From Eubacterium sp. (GTDB lineage Bacteria > Bacillota > Clostridia > Lachnospirales > Lachnospiraceae): DNA of 41,256 nucleotides. Each line of letters begins with the position of its first letter. Position 1 is the stretch's first letter. The stretch is from positions 1-41,256 of the forward strand of contig JAEFAB010000011.1 in the NCBI GenBank assembly GCA_016292095.1. Direction: 5' to 3'. Below the pieces are notes generated by a model, which was not told the origin of the DNA, did not search any database, and saw nothing but the letters and a program-made list of their open reading frames with translations. Position numbers and translations under genes: made by a program. Below, in pieces: positions 1 to 41,256 of the stretch.

Positions 1-270
1 GATTTCATTTTTCGATATATACTGCTCCTCAAACTCCCAAATATCCAAAACAGTACAGTATAGATTTCATTTTTCGATATATACTGCTCCTCAAACTCCC
101 AAATATCCAAAACAGTACAGTATAGATTTCATTTTTCGATATATACTGCTCCTCAAACTCTCAAATATCCAAAACAGTACAGTATGGATTTCATTTTTCG
201 ATATATACTGCTCCTCAAACTCCCAAATATCCAAAACAGTACAGTATAGATTTCATTTTTCAATATATAC
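1..270. repeat. 62-bp tandem repeat array (family A)
   Basis: Four full units and a partial fifth begin at 1, 63, 125, 187 and 249, an exact 62-bp period. The array probably continues left of the window. Copies differ at only a few bases. Each unit has a 17-bp linker (GATTTCATTTTTCGATA) and a 45-bp part bounded by inverted arms TATACTG (18-24 in unit 1) and CAGTATA (56-62). There are no unique spacers between copies, so it is not CRISPR, and no reading frame with a ribosome site crosses it. It lies downstream of the minus-strand surface protein genes. Function unknown. Confidence 0.93.
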
Positions 271-291
271 AGTGTGCCAGTTCGCAAAGCC

Positions 292-337
292 ACAAAAATA
301 GAACCACATAGATTGATTTTCTCAATCTATGTGGTTC
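292..337 (-). terminator. Intrinsic terminator of the surface protein operon
   Basis: A perfect 16-bp inverted repeat pairs GAACCACATAGATTGA (301-316) with its complement (322-337) across a 5-base loop. Read on the minus strand, the stem is followed by TATTTTTG, a short U-tract, just after the stop codon of the gene ending at 359. The arm sequence recurs in the hairpin at 3398-3434 and in the repeat array at 13424-13712. Confidence 0.8.
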
Positions 338-358
338 ACTGCCACTAACATTATCCTT

Positions 359-1450
359 CTACTTTGGAACAACCGATCTGGTCTTCGTCCATTTTCCATA
401 TTTAGTACTAAATTGTCCAATACTAAAGGCTCTCATTCGGATATAATATCGGTGTCCTGATTGCAATCCCGTTACGCCTGTTCCGTCATATTGACTTCCT
501 TGAATCGTATGGGTGTAAGTAAGGTTTTTCGGAAATTTCTTGTTTTCGGAAACCTGCAATTGATATCCGCTGCAATTGTTTTTGTGCGCTTTCCAGTAAA
601 TATTAAATCGTTTCTTCATGCGCTCAACCTTTTTGATTTTTACAGTTTTCACACCTGATGAAGTCTTTTTCTTTGATTTCTTTGCTTTTTTAATCTCAAT
701 ATACTGATATTTCTTGTATGTCTTCTTTGATGGTTTCTTCTTGTTCAGCATAATTCGATTTGAATTAATTCCGGCCCTTACTGAAGGTGTGTAACCTTTT
801 CCAAAGGAAGGAATCTTGTTAAATGCTCCGGATGAACCATAAGAAGTAACTTTGGCCGATCCCTTTATGGTGCATTTACAATTATACGTAAATATTCCGT
901 AAGACATTCCGGTGGCTGACGTAAAAGCTTGTGCGTTAACTTTTGCTTTCCCACCGATTGTCAAACTGCAAGATGTAGAAATACCGGCATTCAAACGTGT
1001 TGCATCATTTGAAATCAATGTTAAACTTCCGTTTCCACTAATACTTGGTTTCGAAGCACCCATAGCGGGGCAAATTCCATAACTATACTCTGCATTTTCC
1101 ACATATGGAACAAAGATATTATTGGAGCCAATCAATTTGATTTTAAAAGACCCGCCCCTCACATTATAATAAATACCACATACATATCTGGTGCCTGAAT
1201 CATTCACCGTATGTGCATCCTGAATTAACGCGTTCTTTAATATCAACGTTTTCTTGGAAGCGTTGTATTTTACGGAGCCACCGTCACGCAAAACATCCTT
1301 TGCATTCTGGGAAGTAACTTGTACACCTCCAACCCAAACATTGTAATTTTTTGCTGAAACAGAAGAAGTATTCCACCACATCAACGTTCCCAAAAACAAT
1401 GCTACTACAACGACTTTTTCCATTGTTTTTTTCGAAATGATTTTTGCCAT
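359..1450 (-). CDS. Secreted surface protein with C-terminal fibronectin type III domain
   Basis: About 363 residues. The N-terminus is a signal peptide (KK-rich start, hydrophobic VVVVALFLGTLMWW, Ala-x-Ala-like end near VSAKNY). Residues about 35-210 are Gly/Asn/Ile-rich, with short beta-strand repeats (VWVGGVQVTS, LTLISND, LTIGGKAKV) typical of right-handed beta-helix surface proteins in Clostridia. A very Lys-rich linker (KKAKKSKKK) leads to a FnIII-like domain at the C-terminus (YQLQVSENKKF, YYIRMRAF). The ATG at 1450 is chosen because AAGGAGG sits 7 bases upstream. A TTG two codons earlier is too close to it. No LPxTG anchor. It is 16 bases behind the next secreted protein gene and probably co-transcribed. 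Substrate unknown. Confidence 0.8.
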   Translation of the reverse strand: MAKIISKKTMEKVVVVALFLGTLMWWNTSSVSAKNYNVWVGGVQVTSQNAKDVLRDGGSVKYNASKKTLILKNALIQDAHTVNDSGTRYVCGIYYNVRGGSFKIKLIGSNNIFVPYVENAEYSYGICPAMGASKPSISGNGSLTLISNDATRLNAGISTSCSLTIGGKAKVNAQAFTSATGMSYGIFTYNCKCTIKGSAKVTSYGSSGAFNKIPSFGKGYTPSVRAGINSNRIMLNKKKPSKKTYKKYQYIEIKKAKKSKKKTSSGVKTVKIKKVERMKKRFNIYWKAHKNNCSGYQLQVSENKKFPKNLTYTHTIQGSQYDGTGVTGLQSGHRYYIRMRAFSIGQFSTKYGKWTKTRSVVPK

Positions 1451-1466
1451 ACTCAATCCTCCTTCC

Positions 1467-3263
1467 CTATTTTACCGTAACTTTTACGGTTACACTTTTT
1501 GTTACGCTCTTATAAGTACCGTTTCCTGATGCAGTAATCTCTACCTTCAACTGATACTTTCCTTTCTTCAAACCTTTCTTTACGGTAATCTTTCCGTTCT
1601 TTGCCACCTTGAAGAATTTCTTAACGTTCTTCTTACCATTCTTTGCAGAAGCCAATTTGTAGGTCACTATTCCAATTGCATTCTTTACTACGAAAACTTT
1701 TTTACACTTCAGCACCTGATTTTTCTTTTTCAGTTTTTTAAACTTAAGACTTGCTTTCTTAACCTTTACGGAAAGTGTATTTGTTTTCTTTTGCACTGTC
1801 GGTGTTGTCTTTTTTTCAGAAGTACTGCTCTTTCCCAATTGGATGCCATTGTCTGTAATGTGAGCATTTCCACCAATCTGTGCTAACACGTCCTTCACTG
1901 ATTCCGGCAATTTACTCATTGGAATTACTTCACCGGTACCCGCTTCGTAAATATAGAAGTTTCCGGAACCGTTAATGCTTCCACTATTTTCAAACCAATA
2001 ATGATCCGTATTGTCATAATTGATGAAACCACAATAAAGATTTCCGTCAAGTTTCATGTCTGCATCTTTATTATTGATAATACTTCCGCCCATCTGACTT
2101 TTGATGCTGGCTCCCTTTTCAACAGTAATCTCACTGTAATTATCAATATTGCCACCCTGCGTCGTAGCAAGCAATCCGCCAGATTTCACTTCAATAGTTC
2201 CATGATTTTCAATTCCTGCTTCTAGTTCAGCCCCCTTGTTTACAATGACTTTCACACCTTCCGTCACAATGATTTCTGCCATGGTTCCAATAGATTCACC
2301 TACCGGAATTTCAACATTTCCCACAAGCTCAACAATGGTATCCATATTGCCCGGAACATTTTCGCCTGCAACAACACGCTGTGAAGTTGTAGTATTCTTC
2401 AATTCCTCAAAATTGGAGGCCGTTACCTTTTTGTAAATGTTCACATCTTCCCAATTTTCAAACCGGCTAGTCTGTCCCAGTTGTGTCATTATCTGCACAA
2501 TCAGGTCATCCATATCGGAAACCGGCAGCTCCTCATGAGATGCTTCAAGTAGTATCAAATCTCCGTTTCCGACTACTGTTCCCTTATTTTCAAACCAAGC
2601 TACATTCTCATTACCCATTCCAATGCAAGCACAGTCAAATTGTCCATTCAGTTGGATGGTTCCCTCCGGATTATTGACAATTGTAGTTCCAAAACGTGAT
2701 TCCATTCTGGCACCTTTTTGAATATCAATCGTGCCATAGTTCACAGCTTCGCTGCCCTGAGTTGTAACATATGATCCACCAGCTTCTACTGTTACTGTTC
2801 CGTTATTGATTTTGCAGCAAACTGCTTTTCCACCGTTTTTAACAAGGATATCACCATTATTCGTGTTCAAATCCGCTTCCGTTGCACCACCGTCATTAAT
2901 AATCACTGTACCATTATTAATGACCTTGCTGTTTGCAACCCCCTCACCTTCATAGGATGGCCAAAAACTTCCAAGTTTTCCTCCCCTATCAATTGTTAAG
3001 GTAACGCCTTCTGAGATTGTTAAAACCGTATCGTTGTAATTATTGATATGACCCGGATCCAGATAAATCATACAATCTTCATCAATGGAAAAACTTGCGA
3101 TAATATTGATTGCATCAACCGGAGTCTCCTTATTTAATGCAGATTTCAATTCTGCCTCACTGGAAACATTCAATGTTTCTCCGGCAAGCACTGTAACCGA
3201 TGGTAATGTAAATGTGGATAATACCAGTGCCACTGATACTACTACGGATGTCATTCTTTTCAT
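1467..3263 (-). CDS. Secreted beta-helix-like protein with internal duplication and Lys-rich C-terminal domain
   Basis: About 598 residues. A signal peptide (MKRMTSVVVSVALVLSTF) is followed by two homologous halves of roughly 200 residues. Each is made of short strands ending in NNGT or NHGT-like turns and carries the same landmarks: TTQG, then a block around INN, then WFEN, then GNGD or GSGN, then EA. This is typical of repetitive parallel beta-helix surface proteins. The last 110 residues are extremely basic (KKASLKFKKLKKKNQ) and resemble the Lys-rich immunoglobulin-like domains common in Lachnospiraceae exported proteins. The start is the ATG at 3263, with GAGGAGG 7 bases upstream. An upstream in-frame extension lacks a ribosome site. 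No catalytic motif is recognised. An adhesin or wall-associated protein is the best guess. Confidence 0.8.
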   Translation of the reverse strand: MKRMTSVVVSVALVLSTFTLPSVTVLAGETLNVSSEAELKSALNKETPVDAINIIASFSIDEDCMIYLDPGHINNYNDTVLTISEGVTLTIDRGGKLGSFWPSYEGEGVANSKVINNGTVIINDGGATEADLNTNNGDILVKNGGKAVCCKINNGTVTVEAGGSYVTTQGSEAVNYGTIDIQKGARMESRFGTTIVNNPEGTIQLNGQFDCACIGMGNENVAWFENKGTVVGNGDLILLEASHEELPVSDMDDLIVQIMTQLGQTSRFENWEDVNIYKKVTASNFEELKNTTTSQRVVAGENVPGNMDTIVELVGNVEIPVGESIGTMAEIIVTEGVKVIVNKGAELEAGIENHGTIEVKSGGLLATTQGGNIDNYSEITVEKGASIKSQMGGSIINNKDADMKLDGNLYCGFINYDNTDHYWFENSGSINGSGNFYIYEAGTGEVIPMSKLPESVKDVLAQIGGNAHITDNGIQLGKSSTSEKKTTPTVQKKTNTLSVKVKKASLKFKKLKKKNQVLKCKKVFVVKNAIGIVTYKLASAKNGKKNVKKFFKVAKNGKITVKKGLKKGKYQLKVEITASGNGTYKSVTKSVTVKVTVK

Positions 3264-3390
3264 ATAGTTCCTCCTCTCAACGTATGCAAAAAAGACCGTC
3301 TGTCCCCCCGGCACACGAATTCCTGCACTTCCACTATTCTAATAATTCCGTTCTAAAAATGTAATATTATTATACCATTTATTTTCATAC

Positions 3391-3434
3391 AAAAAAAGAA
3401 CCACATAAACTGATTTTCTCAATCTATGTGGTTC
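3391..3434 (-). terminator. Intrinsic terminator of the ktrA operon
   Basis: An inverted repeat (3398-3413 with 3419-3434, two mismatches, loop TTTTC) is followed on the minus strand by a seven-T run (complement of 3391-3397). It lies just after the ktrA stop. The right arm TCAATCTATGTGGTTC is identical to the right arm of the terminator at 301-337, so the two hairpins are related sequences and not chance analogues. Confidence 0.85.
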
Positions 3435-3458
3435 AGGCTTTTATTTTTACCTCAAAAA

Positions 3459-4109
3459 TTATTTTAACAGTTTATCCAAATGCTTATCTTCACCGATTAC
3501 GACCACATAAGCGTCTGCTTTTAACGGCTTTTCGGCGTCAACATTTGTAATAACTTTTCCGTTCTCTCTAATGGCAATCACATTAAGGCCATATTTTTTT
3601 CTTAAATTCAACTCCATCAGTGTTTTTCCAACCCACTGTTTTGGAATAACCGCCTCAATGATGCTGACGCCTTCTTCCAAATTAATAAAATCACGAAGGT
3701 TTCCGTATCGTAATGTTTTCGCGATTTTTTCACCCATTTCCTCCTCCGGATGCATAATAATATCTGCTCCGACTTTTTTCAAAATTCTTCCTTGAAGCTT
3801 ATCTTTTGCTCGGGCATATACTGTTTCAACGCCCATTTCTTTACAGGCAATAATCGCCATAATACTGGCTTCAAGATTTTCGCCCAGCGTAATCACGGCA
3901 ACATCCACGTTTCCGATACTTAGAGATTTTAACGCATCAATATCATTAACGTCTACCTTCACGGCATAAGCCACCTTATCGGCCATTTCATCAATAACTT
4001 TCTGGTCATTATCAATAACAATAACCTGACCTCCGCTTTCGGAAAAACGTGTTGCAACGGCTTTTCCCATTCTTCCTAATCCAAAAACTGCAATTTCTTT
4101 TACATCCAT
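3459..4109 (-). CDS. ktrA: Ktr potassium uptake system regulatory subunit (RCK protein)
   Basis: 216 residues, the usual length for KtrA/KtrC. It is the cytoplasmic gating ring that binds nucleotide and controls the KtrB channel. The N-terminal Rossmann fold has the motif GLGRMGKAVA and the acidic VIDND at the end of beta-2 that contacts the adenosine ribose. Residues about 135-216 form the RCK_C (TrkA-C) domain, where c-di-AMP binds in characterised Firmicute homologues. The ATG is preceded by AAGGAGAC. It follows ktrB by 36 bases and is the last gene of a minus-strand operon, ahead of a clear terminator. The family is confident. c-di-AMP control is expected from the family, not seen here. 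Confidence 0.95.
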   Translation of the reverse strand: MDVKEIAVFGLGRMGKAVATRFSESGGQVIVIDNDQKVIDEMADKVAYAVKVDVNDIDALKSLSIGNVDVAVITLGENLEASIMAIIACKEMGVETVYARAKDKLQGRILKKVGADIIMHPEEEMGEKIAKTLRYGNLRDFINLEEGVSIIEAVIPKQWVGKTLMELNLRKKYGLNVIAIRENGKVITNVDAEKPLKADAYVVVIGEDKHLDKLLK

Positions 4110-4145
4110 TCTTTTGTCTCCTTCATCAATCTATGTATTCCATTC

Positions 4146-5522
4146 TTATCCAATCACAATCTTTCTCTCCGGCAACTCCGTTTCTTTTGCACGGCTTTGT
4201 CTTGCTGCAAAAGCACTTGCCAATGTAATCGGACCGATTCGTCCCATAAACATCAGAAGTATAATAATGAGTTTTCCAAGGACCGAAAGGGATGACGTAA
4301 AGTCCATACTTAATCCAACGGTACCAATTGCCGAGAATACCTCATAGGCAATAATCTTAATGGACACCCCTTCCGTTTCCGTCAGCACAATCATTGCAAT
4401 AATTGCCGACAAAACGCTGATGGTTGCAACTGCTAAGGCTGTTCTGACATTTTCTTTACTGATTCTTCTGCGAAAGACTTCTGCTTCTTCTTTTCCTCGA
4501 ATGACGCTCATCACCTCAATCAGAAGAATTGCAACGGTGGTGGTTTTAATTCCACCGGCAGTTCCTACCGGCGAACCCCCAATCAACATAAACACACACA
4601 TCAGCATCGATGTACTTGCCTTAAATCCGGTTTGGGTAATGGTACAAAAGCCTGCAGTTCTTAAGGTTACCGACTGAAAAGCTGCCGCCAGAAATTTCTT
4701 TCCAAAAGGCAAGTCCCCAATACTCTTCGGATTGTCATATTCCAATCCCATGACAATGACAACACCCATAACCAAAAGAAAAACAGTCATACAAATTACA
4801 ATTTTACTATGTAACGACAATCGTTCCCAGATTTTTGACGGTGTCAGTCCCCCCTTCGCAACACGCTTAATCAGGTCAACGATTTCCCACCATACAATAA
4901 ATCCAAGACCGCCACTGATGATAATCAGCATAATAACAATATTGAAATATGTATCTCCCACATAAGGCATCAGGCTGGAATCTCCCAGCAAATCGATTCC
5001 CGCATTACAAAACGCTGAAATGGAATGGAAAATCGAAAAAATGATTCCTCGTTTCCAACCAAACTGTGGAATAAATCGTACGCTAAGACCAATGGCTCCA
5101 ATAAATTCAATCAGCATTGTCGTCTTAATTACCCTGATAACCAAAGCAACCATTCCGCTGGAAGTATCCAAGTTGTAGGATTCCTGTATTACCTTTCGGC
5201 TGGCCAAAGAAATTCGTCTTCGAAGCAATGCCAAAAATCCTGTGGCAATACAAATAACACCAAGTCCTCCCAACTGTATTAATATCAATATTACAACTTT
5301 TCCAAAAGCGCTCCAATGAGAATACGTAGGAACCGTCACCAATCCTGTTACACACACTGACGTAGTCGATGTAAACAGGGAGTCGACAAAAGAGGTTCCT
5401 TTTCCATCCGCCGAACTAATCGGCAATGCCAATACCAACGCGCCAATCAGTATTACCGATAGAAATCCCATAAAAATAATTCTTGGAGTATTATTCATCC
5501 TTTTCTTTATAAAATTGATCAT
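4146..5522 (-). CDS. ktrB: Ktr/Trk-type potassium transporter, membrane subunit
   Basis: About 458 residues with the hydrophobic pattern of the four-fold TM-pore-TM superfamily of KtrB/TrkH. The four selectivity-filter glycines are visible in SVCVTGLVTV, the CNAGIDLL block, RTAGFCTI and AIGTVGLSM. It imports K+ with Na+ coupling in known KtrAB systems. The ATG at 5522 is preferred because GAAGGG lies about 8 bases upstream. A GTG five codons earlier (5537) has a weaker site. The pair ktrB-ktrA ends the operon. The upstream operon members (flavin and cysteine-rich proteins) are not usual K+ transport partners. Confidence 0.94.
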   Translation of the reverse strand: MINFIKKRMNNTPRIIFMGFLSVILIGALVLALPISSADGKGTSFVDSLFTSTTSVCVTGLVTVPTYSHWSAFGKVVILILIQLGGLGVICIATGFLALLRRRISLASRKVIQESYNLDTSSGMVALVIRVIKTTMLIEFIGAIGLSVRFIPQFGWKRGIIFSIFHSISAFCNAGIDLLGDSSLMPYVGDTYFNIVIMLIIISGGLGFIVWWEIVDLIKRVAKGGLTPSKIWERLSLHSKIVICMTVFLLVMGVVIVMGLEYDNPKSIGDLPFGKKFLAAAFQSVTLRTAGFCTITQTGFKASTSMLMCVFMLIGGSPVGTAGGIKTTTVAILLIEVMSVIRGKEEAEVFRRRISKENVRTALAVATISVLSAIIAMIVLTETEGVSIKIIAYEVFSAIGTVGLSMDFTSSLSVLGKLIIILLMFMGRIGPITLASAFAARQSRAKETELPERKIVIG

Positions 5523-5552
5523 AATTCTGCCCTTCACTCACCTTAAGTCTTC

Positions 5553-5789
5553 TTACTTTTTCAATAAAGCAATCACCCGATCATAATTTTCCGGAACATG
5601 TGGAAAACTGCACTGAGAACAATCTTTCACCTTTTGATCCCCACATTCAATATAGGTGGGATTTCCCGGACAGTGTTCTTCCCGATACATCGGACAATAA
5701 CAAAACATACAGTTAAAGTCCTTTAAGCCCTTATGGCAAGGGAAATATTCGCAATCCCTATTTTCAAAAAATTTATAAGAGTTCTCCAT
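5553..5789 (-). CDS. Cysteine-rich small domain protein
   Basis: 78 residues with ten cysteines in pairs (CEYFPC, CMFCYC, CSQC), matching the cysteine-rich small domain family (PF04071), a putative metal-binding protein found mainly in anaerobes. Function is unknown. Metal or Fe-S binding is inferred from the cysteine pattern. It is 12 bases behind the flavodoxin-like gene and starts with an ATG preceded by an AAGGAGAAAAAATC-type site, so it is translated as part of the operon. Confidence 0.85.
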   Translation of the reverse strand: MENSYKFFENRDCEYFPCHKGLKDFNCMFCYCPMYREEHCPGNPTYIECGDQKVKDCSQCSFPHVPENYDRVIALLKK

Positions 5790-5801
5790 GATTTTTTCTC
5801 C

Positions 5802-6332
5802 TTACATTGTCTCACCTAACCGGTAAGCTTCCTGCAACGCCTCTTGGCTGACATCACCTTTTTCTTTTGCTCCCCGCACCAGTACCATGCCGCCGTCTTC
5901 CAGCCGAAAAAACCGAAGTACCATCTCGTACTGTTTTATAATCGGATCAAATAAATCCGGAAGGCTTGCTGCTCCCACTAAAAGCAATGCCAATTTTTTT
6001 GTTTGAAATTCATTTCGCATTGGTGTATGAAGACGGTCAATCATTGCTTTCAGTTGTGCACTGATTCCGTAAAAATAAACCGGCGAAGCAACCACAATCA
6101 CATCTGCAATCTTCAACTTTTCATAGATTACCTGCATATCATCTTTTTGGCAACACTGATGTCCTTCCCGTTCAAAACAGGTATTGCACCCGATACAGGG
6201 ATTTACCTGATAATCTGCCACGGAAACAATTTCCACCGTATGGTGTTTCCTTGCCCCATCCGCAAACGCTGTTGCCAGCAAATCCGTGTTTCCGCCTTTT
6301 CTCATACTACCGACTAAAATAACAATGTTCAT
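5802..6332 (-). CDS. Flavodoxin family / NADPH-dependent FMN reductase-like protein
   Basis: 176 residues. The N-terminal phosphate-binding loop GSMRKGGNTDLLA is the FMN site of the iron-sulfur flavoprotein/NAD(P)H oxidoreductase family. The segment CIGCNTCFEREGHQCCQ carries the compact cysteine cluster usual in this family, and SPVYFYGISAQLKAMIDR is the second flavin contact. Likely a cytoplasmic electron-transfer reductase. Substrate unknown. It sits between the PAS-CPBP membrane protein (16 bases upstream) and the Cys-rich small protein, which suggests a redox-related unit within the ktr operon. Confidence 0.88.
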   Translation of the reverse strand: MNIVILVGSMRKGGNTDLLATAFADGARKHHTVEIVSVADYQVNPCIGCNTCFEREGHQCCQKDDMQVIYEKLKIADVIVVASPVYFYGISAQLKAMIDRLHTPMRNEFQTKKLALLLVGAASLPDLFDPIIKQYEMVLRFFRLEDGGMVLVRGAKEKGDVSQEALQEAYRLGETM

Positions 6333-6347
6333 TTTCTTTCCTTTCCC

Positions 6348-7358
6348 TTAAAAGAACATGGCAATTGCCAGGAAACCGCATACCCAATGAATCAATGCAC
6401 ATCCCCAGATGTTCTTCTGATATTCATAAACGATTCCCAAACCGATGCCCATTACCAAGGCTCCCATCATAAACGGGAAACCATGTGGAAGGTGCATTAA
6501 GGTAAACAACAAGGATGAAAGCAATACATTGAAAAACTTCTGCCACTTCACTTTTACCAGAAAGCGAATGGACGTCTGTAAAACACCTCTTGCCAGAAAT
6601 TCCTGCATGACAGCAACGGCAATATAAGAAACCGCTTTTGACCAGGTGCTGTCAAAAAATCGCTCGTTCATTGCATGACCGCTCAGATGCAATCCTAAAT
6701 TGATTAAAATCATTATACCACAGGCAATACCAATAATCGGAAGTACATCCCGAATGGACTGCAGCAGTTTTTTCGGAGTAGCGAACACACCGACATCCTT
6801 TAGGGACAGACTGGACAAAAACAGTACTTCCCAAAACAGTACAAAGGAAATTCCTTCAATTACCTTGGTGTATACCGATGGTCTGTAATGAATGTGCAGT
6901 GTAAATTCCAAAAGGCTCCAGGTAAACAGATACAGACAAATGCTCAGTACAATTCCGATAAAGGTGCTGGCACTGTCTTTTTCAAAACGGCGCAAATCAC
7001 TGTCTGCCGTCACGTCTGCTCCCAGTAAAATCAGCCCTTTGTCTTTTCCGCTCTTCACAATTTTATTGGTGCGCAGTTTCAACACTTTGTCAATAGCACC
7101 ATTGTCATAAACTACTTCTGTATTCTGTGCCTTATCTTTTTTTGCAAATGTCTCTTTCAAAAATCGCAAAACCTTTTTGTTTTGTTTCATGGATGGAATG
7201 TCATTGACAGTTTCCACTTCCCCATCCGGAATGGCAAAAATATCTTTTGCCGCATCATTGTAATAACGGATGCTCTGGTCTTTATCAAATAAAATTACCG
7301 CTTCCGCCATTTCGTCAAATATTAATTGTTCGTTATCCAGATAGTTATTATCCAACAT
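6348..7358 (-). CDS. PAS domain fused to a CPBP-family (Abi) intramembrane protease-like domain
   Basis: About 336 residues. Residues about 10-115 form a cytoplasmic PAS domain (EMAEAVILFDKDQSIRYYNDA is the classic PAS opening). The remaining part has about seven hydrophobic segments and the three CPBP motifs: MQEFLARG (residues 252-257, canonical EExxxR), FTLMH (H289) and HWVCGF (H324). The first glutamate of motif 1 is glutamine here, so proteolytic activity is uncertain. The ATG at 7358 has GGAGA 5 bases upstream. An ATG at 7370 lacks a site. It is the second gene of the ktr operon. A sensor whose membrane domain cleaves or binds a partner is inferred. Confidence 0.85.
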   Translation of the reverse strand: MLDNNYLDNEQLIFDEMAEAVILFDKDQSIRYYNDAAKDIFAIPDGEVETVNDIPSMKQNKKVLRFLKETFAKKDKAQNTEVVYDNGAIDKVLKLRTNKIVKSGKDKGLILLGADVTADSDLRRFEKDSASTFIGIVLSICLYLFTWSLLEFTLHIHYRPSVYTKVIEGISFVLFWEVLFLSSLSLKDVGVFATPKKLLQSIRDVLPIIGIACGIMILINLGLHLSGHAMNERFFDSTWSKAVSYIAVAVMQEFLARGVLQTSIRFLVKVKWQKFFNVLLSSLLFTLMHLPHGFPFMMGALVMGIGLGIVYEYQKNIWGCALIHWVCGFLAIAMFF

Positions 7359-7371
7359 CATTCTCTCCATT

Positions 7372-7599
7372 TTATGAACTTAATTCCTTTAACTGCTGGA
7401 ATAACTCCAGATCTTCTTCGGTTACGCGAATATTGGTCACATATTCTTTATCATCTGTGAATTTCACTTTCATTTCAATGATTGTTCCTTCTGTAATTCC
7501 TCTCTGATTCACCACGCGGAAGAACGGAAGAACCTTTGGATGGCTCTGGTTAAATTTATCTAATAAACCTTTAATTTTAAAAATACTTGCAGGGTTCAT
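7372..7599 (-). CDS. Conserved-looking small protein of unknown function
   Basis: 75 residues (MNPASIFKIKG start), soluble, mixed charge, with no signal or membrane segment. The upstream in-frame extension lacks a ribosome site, whereas the ATG at 7599 follows AAGGAAGGG. It is the first gene of the ktr operon, read from a promoter at 7643-7671, and its stop lies about 13 bases from the next start, so coupling with the PAS-CPBP gene is likely. I do not recognise the family. The C-terminal half (FTDDKEYVTNIRVTEEDLE) resembles small single-domain Lachnospiraceae hypotheticals. Confidence 0.75.
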   Translation of the reverse strand: MNPASIFKIKGLLDKFNQSHPKVLPFFRVVNQRGITEGTIIEMKVKFTDDKEYVTNIRVTEEDLELFQQLKELSS

Positions 7600-7627
7600 G
7601 GTTTTCCCTTCCTTTCTCTGTTTTTTC

Positions 7628-7656
7628 TTGACTATGTACCTTATTATACTTAAAAT
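7628..7656 (+). promoter_or_regulatory. Sigma-A promoter of the plus-strand AEC transporter
   Basis: TTGACT (7628-7633), 17-base spacer, TAAAAT (7651-7656), about 37 bases before the start codon at 7693. The two -10 regions of the opposing promoters overlap within this 45-base stretch. Confidence 0.55.
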
Positions 7657-7671
7657 GAGAAGCGGTGTAAA
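7643..7671 (-). promoter_or_regulatory. Sigma-A promoter of the ktr operon
   Basis: On the minus strand TTTACA (7671-7666), a 17-base spacer and a perfect TATAAT (7648-7643) lie about 45 bases before the small-protein start. It overlaps face-to-face with the plus-strand promoter of the adjacent transporter gene, so the two are likely to interfere with each other. Confidence 0.65.
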
Positions 7672-7692
7672 ACATATTTTGAGGAGGTTCCT

Positions 7693-8664
7693 ATGATTAA
7701 TATGCACGTACTGGTTAGCCAGTTGATTGAATTATTTATCATCATTTGCCTGGGGTACTTGATGTTTAAAATCAATATATTAAATGAAGAGGTCAACAAG
7801 AATTTAAATGCACTCATTGTCAAAGTCACCATGCCTTGTATGATCTTGAATGCAGTACTGTCCATGGACTCGGCAAGCCGTCCGGACACTTCTACCGTAG
7901 AGTCTTTGTTTTTGGTGTCCATCGGTTTCTTTATTGTAATGCCGTTGCTTGCCATTGTTTTAGTTAAGATTATGCTGAAGACCTTACATATCGTAAAGGC
8001 TCGTCAGGGTGCCTACATGTTTATGATGATTTTCTCCAATGTTGGATTTATGGGAATTCCCATTCTTCGTGCAGCAACCGGAGATCAGGCTCCGGTAGCG
8101 GTATTCTTTGCGGCAGTCTTCAATATCTTCTTTAATATTTCCGTATTTACTTACGGTGTAGCAATGATTTGCTATGGAGACAGTACCAATACCAAATTTG
8201 AATTCAAAAAACTGTTATCGCCGGGAATTCTCAGTTCTGTTCTGGCGTTGGTATTATACGTGGCAGATTTTCATTTTCCGTCCCAATTGGAATCTGTTGG
8301 TCATGCCATTGGTACCGTTGGAGAATTAACTCCGGCGCTGGCAATGATTTTGGTAGGCTCCACTTTGGCTTCCATGAAGTTACGGGAAGTCTTTAACGAG
8401 TGGCGAATTTATATTTTTGCGATTTTAAAGCAGTTCGTTTTACCGATTGCACTTTATCCGTTGTATCGTCTGCTGATTCAGGACGATTTGTTGTTGAATG
8501 TCATGTTCATTGAATTTTTGATGCCGGTAGCCAATATTGCCCTCATCTTATCTACACAGTACAACCTGGATAAAAAGTTTGCATCCAAAGTCATTTTCAT
8601 TACAACGTCTATGTCACTGCTGACAATTCCTTTGGTTATTTATTTATGTAATATCATTTATTAA
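7693..8664 (+). CDS. AEC family transporter (auxin efflux carrier type)
   Basis: 323 residues with about ten hydrophobic segments and the AEC-family landmarks: an N-terminal half with VKVTMPCMILNAVLS, the segment MIFSNVGFMGIPIL (FxNxGfxGiP), and the C-terminal half with LTPALAMILVGSTLA and MPVANIALILS. Bacterial members export or import organic acids such as malate. The substrate cannot be told here. The start ATG has TTGAGGAGG 7 bases upstream. The gene is convergent with a second AEC transporter, sharing the terminator at 8671. Confidence 0.92.
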   Translation: MINMHVLVSQLIELFIIICLGYLMFKINILNEEVNKNLNALIVKVTMPCMILNAVLSMDSASRPDTSTVESLFLVSIGFFIVMPLLAIVLVKIMLKTLHIVKARQGAYMFMMIFSNVGFMGIPILRAATGDQAPVAVFFAAVFNIFFNISVFTYGVAMICYGDSTNTKFEFKKLLSPGILSSVLALVLYVADFHFPSQLESVGHAIGTVGELTPALAMILVGSTLASMKLREVFNEWRIYIFAILKQFVLPIALYPLYRLLIQDDLLLNVMFIEFLMPVANIALILSTQYNLDKKFASKVIFITTSMSLLTIPLVIYLCNIIY

Positions 8665-8670
8665 ACGAAG

Positions 8671-8703
8671 AAAGCTGACCCTTCAAAGGATCAGCTTTTT
8701 TTA
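8671..8703 (+). terminator. Intrinsic terminator between convergent AEC genes
   Basis: Arms AAGCTGA (672-678 of the 8 kb block) and TCAGCTT (8691-8697) with an imperfect inner stem are followed by an eight-T run on the plus strand. On the minus strand the U-tract is broken by C residues, so it should work mainly for the plus-strand gene. Confidence 0.8.
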
Positions 8704-9651
8704 TTACAGATATCCCATTGATTTCACAATAAAGATAACCGTCGTCAGGGTGAATGCAGAAACCAAAGTTCCAAGCACGACAACGGAACTGGTGAGAGTG
8801 CCCTCGCTCTTCATGCTTTTTGCCATAATGAAGCAACTTGGTGTCGTTGGGGAACAAAGCATAATAATCAGTGCCATCAGTTTTTCTTCCCGGAATCCCA
8901 GGTAAATGGCAAACGGAAGAAAGATTGCCGCAAATCCCACCAGTTTCAAAAAGGTGGCAACCACTGCCGGTTTCACTTTCTTAATCGCCTTATCAAATTC
9001 AAAAGCCCCACCAATGGCAATCAATGCCAGCGGTGTGGAAATTCTTGCAAAGTTGGCAAGGGTATTGTCAATTAACTGTGGAAAATCCACTCTAAAAACA
9101 GACAGCAACACGCCGATAACAATTCCGATAATAATCGGGTTGGTTACAATTCCCTTCAATGTGGTATGAAGTGTTTTCTCCTGAGTCACGTTTTTTTCCG
9201 GACATTCCACAGAAAGAACAACAACGGAATAAATATTGTAAAGAGGTACCGCTCCGATAATCATCAGCGGAATCATTCCGGTATTTCCGTAAATGTTGAC
9301 CACAAAGGCAGCTCCCAGCACCGCGGCACTGCTTCGAAAAGATGCCTGAACGAATTCGCCGATAATACTTTTGTCGCGCATCAGCAGTTTCGCTCCTGCC
9401 CAGCTCCCGAAGAAACTGAGTGTGGTAACAACGGCACAATATAGAATAAACCGCAGATCAAATTCCTGATAAAAGTCCGTCGCCATCAAATCCTGAATCA
9501 ACAACGCCGGCAAGGTAATTCGGAAATTGATTTTGTTGGCGGCTTTAATAAAGTCCTCATTAATCCAGTGGATTCTTTTCAACAGGTATCCGGCAATAAT
9601 CACAATAAAAACCGGCACTGTTGCATTTAAACTGTAAATTAAATTTTCCAT
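8704..9651 (-). CDS. AEC family transporter (second copy)
   Basis: About 315 residues, a family relative of the neighbouring plus-strand transporter with about ten hydrophobic segments. Landmarks are NFRITLPALLIQDL near the N-terminus, ARISTPLALIAIGGAFE in the second half and IMLCSPTTPSCFIMAK near the end. Substrate unknown, presumably an organic acid or peptide-like anion. The ATG at 9651 is preferred over an in-frame TTG at 9657. The ribosome site is weak (GAGA), and the gene starts 15 bases after the endonuclease IV stop, so it is probably translated from that transcript. Confidence 0.9.
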   Translation of the reverse strand: MENLIYSLNATVPVFIVIIAGYLLKRIHWINEDFIKAANKINFRITLPALLIQDLMATDFYQEFDLRFILYCAVVTTLSFFGSWAGAKLLMRDKSIIGEFVQASFRSSAAVLGAAFVVNIYGNTGMIPLMIIGAVPLYNIYSVVVLSVECPEKNVTQEKTLHTTLKGIVTNPIIIGIVIGVLLSVFRVDFPQLIDNTLANFARISTPLALIAIGGAFEFDKAIKKVKPAVVATFLKLVGFAAIFLPFAIYLGFREEKLMALIIMLCSPTTPSCFIMAKSMKSEGTLTSSVVVLGTLVSAFTLTTVIFIVKSMGYL

Positions 9652-9665
9652 AAGCAATCTCGTTT

Positions 9666-10568
9666 CTAGTATTCTGATAATATTTTCTTCTGTAACTCCG
9701 GATCAAAAACACCTTGGCGAATCATTGCAATCTCATGCTTGTACGGTGCATAAGATTTCTTGCTGTTTTCCGGATCTTTTACATAAGGTGTTTCCAAAAT
9801 TTTCGGGACGGTTTCAAAGTCCTTCATAGTAATCAGTTCATACAAAGCATCGAATCCAATGAACCCAAATCCAAAGTTTTCATGACGATCTTTTGCTGCT
9901 CCCATCGGGTTCTTGCTGTCGTTCATATGGAATACGGCAATCTGGTCGGTTCCGATTATTTTATCGAATTCTGTCAGCACGCCACTCAAATCATGAACCA
10001 GATCATATCCCGCATCATTCACATGACAGGTATCGAAGCAGACACGCAATCGATCATTGTGCTCTACTCCGTCATAAATCCGTGCCAGTTCTTCGAAATT
10101 TCTGCCGATTTCCGAGCCTTTTCCTGCCATAGTCTCCAATGCTATACAAACATCGGAATCCTTCGTTAAAACGTTGTTTATGCCTGCTACAATCTGTGCA
10201 ATTCCCGCATCAACTCCTGCTCCCACATGAGAGCCGGGATGGAGAACCATTACCTTACTTCTCATCGCAGCGGAACGTTCCAGTTCCGTTGCCAGAAACT
10301 GTTCTGCCAATTCATAAGTTTCCGGTTTCACCGTATTGGCAAGATTAATAATATACGGCGCATGGATTACAATTTCCGATATTCCGTGTTCATCCATGTA
10401 CGCCCAGGCTTCATCTATTTTTAATTCTGTAACTTCTTTTCTTCGGGTGTTTTGCGGAGCTCCGGTATATGCCATAAAGACATTGGCACCATAAGAGTCT
10501 GCCTCCTTTGCCGAACCCAGCAACATTTCTTTTCCACTCATCCCAACGTGAGAACCAATCTTTAACAT
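9666..10568 (-). CDS. nfo: Endonuclease IV (AP endonuclease)
   Basis: 300 residues, slightly longer than the 280-residue E. coli enzyme. It cleaves the DNA backbone 5' of abasic sites in base excision repair. All nine Zn ligands of the tri-zinc TIM barrel can be placed: H69, H110, E145, D179, H182, H214, D227, H229 and E259, within [47 protein letters not shown] and ILETPY. Start ATG with AAGGAA upstream. It heads a two-gene unit with the AEC transporter, and no functional link between the two is evident. Confidence 0.95.
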
Positions 10569-10638
10569 ATGCTGTTCCTTCCTTTGTCAATCTTCTTCTT
10601 AGTCTAACACATTTCCTTGGAAAAACAACTCCATCCCC

Positions 10639-10667
10639 TCGACTTTTCCCCCTGCCTTTGTTATATT
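10639..10667 (+). promoter_or_regulatory. Sigma-A promoter of the tandem GNAT gene
   Basis: TCGACT (10639-10644), 17-base spacer, TATATT (10662-10667), 36 bases before the start codon. The -10 is good and the -35 is imperfect. Confidence 0.5.
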
Positions 10668-10703
10668 AATTCTGTTAGAAAGTGCTTAGGGGAGCGTGTA
10701 TTT

Positions 10704-11456
10704 ATGGAGCAGATAAAATACCAGAAAAGTTTTTGTAAGAGCAACAGTCTGATTTCCGTATTGGACGAAATCAACACCCGGTGTAATGAAGAAGATCACC
10801 TGGAACATCATTACTTTATTGATGAAGATTACCACGATTTTTCCGACAAGCCTTGTGCCTATCTGGCAAAGTGCGGCGAGGAAACCGTTGGATTCTTATG
10901 TCCCTACGAAATTGACCGGTACAATATTGAATTTTGTCTTTTTGTACTACCGGAATACCGTCGACAAAAGATCGGCAGTCAGCTGTTTTTCCATTTGGTA
11001 ATGGATTATCAGGAACGTTCCTTTTCCACATCTCTTCTTCCAGGCAATCAAATCGGAAAAGATTTTTTGGAAAACATCGGCTTTACCTACGGATGCTGTG
11101 AATGCAGCATGGCATTGCTGAAAAACAGCTTCAAACCGGTGACTCCGAAAATGGAATTGGATGTTCACAAAGAGGAGGACGAAATCTACGTTACCGGTTT
11201 AATCGGCGATATAGAAATCGGCTCTTTTGCCTTCACCGTTTCCAACACAACGGCATGTATTCACGACGTGGAAGTCAAAGAAGACTTACGTCGCAAGGGC
11301 TACGGATATCAAATGGTTGCTTCCGCCCTGCAGGATATTTTTGAAAAGTATGACACAGTCATCTTGCACGTCACCAAAGAGAATGTCCCTGCCTATCACT
11401 TATACAAAAAATTAAACTTCCGTGTTTTGGAAGAATTAGATTATTACGAACTGTAA
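10704..11456 (+). CDS. Tandem GNAT-domain N-acetyltransferase
   Basis: 250 residues. Residues about 1-140 hold one GNAT fold with acetyl-CoA loop LPEYRRQKIGSQLF, and residues about 145-250 hold a second with VKEDLRRKGYGYQM followed by NVPAYHLYKKLNF. The R/Q-x-x-G-x-G/A signature is intact in the second copy and weaker in the first (RRQKIGS). Double GNAT proteins act on small amines or peptides, but the substrate cannot be assigned. The ATG at 10704 has GGGGAG upstream. A longer in-frame version starting at 10617 would overlap the promoter, so it is not used. Confidence 0.88.
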   Translation: MEQIKYQKSFCKSNSLISVLDEINTRCNEEDHLEHHYFIDEDYHDFSDKPCAYLAKCGEETVGFLCPYEIDRYNIEFCLFVLPEYRRQKIGSQLFFHLVMDYQERSFSTSLLPGNQIGKDFLENIGFTYGCCECSMALLKNSFKPVTPKMELDVHKEEDEIYVTGLIGDIEIGSFAFTVSNTTACIHDVEVKEDLRRKGYGYQMVASALQDIFEKYDTVILHVTKENVPAYHLYKKLNFRVLEELDYYEL

Positions 11457-11461
11457 AACGA

Positions 11462-11496
11462 AAGCTGCCTTGGCAATCGCCAAAGCAGCTTTTATT
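11462..11496. terminator. Bidirectional intrinsic terminator
   Basis: A 13-bp stem (11462-11474 with 11479-11491, one mismatch) has a four-base loop and lies between the convergent GNAT and lepB genes. The plus strand ends in TTTTATTATTG and the minus strand in CTTTCGTTTT. Confidence 0.8.
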
Positions 11497-11501
11497 ATTG
11501 T

Positions 11502-12311
11502 TTATTCATAAGATGGTTTTCCATAGAATCCTCTCCATGGTAAGTATCCTACAAATGCTCTTGCAAGCACATCCTCTTCACTGACATAATTGGTTCCCGG
11601 CCAATAACGGCAATCCCAGGAATCATTTCGATTGTCTCCCATAAGGAAGTAACAATCATTCTTTACAGTGTAGGTTCCGTCTTTCAAATCAGCGGTTCCC
11701 TCCGAAACATCTTTCAGATAAGAATTCTTTAAGACAATTTCATGTCCGTTTAAAAGTTTCACACCGTCTTTTACTACAATGCTGTCTCCTTTTTTCGGAA
11801 CATAGAATGTAATCGAACCATTGTTATAATCAATACCTGTATCATAACCGGCATTTTTAATCCATTCTTCTTTTAAATAGTTTTCCTTCAGCGGTTTTTT
11901 GGAATCATTGATGTAAACCTTTGCCTCACGGATTTCAACCTTTTCTCCCGGCAAACCAATGGTACGTTTTACGTAAAGTTTGCTGTCTTCATCTGTTTGA
12001 CCTTCTACATATTCCGGATTGTTAAAAATAACGATATCCCCTCTCTTTGGAGATGAGAACCAGTAAGAGCCTCTGAAACCAATCATACGGTCTCCCGGAA
12101 TAATTGTATTTTCCATAGAACCGGAAGGTACATTTGCATTAATAATTACAAAGTTATTGATTACTACAGCAACGACAATTGCAAAAATAATAATGCGAAT
12201 CCAGCTAAAGATTTCTTTTGCTACGCTGTTTTTCTTTCCCTGTGTTGTTCCAACCGTCTGAACAGCATCTACGTTATCTAAATTATCTAAATCATTAAAA
12301 TTATTTTCCAT
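11502..12311 (-). CDS. lepB: Type I signal peptidase
   Basis: 269 residues. It removes signal peptides from exported proteins, of which this window encodes at least five. A cytoplasmic Asn/Asp-rich N-terminus is followed by one membrane anchor (about 38-56). The catalytic serine is S65 in VPSGSMENTI and the general base K115 in YVKRTIGLPGE. The C-terminal box GDNRNDSWDCRYWP is intact. An insert between boxes (around residues 125-200) makes it longer than the 180-residue Bacillus enzymes. A near-consensus promoter lies at 12346-12374 and the shared terminator at 11462. Confidence 0.95.
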   Translation of the reverse strand: MENNFNDLDNLDNVDAVQTVGTTQGKKNSVAKEIFSWIRIIIFAIVVAVVINNFVIINANVPSGSMENTIIPGDRMIGFRGSYWFSSPKRGDIVIFNNPEYVEGQTDEDSKLYVKRTIGLPGEKVEIREAKVYINDSKKPLKENYLKEEWIKNAGYDTGIDYNNGSITFYVPKKGDSIVVKDGVKLLNGHEIVLKNSYLKDVSEGTADLKDGTYTVKNDCYFLMGDNRNDSWDCRYWPGTNYVSEEDVLARAFVGYLPWRGFYGKPSYE

Positions 12312-12345
12312 TTTTCATCTTCCATCCTTTCGACAAACCTATTCT

Positions 12346-12374
12346 AGTATAAACGTTCGCGACTTGTTATGCAA
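12346..12374 (-). promoter_or_regulatory. Sigma-A promoter of lepB
   Basis: On the minus strand TTGCAT (12374-12369), 17-base spacer, TATACT (12351-12346), about 35 bases ahead of the lepB start. Confidence 0.65.
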
Positions 12375-12399
12375 TAAATCTTTGAACCTTTTTACGAAA

Positions 12400-12603
12400 C
12401 TAAACAATTGGAACAGAGAACAACGTTCCGCTAGCAAAAAGGACTCCTAAAAGCGCAACAGCCGTTTTAAAAAAATAATACAACAAATGTTCATGCTGTT
12501 GTTCTTCATTATCATTGCAATTTAAAAGCATCAGTTTCGCCATCATCTCGTTGGAGATATTGACTTCGTCAAAGGTTTTCTGATAAATATTCTTACAACT
12601 CAT
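12400..12603 (-). CDS. Small single-pass membrane protein paired with an ECF sigma factor (possible minimal anti-sigma factor)
   Basis: 67 residues: about 45 soluble, then one hydrophobic segment (AVALLGVLFASGTLF) and a tail of only a few residues. The ATG follows GGAGGTAGAGT and overlaps the end of the sigma gene by 11 bases, so the two are translationally coupled. This is the position and topology of anti-sigma factors of the DUF4179-like type, but the extracellular sensor domain is absent. It could be a genuine minimal anti-sigma or a truncated remnant. No zinc-binding ZAS motif is visible. Confidence 0.65.
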   Translation of the reverse strand: MSCKNIYQKTFDEVNISNEMMAKLMLLNCNDNEEQQHEHLLYYFFKTAVALLGVLFASGTLFSVPIV

Positions 12604-13081
12604 ACTCTACCTCCATTAATCTTGTTTCCAGTTTTTTTCTTGCCCGCATCAACTGCGTCTGCACCGTAGTCTCCCGAAGATCCAGTATTTCCGCTATTTC
12701 CCTGACGGAGTACTCTTCATAGTAATACAGATGAATTACAATCCGGTACTTCTGTGGGAGTTTCATGACCTGCTCGTATAATTCGCTTTCTTCATAAGTG
12801 GAAAATTCCTGCACTTCCCCGTTTCTGTATTCATCCATTCCGGTGATTTTTTTCTTCCAGAAGGATGCACAGTAATCTTTACAACTGTTTACCGTGACCC
12901 GGATGAGCCACCGCTTCAAATGTTCATCGCTATGAAAGGACTGTTTCTCCTGAAGAAGTTTCATAAAAACATTCTGGAGAATATCTTCTGCATCATAGCG
13001 GTTTTTACAGTAACTCATGGCAATTTTATAGAGATTGTTGGAGTATTGCTCCACAGCTTTTACATAATCAACTCTGTCCAT
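12593..13081 (-). CDS. ECF-type RNA polymerase sigma factor
   Basis: About 162 residues. Sigma region 2 (LYKIAMSYCKNRYDAEDILQ, then WLIRVTVNSCKDY) and region 4 (LPQKYRIVIHLYYYEEYS, then VREIAEILDLRETTVQTQLM helix-turn-helix) are both clear. The ATG at 13081 is preferred. An upstream in-frame ATG at 13117 lies directly after a TATAAT-like element (13128-13123) with no ribosome site, so it would give an almost leaderless message. Coupled to a 67-residue membrane protein. Target promoters unknown. Confidence 0.9.
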   Translation of the reverse strand: MDRVDYVKAVEQYSNNLYKIAMSYCKNRYDAEDILQNVFMKLLQEKQSFHSDEHLKRWLIRVTVNSCKDYCASFWKKKITGMDEYRNGEVQEFSTYEESELYEQVMKLPQKYRIVIHLYYYEEYSVREIAEILDLRETTVQTQLMRARKKLETRLMEVEYEL

Positions 13082-13197
13082 GTCTTCTTTTCTGTCCCTC
13101 TTTCGTTTTTCATTCATAATGCATTATACAATAAATACGATTGGGAAAGGCAAAATATCACAGAATTTTCAAATTTTTTCAAAAATCTTTTAATTAT

Positions 13198-13313
13198 TGC
13201 GGTGACATACACCTTATTTCCGCTTTTCCTTCTTTTAGGTGTATTTTCCCCTCCGGTTGCTGCGATGACATGCACCTAATTCAACCATTTCCTTCTTTTA
13301 GGTGTAAATCCCC
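13198..13313. repeat. Two-copy 63-bp tandem repeat (family C)
   Basis: Copies start at 13198 and 13261. Both share TGCGxTGACAT, an ACACCT-type arm, an identical TTTCCTTCTTTTAGGTGTA block and a CCCC tail. Each forms a 36-base inverted repeat: TACACCT (13208-13214) with AGGTGTA (13237-13243), and TGCACCT (13271-13277) with AGGTGTA (13300-13306). The period matches families A and B although the sequence does not. Confidence 0.8.
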
Positions 13314-13322
13314 CAAAACAAA

Positions 13323-13349
13323 GGGGCTGTAAAAATAGTCTCTAAATAG
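13323..13349. repeat. Orphan insertion-sequence end
   Basis: GGGGCTGTAAAAATAG followed by TCTCTAAATA is a diverged copy of the left end of the IS remnant at 13746 (GGGGCTGTAAAAAAAC, CTCCCTAAATA). A second GGGGCTGT follows at about 13350. These put an IS-like end on each side of the family B array. Confidence 0.6.
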
Positions 13350-13423
13350 GGGGCTGTCAGAACCACATAGAATGCGATATGCGATATATATGGTTTGCTT
13401 TAGGGTGGATTTCATGAATTTGA

Positions 13424-13712
13424 ACCACATAGAATGAATTAATGCGATTTATATGGTTCAGTCCAGCACATATTCGAGAAATTGATACCATACAGAATGA
13501 ATTAATGCGATTTATGTGGTTCAGTCCAGCACATATTCGAGAAATCGATACCACACAGAATGAAAAATGCGATTTATGTGGTTCAATCCAGCACATATTC
13601 GAGAAATCGATACCATACAGAATGAATTAATGCGATTTATGTGGTTCAGTCCAACACATATTCGAGAAATCGATACCACACAGAATGAAAAAATGCGATT
13701 TATATGGTTCAC
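13424..13712. repeat. 62-63 bp tandem repeat array (family B)
   Basis: Units begin at 13424, 13487, 13550, 13612 and 13675 (spacings 63, 63, 62, 63), with the last unit partial. Each unit starts with ACCACA or ACCATA and reaches TGTGGTTC or TATGGTTC about 33 bases later, an imperfect hairpin. The roughly 26-base linker contains CATATTCGAGAAATCGATA. A diverged unit precedes at about 13360-13395. The arm GAACCACATAGA equals that of terminators at 301 and 3398. Confidence 0.92.
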
Positions 13713-13745
13713 TTCACGGATTATAAAAAGTTCTCACAACAAAAA

Positions 13746-14100
13746 GGGGCTGTAAAAAAACTCCCTAAATAACACACCTGCATTGGCCACTGCCAATACT
13801 AGGTGTGTTTCTTTCTTAAACATCGTAGACTTCATATACTTTTCCATACCATGCTCTTCACAATAAATCTTTGAGAATATCCTGTACATCAGCTGCATCG
13901 TTTGGTTGATAATGCTCAAGTAAGCTGTTGATGAACGCTTTGCGTTCTGGCGAAAGTTTTCTTTATCTTGCCATAAAAAAATCCTCCTGAATTAATATTT
14001 ATTTTAACATTAATCCAAGAGGACTCATAATATCCTTATTTAGTTTACACAAAATTTTTTTCAGTCTCTTTTTCTGTTAGGGGAGTTTTTTTACAACCCC
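13746..14100 (-). mobile_element. IS256-like element, internally deleted (MITE-like remnant)
   Basis: Terminal inverted repeats match at 19 of 20 positions: GGGGCTGTAAAAAAACTCCC at 13746-13765 and the complement of GGGGTTGTAAAAAAACTCCC at 14081-14100. On the minus strand AGGAGG precedes an ATG at about 13973, and the frame reads MAR, stop, RKLSPERKAFINSLLEHY, then DAADVQDILKDLL, stop, which resembles the N-terminus of IS256/Mutator-type transposases. The central catalytic domain is missing. No clear target-site duplication is seen in the flanks. Confidence 0.75.
13780..13975 (-). pseudogene. Transposase fragment of an IS256-like element
   Basis: It begins with a good ribosome site and ATG, but an in-frame TAA is the fourth codon and a TGA ends the conserved N-terminal segment after about 38 codons. 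A second frame continues to the left end of the element (KKETHLVLAVANAGVLF). The DDE catalytic residues are absent, so it cannot move itself, though its ends could be acted on by an intact relative elsewhere. Confidence 0.65.
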
Positions 14101-14115
14101 TTTTCCATCAGAAAA

Positions 14116-15300
14116 CTATTTTACATCTACCACAAAATCATGCTCTGATATTTTTTTCGCCTGTTCTTCTGTTTTTGCTTTGATTAGTTCAAACATTTGA
14201 TCTTCATTCTCCGTTACATAAATGTGCAATCTGGAGATTTTCTTTCCATTCACGGAAAAGAAATCTTTCTGAAGTGTTTCATCGGTATCTCCCACTTCCT
14301 GGAACTGAATCTTTTCTCCATCCTGATTAAATATTGCCATTTCATAATATTGATATTCCCTTGCTTTTCTCACTTCATCACAAAGACTAGCTTTTTCCGA
14401 ATCGCTGTAGGTTTTTCCTTCTTTCCCGAATCCTTCTGCTATGATTTCATCATCTGTCATATTGGCATATGGCATGGTATATGGAACATCACTCAGGACA
14501 CATACCTGATAAGGGGAAACAAACACTTTTTTCACTGCAAATTTCTGGTCAATTTTCTCATCAACCACAATCTCTTTCCCCGCATCTTCATCCACCGTAA
14601 ATGGGATTTCAAGTTCCCATGTTCCATCAACCATTTTCAGTTCTTGATTCTGTTCTAAGCCAATTCCTTTGATTCGAAGATTAACTGTTCCACCCTGATT
14701 CGAAATTTCTTCTCGATCAAATTTAACAATTCCTATAAAAGCATGATTGCCATCGTTTTCTCCAGACAGTAAAAGATCAAAGTCTTGTTCTTTTTCACTT
14801 AATGGTTCATCAAATTTCCAGGATGTCATAAGCTGTACCACTTGGGCATTGTCTTCTGATAATTTTGGAATTTTACTAAAATCATATCCCTCTGACTCTG
14901 CTTTTAAGGAAACATACACTGATAACCCATCACTATATACTTCTGAAGCGGTAAGTTTGATATTCTGATCTTCTGCTACAAGCTTTTCATCCGTCTGATC
15001 CTTCTCTGACAGTGTCTGTTTATTCGCATACTCTCCCGGATAAACTGCTTTTTGTTCCACTCTCTCAAAGATATGTCCAATCACAGGAATTTTCGATGCC
15101 ACCGCTGGGTTCGCTACTCCAAACACGCCACCAGATACAACAACTGCCAACGCTGCTGCTGCTACCTTAACACCGGTTCCCCAATGCTGCTTTTTCTTAT
15201 TATCTACCATATTTAATGTCTCCTCAAATTTCTTATCTACCAGATCCGGTATAACCAAATCTTCATTTAATCCTTCTACAAAGTCTTCAAATCTCTTCAT
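14116..15300 (-). CDS. DUF4179-type membrane protein, putative anti-sigma factor
   Basis: About 394 residues. A 55-residue cytoplasmic N-terminus (MKRFEDFVEGLNEDLVIPD) is followed by one membrane segment (VKVAAAALAVVVSGGVFGVA) and a large extracellular domain with IKLTASEVYSDGLSVYVSL, typical of DUF4179 proteins encoded after ECF sigma factors. The ATG at 15300 follows AAAGGAAACGAT. An upstream ATG at 15324 has no site. It lies 38 bases after the sigma gene stop. It presumably holds the sigma factor at the membrane until an external signal arrives. The signal is unknown. Confidence 0.87.
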   Translation of the reverse strand: MKRFEDFVEGLNEDLVIPDLVDKKFEETLNMVDNKKKQHWGTGVKVAAAALAVVVSGGVFGVANPAVASKIPVIGHIFERVEQKAVYPGEYANKQTLSEKDQTDEKLVAEDQNIKLTASEVYSDGLSVYVSLKAESEGYDFSKIPKLSEDNAQVVQLMTSWKFDEPLSEKEQDFDLLLSGENDGNHAFIGIVKFDREEISNQGGTVNLRIKGIGLEQNQELKMVDGTWELEIPFTVDEDAGKEIVVDEKIDQKFAVKKVFVSPYQVCVLSDVPYTMPYANMTDDEIIAEGFGKEGKTYSDSEKASLCDEVRKAREYQYYEMAIFNQDGEKIQFQEVGDTDETLQKDFFSVNGKKISRLHIYVTENEDQMFELIKAKTEEQAKKISEHDFVVDVK

Positions 15301-15337
15301 ATCGTTTCCTTTCTTAATATCCATAACTTTTTTGTCA

Positions 15338-15859
15338 TTAAATTACTCGTTTTTCATAGTTCCCCATTCCATAATATGTTTCGAGATTTTTTCTGGCAGA
15401 TTGCAAGCGTCCCTTCACGGCACTTTGTCCGATATGTAACACTTCCGCAATCTCTCTTACCTTTAGCCGTTCCACATAATAAAGTTCCACAACGATTCGC
15501 TGTTTTTCATTCAGGCAATGCATCATCTCATTCCATTCCACGCCGGCATAATCATTATCAACGACACCTTCTTCAGGGAGTTCATCCCCTAATACCCAAC
15601 GTGCTCTTTGATTGTAAATTTTATTGCAATTATTGATCAGAATGCGAATCAGCCACGTTTTGAAATATTCCGGCTTTCGCAATGTATGCATTTTTTCCCA
15701 ACAATCAAGAATTGTATCCTGCATTGCATCAGCAATATCTTCTTCATTTTTTAAGATTGCCTTTGCCACCTTATACATACTGAGCTTGTGTTCTCTCATC
15801 AGTTCGGAAAATGCATCTTTATCATGCTTTTTTGCTTTCTTTACCAGTTCTTTGTTCAT
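15338..15859 (-). CDS. ECF-type RNA polymerase sigma factor
   Basis: 173 residues with sigma region 2 (FSELMREHKLSMYKVAKAIL, DAMQDTILDCWEK, WLIRILINNCNK) and region 4 (LNEKQRIVVELYYVERLKV, REIAEVLHIGQSAVKGRLQ). Start ATG follows AAGGAAAATTACA. Same overall design as the ECF factor 2.2 kb away but only moderately similar. It is transcribed leftward with the DUF4179 gene, a standard sigma/anti-sigma operon. Confidence 0.93.
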   Translation of the reverse strand: MNKELVKKAKKHDKDAFSELMREHKLSMYKVAKAILKNEEDIADAMQDTILDCWEKMHTLRKPEYFKTWLIRILINNCNKIYNQRARWVLGDELPEEGVVDNDYAGVEWNEMMHCLNEKQRIVVELYYVERLKVREIAEVLHIGQSAVKGRLQSARKNLETYYGMGNYEKRVI

Positions 15860-15933
15860 TGTAATTTTCCTTTCTTGCCCCGGGTTTTTAGGTCTTACAC
15901 TTATTAGATAAGAAACTTGGCAATTTGGTCGAT

Positions 15934-15962
15934 AAAAAAAACTGCCAATCGGCAGTTTTTTT
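15934..15962 (-). terminator. Intrinsic terminator of gltBD
   Basis: ACTGCC (15941-15946), loop AATC, GGCAGT (15951-15956), with A/T extensions on both sides. On the minus strand eight T residues follow the stem. It closes the gltD transcript before the ECF operon. Confidence 0.85.
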
Positions 15963-16022
15963 CAATCCTATTTTTAAAGAGGACATTATTCATCCTACAT
16001 AAATTTATCAAGCCTGTCAATA

Positions 16023-17507
16023 TTACAAGCTGGTATATCCCATCAAAGCTTCATCCACTTCTCTGGCACAATCTCTTCCTTCACGGATTGCCCATACAAC
16101 AAGAGACTGACCTCTGTGCATATCTCCTGCGGTAAATACATTTTCCACGCTGGTTGCATATTTACCCTGCTCTGTAGCTACGTTGGTTCGACCATCCGTT
16201 GTAACCTGAAATGCTTTTGTCACGTAATCTTCAGCACCTAAAAATCCTGCTGCGATTAATACCAACTGACAATCCACTTCATATTCACTACCCGGAATTT
16301 CCACCATGTTCAGACGACCTGTCTTTTCGTCTTTCACTGCATCCAGTTTCACTAATACCAGCTTGCAAAGATTTCCATTTTCATCCTTTACAAATTCTTT
16401 CACTGTTGTCTGATAGACGCGTGGGTCTTCTCCGAAAACGGCAATGGCTTCTTCCTGACCATAGTCTGTTTTGCAGACTCTAGGCCATTCTGGCCAAGGA
16501 TTGTTTGCAGTTCTTTCATCCGGTGCCTTCGGCATCATTTCAAGCTGCAACACACTCTTTGCACCATGACGGATGCTGGTTCCCACACAGTCATTACCGG
16601 TATCACCACCACCGATGACTACAACATCTTTATCTTTTGCAGAAACGAATGTTCCTTCTTTTAACCGGTGATCCAGTAAACTCTTTGTTGTGGATGTCAG
16701 GAAATCAACAGCAAAGTAAATTCCCTTAGCATCTCTTCCCGGTGCTTTAATATCTCTGGCATTTCTTGAACCACAAGCCAATACCACTTTGTCATACTGC
16801 TCTAAAAGTTCTTGAGCCTTCACATCCTTACCAACGTTAACGCCGGTAACAAATTCGACTCCTTCTTTTTTCATGATTTCAATTTTGCGTTCAATAATTT
16901 CTTTTTCCAATTTCATGTTTGGAATTCCATACATCAAAAGTCCTCCGACACGATCATCACGCTCAAACACAGTAACATGATGTCCACGCTGATTTAACTG
17001 ATCTGCTACCGCCAATCCGGCCGGTCCGGAACCGACTACAGCCACGCGCTTGTCAGTACGAACCTTTGGTGGCTTTGCTTTTGCAAAACCTGCTTCATAA
17101 GCATTTTCAATAATGAAACGCTCATTGGCTCTAACGGATACTGCATCACCGTTCAATCCGCAGGTACATGCCTTTTCACAAAGTGCCGGACAAACACGGG
17201 AAGTGAATTCCGGGAAGTTATTGGTCTTGTGAAGACGGTTGTAAGCCTGCTGTTTGTTTCCATGATAAAGTAAATCATTCCATTCAGGAATCAGATTGTT
17301 CAGCGGACAGCCGGAAGCCATTCCGCAAAGCATCTGTCCGTTCTGACAAAACGGAACACCACATTCCATACAACGTGCTGCCTGCTTTTTCTGTTTTTCC
17401 TCAGATAACGGTTCATGGAATTCTTTAAAATTCTGAATTCTTTCTTTTGGAGAAGAAGCCGGTGCATCTTCTCTTTCATATTCTAAAAATCCTGTTGGTT
17501 TTCCCAT
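16023..17507 (-). CDS. gltD: Glutamate synthase (NADPH) small subunit
   Basis: 494 residues. It transfers electrons from NAD(P)H through FAD and iron-sulfur clusters to the large subunit. The N-terminus has the cysteine motifs CMECGVPFC, SGCPLNN and CPALCEKACTCG for Fe-S binding. The FAD dinucleotide motif is VVGSGPAGLA and the NADPH motif VVIGGGDTGNDC. The C-terminal TAGDMHRGQSLVVWAI completes the FAD site. The ATG follows AAGGAGGATAGGAATT. It begins 14 bases after gltB and is co-transcribed with it. Confidence 0.97.
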   Translation of the reverse strand: MGKPTGFLEYEREDAPASSPKERIQNFKEFHEPLSEEKQKKQAARCMECGVPFCQNGQMLCGMASGCPLNNLIPEWNDLLYHGNKQQAYNRLHKTNNFPEFTSRVCPALCEKACTCGLNGDAVSVRANERFIIENAYEAGFAKAKPPKVRTDKRVAVVGSGPAGLAVADQLNQRGHHVTVFERDDRVGGLLMYGIPNMKLEKEIIERKIEIMKKEGVEFVTGVNVGKDVKAQELLEQYDKVVLACGSRNARDIKAPGRDAKGIYFAVDFLTSTTKSLLDHRLKEGTFVSAKDKDVVVIGGGDTGNDCVGTSIRHGAKSVLQLEMMPKAPDERTANNPWPEWPRVCKTDYGQEEAIAVFGEDPRVYQTTVKEFVKDENGNLCKLVLVKLDAVKDEKTGRLNMVEIPGSEYEVDCQLVLIAAGFLGAEDYVTKAFQVTTDGRTNVATEQGKYATSVENVFTAGDMHRGQSLVVWAIREGRDCAREVDEALMGYTSL

Positions 17508-17521
17508 AATTCCTATCCTCC

Positions 17522-20500
17522 TTATCCTCTGGTTGCTTCATAAAAAGCTTCAATCTGTGCCTGTTCAGGACTCATTCCTTTTTCTTCCATTGCTGCAATT
17601 GCCTCTAAAATCTTCTTGTAGTCATGAGGAATAATCTTCTTGAATTTTGGCAGATATGTTTCAAACTGTTCTAAAATTTCTTTACCCTTTTCTGAGTCTG
17701 TCCATTTTACATGTTCTTCCAACATTCCCTTCAGTTCCATAACGTCATCCTTATCTGCTAATTCTTCCGTAGAAACCAGGGACTTGTTAACCTTCTTGTA
17801 CAGGTCATTGTTTTCATCTAAAACATATGCCACACCACCGCTCATACCGGCAGCAAAGTTCTTTCCAACCACACCGATTACGGCAACGCGACCACCGGTC
17901 ATATATTCACAACCATGATCTCCTACACCTTCAACAACAGCAGTTGCTCCGGAGTTACGAACGCAGAAACGTTCTCCGGCAACACCGTTGATGTAAGCCT
18001 TTCCGTCTGTTGCACCATACAATGCAACATTACCGATAATGATATTTTCATCCTGCTTAAAGGTTACTTCTTCCGGTGCTTTCACAACAATCTTACCACC
18101 GGATAATCCCTTACCAAGGTAGTCATTGCTGTCACCGGTTAATTCCAGAGTTAATCCCTTTGGGATGAATGCACCGAAACTCTGTCCGCCGGATCCGTTA
18201 CATTTCACTACGTAAGTATCTTCATCCAAAGTATCTTCGTAACGCTTTGTAATTTCCGAACCGAAAATAGTACCCAGAGAACGGTCTAAGTTATTAATTG
18301 CCACTTCAACTGAGGCTGGCTGCTTCTTCTCTAACGCAGCTCCCATTTCTTTTAATAAAACAGTAATATCTTTCGTCTTTGCAAGTTCAAAGTCATATTC
18401 GTTTTTGTTCAGGTATGTTACACGGTAATCCGCAAAATCCTGATTGATAATTCGATCTAAAGAAACTTCCTGCTGTTTCTTATCTTCAATTCCTTCTTTT
18501 GCTTTCAGGAAGTCCGCACGTCCAACCAATTCGTCTAATGTGCGAACACCTAATTTCGCCATATATTCACGAAGTTCCTGTGCAATAAACTTCATAAAGT
18601 TTACAACGTATTCCGGCTTTCCTGCAAAACGCTTACGCAATTCCGGATTCTGTGTTGCCACACCAACCGGACAGGTATCCAGGTTGCAGACACGCATCAT
18701 CACACATCCCATTGTTACCAATGGTGCTGTTGCGAATCCGTATTCTTCCGCACCAAGCATTGCTGCAATGGCAACGTCACGTCCGCTCATCAGTTTACCG
18801 TCTGTTTCAACAACAACCTTGTCACGAAGTCCGTTGGCAATCAGTGTCTGATGTGCTTCCGCCAAACCTAATTCCCAAGGAAGACCTGCATTGTAGATTG
18901 AGTTTTCCGGAGCCGCACCGGTACCACCGTCAAAACCGGAAACAAGGATTACCTGTGCTCCTGCCTTAGCTACACCTGCTGCTACCGTACCAACACCTGC
19001 TTCAGATACCAGCTTTACAGAAATTCTGGCATCGCGGTTTGAATTCTTTAAATCGTAAATTAACTGAGCCAAATCTTCAATGGAATAAATATCATGATGT
19101 GGTGGTGGTGAGATTAAGCTTACTCCCGGTGTGGAATATCTGGTCTTTGCAATCCAAGGATAAACCTTCTTTCCGGGAAGGTGTCCGCCTTCACCCGGTT
19201 TTGCCCCCTGTGCCATCTTAATCTGTAATTCATCTGCACTGATTAAGTATCTGGATGTAACACCAAATCTTCCGGATGCTACCTGTTTAATTCTGGAGCA
19301 GCGGTTCTTTCCGTCAGCTCCTACTGTTAATCGGTCAATGCTTTCTCCACCTTCACCACTGTTAGAACGACCGCCAATCATATTCATGGCAATTGCCATG
19401 GTTTCGTGAGCTTCCTGTGAAATGGAACCGTATGACATAGCACCGGTCTTAAAACGCTTCACAATGGAATCCACGCTTTCTACTTCATCAATGGAAATTC
19501 CACCATCTTCCGGATAGTTGAAATCCAACAATCCTCTCAAATGAACCGGTGACATTTCTTCGTCAATCATATGAGTATATTGTTTGAATAACTCATAATT
19601 TCCGGTCCAGGTTGCCTGCTGCAATGTATGAATCGTAGCAGGATTATATTTATGTTCTTCTTTTCCGCTACGAAGCTTATGATCTCCGTTGCTTTCCAGT
19701 GTTAAATCAACATTCAGTCCCAATGGGTCAAATGCTTTACTGTGTAATGTTTCCACACTGTTTTCAATATCTTCCAAAGTGATTCCTTCTACACGGCTTA
19801 CAGTTCCGGTGAAGTACTTATCAATGACTTTGTTGCTGATACCGATGGCTTCAAAAATCTGTGAACCCTGATATGACTGAATTGTGGAAATACCCATCTT
19901 CGATGCGATTTTAACAATTCCGCCGATAATTGCTGCATTGTAATCATCAATAGCTGCATATGGATCCTTATCAAGCATTCCTTCTTCTACCATCTGCTTA
20001 ATGGTTTCATGTGCAAGATATGGGTTCACTGCACTGGCACCATAACCAAGCAATGTTGCAAAATGATGTACTGCACGCGGTTCACCACTTTCCAAAACAA
20101 GAGACAATGTTGTTCTCTTCTTTGTACGTACCAGATACTGGTGTACTGCGGATACCGCCAAAAGGGAAGGAATCTGAACATGATATTCATCTACCCCACG
20201 GTCAGACAGGATAATAATGTTTGCCCCGTCTTTATGCGCCTTGTCAACGTCTACAAAGACCTGTTCAATAGCCTTTTCCAAGCTGATACCTTTGTAGTAA
20301 ACGATTGGTACTACGGCACTCTTAAATCCCGGCATGTTAATGTTTTTCAACTTCAGCATATCTGTGTTGGTCAAAATCGGATTGTGGATTTTTAACACAT
20401 TACAGTTTTCCGGTGTTTCTTCTAAAATATTTCCATCCTTTCCTAAATAAACAGAAGTGGATGTAACGATTTCTTCTCGAATGGCATCAATCGGAGGATT

Positions 20501-22072
20501 GGTTACCTGGGCAAAGAGCTGTTTAAAGTAATGGAACAATAAATGTGTTCTGTCACTTAACACTGCCAACGGAGAGTCTTTTCCCATTGCCATAGTTGCT
20601 TCAATTCCGTTATTTGCCATTGGAATAATTCTCTTTAAATCTTCATATGTATAGCCAAAGTTTTTCTGAAGTCTTGCACGTTCTTCCCATTCATAAGATT
20701 CTACCTTCTTATTTGGAATGTGAATGTCCTTCAAATAAACCAGGTTGTTATTCAACCATTCACCATATGGTTTTCTGGCTGCATATTGTTCTTTTAATTC
20801 ATCATCATCAATTAATTTTCCGTTTACGGTATCTACCAAAAGCATACGTCCCGGACGAAGACGTTCCTTCACAACAATGTTTTCCGGTTCTAATTCCAAG
20901 ACACCGACTTCAGAAGATAAAATCAACTGATCGTCTTTTGTAATATAGTAACGGGATGGACGTAAACCGTTTCTGTCAAGAATTGCTCCCATGTAATCAC
21001 CGTCAGAGAACAGAATTGATGCAGGACCGTCCCATGGTTCCATCATGGTTGCATAGTACTGATAGAAATCTTTCTTACTTTCGCTGATGGTATCATTCTT
21101 TTCCCATGGTTCCGGAATACACATCATAACAGCTAATGGAAGGTCAACGCCGTTCATTACCAAAAATTCCAAGGTATTATCAAGCATTGCAGAGTCAGAT
21201 CCGTTAGTATCTACTACCGGCATAACCTTCTGCAAAGAACTCTTCATATATTCACTGTTCATGGATTCTTCTCTGGCAAGCATATTGTCAGCGTTTCCAC
21301 GAATGGTGTTAATTTCACCGTTATGCACGATGAAGCGGTTTGGATGCGCTCTTCTCCAACTTGGGTTGGTGTTGGTTGAGAATCTGGAGTGTACCAAAGC
21401 AATTGCAGATTCAAAATCCGGATCCTGCAAATCACCAAAGAAAGATCTCAACTGGTCTACCAAAAACATTCCCTTATAAACAATGGTTCTGGAAGACATG
21501 GAAACTGTATAAGTACCACTGTTACTGTGAGAGAATACACGTCTTACAATGTAGAGTTTTCTGTCAAAGGCAATTCCTTTTTCACAATCCTCCGGCTTTT
21601 TAATAAAGCACTGCATAATGTATGGCATACATTCAACGGCTTTACTTCCCAAAACGTCAGGATGTACAGGAACTTTTCTCCAACCTAAAAATTCCAGTCC
21701 TTCTTTTTCCGTAATAATCTCAAGCATCTTCATTTCGCGCTTGCGCTTTAATTCATCCTGAGGCATAAAGAACATACCAACACCGTAAGTTCTTTCCTCT
21801 CCGATATTTATTCCCAAAGGTTCTGTAACCTTCTTAAAAAACTTATGAGAAATCTGAAGTAAAATACCGACACCATCTCCGGTTTTCCCTTCAGCATCTT
21901 TTCCGGCACGATGTTCAAGGTTTTCAACAATGCTTAATGCATTTGCCACGGTCGCATGGCTTTTCTTTCCTTTAATATTAACAACTGCACCGATTCCGCA
22001 GTTATCATGTTCAAAGCGTGGATTGTACAATCCGTTCTCCCTCGCTTTTTTAAATAATTCGTCCTGTCTCAT
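17522..22072 (-). CDS. gltB: Glutamate synthase large subunit
   Basis: About 1516 residues. It converts glutamine plus 2-oxoglutarate to two glutamates. The Ntn glutaminase nucleophile is Cys25 in HDNCGIGAV, exposed after propeptide removal. The central FMN/synthase domain contains the 3Fe-4S cysteines in MGCVMMRVCNLDTCPVG, preceded by the KPGEGGHLPG loop. The C-terminal glycine-rich beta-helix (GSGGQSFGAF, GDSNDYLGKGLSGG) is present. The start is the ATG at 22072 with GGGAGG 8 bases upstream, which gives the usual 24-residue propeptide. The open frame continues upstream to a GTG at 22174, but that stretch is the structured leader RNA. Confidence 0.97.
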   Translation of the reverse strand: MRQDELFKKARENGLYNPRFEHDNCGIGAVVNIKGKKSHATVANALSIVENLEHRAGKDAEGKTGDGVGILLQISHKFFKKVTEPLGINIGEERTYGVGMFFMPQDELKRKREMKMLEIITEKEGLEFLGWRKVPVHPDVLGSKAVECMPYIMQCFIKKPEDCEKGIAFDRKLYIVRRVFSHSNSGTYTVSMSSRTIVYKGMFLVDQLRSFFGDLQDPDFESAIALVHSRFSTNTNPSWRRAHPNRFIVHNGEINTIRGNADNMLAREESMNSEYMKSSLQKVMPVVDTNGSDSAMLDNTLEFLVMNGVDLPLAVMMCIPEPWEKNDTISESKKDFYQYYATMMEPWDGPASILFSDGDYMGAILDRNGLRPSRYYITKDDQLILSSEVGVLELEPENIVVKERLRPGRMLLVDTVNGKLIDDDELKEQYAARKPYGEWLNNNLVYLKDIHIPNKKVESYEWEERARLQKNFGYTYEDLKRIIPMANNGIEATMAMGKDSPLAVLSDRTHLLFHYFKQLFAQVTNPPIDAIREEIVTSTSVYLGKDGNILEETPENCNVLKIHNPILTNTDMLKLKNINMPGFKSAVVPIVYYKGISLEKAIEQVFVDVDKAHKDGANIIILSDRGVDEYHVQIPSLLAVSAVHQYLVRTKKRTTLSLVLESGEPRAVHHFATLLGYGASAVNPYLAHETIKQMVEEGMLDKDPYAAIDDYNAAIIGGIVKIASKMGISTIQSYQGSQIFEAIGISNKVIDKYFTGTVSRVEGITLEDIENSVETLHSKAFDPLGLNVDLTLESNGDHKLRSGKEEHKYNPATIHTLQQATWTGNYELFKQYTHMIDEEMSPVHLRGLLDFNYPEDGGISIDEVESVDSIVKRFKTGAMSYGSISQEAHETMAIAMNMIGGRSNSGEGGESIDRLTVGADGKNRCSRIKQVASGRFGVTSRYLISADELQIKMAQGAKPGEGGHLPGKKVYPWIAKTRYSTPGVSLISPPPHHDIYSIEDLAQLIYDLKNSNRDARISVKLVSEAGVGTVAAGVAKAGAQVILVSGFDGGTGAAPENSIYNAGLPWELGLAEAHQTLIANGLRDKVVVETDGKLMSGRDVAIAAMLGAEEYGFATAPLVTMGCVMMRVCNLDTCPVGVATQNPELRKRFAGKPEYVVNFMKFIAQELREYMAKLGVRTLDELVGRADFLKAKEGIEDKKQQEVSLDRIINQDFADYRVTYLNKNEYDFELAKTKDITVLLKEMGAALEKKQPASVEVAINNLDRSLGTIFGSEITKRYEDTLDEDTYVVKCNGSGGQSFGAFIPKGLTLELTGDSNDYLGKGLSGGKIVVKAPEEVTFKQDENIIIGNVALYGATDGKAYINGVAGERFCVRNSGATAVVEGVGDHGCEYMTGGRVAVIGVVGKNFAAGMSGGVAYVLDENNDLYKKVNKSLVSTEELADKDDVMELKGMLEEHVKWTDSEKGKEILEQFETYLPKFKKIIPHDYKKILEAIAAMEEKGMSPEQAQIEAFYEATRG

Positions 22073-22133
22073 AACGATTCCTCCCAAAGAATTTTCATTT
22101 TGCAACCGGCCTTTATTTCGGCTGTTGTCAAAA

Positions 22134-22187
22134 AAAGAAAAGGGCACAAAGGCAACGGATTTCTCATCCGGCACGCCTTTGTACCCT
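22134..22187 (-). terminator. Leader terminator (probable attenuator) upstream of gltB
   Basis: On the minus strand the predicted transcript runs within about 8 bases of its start into GGGTACAAAGGC, an inner CGGAT/ATCCG stem with loop GAGAA, and GCCTTTGTGCCC, followed by CTTTTTCTTTTTTTG. This is a strong terminator placed between the promoter and gltB. A weaker hairpin (CAAC...GGTTG around a GCC/GGC core) follows before the ribosome site. No T-box or known glutamine riboswitch motif was recognised. Confidence 0.75.
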
Positions 22188-22199
22188 CAATCTACTAAA

Positions 22200-22228
22200 A
22201 ATATACTCTTTATTTCCTCACAATGCAA
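22200..22228 (-). promoter_or_regulatory. Sigma-A promoter of gltBD
   Basis: On the minus strand TTGCAT (22228-22223), 17-base spacer, TATATT (22205-22200). Predicted start near 22193, so the leader is about 120 bases. Confidence 0.75.
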
Positions 22229-22232
22229 CAAA

Positions 22233-22344
22233 ATTAAGTTTGAAGCCGTATTTTTTTAATTTTATTAAGTTGGCCTCCCGATATACTTAATTTTATTAAT
22301 TACGCATTGATTTATCTAATAATACTTGTTAAATGAATTAAGTT
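22233..22344. promoter_or_regulatory. Cluster of four ATTAAGTT motifs upstream of the gltB promoter
   Basis: ATTAAGTT occurs at 22233-22240, 22264-22271 and 22337-22344, and ACTTAAT in the opposite orientation at 22285-22291. The first copy begins 4 bases beyond the -35 box. The spacing (31, 21 and 52 bases) and mixed orientation suggest a regulator binding array. The regulator is not identified. The stretch is AT-rich, so chance recurrence is possible. Confidence 0.5.
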
Positions 22345-22350
22345 TCATTT

Positions 22351-23661
22351 TTAATTATTTAAAAAGTCTTTAATTTTCTTGCTTCGAACCGGATTACGAA
22401 GTTTACGCAATGCCTTTGCTTCAATCTGTCTGATACGTTCTCTGGTTACGTTGAAAATCTTTCCAACTTCTTCCAATGTTCTTGGATGTCCGTCTCTCAA
22501 ACCAAATCGAAGAATAATAACTTCTCTTTCACGGTCTTTTAAGTCCTGTAATAATACATCAATGTGATCACGGAGCATTACAGATTCAATGTTTGCTTCC
22601 GGTGTTACTGTATTATTATCTGCAACGAAATCGCCCAAGTTGGAATCGTCCTCTTCACCGATTGGTGTTTCAAGAGATGCCGGTTCTCTGGCAATCTGCA
22701 TAATTTCAAGTACCTTTTCTTCTGTCATATCAAGTGCTGCTGCCAACTCTTTACTGGATGGTTCATAACCAAGTTCCAAGGTAAGCTTACGCTGCATCTT
22801 TGACATTCTGTTAATGGTTTCTACCATATGTACCGGTACACGAATGGTTCTGGCATGGTCAGCCAACGCTCTTGTAACGGACTGACGAATCCACCATGTT
22901 GCATAAGTACTTAACTTATATCCTTTTGTATAATCAAATTTTTCTACGCCCTTAATTAATCCAAGATTTCCTTCCTGAACCAAATCAAGGAAACTCATAC
23001 CACGTCCGGTGTAACGCTTTGCAATACTTACAACCAAACGTAAATTTGCTTCAATTAATTTTTCTTTCGCATAGTCATCGCCTTCTGTTTTTCTTCTGGC
23101 GAGTTCTACTTCTTCTTCTGCCGTTAACAATGGAACGGTACCGATCTCCTTCAGATACATACGTACCGGATCTTCTGTTCCAACACCTTCTAATAATTCA
23201 ACGGCATCCAACTCAGCAGATTCTTCACTGTCCTCATCGAAATCATCATCTGAGGCATCCAATAATTCAGCTTCATCTTCTTCCACTGAAGCAATCTGCT
23301 CATCTGTCGGTTCTGTTACTAAATCGACTTCCGTATCAATGTCAATGTCATCATCCAAATCAATGTCATCATCTAAGTCTTCAAATGACATTTCTGCTTC
23401 CAATGCTTCTTCATCGAGATCCACATCTTCCTGTTCTTCATTGACAAATTCATCTGTTTCTTCCGGCTCTGTTTCTGCATCAGATACCACTACTGTTATT
23501 TCTCTTTCAGCTAATTTAGAGATGAGTGTTTCTTCCTGCTTGGAAGTAAGGGTTTCATCTTTAAAAAAGTCCTGAACCTGCTCTGTGGTAAGCTGACCGT
23601 CTCCGCCTTTAGCAATCTCTGCCAATTCTGAAATTTTAAAAATAAAATCTTGTTGTTTCAA
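22351..23661 (-). CDS. rpoD: Primary RNA polymerase sigma factor (sigma-70/sigma-A)
   Basis: 436 residues. Region 1.1-like N-terminus (about 1-55), a very acidic stretch (about 60-160, long runs of D/E), region 1.2 ([17 protein letters not shown]), region 2 with [18 protein letters not shown] and [14 protein letters not shown], region 3, and region 4 with [13 protein letters not shown] and [18 protein letters not shown]. The start codon is TTG at 23661, with AAAGGA 7 bases upstream and no better ATG. Unlike many Firmicutes, dnaG is not adjacent. The acidic segment makes it longer than the usual 360-380 residues. Confidence 0.97.
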
Positions 23662-23715
23662 TGCAGTATCCTTTCTGACTACTATTTTAACTATGGTCGG
23701 TCAAAATATAATTAT

Positions 23716-23748
23716 ACACAAAAAAAAGGCCAGTGTAAACCAGCCTTT
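23716..23748 (-). terminator. Intrinsic terminator ahead of rpoD
   Basis: Arms AAAGGC (23725-23730) and GCCTTT (23743-23748) surround a loop of about 12 bases. On the minus strand the stem runs into eight T residues, ending the transcript of the membrane-anchored protein gene. A T-run also follows on the plus strand. Confidence 0.75.
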
Positions 23749-23840
23749 AAATATTTTTTTGAATTTTGTAGTATTTTCGGGTAGAAATTCTATCCATTCC
23801 TTTCTTTTTTTAGATTTCTTGTCTAAAAATGGATTTTTTC

Positions 23841-24338
23841 TTACTCAACATCTACATCATCTGCAGGAACAAGTGGGGACCATCCGTCTGCTTCCCCTTC
23901 GTATGATTCTGTGACTTTCTCACCTTTTTTGTCTGTCACATATTCACCCTTGTCATCGGTAATGTAAATTTCACCCTTTGTTTCTTCATATACGGAAATG
24001 TCTTCCCATGCATCGTTGCTGTCATCGCCTCCAATAACAACTTCAACCTTAACCGGATTTCCTTCTTTATCAGTGATTACTTCACCCTTTTTATTTAAAG
24101 TTGTCTGTAATTCAATTCTTGTAGTCTGTTCTGCTTTTGTTGCAACAGCACTTCCGTTTTCATCTGTCGGAACCTGTGCATTGTTTGCTGCATTGGTTGC
24201 GCCATCATTCTTTGTATCCTTGCTGTTGTACTTAATTGCAAAGACAACTGCCACAATAATCAAAATTGTCGCAATGGCAACGCCTGCCACCAACAGTTTA
24301 TTTTGTTCCTTCTTGTTTTCTTCCTGCTTGTTTCCCAT
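23841..24338 (-). CDS. Membrane-anchored extracytoplasmic protein of unknown function
   Basis: About 165 residues. A short charged N-terminus (MGNKQEENKKEQNK) is followed by one membrane segment (LLVAGVAIATILIIVAVVFAI) and an acidic outside portion. The latter repeats a motif like NKKGEVITDKEGNPV, ITDDKGEYVTDKKGEKV, which looks like an internal duplication of a short KGE-V-TDK-G unit. The ATG at 24338 follows GAGGTG. It lies 5 bases behind the HAD gene stop and is probably co-transcribed. Family not recognised. Confidence 0.8.
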   Translation of the reverse strand: MGNKQEENKKEQNKLLVAGVAIATILIIVAVVFAIKYNSKDTKNDGATNAANNAQVPTDENGSAVATKAEQTTRIELQTTLNKKGEVITDKEGNPVKVEVVIGGDDSNDAWEDISVYEETKGEIYITDDKGEYVTDKKGEKVTESYEGEADGWSPLVPADDVDVE

Positions 24339-24342
24339 TGTT

Positions 24343-25158
24343 TTACACCTCACTTTTTTGTTGGATATCCCGCTCCAACTCTTCGATAACTTTGGCTATT
24401 GCATGTTCCTTATTGGACACGGTCTTTCTGTTTGCCACAGCTTTTACGCTATCCAGCGCATTTTCCACTGCATATCCGATGTCGGCACATTCCAAAAGAG
24501 TCAGATCGTTTTCGTAATCCCCTACCCCTACGGTAGTATGGATATCACAATCCATCTGTTCTTTCATATATTGAACTGCCACACCTTTTCCACTGTGAAC
24601 CGGCTGGATTTCCAACCCTTCCGGCCAACTGGTGTCGAATCGGAATTTGTCACCAAACTTTTCCTTCAAATCTTCCTGCAGTTTTGGAGTAATCTCCGCC
24701 TTCTGGAAGGCAAGCGCCTTATACAATCCCTTCGGCAATGTATCAAACAATGCTCTCAGGGAACCATCTCCCGGTTGATTTTCTCCCGGCTTAAAAGAAA
24801 CGCTGTCCTTGTAAGTGTAATTAATCCAGCATTCCCAGACATCCGGATATTGATGATGAATGTAATCAAACAATTCAAAATAATCCTCTCTGTCTGCAGT
24901 CCATTCATGAAGGATTTTTTCATTTTTCAGATCGTACAGTACGGTTCCGTTTAATGCGACCATCGGTGCATTAATCTGAATCTGATCACCAAACTCATGC
25001 GCATGTCCCGGAAATCTTCCGGTGGCAAGGGTAAACATTCCGCCTTCCTCCTGGAAATATCGAATTGCCTTGGCATTCTCTTCCGAAACTTTACCCGGTT
25101 CATAAGTCAATGTCCCGTCACAGTCAGTACATATGAGATATCCTTTAAACTTATTCAT
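24343..25158 (-). CDS. HAD-superfamily (Cof/IIB type) phosphatase
   Basis: 271 residues. Motif I is CTDCDGTLT (DxDGT), motif II TLATGR and motif IV GVGDYENDLTLLE (GDxxND), with a IIB cap domain between II and III. This pattern marks Cof-type sugar-phosphate or flavin phosphatases, but the substrate is not defined. The ATG follows AAGGAAAACATTAG, 14 bases after the DUF1846 stop. Confidence 0.92.
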   Translation of the reverse strand: MNKFKGYLICTDCDGTLTYEPGKVSEENAKAIRYFQEEGGMFTLATGRFPGHAHEFGDQIQINAPMVALNGTVLYDLKNEKILHEWTADREDYFELFDYIHHQYPDVWECWINYTYKDSVSFKPGENQPGDGSLRALFDTLPKGLYKALAFQKAEITPKLQEDLKEKFGDKFRFDTSWPEGLEIQPVHSGKGVAVQYMKEQMDCDIHTTVGVGDYENDLTLLECADIGYAVENALDSVKAVANRKTVSNKEHAIAKVIEELERDIQQKSEV

Positions 25159-25171
25159 TCTAATGTTTTCC

Positions 25172-26659
25172 TTAGTTCTTGTGATATTTTCTTCCGGTCT
25201 CTTCGTATTTTGGTTCGCAAGTTAAACGAACACCCAATTTCTTCAGAACCTGTTCATCCACTGAAGATAATAATACAGTCGAATGACCTTCGCATCCGTT
25301 CAGCTTTGTAAGCTGTTCCATGGCTTTCTTTGCCACGTCACTTCTTGCTGCGGAAACTGATAACGCAATCAAAATTTCATCCGTATGAAGTCTTGGATTC
25401 TGGCTTCCGAAATAATCGGTCTTTAAAGACTGGATTGGTTCAATTGCTTCCGGAGAAATTAACTTTATTTCATCATCAATCTTTGCCAGATACTTCAATG
25501 CATTCAATAATGCAGCAGATGCAGCACCAAGTAAATCACTGGTCTTTCCGGTTACAATCGTTCCATCATCTAACTGAATTGCAAATCCCGGATTTCCTGT
25601 AGCGTCTTCCACCTGAATCGCTTCTTTTGCACCCATACGGTCCTCAATACTGATTCCCGCCTGCTTCATTAACAGTTCCAATTTATACTGGTCATCTTTG
25701 GATTCCCCGTATCGTTTCTTATCACAGAGACATTTATAATATCTGCGAATGATTTCCTGTTCGGATGCCTCACAGCAAGCCTCATCATCCACAATACAAT
25801 TTCCTGCCATATTAACACCCATATCTGTCGGTGACTTGTATGGGCTCTTTCCGTTAATCAGTTCAAACATTGCATTTACAACAGGGAAAATTTCAATATC
25901 TCTGTTGTAGTTTACAGTGGTTTCCCCATAAGCATCCAAATGGAATGGATCAATCATATTGACATCATTCAAATCAGCAGTTGCTGCTTCATAAGCAAGG
26001 TTTACCGGATGCTTCAACGGAATATTCCAGATTGGGAAAGTTTCAAACTTTGCGTATCCCGCTTCAATTCCTCTCTTATGTTCATGATACAACTGAGAAA
26101 GACAAGTCGCCATTTTTCCGCTTCCCGGTCCCGGTGCGGTAATTACAACCAACGGTCTTTCTGTTTCAATATATTCATTCTTTCCGTAACCCTCATCGCT
26201 AACGATTTTTACCACATCACTTGGGTATCCCGGAATCTTATAATGTCTGTATGACTTAATTCCCATTTCTCCCAACTGTTTCTGGAAACGCTCTGCTGAT
26301 GGCTGTCCTGAAAACTTTGTGAGACAAACACTTCCTACATATAAACCTCTGGACTGGAATGCGTCAATGAGACGTAAAACGTCCATGTCATAGGTAATGC
26401 CGTAATCGCCACGGACTTTGTTTTCTTCAATATCTTCCGCACTGATTACAATGACAATTTCTGCCTGATCCTTTAACTGTAATAACATCTGAAGTTTTGA
26501 ATCCGGTTTGAATCCAGGCAAAACTCTGGATGCATGATAATCATCAAACAACTTTCCTCCAAACTCCAAATATAACTTATTTCCAAACTGGGAAATACGA
26601 TTTCTTATGTGCTCTGACTGCATCTTCAGATACAGGTCGTTATCAAATCCTATCTTCAC
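25172..26659 (-). CDS. DUF1846 family protein
   Basis: 495 residues, the full length of DUF1846 (PF08903), a family widespread in Firmicutes with solved structures but no firm biochemical role. Landmarks are MKIGFDNDLYLKMQSEHI at the start, the loop VVITAPGPGSGKMATCLSQ resembling a nucleotide-binding P-loop, and MAGNCIVDDEACCEAS. The start codon is GTG (26659), with AGGAG 6 bases upstream. Lies between an HD hydrolase and a HAD phosphatase on the same strand. Confidence 0.92.
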   Translation of the reverse strand: MKIGFDNDLYLKMQSEHIRNRISQFGNKLYLEFGGKLFDDYHASRVLPGFKPDSKLQMLLQLKDQAEIVIVISAEDIEENKVRGDYGITYDMDVLRLIDAFQSRGLYVGSVCLTKFSGQPSAERFQKQLGEMGIKSYRHYKIPGYPSDVVKIVSDEGYGKNEYIETERPLVVITAPGPGSGKMATCLSQLYHEHKRGIEAGYAKFETFPIWNIPLKHPVNLAYEAATADLNDVNMIDPFHLDAYGETTVNYNRDIEIFPVVNAMFELINGKSPYKSPTDMGVNMAGNCIVDDEACCEASEQEIIRRYYKCLCDKKRYGESKDDQYKLELLMKQAGISIEDRMGAKEAIQVEDATGNPGFAIQLDDGTIVTGKTSDLLGAASAALLNALKYLAKIDDEIKLISPEAIEPIQSLKTDYFGSQNPRLHTDEILIALSVSAARSDVAKKAMEQLTKLNGCEGHSTVLLSSVDEQVLKKLGVRLTCEPKYEETGRKYHKN

Positions 26660-26706
26660 AACTTTCTCCTATAGTTCATTTTTTTACCGTAACATTATAT
26701 CACGTT

Positions 26707-27261
26707 TCAGCTATTTATGTACCCCTCTTTTGCATACTTTTTAAATAATACCAAATATTGCTGTTCCACTTCTTCAAAGGGGCGCACTTCGTAAGAAAAT
26801 GTTGTTTTCATTTCCGGTGGTTCTATGTCCATATGCTCATCTAACAATGTCTTCAAATCGTAATAAAGCATGTCATGGTCTACTTTTTTCATTTTTTCAT
26901 ACTCATCATCCGTCAGTTTTGAACCCAGATATTTGGTGAAAATCACATCTAAAATTCGGTCTTCAAAATCATTGTATTCTTTCAGGTATGCTTTAAAAGG
27001 ACTTGGCACATCCGACAGATACGCCTCTGCCCCATCGTGTAACAGGCATGCCAGAATAACCCGTTTAGAATACCCTCTTGCCTCCGCTTCCAAAGCACAG
27101 TGAATGCAATGCTGTCCCACGGAAAAGAAGTTTTTCACATGACCGTTTCCTCTGGTAATCAGTGACAATGCATGAGCCAAATCTTCCACTCGAATATCCG
27201 ATTCTTTCGGTTCAGTGGGAACCATACGAATTCCCGTGTAGGTTGTAATATAGTTAGGCAT
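26707..27261 (-). CDS. HD-domain phosphohydrolase (YfbR-like)
   Basis: 184 residues. Metal-binding HD-domain residues appear in SVGQHCIHCA and LLHDGAEAYLSDVP, followed by KKVDHDMLYYD. This arrangement resembles YfbR 5'-nucleotidases and related HD hydrolases. Substrate probably a nucleotide, by family analogy only. Its ATG overlaps the SGNH gene stop as TAATG, and a GGAGGAG site precedes it, so the two genes are translationally coupled. Confidence 0.88.
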   Translation of the reverse strand: MPNYITTYTGIRMVPTEPKESDIRVEDLAHALSLITRGNGHVKNFFSVGQHCIHCALEAEARGYSKRVILACLLHDGAEAYLSDVPSPFKAYLKEYNDFEDRILDVIFTKYLGSKLTDDEYEKMKKVDHDMLYYDLKTLLDEHMDIEPPEMKTTFSYEVRPFEEVEQQYLVLFKKYAKEGYINS

Positions 27262-28064
27262 TATTTCTCCTCCAATATTTCCGTCAGTTTTTTCTCAAAT
27301 GCCGGGGTCCACCACAATGCATAGCCGGCTCTGGTAGGATGCACGAGATCAACCATATATAAATCATAATTTTCCCGTCCCTCTTCATTGAACTTTACAT
27401 CGCCGTTCATATCCAGCAAATCAATTTTCCACTTTTCGCACAGTTTTTTGGTAGCTTCCACCATAGCAAGATAATTCTCCGAATCCAGCAACGGAGAGGT
27501 ATAAAACATAACCGGACAGTTCCAAGTCTTCTTAATAGAAGAAACAAGAAATTCCATTGCCCCAAATGTGGTGTGAATGTCAAAGTCTTCTTTCTCAGAC
27601 AGCCTTCCCTGATACTGTTCCGGGAACTGACTGTCATTAGTGGAAACCTGAATAATAAATACATCCGGTCTCACATCCTTTGGAAATTCCGCCAACCGTT
27701 TCACATACGACTGTGCTGCAGTCTCTGCCAAAGATTCTTCCTCTCTCCCCAAATGCTTCCAAGGATTATCCGCATCCTCAGGATCGTATGCAATCTCTGC
27801 TAAGGTGGTTCCGCTAATGGCACTTTTATAAGAGCACCCATTGTTCCTCCGGGCAATAAAATCCGCCATACTTTCTCCCTTAGAGCCAAAGCCATAGGTA
27901 ATGGAAGACCCCAGCCAGAAAAAAGTCTTTCCTTTCAAGGGCGATTTCGTTTGCTTCAAACTCCGTTCCACGGAATACTGCTCCTCGTTTCCGGGATGGT
28001 CATCCCCAATGGTAAAAGAAAAATTCCCTTTATTTGTTTCTCCCAAATCAATTCTTCCTGTCAT
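27261..28064 (-). CDS. SGNH/GDSL-type hydrolase
   Basis: 267 residues. An N-terminal extension (about 1-45) precedes the catalytic core: block I FFWLGSSITYGFGS (nucleophile serine in GSSI), block III STNDSQFP and block V VDLVHPTRAGY with the Asp-x-x-His dyad. Likely a cytoplasmic carbohydrate or lipid esterase, because no signal peptide is present. The ATG follows GGAGG by 5 bases. A promoter lies at 28140-28168 and a hairpin directly before the ribosome site. Confidence 0.88.
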   Translation of the reverse strand: MTGRIDLGETNKGNFSFTIGDDHPGNEEQYSVERSLKQTKSPLKGKTFFWLGSSITYGFGSKGESMADFIARRNNGCSYKSAISGTTLAEIAYDPEDADNPWKHLGREEESLAETAAQSYVKRLAEFPKDVRPDVFIIQVSTNDSQFPEQYQGRLSEKEDFDIHTTFGAMEFLVSSIKKTWNCPVMFYTSPLLDSENYLAMVEATKKLCEKWKIDLLDMNGDVKFNEEGRENYDLYMVDLVHPTRAGYALWWTPAFEKKLTEILEEK

Positions 28065-28076
28065 GATTCCTCCATA

Positions 28077-28101
28077 TATAAAAGGGACGGCAATCCGTCC
28101 C
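28077..28101 (-). terminator. Terminator-like hairpin in the leader of the SGNH gene
   Basis: A perfect 7-bp stem GGGACGG/CCGTCCC (28084-28090 with 28095-28101, loop CAAT) is followed on the minus strand by CTTTTATATAT and then the ribosome site. The short U-tract makes it a weak terminator or an mRNA 5' stabiliser. Confidence 0.45.
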
Positions 28102-28139
28102 CATATTCCTGCCTTTTGTCCGTTACATCATCTTTCTCT

Positions 28140-28168
28140 AGTATACTCAATCGCCGACCATATAGCAA
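28140..28168 (-). promoter_or_regulatory. Sigma-A promoter of the SGNH-HD operon
   Basis: On the minus strand TTGCTA (28168-28163), 17-base spacer, TATACT (28145-28140). It diverges from the promoter of the DUF2975 operon, and the TATCG palindrome lies between the two. Confidence 0.65.
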
Positions 28169-28194
28169 CAATATTCTGTTTTTCAATAGGTTCG

Positions 28195-28209
28195 TATCGT
28201 TTTTCGATA
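28195..28209. promoter_or_regulatory. Perfect palindrome TATCG-TTTTT-CGATA, candidate operator
   Basis: TATCGTTTTTCGATA is a 15-base element with 5-bp arms ending 8 bases upstream of the -35 box of the DUF2975 promoter. The same operon encodes a small XRE repressor-like protein, the natural candidate to bind it (inference). Its right part TTTTTCGATATAT (28200-28212) is identical to 13 bases of each family A repeat unit. Confidence 0.6.
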
Positions 28210-28217
28210 TATTTTTG

Positions 28218-28246
28218 TTGACAAACAATATTTTCCGTATTATATT
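28218..28246 (+). promoter_or_regulatory. Sigma-A promoter of the DUF2975-XRE-DUF4173 operon
   Basis: Perfect -35 TTGACA (28218-28223), 17-base spacer, TATATT (28241-28246), 35 bases before the start codon. Confidence 0.8.
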
Positions 28247-28281
28247 TTGAAGTAACAGAATACATATGCAGGAGGTACCTT

Positions 28282-28728
28282 ATGAACATTTCAAAGGTCA
28301 CAAAAATTTTATTGGATATTATGTTTTATTCCGGGATTCTCATCACCTTGGGACTCACATGGATTTTAAAACCCTATGGGGAACATTTTGATCCTTATGT
28401 AAAAAAATATCTATACTCTTTAGTTGCTATTTTAACTCTTTGTGGAATCTTTGGCTTACTCATTGTGTGGGAACTTCGCAAGATTTTTAAAACAGTCTTA
28501 AATGACCAGTGTTTTATCCTTGCCAATGTTACCAGTTTAAACCGCATGGCAATTTACAGCTTTTTGATTTCATTTCTAATGTTACTATTAAACATTTTTT
28601 TGTATGTAACACTGGCATCATTGACTATGATTCTCGTCTTTCTCATTGCCGGACTTTTCAGCAGGGTTCTTGCCCAAGTGTTTGGCCGTGCCGTCAGTTA
28701 TAAAGAAGAAACAGATTTTACAATTTAG
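28282..28728 (+). CDS. DUF2975 membrane protein
   Basis: 148 residues with four hydrophobic segments (IMFYSGILITLGLTWIL, LYSLVAILTLCGIFGLLIV, a third at IYSFLISFLMLLLNIF, a fourth at LASLTMILVFLIAGLF) and the FKTVLNDQCFILANVTSLNRMA loop in between, which matches the DUF2975 pattern. The family is usually encoded beside a small XRE regulator (as YoaS/YozG in Bacillus). Its role is unknown. The ATG follows AGGAGGTACCTT. Confidence 0.87.
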   Translation: MNISKVTKILLDIMFYSGILITLGLTWILKPYGEHFDPYVKKYLYSLVAILTLCGIFGLLIVWELRKIFKTVLNDQCFILANVTSLNRMAIYSFLISFLMLLLNIFLYVTLASLTMILVFLIAGLFSRVLAQVFGRAVSYKEETDFTI

Positions 28729-28740
28729 GAGGTGTCATCT

Positions 28741-28944
28741 ATGAGTATTAAAATTAATTTAGATGTTGTGATGGCACAGCGTAAAGTCGGTGTCAATGAA
28801 TTAGCAGAAAGAGTTGGGATTACCCCGGCAAATCTTTCCATCCTGAAAAACAATCGTGCCAAAGCCATTCGCTTTACCACTTTGGATGAGATTTGCAAAG
28901 CACTACAGTGCACCCCCGGGGATTTAATTGAATATGAAGAATAA
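28741..28944 (+). CDS. Small XRE-family transcriptional regulator (YozG-like)
   Basis: 67 residues, one helix-turn-helix of the HTH_26 type: VMAQRKVGVNELAERVGIT, NLSILKNN, DEICKALQCTPGDLIEYE. No ligand or dimerisation domain. The ATG at 28741 follows AGGAGGTGTCATCT. An in-frame GTG nine bases earlier falls inside that site. Paired with the DUF2975 gene 12 bases upstream. Probable autoregulator via the palindrome at 28195. Confidence 0.9.
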   Translation: MSIKINLDVVMAQRKVGVNELAERVGITPANLSILKNNRAKAIRFTTLDEICKALQCTPGDLIEYEE

Positions 28945-28964
28945 CCTTTGAAAGGAGACAAACT

Positions 28965-30599
28965 ATGAGCGATATGAATCACTTAAACAACACACAGACA
29001 CCGGAGGTACCAGGGGAACCTCTCAATTGGCAACAAAAAATGGAACTACTGAAACAGAAAAAAAAGGAAGAAGCCTTAAAGTATTTTAATCAAATCGGAA
29101 TCAGTACTGTTCTTTACGCGATTATTTTTACCCTTTGTCTTTATAAGAATGTTAAAGGCATTACAAATCCGATTTTTACCGTCAGTACTGTTTTTTACAT
29201 GTGCTATATCGGAAGACTCTATCACAAGAGTTTCCGTGGAATTCATTACTTTTGCATGGGTGCTATTGCACTCCTTGGAATTTCCAACTTTATCACCGAT
29301 AACGATCTGATGATTTTTTACAACTACCTTGCAATCTTCGGCTTGTTCCTGGTGACTCTGATGTTACTCTTTTTTGATTTTGCAGAAATCAATCTTTTGG
29401 GACATCTGCGTTTTCTTCTTGATTACGGCTTCGGACTTTTGGAAGTTCTTTTCATTCCGATTGCACATCTGTCCAAGAAAATCCAGACCCGAAAAAAATT
29501 CGAATCTGAAAAGGCCAAGTACATCTTAATCGGTGTTCTCATTGCAATTCCTTCTTTCTTAATTATGTGGGGAATTCTTGCCAGTGCCGATGTCATGTTC
29601 AATCACTTTTTTGAAATTAATTTGGAATGGCTGTTGTCGGCAGATTTTATTTACGATCTTGTGGGTATGGCGATTACCTTCCTGGTGGCTTTCACTCTTC
29701 CTTATGCATGCTTCTATAAGTTAGACCACCTGAAGCAGGATCAGATTAAAAGTGTTCGAAAGGAATACACACCGATTATTCCTGTAATTGTGGCAAGTTC
29801 CATTTCCGTTTTATACATTGCATTTTCTCTCATTCAGATTATTTTCCTGTTTATGCGTGCGGGAACATTGCCGGAAGGCTATACTTATGCCGAGTATGCC
29901 CGGGAAGGATTTTTCCAGTTACTCTTCGTCAGTGTCTTGAATGGTTTGGCAATTTTAATCTGTATGGAACTGTTCCGCAAGCATATTGTGTTGAAAGTCC
30001 TTCTGCTCATTATCAGCGGATGTACCTTTATTATGATTGCTTCCAGCGCCCTGCGTATGAGCATGTATATTTCCACATACGGATTGACCTCTCACCGCAT
30101 CTTTGTTTTGTGGGGATTGTTGGTCATCTTCCTATTGATGCTGGGATTACTATATCGAATGTTTGTGGAAACCTTCAATTTGTTTAATTACGCATTGTTG
30201 GTATCCGTGTTCTGCTTTTTGGTTCTTTCCTTTAGTCATTACGATTATTGGATTGCCGACTACAATTTCCAGCGGTACGACTATTTCAAAGAGCAGATGG
30301 AAGCGGAAGAGGCGAAATACGTTGAAACCGATGACTACTATGAATACTATGAAAACTCTTTGGAATCCCGCTATGTAGACTATGACTATTTTATGGAATT
30401 GTCAGCGGACGCTGCTCCGGTTCTCAGTGAGCATCTTCCGGAACTGACGAATTATATAAAAGAAGAAGGAAAAGAAACATTTTGGATCGACTGGTATCCA
30501 TATGAGGCTGAAGACTCCTCTCTGAAAATCTTCTCCTTTAGAAAATTTAATCTGTCCAACTATTACGCCAAGAAAGTTATTCCGAAAAAACTTTATTAA
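28965..30599 (+). CDS. DUF4173/DUF4153-type polytopic membrane protein
   Basis: 544 residues. A soluble Gln/Lys-rich N-terminus (about 1-40) precedes about twelve hydrophobic segments, then an acidic tyrosine-rich C-terminal tail (from about residue 430; DDYYEYYENSLE). The loop EGYTYAEYAREGFFQLLFVSVLN is characteristic of the DUF4173 family, often encoded beside DUF2975 and XRE proteins. Function unknown. The ATG follows AAAGGAGACAAACT, 20 bases behind the regulator gene, and the operon ends at a strong terminator. Confidence 0.85.
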   Translation: MSDMNHLNNTQTPEVPGEPLNWQQKMELLKQKKKEEALKYFNQIGISTVLYAIIFTLCLYKNVKGITNPIFTVSTVFYMCYIGRLYHKSFRGIHYFCMGAIALLGISNFITDNDLMIFYNYLAIFGLFLVTLMLLFFDFAEINLLGHLRFLLDYGFGLLEVLFIPIAHLSKKIQTRKKFESEKAKYILIGVLIAIPSFLIMWGILASADVMFNHFFEINLEWLLSADFIYDLVGMAITFLVAFTLPYACFYKLDHLKQDQIKSVRKEYTPIIPVIVASSISVLYIAFSLIQIIFLFMRAGTLPEGYTYAEYAREGFFQLLFVSVLNGLAILICMELFRKHIVLKVLLLIISGCTFIMIASSALRMSMYISTYGLTSHRIFVLWGLLVIFLLMLGLLYRMFVETFNLFNYALLVSVFCFLVLSFSHYDYWIADYNFQRYDYFKEQMEAEEAKYVETDDYYEYYENSLESRYVDYDYFMELSADAAPVLSEHLPELTNYIKEEGKETFWIDWYPYEAEDSSLKIFSFRKFNLSNYYAKKVIPKKLY

Positions 30600-30602
30600 A
30601 CC

Positions 30603-30638
30603 AAAAAAAGGAGTTGTTCACTGAACAACTCCTTTTTT
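30603..30638. terminator. Strong bidirectional intrinsic terminator
   Basis: AAAAAAAGGAGTTGTTCA (30603-30620), a central C, and its near-perfect complement (30622-30638) with a six-T run. It serves the plus-strand DUF4173 operon and the convergent minus-strand AIM24 gene. Confidence 0.92.
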
Positions 30639-30652
30639 GTATCTCAAGAAAA

Positions 30653-31525
30653 TTAGTTTCCTAAAATTCCACCGATTACTGATCCAACTGCTCCACCAAC
30701 AGAACCTGTTGCACCACTGCTACTTCCTGTATTTCCACCTTCCGGTGTAGCAATTAATCCGTTATTACGAACAGGAGCTACAAGAATTTTACCTGTTCCA
30801 CGGTATACGTTTACAAGACCTTCACCTGATGCTGCTGATCCAAGTAATGATTTTGTAGATTTTTCAACTGTAAAATCTAAAGAACCTGACCATGCAATTG
30901 CCTGATTACCGTCAATCTTAACAATATCATTTTCTAAAGTAATTTCGATTAATTCTTCTCTTGGAACCGGGCTTTCCAATACAGCAATACCTGTACCTTT
31001 TAATGATGTATTGAAGAGACCTTCTCCACCCAAAACTGCTGAGCTGAGATTGCTTCTTGCAACAACCTTCATTTCTACTGTGCTATCGCATGCAAGGAAC
31101 ATTCCATCTTCGATAACGATATCTCCAGCCCACTCGCTAATATCTTCAAACAAAATATATTTATATGTAGGTTCAAGAATTACCTTACCTGTACCTTCAT
31201 ATTTAGGTTTTACAGCGCTTTCACCTGTAACCTTACTTCCAATAAATTTCTTCATGAAATCTCCGGCGCCTTTTACGTCTGAAGAAATGTTAACATTTCC
31301 TAAAATCATCTGCATAGCGCCTGCCTGAAGAATAATGCTGCTGTTGTTCAGGTCAGCAATAACCTGTCTTTTCTTAATGTTCATCTTTGATGCATAATAG
31401 TTGTAAAACGCTGAGTATGAATCTGTTGATACGTCATGATCGTATTCCAATACAGAAAAACATCCCTTTCCAGGTAATACCTTTCTAATTTCAGCGTTCT
31501 GATCCTGTAATTTGATCTGATACAT
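30653..31525 (-). CDS. AIM24 family protein
   Basis: 290 residues. The core (about 1-255) has the beta-strand-rich AIM24/TIGR00266 pattern with repeated Gly-rich turns: GKGCFSVLEYD, LQAGAMQMILGNVN, GTGKVILEP, GGEGLFNTSLKGTGIAVLE, SGEGLVNVYRGTGKILVAP. A disordered Gly/Ser tail (GNTGSSSGATG) ends it. The role of bacterial AIM24 proteins is unknown. The ATG follows AAGGAGGACAAACT. It has its own strong promoter and no signal peptide. Confidence 0.9.
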   Translation of the reverse strand: MYQIKLQDQNAEIRKVLPGKGCFSVLEYDHDVSTDSYSAFYNYYASKMNIKKRQVIADLNNSSIILQAGAMQMILGNVNISSDVKGAGDFMKKFIGSKVTGESAVKPKYEGTGKVILEPTYKYILFEDISEWAGDIVIEDGMFLACDSTVEMKVVARSNLSSAVLGGEGLFNTSLKGTGIAVLESPVPREELIEITLENDIVKIDGNQAIAWSGSLDFTVEKSTKSLLGSAASGEGLVNVYRGTGKILVAPVRNNGLIATPEGGNTGSSSGATGSVGGAVGSVIGGILGN

Positions 31526-31556
31526 AGTTTGTCCTCCTTAAATTTTTCGTACTTAT

Positions 31557-31585
31557 ATCATACTACATACGCACTATACTGTCAA
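31557..31585 (-). promoter_or_regulatory. Sigma-A promoter of the AIM24 gene, fused to the upstream terminator
   Basis: On the minus strand TTGACA (31585-31580), 17-base spacer, TATGAT (31562-31557). The TT of the -35 box is the end of the T-run of the terminator for the glucanase gene, so the two elements share bases. Confidence 0.78.
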
Positions 31586-31631
31586 AAAAAAGACCGTTGC
31601 CTTTGTGAAATTTTTTCCAAAGACAACGGTC
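31584..31631 (-). terminator. Intrinsic terminator of the glucanase fusion gene
   Basis: 14-bp arms 31592-31605 and 31618-31631 (one mismatch, a G-U pair in RNA) around a 12-base AT-rich loop, followed on the minus strand by seven T residues. Confidence 0.9.
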
Positions 31632-31637
31632 CATATT

Positions 31638-34600
31638 TTACTGTGCTTCGTTTGGTTTAATAATCGTATTTCCCCAAAGGAAATCAACTTTATCATAGTT
31701 CTTATTTACTACCGCTAAAACTTTGCTGTACAGGAAGTTATGGCCTGCTTCTGTAGGCATTTTAACGTTCTGATACAGGTAGTTACTTACAGAGTAAATG
31801 GAGTATGATTTAATCGGGCTGTATACATAAGTTCCGTCTTCCAATAATGCGTAAGATCTTACTTTGTATTTTGCTGACAATGCTGCGGCACTGGAGCCAC
31901 CAAATGTCATTGTCATTGCAAAGCAGTTTGCAGTATCGGAATTGCCCATCTGAACACTTAATGGTGCACCCTGATAATCGTAATCCGCTACATAATAGTT
32001 TTCGCTTCCTACATACATATCTTCTTCGGATACATCAAATACTGTTCCGTTATATTCTGCTAAGGAATAAACCAATCCGTAAGAAGTAACGTTCTTTCCG
32101 TTAATTGTCGGTTCAGCGGATGCAAGTACTCTTACACCACCAATTCTTCCTTTACTGTCCTGAACAGTGGAACTAACCTGATATCCTAAAATTGCAGTAT
32201 CCTTGGAAACAGTCAATGTCTCTTCATTCTGAACCGTTTCTTCAGTTGTAGTTTCTTCCTTTGTTGTTATTTCTTCTGTAGTTGTTTCTTCTACAGTAGT
32301 AACTTCTTCTGTAGTTGTTTCAATTTCGCCTTCAAGGATTTCGTCTTCTAAAACATCATCTTCTACGATCTTTCCAGCCACATATCCCTTTGGATTTCCT
32401 GATTTAGAATATGCTTTACCTAAAGAAGTTAACTGTCCCTTCTGAGGATCGTTTTCACCACAGAAGAATAATCCGCTGGCACCATTACCATACTTTTCTG
32501 TGTTGGAACCATCAAATGGGAACCATGCATAACGTTCGATATAATCAATCTTATCCAATCTTGGAAGAATATTGTTTACAAAGTTTACAATTTCTGTTCT
32601 CTGCCAGTTTCCTTCATCCGGTCCACCAGTCCAATCAAACGGCTGAGCCTGAGTCCACTGTCCTACGCCCCATTCTGTAATCCAAATTGGTTTTCCGGTT
32701 CTTTCATGAACTTCTCTCAAAATATCCAAAATAAATTCTCCCGGATAATCAAAGTAGAAATGAACTGCTGTGAAGTCATCATGTTCTTCTGCCTGAACCA
32801 TTAACTGATCGTATTTACCATACCATCCACCAACAGTTTCATAATCATTTTGTGTGTCCGGATACAGAGTTGTTGGTACAGATGTACTTGGTGAACTAAC
32901 CTTAACACCGGCTGCCTGAATCTTCTTAACCTGCTGCCATAATTCTACGACACGTTCCGGAGACATATTTGCCTGATCAGAAACATCCGGTTCGTTGAAA
33001 GTTAATACGTAATTGTAGTTTTCGTATTCTTTGTCATTAATCCATTTCATTTCCTTGGAGTTTGTATCGAAGTTACCCCAAAGCATTGGAATAAATTCTA
33101 CAGATTCCGGAGCATCGTTTAATGGTTCTGTTCCCCAAGTGTAATACCATGAAAGATTCAATTCTGAAATCTTTGAAACCTCACTCTGCCAGATTCCCAT
33201 ACCTTTCTTTGAAACAAAGAATGTACGCAAGTTACTCTTAATCTTGCTTCCGTTTGCCAATTTGGCAACTACATATAACTTATGAGAATTAACATTTACG
33301 CTGTTGTATTTTACTTTATAACTGTTATTGGAACCAACCACAGTATCTACCAATGTATCATCTACATATACTTCGTATTCTGTAGCTCCTTCCAATTTTG
33401 TAAATTCAATATCAATAATACCTGCTGCAACTAACTGTCCCTTTGTTGGGGATGTAATTGCATTGTTTTTCCAATCTGCATATGGTCCTGTTGCAATGTG
33501 TTCTTTTTCGTCATAGATTGGATCATCCTTATCAATCGGATTATCTGCCACTTCATCATAAGTCGGTGTAACACCAACTTCTTCTTCGATTACTCCGGAT
33601 TCATTTCCACCGGTCTGATAGTAATCCTGAATACTTGTAGACTGCTGATTGTTGTAAAGCAACAATGCCTGTCTTGCATATCCACCGCCGGAACCGTCAC
33701 CTGTTGTAATAGAAGGTCCTGTTCCGTTTACGATATGATTAATTCCTACAATTGGTCCGCTACTATTAGCAATTTCAACAGTACATACATTTTCTAACAT
33801 AACCCCCGGCGCGTCCGGTACTTCCACTGCATTGTCAAGGAAAATACTTGCCCCACCGGTATTAATAAATACATCATAGCAGCCTAAGCCAACTGCGTAA
33901 TGATTTTCTACATTGTTTGAAACTTTATAAGATGCATATCCCTTAACAGTTCCGTCATGACTCATCCAATCATCCTGATTTTGTGGATCATAACATTTTT
34001 CATTCTGAAGGAAATAGGTTGTTCCATATTCCCCTCTCCACAATACGTCATATTTTTGGAAATGTTCAACCATTAGTCCATATAAAGTAACGTAATCACC
34101 GTTAACTACAACACCGTTGTCTGTCGTATTCAAATCCCAACCTACACCGGCACCATGGTCAGCTCTCCAAATCCAGAAGTGATCACCGATTACATCATTA
34201 CTGTTAATTACAACGGCGTCTTTTGTAGATGCCACCCCTCCGTGAACACCACCGACACGTACGAATACGTCCTGAAGAATTGTAGGGTTAGAATTATGTC
34301 TCTTATTTGCCCCACTCTGTCCTGCAACGATCATATTCTTTGAATAAGAATCTGCATCCAAAATAATACCCGCTACAGTAACACCGTCTACATCATCAAT
34401 CTTAACACCTGTCTCTGTATTATCCGGAATAATTGTTGCAAGTCCTAATCCTAAAACAATGGTATTTGCTCTCTTGATATGGATTGGTTCTTCTGCATGA
34501 TAAATACCAGGTGATAAAATAATATTCTTTCCTGCATCTAATGCTGCATTGATGGATGCTGCATTGTCACGGTCTGCTCTGGCAATATAGAAGTCATCAA

Positions 34601-35834
34601 TATTCATGATGGTTCCTTCACCCATATCAGTCTTAGACCATGAGATACCGTTTGTTTCTGTACGAAGTGCCGGCTTGAATACTTTGTATTCCTTTGTATC
34701 TTCATCGAAGAATAAGAACGGCTTTTCTCTTAAAGCATCAGTCTTATCAAGAAGTGTGTACTTACCACCACTTCTCCAGTTTGTTCTTCCAAGTCCGCTC
34801 TCTAAATCATAAAGTGGGTACTTGGATGTATTTTTATTCCATTCATTTCCCTGAATTCCGGTACATCCCTGAGCAACCATGTTCCAGTTGATTCCGTAGA
34901 AATCTCCTTTGATATAGTTGTTTCTCAAGTAGTACTGCTGCTGTGACCAGGAACCTAAGTTTCCTTCAATCCAGCTGTCGGCTACGTAACCACCGCTTGC
35001 CCAGCCGTCCCACATATAATTTAGACGCATGCCACGGTCTACGTATAATCTTCTTGCAGGAGCTGCCTGTGAAACTGCCCACTGGAAATCCCAGTATGCA
35101 TCGTTGGTTTCAAATCCAACCGGTGAGATGGATACATTTTCGATACCCATCCAGAAGTTACAAGTTACATTTCCCTTATCAAGTACCGGTGGAACGTGGA
35201 TATTTTTCAATTTAACATCGGTAGGTAATTTACCTAAACCAAGCACCTGCATATAATAAGCCATCTTCATTTCATTGGCGCTGATATTGGAATAATCCCC
35301 TGCCTTAAATGCAAACGCATATCGACCTTCACCAAACTGCTGTCCGGAGTGGGATGTTCCATTTCCGTCAACGTCACCCTGGTGTAAGTAAATCTTATTA
35401 ATTGTCTGGTATACGGTTTCTGTATCATCCTTTGGTGAGAATACATACATATCCTCTCCAAACATTTCAATTTCTAAAGAAATCGGATCCGATAACGTAT
35501 CGTTATTTCCTTGAACTGCTACTTTATAGTAGTTTTCGTATTTTACGCTGTTTGGATTATTGTCCGTCCAAGTTGTTCCATCAACAGTCGCAACATACTG
35601 ATAATTTCCATAACGACTTTCTGCACGATAAATATCGTAGGTATTGTTACCGTTGTATTTATCCCACTGAATTGTGAAATGATTGCCGCTTTGTTCAAGA
35701 CGTAAATTGGTTACCGTGTTCGCAGTAGCGGCAAATACAGCTTCAACACCAGAAAAGCTGGTATTTCCTACAAACCCGGAAATAGTAAGAACCATTGCCA
35801 ACATAAAGGCAACTACTCTTCTTCTGCTATGCAT
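31638..35834 (-). CDS. Giant secreted GH55-like / GH128 beta-1,3-glucanase fusion
   Basis: 1398 residues. Signal peptide about 1-36; FnIII domain about 40-122; GH55-like right-handed beta-helix about 129-735, with blocks YYMQVLGLG, QWAVSQAAPARRLYVDRG, WASGGYVADSWIEGN and DHFWIWRADHG that match GH55 exo-beta-1,3-glucanases of Streptomyces; Ig-like domain about 790-875; GH128 catalytic domain about 878-1140, with LSWYYTW, FIPMLWG, acid/base E948 in LTFNEPD and nucleophile E1054 in WITEWG; Thr/Glu linker about 1157-1205; C-terminal module about 1212-1398 shared with the chitinase. The ATG follows AAAGGAGGAG. Both catalytic parts are expected to act on beta-1,3-glucan. No LPxTG or SLH anchor. Confidence 0.88.
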   Translation of the reverse strand: MHSRRRVVAFMLAMVLTISGFVGNTSFSGVEAVFAATANTVTNLRLEQSGNHFTIQWDKYNGNNTYDIYRAESRYGNYQYVATVDGTTWTDNNPNSVKYENYYKVAVQGNNDTLSDPISLEIEMFGEDMYVFSPKDDTETVYQTINKIYLHQGDVDGNGTSHSGQQFGEGRYAFAFKAGDYSNISANEMKMAYYMQVLGLGKLPTDVKLKNIHVPPVLDKGNVTCNFWMGIENVSISPVGFETNDAYWDFQWAVSQAAPARRLYVDRGMRLNYMWDGWASGGYVADSWIEGNLGSWSQQQYYLRNNYIKGDFYGINWNMVAQGCTGIQGNEWNKNTSKYPLYDLESGLGRTNWRSGGKYTLLDKTDALREKPFLFFDEDTKEYKVFKPALRTETNGISWSKTDMGEGTIMNIDDFYIARADRDNAASINAALDAGKNIILSPGIYHAEEPIHIKRANTIVLGLGLATIIPDNTETGVKIDDVDGVTVAGIILDADSYSKNMIVAGQSGANKRHNSNPTILQDVFVRVGGVHGGVASTKDAVVINSNDVIGDHFWIWRADHGAGVGWDLNTTDNGVVVNGDYVTLYGLMVEHFQKYDVLWRGEYGTTYFLQNEKCYDPQNQDDWMSHDGTVKGYASYKVSNNVENHYAVGLGCYDVFINTGGASIFLDNAVEVPDAPGVMLENVCTVEIANSSGPIVGINHIVNGTGPSITTGDGSGGGYARQALLLYNNQQSTSIQDYYQTGGNESGVIEEEVGVTPTYDEVADNPIDKDDPIYDEKEHIATGPYADWKNNAITSPTKGQLVAAGIIDIEFTKLEGATEYEVYVDDTLVDTVVGSNNSYKVKYNSVNVNSHKLYVVAKLANGSKIKSNLRTFFVSKKGMGIWQSEVSKISELNLSWYYTWGTEPLNDAPESVEFIPMLWGNFDTNSKEMKWINDKEYENYNYVLTFNEPDVSDQANMSPERVVELWQQVKKIQAAGVKVSSPSTSVPTTLYPDTQNDYETVGGWYGKYDQLMVQAEEHDDFTAVHFYFDYPGEFILDILREVHERTGKPIWITEWGVGQWTQAQPFDWTGGPDEGNWQRTEIVNFVNNILPRLDKIDYIERYAWFPFDGSNTEKYGNGASGLFFCGENDPQKGQLTSLGKAYSKSGNPKGYVAGKIVEDDVLEDEILEGEIETTTEEVTTVEETTTEEITTKEETTTEETVQNEETLTVSKDTAILGYQVSSTVQDSKGRIGGVRVLASAEPTINGKNVTSYGLVYSLAEYNGTVFDVSEEDMYVGSENYYVADYDYQGAPLSVQMGNSDTANCFAMTMTFGGSSAAALSAKYKVRSYALLEDGTYVYSPIKSYSIYSVSNYLYQNVKMPTEAGHNFLYSKVLAVVNKNYDKVDFLWGNTIIKPNEAQ

Positions 35835-35878
35835 ATTTTCTCCTCCTTTGATTTCCGTCCACTCATACTTCTAATTTC

Positions 35879-35907
35879 ATTCTATTTTTTAAAAACGTTT
35901 TTTGCAA
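35879..35907 (-). promoter_or_regulatory. Sigma-A promoter of the glucanase gene with a palindrome in the spacer
   Basis: On the minus strand TTGCAA (35907-35902), 17-base spacer, TAGAAT (35884-35879). The spacer holds the perfect palindrome AAAAACGTTTTT (35891-35902), with the central CG seen in many LacI-family operators. A repressor bound there would block polymerase (inference). Confidence 0.55.
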
Positions 35908-35942
35908 TATTGAATGGTTTTTGAACTATTTTTTTAATTTTT

Positions 35943-35959
35943 TTGTGCATTTTGCACAA
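35943..35959. promoter_or_regulatory. Inverted repeat TTGTGCA-TTT-TGCACAA, candidate regulator site
   Basis: Perfect 7-bp arms with a three-base centre, about 36 bases upstream of the glucanase -35 box, a position suited to an activator. The regulator is not identified. Confidence 0.5.
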
Positions 35960-36103
35960 GAAAAGGAGGTTTTTGGAATTCGAGAAAAGAATTCATTGAG
36001 CATATTTCATTTTTTTATTCTTCTGTAAAAGAATTTTTTTTGAAAAAACAGCCTGTTTTTATATGAAAATGTTTTTATCATCAAATTTCACTTCAAATTT
36101 CCA

Positions 36104-36141
36104 ACAAAAAACAGCTATGAACACCATGTCCATAGCTGTTT
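36104..36141 (-). terminator. Intrinsic terminator of the LRR gene
   Basis: Arms AAACAGCTATG (36109-36119) and CATAGCTGTTT (36131-36141) flank an 11-base loop. On the minus strand the stem ends in a six-T run. Confidence 0.85.
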
Positions 36142-36154
36142 CTCATTCGTTGAT

Positions 36155-38050
36155 TTACTTAAATGTGAAATGATATGTTTTTGAGTTACACTTCTTTTCT
36201 GTATCTTTATCGGTTCGTTCAAATACATTAATCTGGCAGTAAATATCCGAACTTCTATCAAGTTTTGTCATGTCAAATATTTCTTTTGCGTTTTCAAATG
36301 ACTTCGTTTGAGCGTTGCTTAAGTCACTCTTTGTAGAATAGTTTAAAACATACTTACTTGGTACATAATATCCTGATTTAATTGAAAATCGAATTTCTTT
36401 GAGTGATTTTGGAATTGAGATTTCAACGACATTGTTATTCCCGTTGAAAAAGCTGTTAGCATAGAATGATTCTACACCTTCCTGCAGTTCAACACGCTTA
36501 ATATTTTTTCCTCCGAATGCACCGTTACCAATTACTTTAATATTTCCGGTAATAGTAACTTGGGAAATCGCTGTATTTTCAAACATTCCATCCGGAATGG
36601 ATGTCATATTTTTTGATAATGTAACTTTCTTTAAGTGACTTGCATCGACAAAGCAGTCATCTCCACATTTCTTTACTGAATTCGGAATGACAATTGATTT
36701 CAAAGGTGTTGCTCTGAAAGCCTCCTTTCCGATTGTCTGCAATTTCTTTGGAAGTGTAATTTTTTTGATTGTAGATTGCTCAAATGCGCCGTTTCCAATG
36801 GTTTTGAGTCCCTTTGGCAATTTCACTGACTGCAGTGATCTTGTATAAAAAAACGCTCTATTGTCTATTGTCTTCACTGTGCTTGAAACAGAAACTTTTT
36901 TTACCTTACTTGATCCAAATGCATATGGTGCAATTGTTTTCACACCTTTTGGAATAGTAACATTTTTACTTTTTCCTTTATATGTAATTAAAACTTTATC
37001 ATATGAAATATACATTCCATTTACTTTTTTCACACCGTACTTTTTGGAAAGATACTTGTTGCAGTCATCTCGAACATATTCTCTATGAAGTCGTGAAATA
37101 ATATTTCCAGGCAGCTTCTTTGTATGGAACTTGAATTTGCACTCTTCCATCGGATCTCTATATCCGCCACTATGTTCTGCGTCATCAATAAACGTCTTTA
37201 CACTTGCAGGTACATCTACTGTTTTTAATTTGTCACAGAAAAATTTACTATAATCTTCCGGTTCATATGCATAGCAGAATGAATTTAACGATACTGTTTT
37301 ACATCCCTTACGAATTTTCAGATTTTTAACACTTGTTGCAACAAAAACTAACTTTTTCCCATTCTTTGTATAAATACACTTACCGAATGTCTTATATTTT
37401 TTATCTGTTTTAGCTGTCTGAACTTTCTTTGCTGTATGGAAAAATTTCATCACACTTGGGCTAAAACCTGTGTTTAAATTTACAACGTCAGTACTTGGAA
37501 GAATTGTATAACGTAATTCTTCCGGGTATCCAATATCTTCTTCTCCGTCAACCCCTTCTTTAATCGAAAAATAACCAGGCATTGTCACAGACTTAATCTT
37601 GCCATTTTCCATACAATGAATACCGATTGTTTTCACGCTACTTGGAATTACAATATTGTCCATCTGTAAGCCGGCTAAGCTGTAAAAACCTAAAGTTGTA
37701 ACTGTATTTGGAATTGTAATTTTCTTTAAGTTCTTTAGATTTTTAAATGCATTATCTCCGATAGCTGTAATTCCTGATTGAATGACAACTTCTTTGATTT
37801 CATTCACGTCTACAGTCTTTCTATAAGTGTTATCGGCAATTCCGGTTCCACTGACGGTAAGCACACCATCTTTAAATTGATATGTGACAGAACTGTTTGT
37901 AATTTCTTCATTAAATAATTTGTTTTCAAGAGTCTTCTGCGTTACTGTTTCTGCAAAGACCGTATAACTACTGTTAATCCCCCCTATTGCCCCTGCATTT
38001 ACATTGGACAATGCAATCGCTGCTGCTATTACTAATGCTACTTTTTTCAT
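36155..38050 (-). CDS. Secreted BspA-like leucine-rich repeat protein
   Basis: About 631 residues. Signal peptide (MKKVALVIAAAIALSNV). From about residue 85 there are many LRR_5 (BspA/TpLRR) repeats with the consensus IGDNAFKNLKNLKKITIPNTV: for example IDNRAFFYTRSLQSVKLP, IGNGAFEQSTIKKITLP and IGKEAFRATPLKSIVIP. A repeat-free insert occupies about 190-340. The C-terminal 90 residues are a separate non-repeat domain. BspA-like proteins mediate binding to host or microbial surfaces. The ATG at 38050 is 9 bases from AAGGAGG. An ATG at 38056 is only 3 bases away. It lies between the glucanase and chitinase genes. Confidence 0.88.
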   Translation of the reverse strand: MKKVALVIAAAIALSNVNAGAIGGINSSYTVFAETVTQKTLENKLFNEEITNSSVTYQFKDGVLTVSGTGIADNTYRKTVDVNEIKEVVIQSGITAIGDNAFKNLKNLKKITIPNTVTTLGFYSLAGLQMDNIVIPSSVKTIGIHCMENGKIKSVTMPGYFSIKEGVDGEEDIGYPEELRYTILPSTDVVNLNTGFSPSVMKFFHTAKKVQTAKTDKKYKTFGKCIYTKNGKKLVFVATSVKNLKIRKGCKTVSLNSFCYAYEPEDYSKFFCDKLKTVDVPASVKTFIDDAEHSGGYRDPMEECKFKFHTKKLPGNIISRLHREYVRDDCNKYLSKKYGVKKVNGMYISYDKVLITYKGKSKNVTIPKGVKTIAPYAFGSSKVKKVSVSSTVKTIDNRAFFYTRSLQSVKLPKGLKTIGNGAFEQSTIKKITLPKKLQTIGKEAFRATPLKSIVIPNSVKKCGDDCFVDASHLKKVTLSKNMTSIPDGMFENTAISQVTITGNIKVIGNGAFGGKNIKRVELQEGVESFYANSFFNGNNNVVEISIPKSLKEIRFSIKSGYYVPSKYVLNYSTKSDLSNAQTKSFENAKEIFDMTKLDRSSDIYCQINVFERTDKDTEKKCNSKTYHFTFK

Positions 38051-38133
38051 ATTCATTTTCCTCCTTGAAAATATTATTTTTGTTTTGCTCTGTAATTAAA
38101 ACGCATATAAACGAAAAAATATTTCATTTATTT

Positions 38134-38167
38134 CAAAAAAAACCTCTCGGCAAATTTCACCGAGAGG
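38134..38167 (-). terminator. Intrinsic terminator of the chitinase gene
   Basis: CCTCTCGG (38143-38150) pairs with CCGAGAGG (38160-38167) across a 9-base loop, followed on the minus strand by an eight-T run. It separates the chitinase from the LRR gene, so the two have separate transcripts unless there is readthrough. Confidence 0.88.
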
Positions 38168-38189
38168 GTTTCTTCTATACTTATTGTTA

Positions 38190-40931
38190 TTATTGTGGCT
38201 TCACTAAAGAACTCTGCCAGTCATATTCCAATTCTTCATAACTTGGATTTACTACTTTCAAGATTGAGTTGTACAAGTAATCGTGTCCTGCCAACGTTGT
38301 CATTTTATATCCCTGATACAACTGATCTGCAATTTCATAAACACTCTTCTTACGAATGTTGCTGTACTGATAAGTACCGTCAGCGTACTTAATATATGCT
38401 CTGACGCAAATCTTAGCTGAATAGAATTTTGCATTCTTGATAAACTTCATTACCATTGCATAACTCTGAGTTGTTGAATTATTATATCCAACATTAACTT
38501 TTCCGACATCTGTTGCAACATAACTGTATACCGTAGAATTTGAACTGTTGACTACAATGTCGCTGTCTTCAGCATAATCGTCCAAACCGTAAACCAGTCC
38601 TGCTTCCTGAACTTCCTTCTTCGGATCAGCAATTGTAAAGACTGTTCTGAAGCCTTCTGCTCTGGTACTGATCTGGAAACCGTTTACATCAACAGTAGCG
38701 GCGTGTGTTGTAGCGGAAGAAGATTCTTCCTGGCTCTGTGTTTCGGAAGGTTTCTCTGTTGTTGGTTCTTCCGTTGTAGGTTCCTGTGTTACTGTTTCGT
38801 CTTCTTCAGAATTTCCATTCTGCTCTGTAATATAAGAACGATTGAGGCGAGCAATTTCTGCATTGACTTCACTTGCCATAGACATTCCATTAATCTTGAA
38901 GTTCTTCATTCCAGAAGTACAGCACTTCATCATTCCGGTAAATTCAACAGTCTGTCCTGCATCTAATGCACTGCTGGATGTTAATGTTACTTCTGTAAAG
39001 TCGCTATTTGCAGCATCCTTTGTTGTTGCAACACCACCCCAGCTGGATGTGAAGTTACTTGATTTTGGTAACCAAAAACTAAAGGTAAATCCTGCCGGAA
39101 TAGATACACTGGAATTATTCTTCACTTTAATGCTATAAGTGTAATTTGGATGGTCGTACTTTCCTGCGCTAGTGTCAACGCTGAAATCCAATACACTGTT
39201 TTTGTAATCAATATCTGATGTGACACGAGAAGGTCCTGCTGCCTTAAATGCATTGTAAAGCTTTGTTGTTAATGTATCGCCAATGACATATTCGCCTTTA
39301 GCTTCATCATAATCATAGTCACCATGCATTACCCAAATCAATACACCACCAAGGTTCTTACTATTTACATAATTGATTCGTTCCTGAATCGACTCTTCAT
39401 CTTCAAAAGTAAGGAATGTATTATTTGATGCATTCCAGATGTGAGGAACTTTTCCTACATCATCCCAGTAACGTTTATAATTAGAGTTTTTCTTCATTAC
39501 GTTCATAACATGCCATAATGGATTTGCTCCTGCTGCCACTTCGTTTCCGTTGGCATCCAGGTCACACCAAAGGTTTAAGTTATCCGTACTGTTGGTCAGT
39601 GGTGAACCGGAAGATCCATGAAGACCTGTGCTACCACCGGATACATTTGTCCAACCTCTTGTATAATATGGTACACCCATCAGGATTTTTTCTGACTGAA
39701 CTCTTCCTCGATAGAATTTATAAGACCAGTCAAAACCAAGAGTTTTTACATCCTGATTTGCTGTTTCGCCATCGGCCGGGTCCGGATAAAGATTTGCCTG
39801 ATTTTCTACGTAATTGTTCCAACCACCATGGTAGTCATAAGACATGATAGATACAAAATCAAGGTAATCCAAGAAAGAAGAATCCTTCTGTCCACCAAGT
39901 ACCCAAGAAGAAGCAGAAACTGCAGAAGTTAACCAATAATATTTTCCATCTTCCTTTGCCGCCTTTGCTAAATCTTCACTTAAGATTTTGATAAACTGTG
40001 CATATCTTGTTGCCACACCGGCTCTGATTGATTCGGTAAATTGTGTGTAATTTCCTGACATTGGAGTTTCAGATGGGAATTCGAAGTCAATATCAATTCC
40101 ATCAAATCCGTACTGTCTGATAAAACGAACTGCAGATGCTGAGAACTTTCTCATAGAAGCTTCATTCTGTGTTGCATACCACAATCCTTCAGAAGCGCCC
40201 CATCCACCGGTAGAAATCAGAACTGTTACATTTGGATGCATCTTCTTTAATGTGTGCATCAAGTTGAACTGTCCATAGTAACCTAATGATTCATCCATCT
40301 TGATTTCTACACCGTCATGGTAGAACTTACGGTCTGTAAATTTATTGTTAATGTCATTCTCCACATCACCTGCTTCCAATTCACAAGTGTTTTTATTTAC
40401 TACACCGAATGCATACTGAACATGTGTTAATACGTCCCACTGCAAATCTGCAATGCTGAAATGTTCATGAGCATCGGAATTAATTGCGTAGTTTGGAAAA
40501 TATCCAACAACCTTCTTATTGTAGTAAGTTGAAGGAAGTTTTACACCCTGAATATTAGTTCCAACTACCGGATTCAATGTTTCAGGCTGCTGGCCCTGAT
40601 TTCCCGGATTTCCAGTTGTTCCTGTTTCTCCTGAATTTCCTGATGTTGTTGGGTCCGGTGCTGATGATATTAATTTCCATTCTCCGGAAGCAACACCATC
40701 GGCTGGATTTTTCCCCTGTGACCACCACTGTGCTTCATAAATTGCCCCCTGGTACATTGCCTGATCTCCCTTGTTGTAAACAGTGCTGCTATTCCATTCT
40801 GCAACGGCTCCTACAGAAACAGTGGATAACGGAGTTGTTACTCCTGCCATTGAGAATGATGTAGTAATCAGCGCTGCTGCAAGACAACCTACCAATACTT
40901 TCTTTGCTTTCTTCAAAAATACTTTTCTCAT
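38190..40931 (-). CDS. Secreted multidomain GH18 chitinase
   Basis: 913 residues. Signal peptide about 1-43; CBM5/12 chitin-binding domain about 43-88 (AEWNSSTVYNKGDQAMY, EAQWWSQGKNP); Gly/Thr/Pro linker; GH18 barrel about 138-565 with LISTGGWG and the catalytic DGIDIDFE (acid E284), plus SIMSYDYHG; a chitinase-associated beta-sandwich domain about 580-690 (NYTYSIKVKNNSS, FSFWLPKSSN); Thr/Glu/Pro linker about 703-742; C-terminal module about 747-913 homologous to that of the glucanase fusion. The ATG at 40931 follows AAGGAGC. An upstream TTG (40955) has no site. It hydrolyses beta-1,4-linked chitin outside the cell. Confidence 0.95.
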   Translation of the reverse strand: MRKVFLKKAKKVLVGCLAAALITTSFSMAGVTTPLSTVSVGAVAEWNSSTVYNKGDQAMYQGAIYEAQWWSQGKNPADGVASGEWKLISSAPDPTTSGNSGETGTTGNPGNQGQQPETLNPVVGTNIQGVKLPSTYYNKKVVGYFPNYAINSDAHEHFSIADLQWDVLTHVQYAFGVVNKNTCELEAGDVENDINNKFTDRKFYHDGVEIKMDESLGYYGQFNLMHTLKKMHPNVTVLISTGGWGASEGLWYATQNEASMRKFSASAVRFIRQYGFDGIDIDFEFPSETPMSGNYTQFTESIRAGVATRYAQFIKILSEDLAKAAKEDGKYYWLTSAVSASSWVLGGQKDSSFLDYLDFVSIMSYDYHGGWNNYVENQANLYPDPADGETANQDVKTLGFDWSYKFYRGRVQSEKILMGVPYYTRGWTNVSGGSTGLHGSSGSPLTNSTDNLNLWCDLDANGNEVAAGANPLWHVMNVMKKNSNYKRYWDDVGKVPHIWNASNNTFLTFEDEESIQERINYVNSKNLGGVLIWVMHGDYDYDEAKGEYVIGDTLTTKLYNAFKAAGPSRVTSDIDYKNSVLDFSVDTSAGKYDHPNYTYSIKVKNNSSVSIPAGFTFSFWLPKSSNFTSSWGGVATTKDAANSDFTEVTLTSSSALDAGQTVEFTGMMKCCTSGMKNFKINGMSMASEVNAEIARLNRSYITEQNGNSEEDETVTQEPTTEEPTTEKPSETQSQEESSSATTHAATVDVNGFQISTRAEGFRTVFTIADPKKEVQEAGLVYGLDDYAEDSDIVVNSSNSTVYSYVATDVGKVNVGYNNSTTQSYAMVMKFIKNAKFYSAKICVRAYIKYADGTYQYSNIRKKSVYEIADQLYQGYKMTTLAGHDYLYNSILKVVNPSYEELEYDWQSSLVKPQ

Positions 40932-40977
40932 TCTTTCGCTCCTTACACTTTTCAAAAAAATGTTCTTTCAATTTATC

Positions 40978-41006
40978 ATTTTAAAAACTCTCCCCTAAAA
41001 AGTAAA
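40978..41006 (-). promoter_or_regulatory. Possible sigma-A promoter of the chitinase gene
   Basis: On the minus strand TTTACT (41006-41001), 17-base spacer, TAAAAT (40983-40978), about 46 bases before the start. Both boxes deviate from consensus and the region is AT-rich, so this is tentative. Confidence 0.4.
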
Positions 41007-41137
41007 CACCATATAAAAAAATGCACCCCTTTTTGAAATTCTGTTCAAATTTTGTATTTCCTTGGTAATTGGGGCAATTTTTTTCAAATTCGGAACCGTT
41101 TTCAAAAAAAATGATACCTTTTTCTGAAATATGGACA

Positions 41138-41166
41138 TTGTTTGAAACCTTTTTATTATTTAATAT
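41138..41166 (+). promoter_or_regulatory. Possible sigma-A promoter of the partial exported protein gene
   Basis: TTGTTT (41138-41143), 17-base spacer, TAATAT (41161-41166), 37 bases before the TTG start at 41204. Divergent from the chitinase promoter. Confidence 0.4.
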
Positions 41167-41203
41167 GAAGAAAATTTGTATTTTTAATAAGGAGGAAAGC
41201 ATT

Positions 41204-41256
41204 TTGAAATCCAAATTGAAGCTCATGCTTAGTCTTGCTCTGGCACTTGTTCTCCC
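41204..41256 (+). CDS. Start of an exported protein, cut by the window end
   Basis: Seventeen complete codons only. AAGGAGG lies 8 bases before a TTG start, and the frame reads KSKLKLMLSLALALVL after the initiator, a basic start followed by a Leu/Ala hydrophobic core, i.e. a signal peptide or signal anchor. Divergent from the chitinase, so it may share its regulatory region. Nothing else can be said about the product. Confidence 0.65.
   Translation, partial: MKSKLKLMLSLALALVL

Follow-up and report, generated by a model that had tools for sequence, protein, structure and literature searches.

A multi-copy, mostly C-terminal module on exported enzymes of a Lachnospiraceae genus, a candidate for CBM37-like attachment

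A glucanase and a chitinase encoded in one window of Eubacterium sp. DNA (the whole stretch that was analysed, 41,256 nucleotides) end in the same module of about 170-190 residues. This module is nearly confined to one genus and occurs in 36 ORFs of its own genome, where it mostly stands at the extreme C-terminus of proteins that appear to be exported. We lean towards the view that it is a non-covalent attachment module that would work like CBM37 of Ruminococcus albus, probably at the cell surface of the producer. A new, CBM37-like attachment module is the best reading because homology to CBM37 itself was not detected with the sequences compared, SLH domains are absent from the 11 genomes searched and type I dockerins from the own genome, and the module proteins are unlike sortase substrates. 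We infer attachment, to the cell surface or to the substrate, from the position of the module, from its exchange in orthologues and from the analogy with CBM37.

The glucanase gene (31638..35834, minus strand) encodes 1398 residues with a signal-peptide-like N-terminus. Its catalytic core (Glyco_hydro_cc, PF11790; 32409..33173, minus strand; residues 888-1142, Pfam E = 1.5e-43), which we take to be of the GH128 type, precedes a Thr/Glu-rich linker (32205..32370, minus strand; approximate limits, set by eye on the sequence) and the C-terminal module (31641..32204, minus strand), which is defined by homology to the chitinase C-terminus, by an alignment of 31 rows (A1) and by an AlphaFold2 model. 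The chitinase gene (38190..40955, minus strand; TTG start) encodes 921 residues, also with a signal-peptide-like N-terminus, and has an alternative in-frame ATG at 40931, the end coordinate given by the initial annotation. From the N-terminus, all on the minus strand, it combines a CBM5/12 (PF02839; 40677..40799; residues 53-93, Pfam E = 1.9e-7), a GH18 catalytic domain (PF00704; 39318..40514; residues 148-546, E = 3.1e-62), a ChiC domain (PF06483; 38886..39293; residues 555-690, E = 3.4e-12), a Thr/Glu/Pro-rich linker (38700..38825; approximate limits, set by eye on the sequence) and the module (38193..38699), the last identified by BLASTP homology and alignment A1. The chitinase therefore has a substrate-type binding module of its own, the CBM5/12, in addition to the shared C-terminal one. 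Between the two enzymes lies a BspA-type leucine-rich-repeat protein without the module (36155-38056, minus strand). An 11-pair stem with a T-run behind it (38143-38167, minus strand), located just past the stop of the chitinase gene, is the longest-stemmed G+C-rich terminator-like site in our scan of 31400-41256, a region with no excess of promoter-like sites (26 versus 33.2 in shuffles) or of terminator-like sites (5 versus 5.4).

BLASTP of the two C-termini gives 72 identical residues in 202 (36%; E = 3e-29), and none of 1000 shuffles of one partner (mean 38, maximum 74) reached the local score of 253 obtained with the linker-trimmed ends. The alignment of the last 170-185 residues proposed in the initial annotation is thereby confirmed as homology over about 170-190 residues. 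Its landmark pairs are present at both C-termini (GYQVS/GFQIS, GLVYSL/GLVYGL, VRSY/VRAY, DGTYVYSPI/DGTYQYSNI, LYQNVKM/LYQGYKM, AGHNFLY/AGHDYLY, VVN, and a closing W plus KP), and the Thr/Glu-rich linker that it placed before each module is seen in both sequences. The glucanase module has no Pfam match, the best Pfam matches of the chitinase module (E = 0.2 and 0.23) are below the cut-offs, and neither module matches NCBIfam; the best match among PDB sequences (E = 0.15) is not credible as a solved relative. We recognised no description of the module in the literature searched, which took in few subscription papers. The statement that LPXTG, SLH and dockerin signals are missing also stands. No LPXTG-like motif occurs in the last 55 residues of these two proteins or of any of the 36 module ORFs, whose tails contain no 17-residue window with a mean hydropathy above 1.32. 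SLH (PF00395) was found in none of 11 genomes searched, and dockerin (PF00404) is absent from the own genome (G000), with one match each in two of the 11 genomes. Sortases are encoded in all 11 genomes searched, so another anchoring route exists.

With the glucanase end as query, the own genome (2.30 Mb in 74 contigs, 91% complete) gave 38 matches falling in 36 ORFs, one ORF having two copies and one short fragment being dropped; the module is more widespread than the initial annotation had stated. A profile of the 31 C-terminal copies (A1, from which the copies of the other five ORFs were excluded) places the module 0-8 residues from the stop in 31 of the 36 ORFs. Signal-peptide-like starts were recognised by a simple heuristic in 33 of them, two others being cut at a contig edge and one falling under the threshold. 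These counts agree with the earlier proposal of a new, unnamed domain on several exported enzymes and with its prediction that a profile search would yield mostly secreted proteins with the domain at the extreme C-terminus, at least in the own genome; neither of the contrary outcomes that it had named, a match to a named domain or a lack of further family members, came up. One ORF (L042:4401-5090, 230 aa) encodes hardly more than a signal peptide and the module. Among the five ORFs with other arrangements, L029:876-2840 and L033:382-3606 carry the module directly after the signal peptide, L030:3577-10281 has two internal copies, and L031:7265-8917 and L250:366-10694 have divergent modules 30 and 129 residues from the end, respectively. 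Because copies occur directly after the signal peptide and internally, the initial annotation's idea of sorting is disfavoured in so far as it means a C-terminal processing signal. The two ORFs with divergent modules are neighbours on contig C17, where L250:366-10694 (3443 aa; CotH, F5/8 and CARDB) adjoins L031:7265-8917 (547 aa). Proteins similar to this pair are found in G001, G006, G011 and G020, and low-copy genomes contain adjacent protein pairs with divergent modules, some of them with CotH. Judged by eye, such pairs may represent an older form of the system.

The fold predicted by AlphaFold2 from alignment A1 (mean pLDDT 95.7, pTM 0.88) is, with confidence, a beta-sandwich followed by a C-terminal helical hairpin. 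In the modelled glucanase module of 188 residues, the sandwich spans approximately residues 3-135, with predicted strands at 3-15, 21-30, 37-51, 72-76, 93-100, 112-121, 126-128 and 132-135, and the hairpin spans 136-166, with predicted helices at 136-145 and 152-166. Foldseek found a single PDB match at E <=0.001 (KirBac3.1, TMq 0.28), Fn3 chains from E = 0.009 (TMq about 0.3-0.4), no full-length PDB match to the whole predicted fold, and no viral relatives at E 0.001. As these matches are weak and partial, the sandwich seems Fn3/Ig-like at best, and the PDB search turned up no close relative of the complete module. Five residues (G7, Q9, R25, G43 and Y144) are invariant in the 31 modules of A1, and H155, L158 and L163 of the hairpin are near-invariant. 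Conservation is somewhat higher in the hairpin (136-170; mean top-residue frequency 0.60) than in the sandwich (0.49), and the mean charge of the 31 modules is -2.7.

A Pfam scan of all 36 module ORFs, with substrates inferred from family names, identified fungal-wall-type catalytic domains in 13: GH18 in six, PF11790 and GH16 in two each, and GH81, an alpha-1,3-glucanase domain and GH76 in one each. Such families for chitin, beta-1,3-glucan, alpha-1,3-glucan and mannan suggest fungus-directed feeding, and yeast or plant callose, or other material, could also be the target of these enzymes. The GH76 ORF (L249:2114-5179, plus strand; G000, contig C71), in which two CBM6 stretches accompany the module, adds mannan to the fungal-type polymers. 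GH18 genes in rumen Firmicutes MAGs have been taken as a sign of chitin use in a report that also refers to a chitinolytic bacterium previously grown from the faeces of cows and sheep (PMC8992543). Another 17 ORFs combine the module with other domains, namely GH43 (two), GH115, an alpha-amylase domain with CBM26, a pectate-lyase-like domain, one sub-cut-off GDSL-lipase-like match together with F5/8 domains, peptidase M64, subtilase S8, CotH (two), DUF6273, DUF4832, DUF7910 (at or below the cut-off), CBM5/12 alone, a C-type lectin with F5/8, an F5/8 domain, and CotH with F5/8 and CARDB in the 3443-aa protein, which is the third CotH partner. The remaining six have no domain match, among them the 230-aa protein of signal peptide plus module and one ORF cut at a contig edge. 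A further CBM, lectin or F5/8-type domain, including CBM5/12 and CBM26, is present in 20 of the 36 ORFs. Since the partners act on many substrates and often have CBMs of their own, a shared attachment function would fit better than a single substrate specificity. In a related MAG, one protein (L075:5866-7107, plus strand) has the module right after its signal peptide, followed by a cohesin domain (E = 1.4e-8).

Our survey of 40 genomes (the own genome and 39 relatives) found matches in the own genome and in 20 of the 22 others of the same genus, and in none of 17 genomes of other genera. Four genomes have high copy numbers (G000, 38; G004, 41; G007, 39; G009, 35), and the other 19 of the genus have 0-13; the MAGs among them are possibly incomplete. 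At higher ranks we searched samples of larger groups. Four of 392 genomes of the order matched, three from the same genus (the own one included) and one, G309, from another genus (E = 6.5e-6), and G019, a further member of the same genus, gave no match in this search; at class level only the own genome matched among 391. The distant domain in G309 (L234:1399-1890, plus strand), from another genus of the same family, resembles the module over 46 columns, which take in the VRAY-DGT-YS strands and the first of the two helices (hhalign 90.8%). It differs in being internal, ahead of a Gln/Glu/Gly-rich tail, and the remainder of the module is left unaligned by hhalign. Used as a query, this domain matched three of 299 family genomes. 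Searches for plasmid relatives by tblastn gave none for the query P0004 at E 0.01 and none for the L234 domain at E 1.

A further set of 77 loci from named MAGs was found through the hairpin motif of eight alignment rows and consists of the best 80 of 110 matches. Within these loci, 93 of 104 distinct modules lie at most 15 residues from the stop, nine start at residue 40-48, directly after the signal peptide, and two are cut; the counts are not independent, because the MAGs are closely related and several modules are near-duplicates. By their record titles, the MAGs of this set come from uncultured bacteria labelled 'Lachnospiraceae bacterium' or 'Eubacterium sp.', and they bear isolate codes (RUI, RUG, SIG and Lapin among them) that presumably denote rumen and rabbit. 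Two tandem modules occupy one C-terminus in G014 (L128). Several low-copy genomes encode proteins of 437-455 aa whose C-terminus consists of the sandwich without the helical hairpin (L131, L133, L134, L135, L136 and L147). A relative of the module on a protein of this length is found in seven of 14 genomes compared, and the one that was scanned (L135) is a GH16 protein; these hairpin-less proteins are possibly an ancestral or a reduced form.

The C-terminal position of the module can be followed in two protein families, for which homologues of the own triple-GH18 chitinase and of the own CotH proteins were read to their C-termini in stretches of sister genomes. Out of 22 homologue ORFs, six have the module, 12 have a lysine-rich, Fn3-like end picked by eye, two are cut and two have other ends; L230 and L231 (no row) and GH18 proteins of about 600 aa are left out of this count. 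In one own CotH protein of 905 aa (L026:6593-9307) the module starts at residue 738. Its alignments with five lysine-rich-ended proteins, from five sister genomes, are at 50-60% and run from residue 17, 48 or 211 to residues 732-751. Similarly, alignments of the own triple-GH18 protein (L038:2031-7232; 1734 aa, module from residue 1564) with the lysine-rich-ended proteins of G013 and G019 run to residues 1542 and 1560, whereas its alignment with the G002 protein continues to the end and the module ends of the G006 and G016 proteins are aligned too. The second own CotH protein aligns to the end with module-bearing proteins of G013 and G008. As the alignments with lysine-rich-ended orthologues stop near the start of the module, in some species one C-terminal domain takes the place of the other at about the same boundary.

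The two domains share this C-terminal position in orthologues, and the lysine-rich one is Fn3-like by eye, but no profile similarity was detected between them (hhalign 1.5% with alignment A3 of the lysine-rich domain). Their charges are also far apart, the last 90 residues of the 12 lysine-rich ends having a net charge of +28 to +39 as against the module mean given above. No ORF carries both domains among the module-ORF entries of the own genome (42, with overlapping stretches entered twice) or of the named set (106), all from stretches that had been picked around modules. The lysine-rich domain is found in all 23 genomes of the genus searched, with 19-55 matches each, and the two classes of C-terminal domain therefore coexist. 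A genome-wide replacement of lysine-rich domains by the module was rejected, since the counts in the four high-copy genomes (39, 45, 41 and 37) are no lower. Because wall association of the lysine-rich domain is only presumed, we describe the exchange as an interchange of C-terminal domains and not of anchors. The window itself contains an ORF ending in a lysine-rich Fn3-like domain (362-1471, minus strand; i-E = 7.6e-11), and this gene, at 359-1456, has no Pfam match at 1e-4.

The closest parallel in deployment is CBM37, of which three R. albus strains are reported to have 77, 51 and 102 copies (PMC4081043). It occurs on secreted enzymes of many families, on CotH and on LRR proteins, at the C-terminus where its position is described (PMC4300822), and has been reported to bind both polysaccharides and the bacterial cell wall (PMC4954948). 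Like CBM37, the module is lineage-restricted, multi-copy and mainly C-terminal (31 of 36 ORFs), and is attached to diverse secreted enzymes and to three CotH proteins. On the sequences compared, the module is not a member of CBM37. The reference was the C-terminal part of a xylanase that R. albus 7 encodes on pRUMAL02 (L049:22029-24734, minus strand); it has no detectable homology to the module (hhalign 4.0% against a single CBM37 sequence and 2.6% against two, over 20 aligned columns), and the CBM37 stretch used is 93 residues long, with limits set by eye, as against about 170 for the module. Dockerins offer a second parallel, as a single tag shared by many kinds of secreted enzymes in cellulosomes (PMC3413522), in which CotH-like proteins and proteases have been reported as well (PMC12484212). 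The module shares with dockerin-cohesin systems the use of one tag on a broad partner set including CotH and proteases, but it differs from dockerins in lacking, by eye, a calcium-loop repeat, in its predicted beta-sandwich and hairpin, and in the absence of PF00404 from its own genome.

The main rival to attachment at the producer's surface is that the module is a substrate-binding one, forming a new family of CBMs directed at a wall glycan of fungi or microbes, which would place the enzymes on prey or debris instead of on the producer. We regard this as a serious though rather doubtful alternative. That 13 of the 36 ORFs have fungal-wall-type catalytic domains fits it, the relative of the module on the GH16 protein L135 indicates that the link to GH16 may be old, and the proteases, the amylase and the sub-cut-off GDSL-lipase-like match would suit digestion of whole fungal cells. 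Against it stand the other partners of the module (CotH proteins, an amylase with CBM26, GH43 and GH115), the 20 ORFs that already have a carbohydrate-binding-type domain, and the alternation in orthologues with a domain of strongly positive charge, unlike that of the module. Docking to a surface receptor protein, with the module as a dockerin-like tag for a scaffold and the hairpin as its interface, appears unlikely. It would account for the higher conservation of the hairpin, with Y144 invariant and H155, L158 and L163 near-invariant, and for a partner list like that reported for dockerins (PMC3413522; PMC12484212), but core packing could explain the hairpin conservation equally well, and the sole cohesin match seen is the single domain on the N-terminal-module protein of another MAG (L075).

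Many secreted clostridial enzymes have Ig or Fn3 domains that lack known ligands, and the weak fold matches of the module include Fn3 domains. A purely spacing or stabilising role, with no specific partner, is nevertheless very improbable, given the five residues conserved in 31 of 31 modules, the terminal position and the protein that consists of signal peptide plus module. Least probable of all is that the module acts as a C-terminal signal for sorting or secretion and is removed after recognition, like those of type IX secretion in Bacteroidota. The extreme C-terminal position in 31 of 36 ORFs recalls such signals, but the module is also N-terminal and internal, as seen in the copies after the signal peptide (L029 and L033, and nine of 104 in the named loci, among the best 80 of 110 matches) and in the two internal ones of L030:3577-10281. 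Two tandem copies at one C-terminus (G014, L128), the signal-peptide-like N-termini and the Gram-positive lineage of the Lachnospiraceae also argue against it. For non-covalent attachment, in turn, we count the terminal position, the export signals, the exchange in orthologues, the diversity of partners, the CBM37-like partner set and the signal-peptide-plus-module protein. Against it we count the orthologues that keep the module (the second CotH family in G013 and G008, and the triple GH18 in G002, G006 and G016), the presence of a sortase route, lysine-rich domains that are not fewer, and the fungal-wall-type share, which fits substrate binding too.

If the module does serve attachment, a module-bearing enzyme would first be exported by the Sec route, and its flexible linker would then allow the module to attach to an envelope polymer or protein of the producer. 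The enzyme would thus stay at the surface, with its catalytic domain and its own CBM free to reach the substrate, much as reported for CBM37. The module may also release towards the substrate or form a bridge to it. More tentatively, it is possible that the module serves for attachment in a new, non-cellulosomal surface system with a new fold combination, in which chitinases, beta-1,3- and alpha-1,3-glucanases, a mannanase, proteases and CotH proteins would be gathered into a fungus-digesting surface.

Should the attachment reading be true, the strategy of CBM37 would have been invented a second time, apparently independently, with one non-covalent, mostly C-terminal module equipping much of a secretome. 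Here this secretome has an unusual share of fungal-wall-type enzymes, and the bacteria, to judge by record titles, live in the rumen and elsewhere in the gut. The module would also deserve a family name of its own, as a CBM or as an anchor, and could possibly be used as a display tag for anaerobes. The orthologues that differ mainly in the presence or absence of the module provide natural comparisons, and the bacteria that carry it would be a testable candidate for fungus-feeding bacteria of the rumen.
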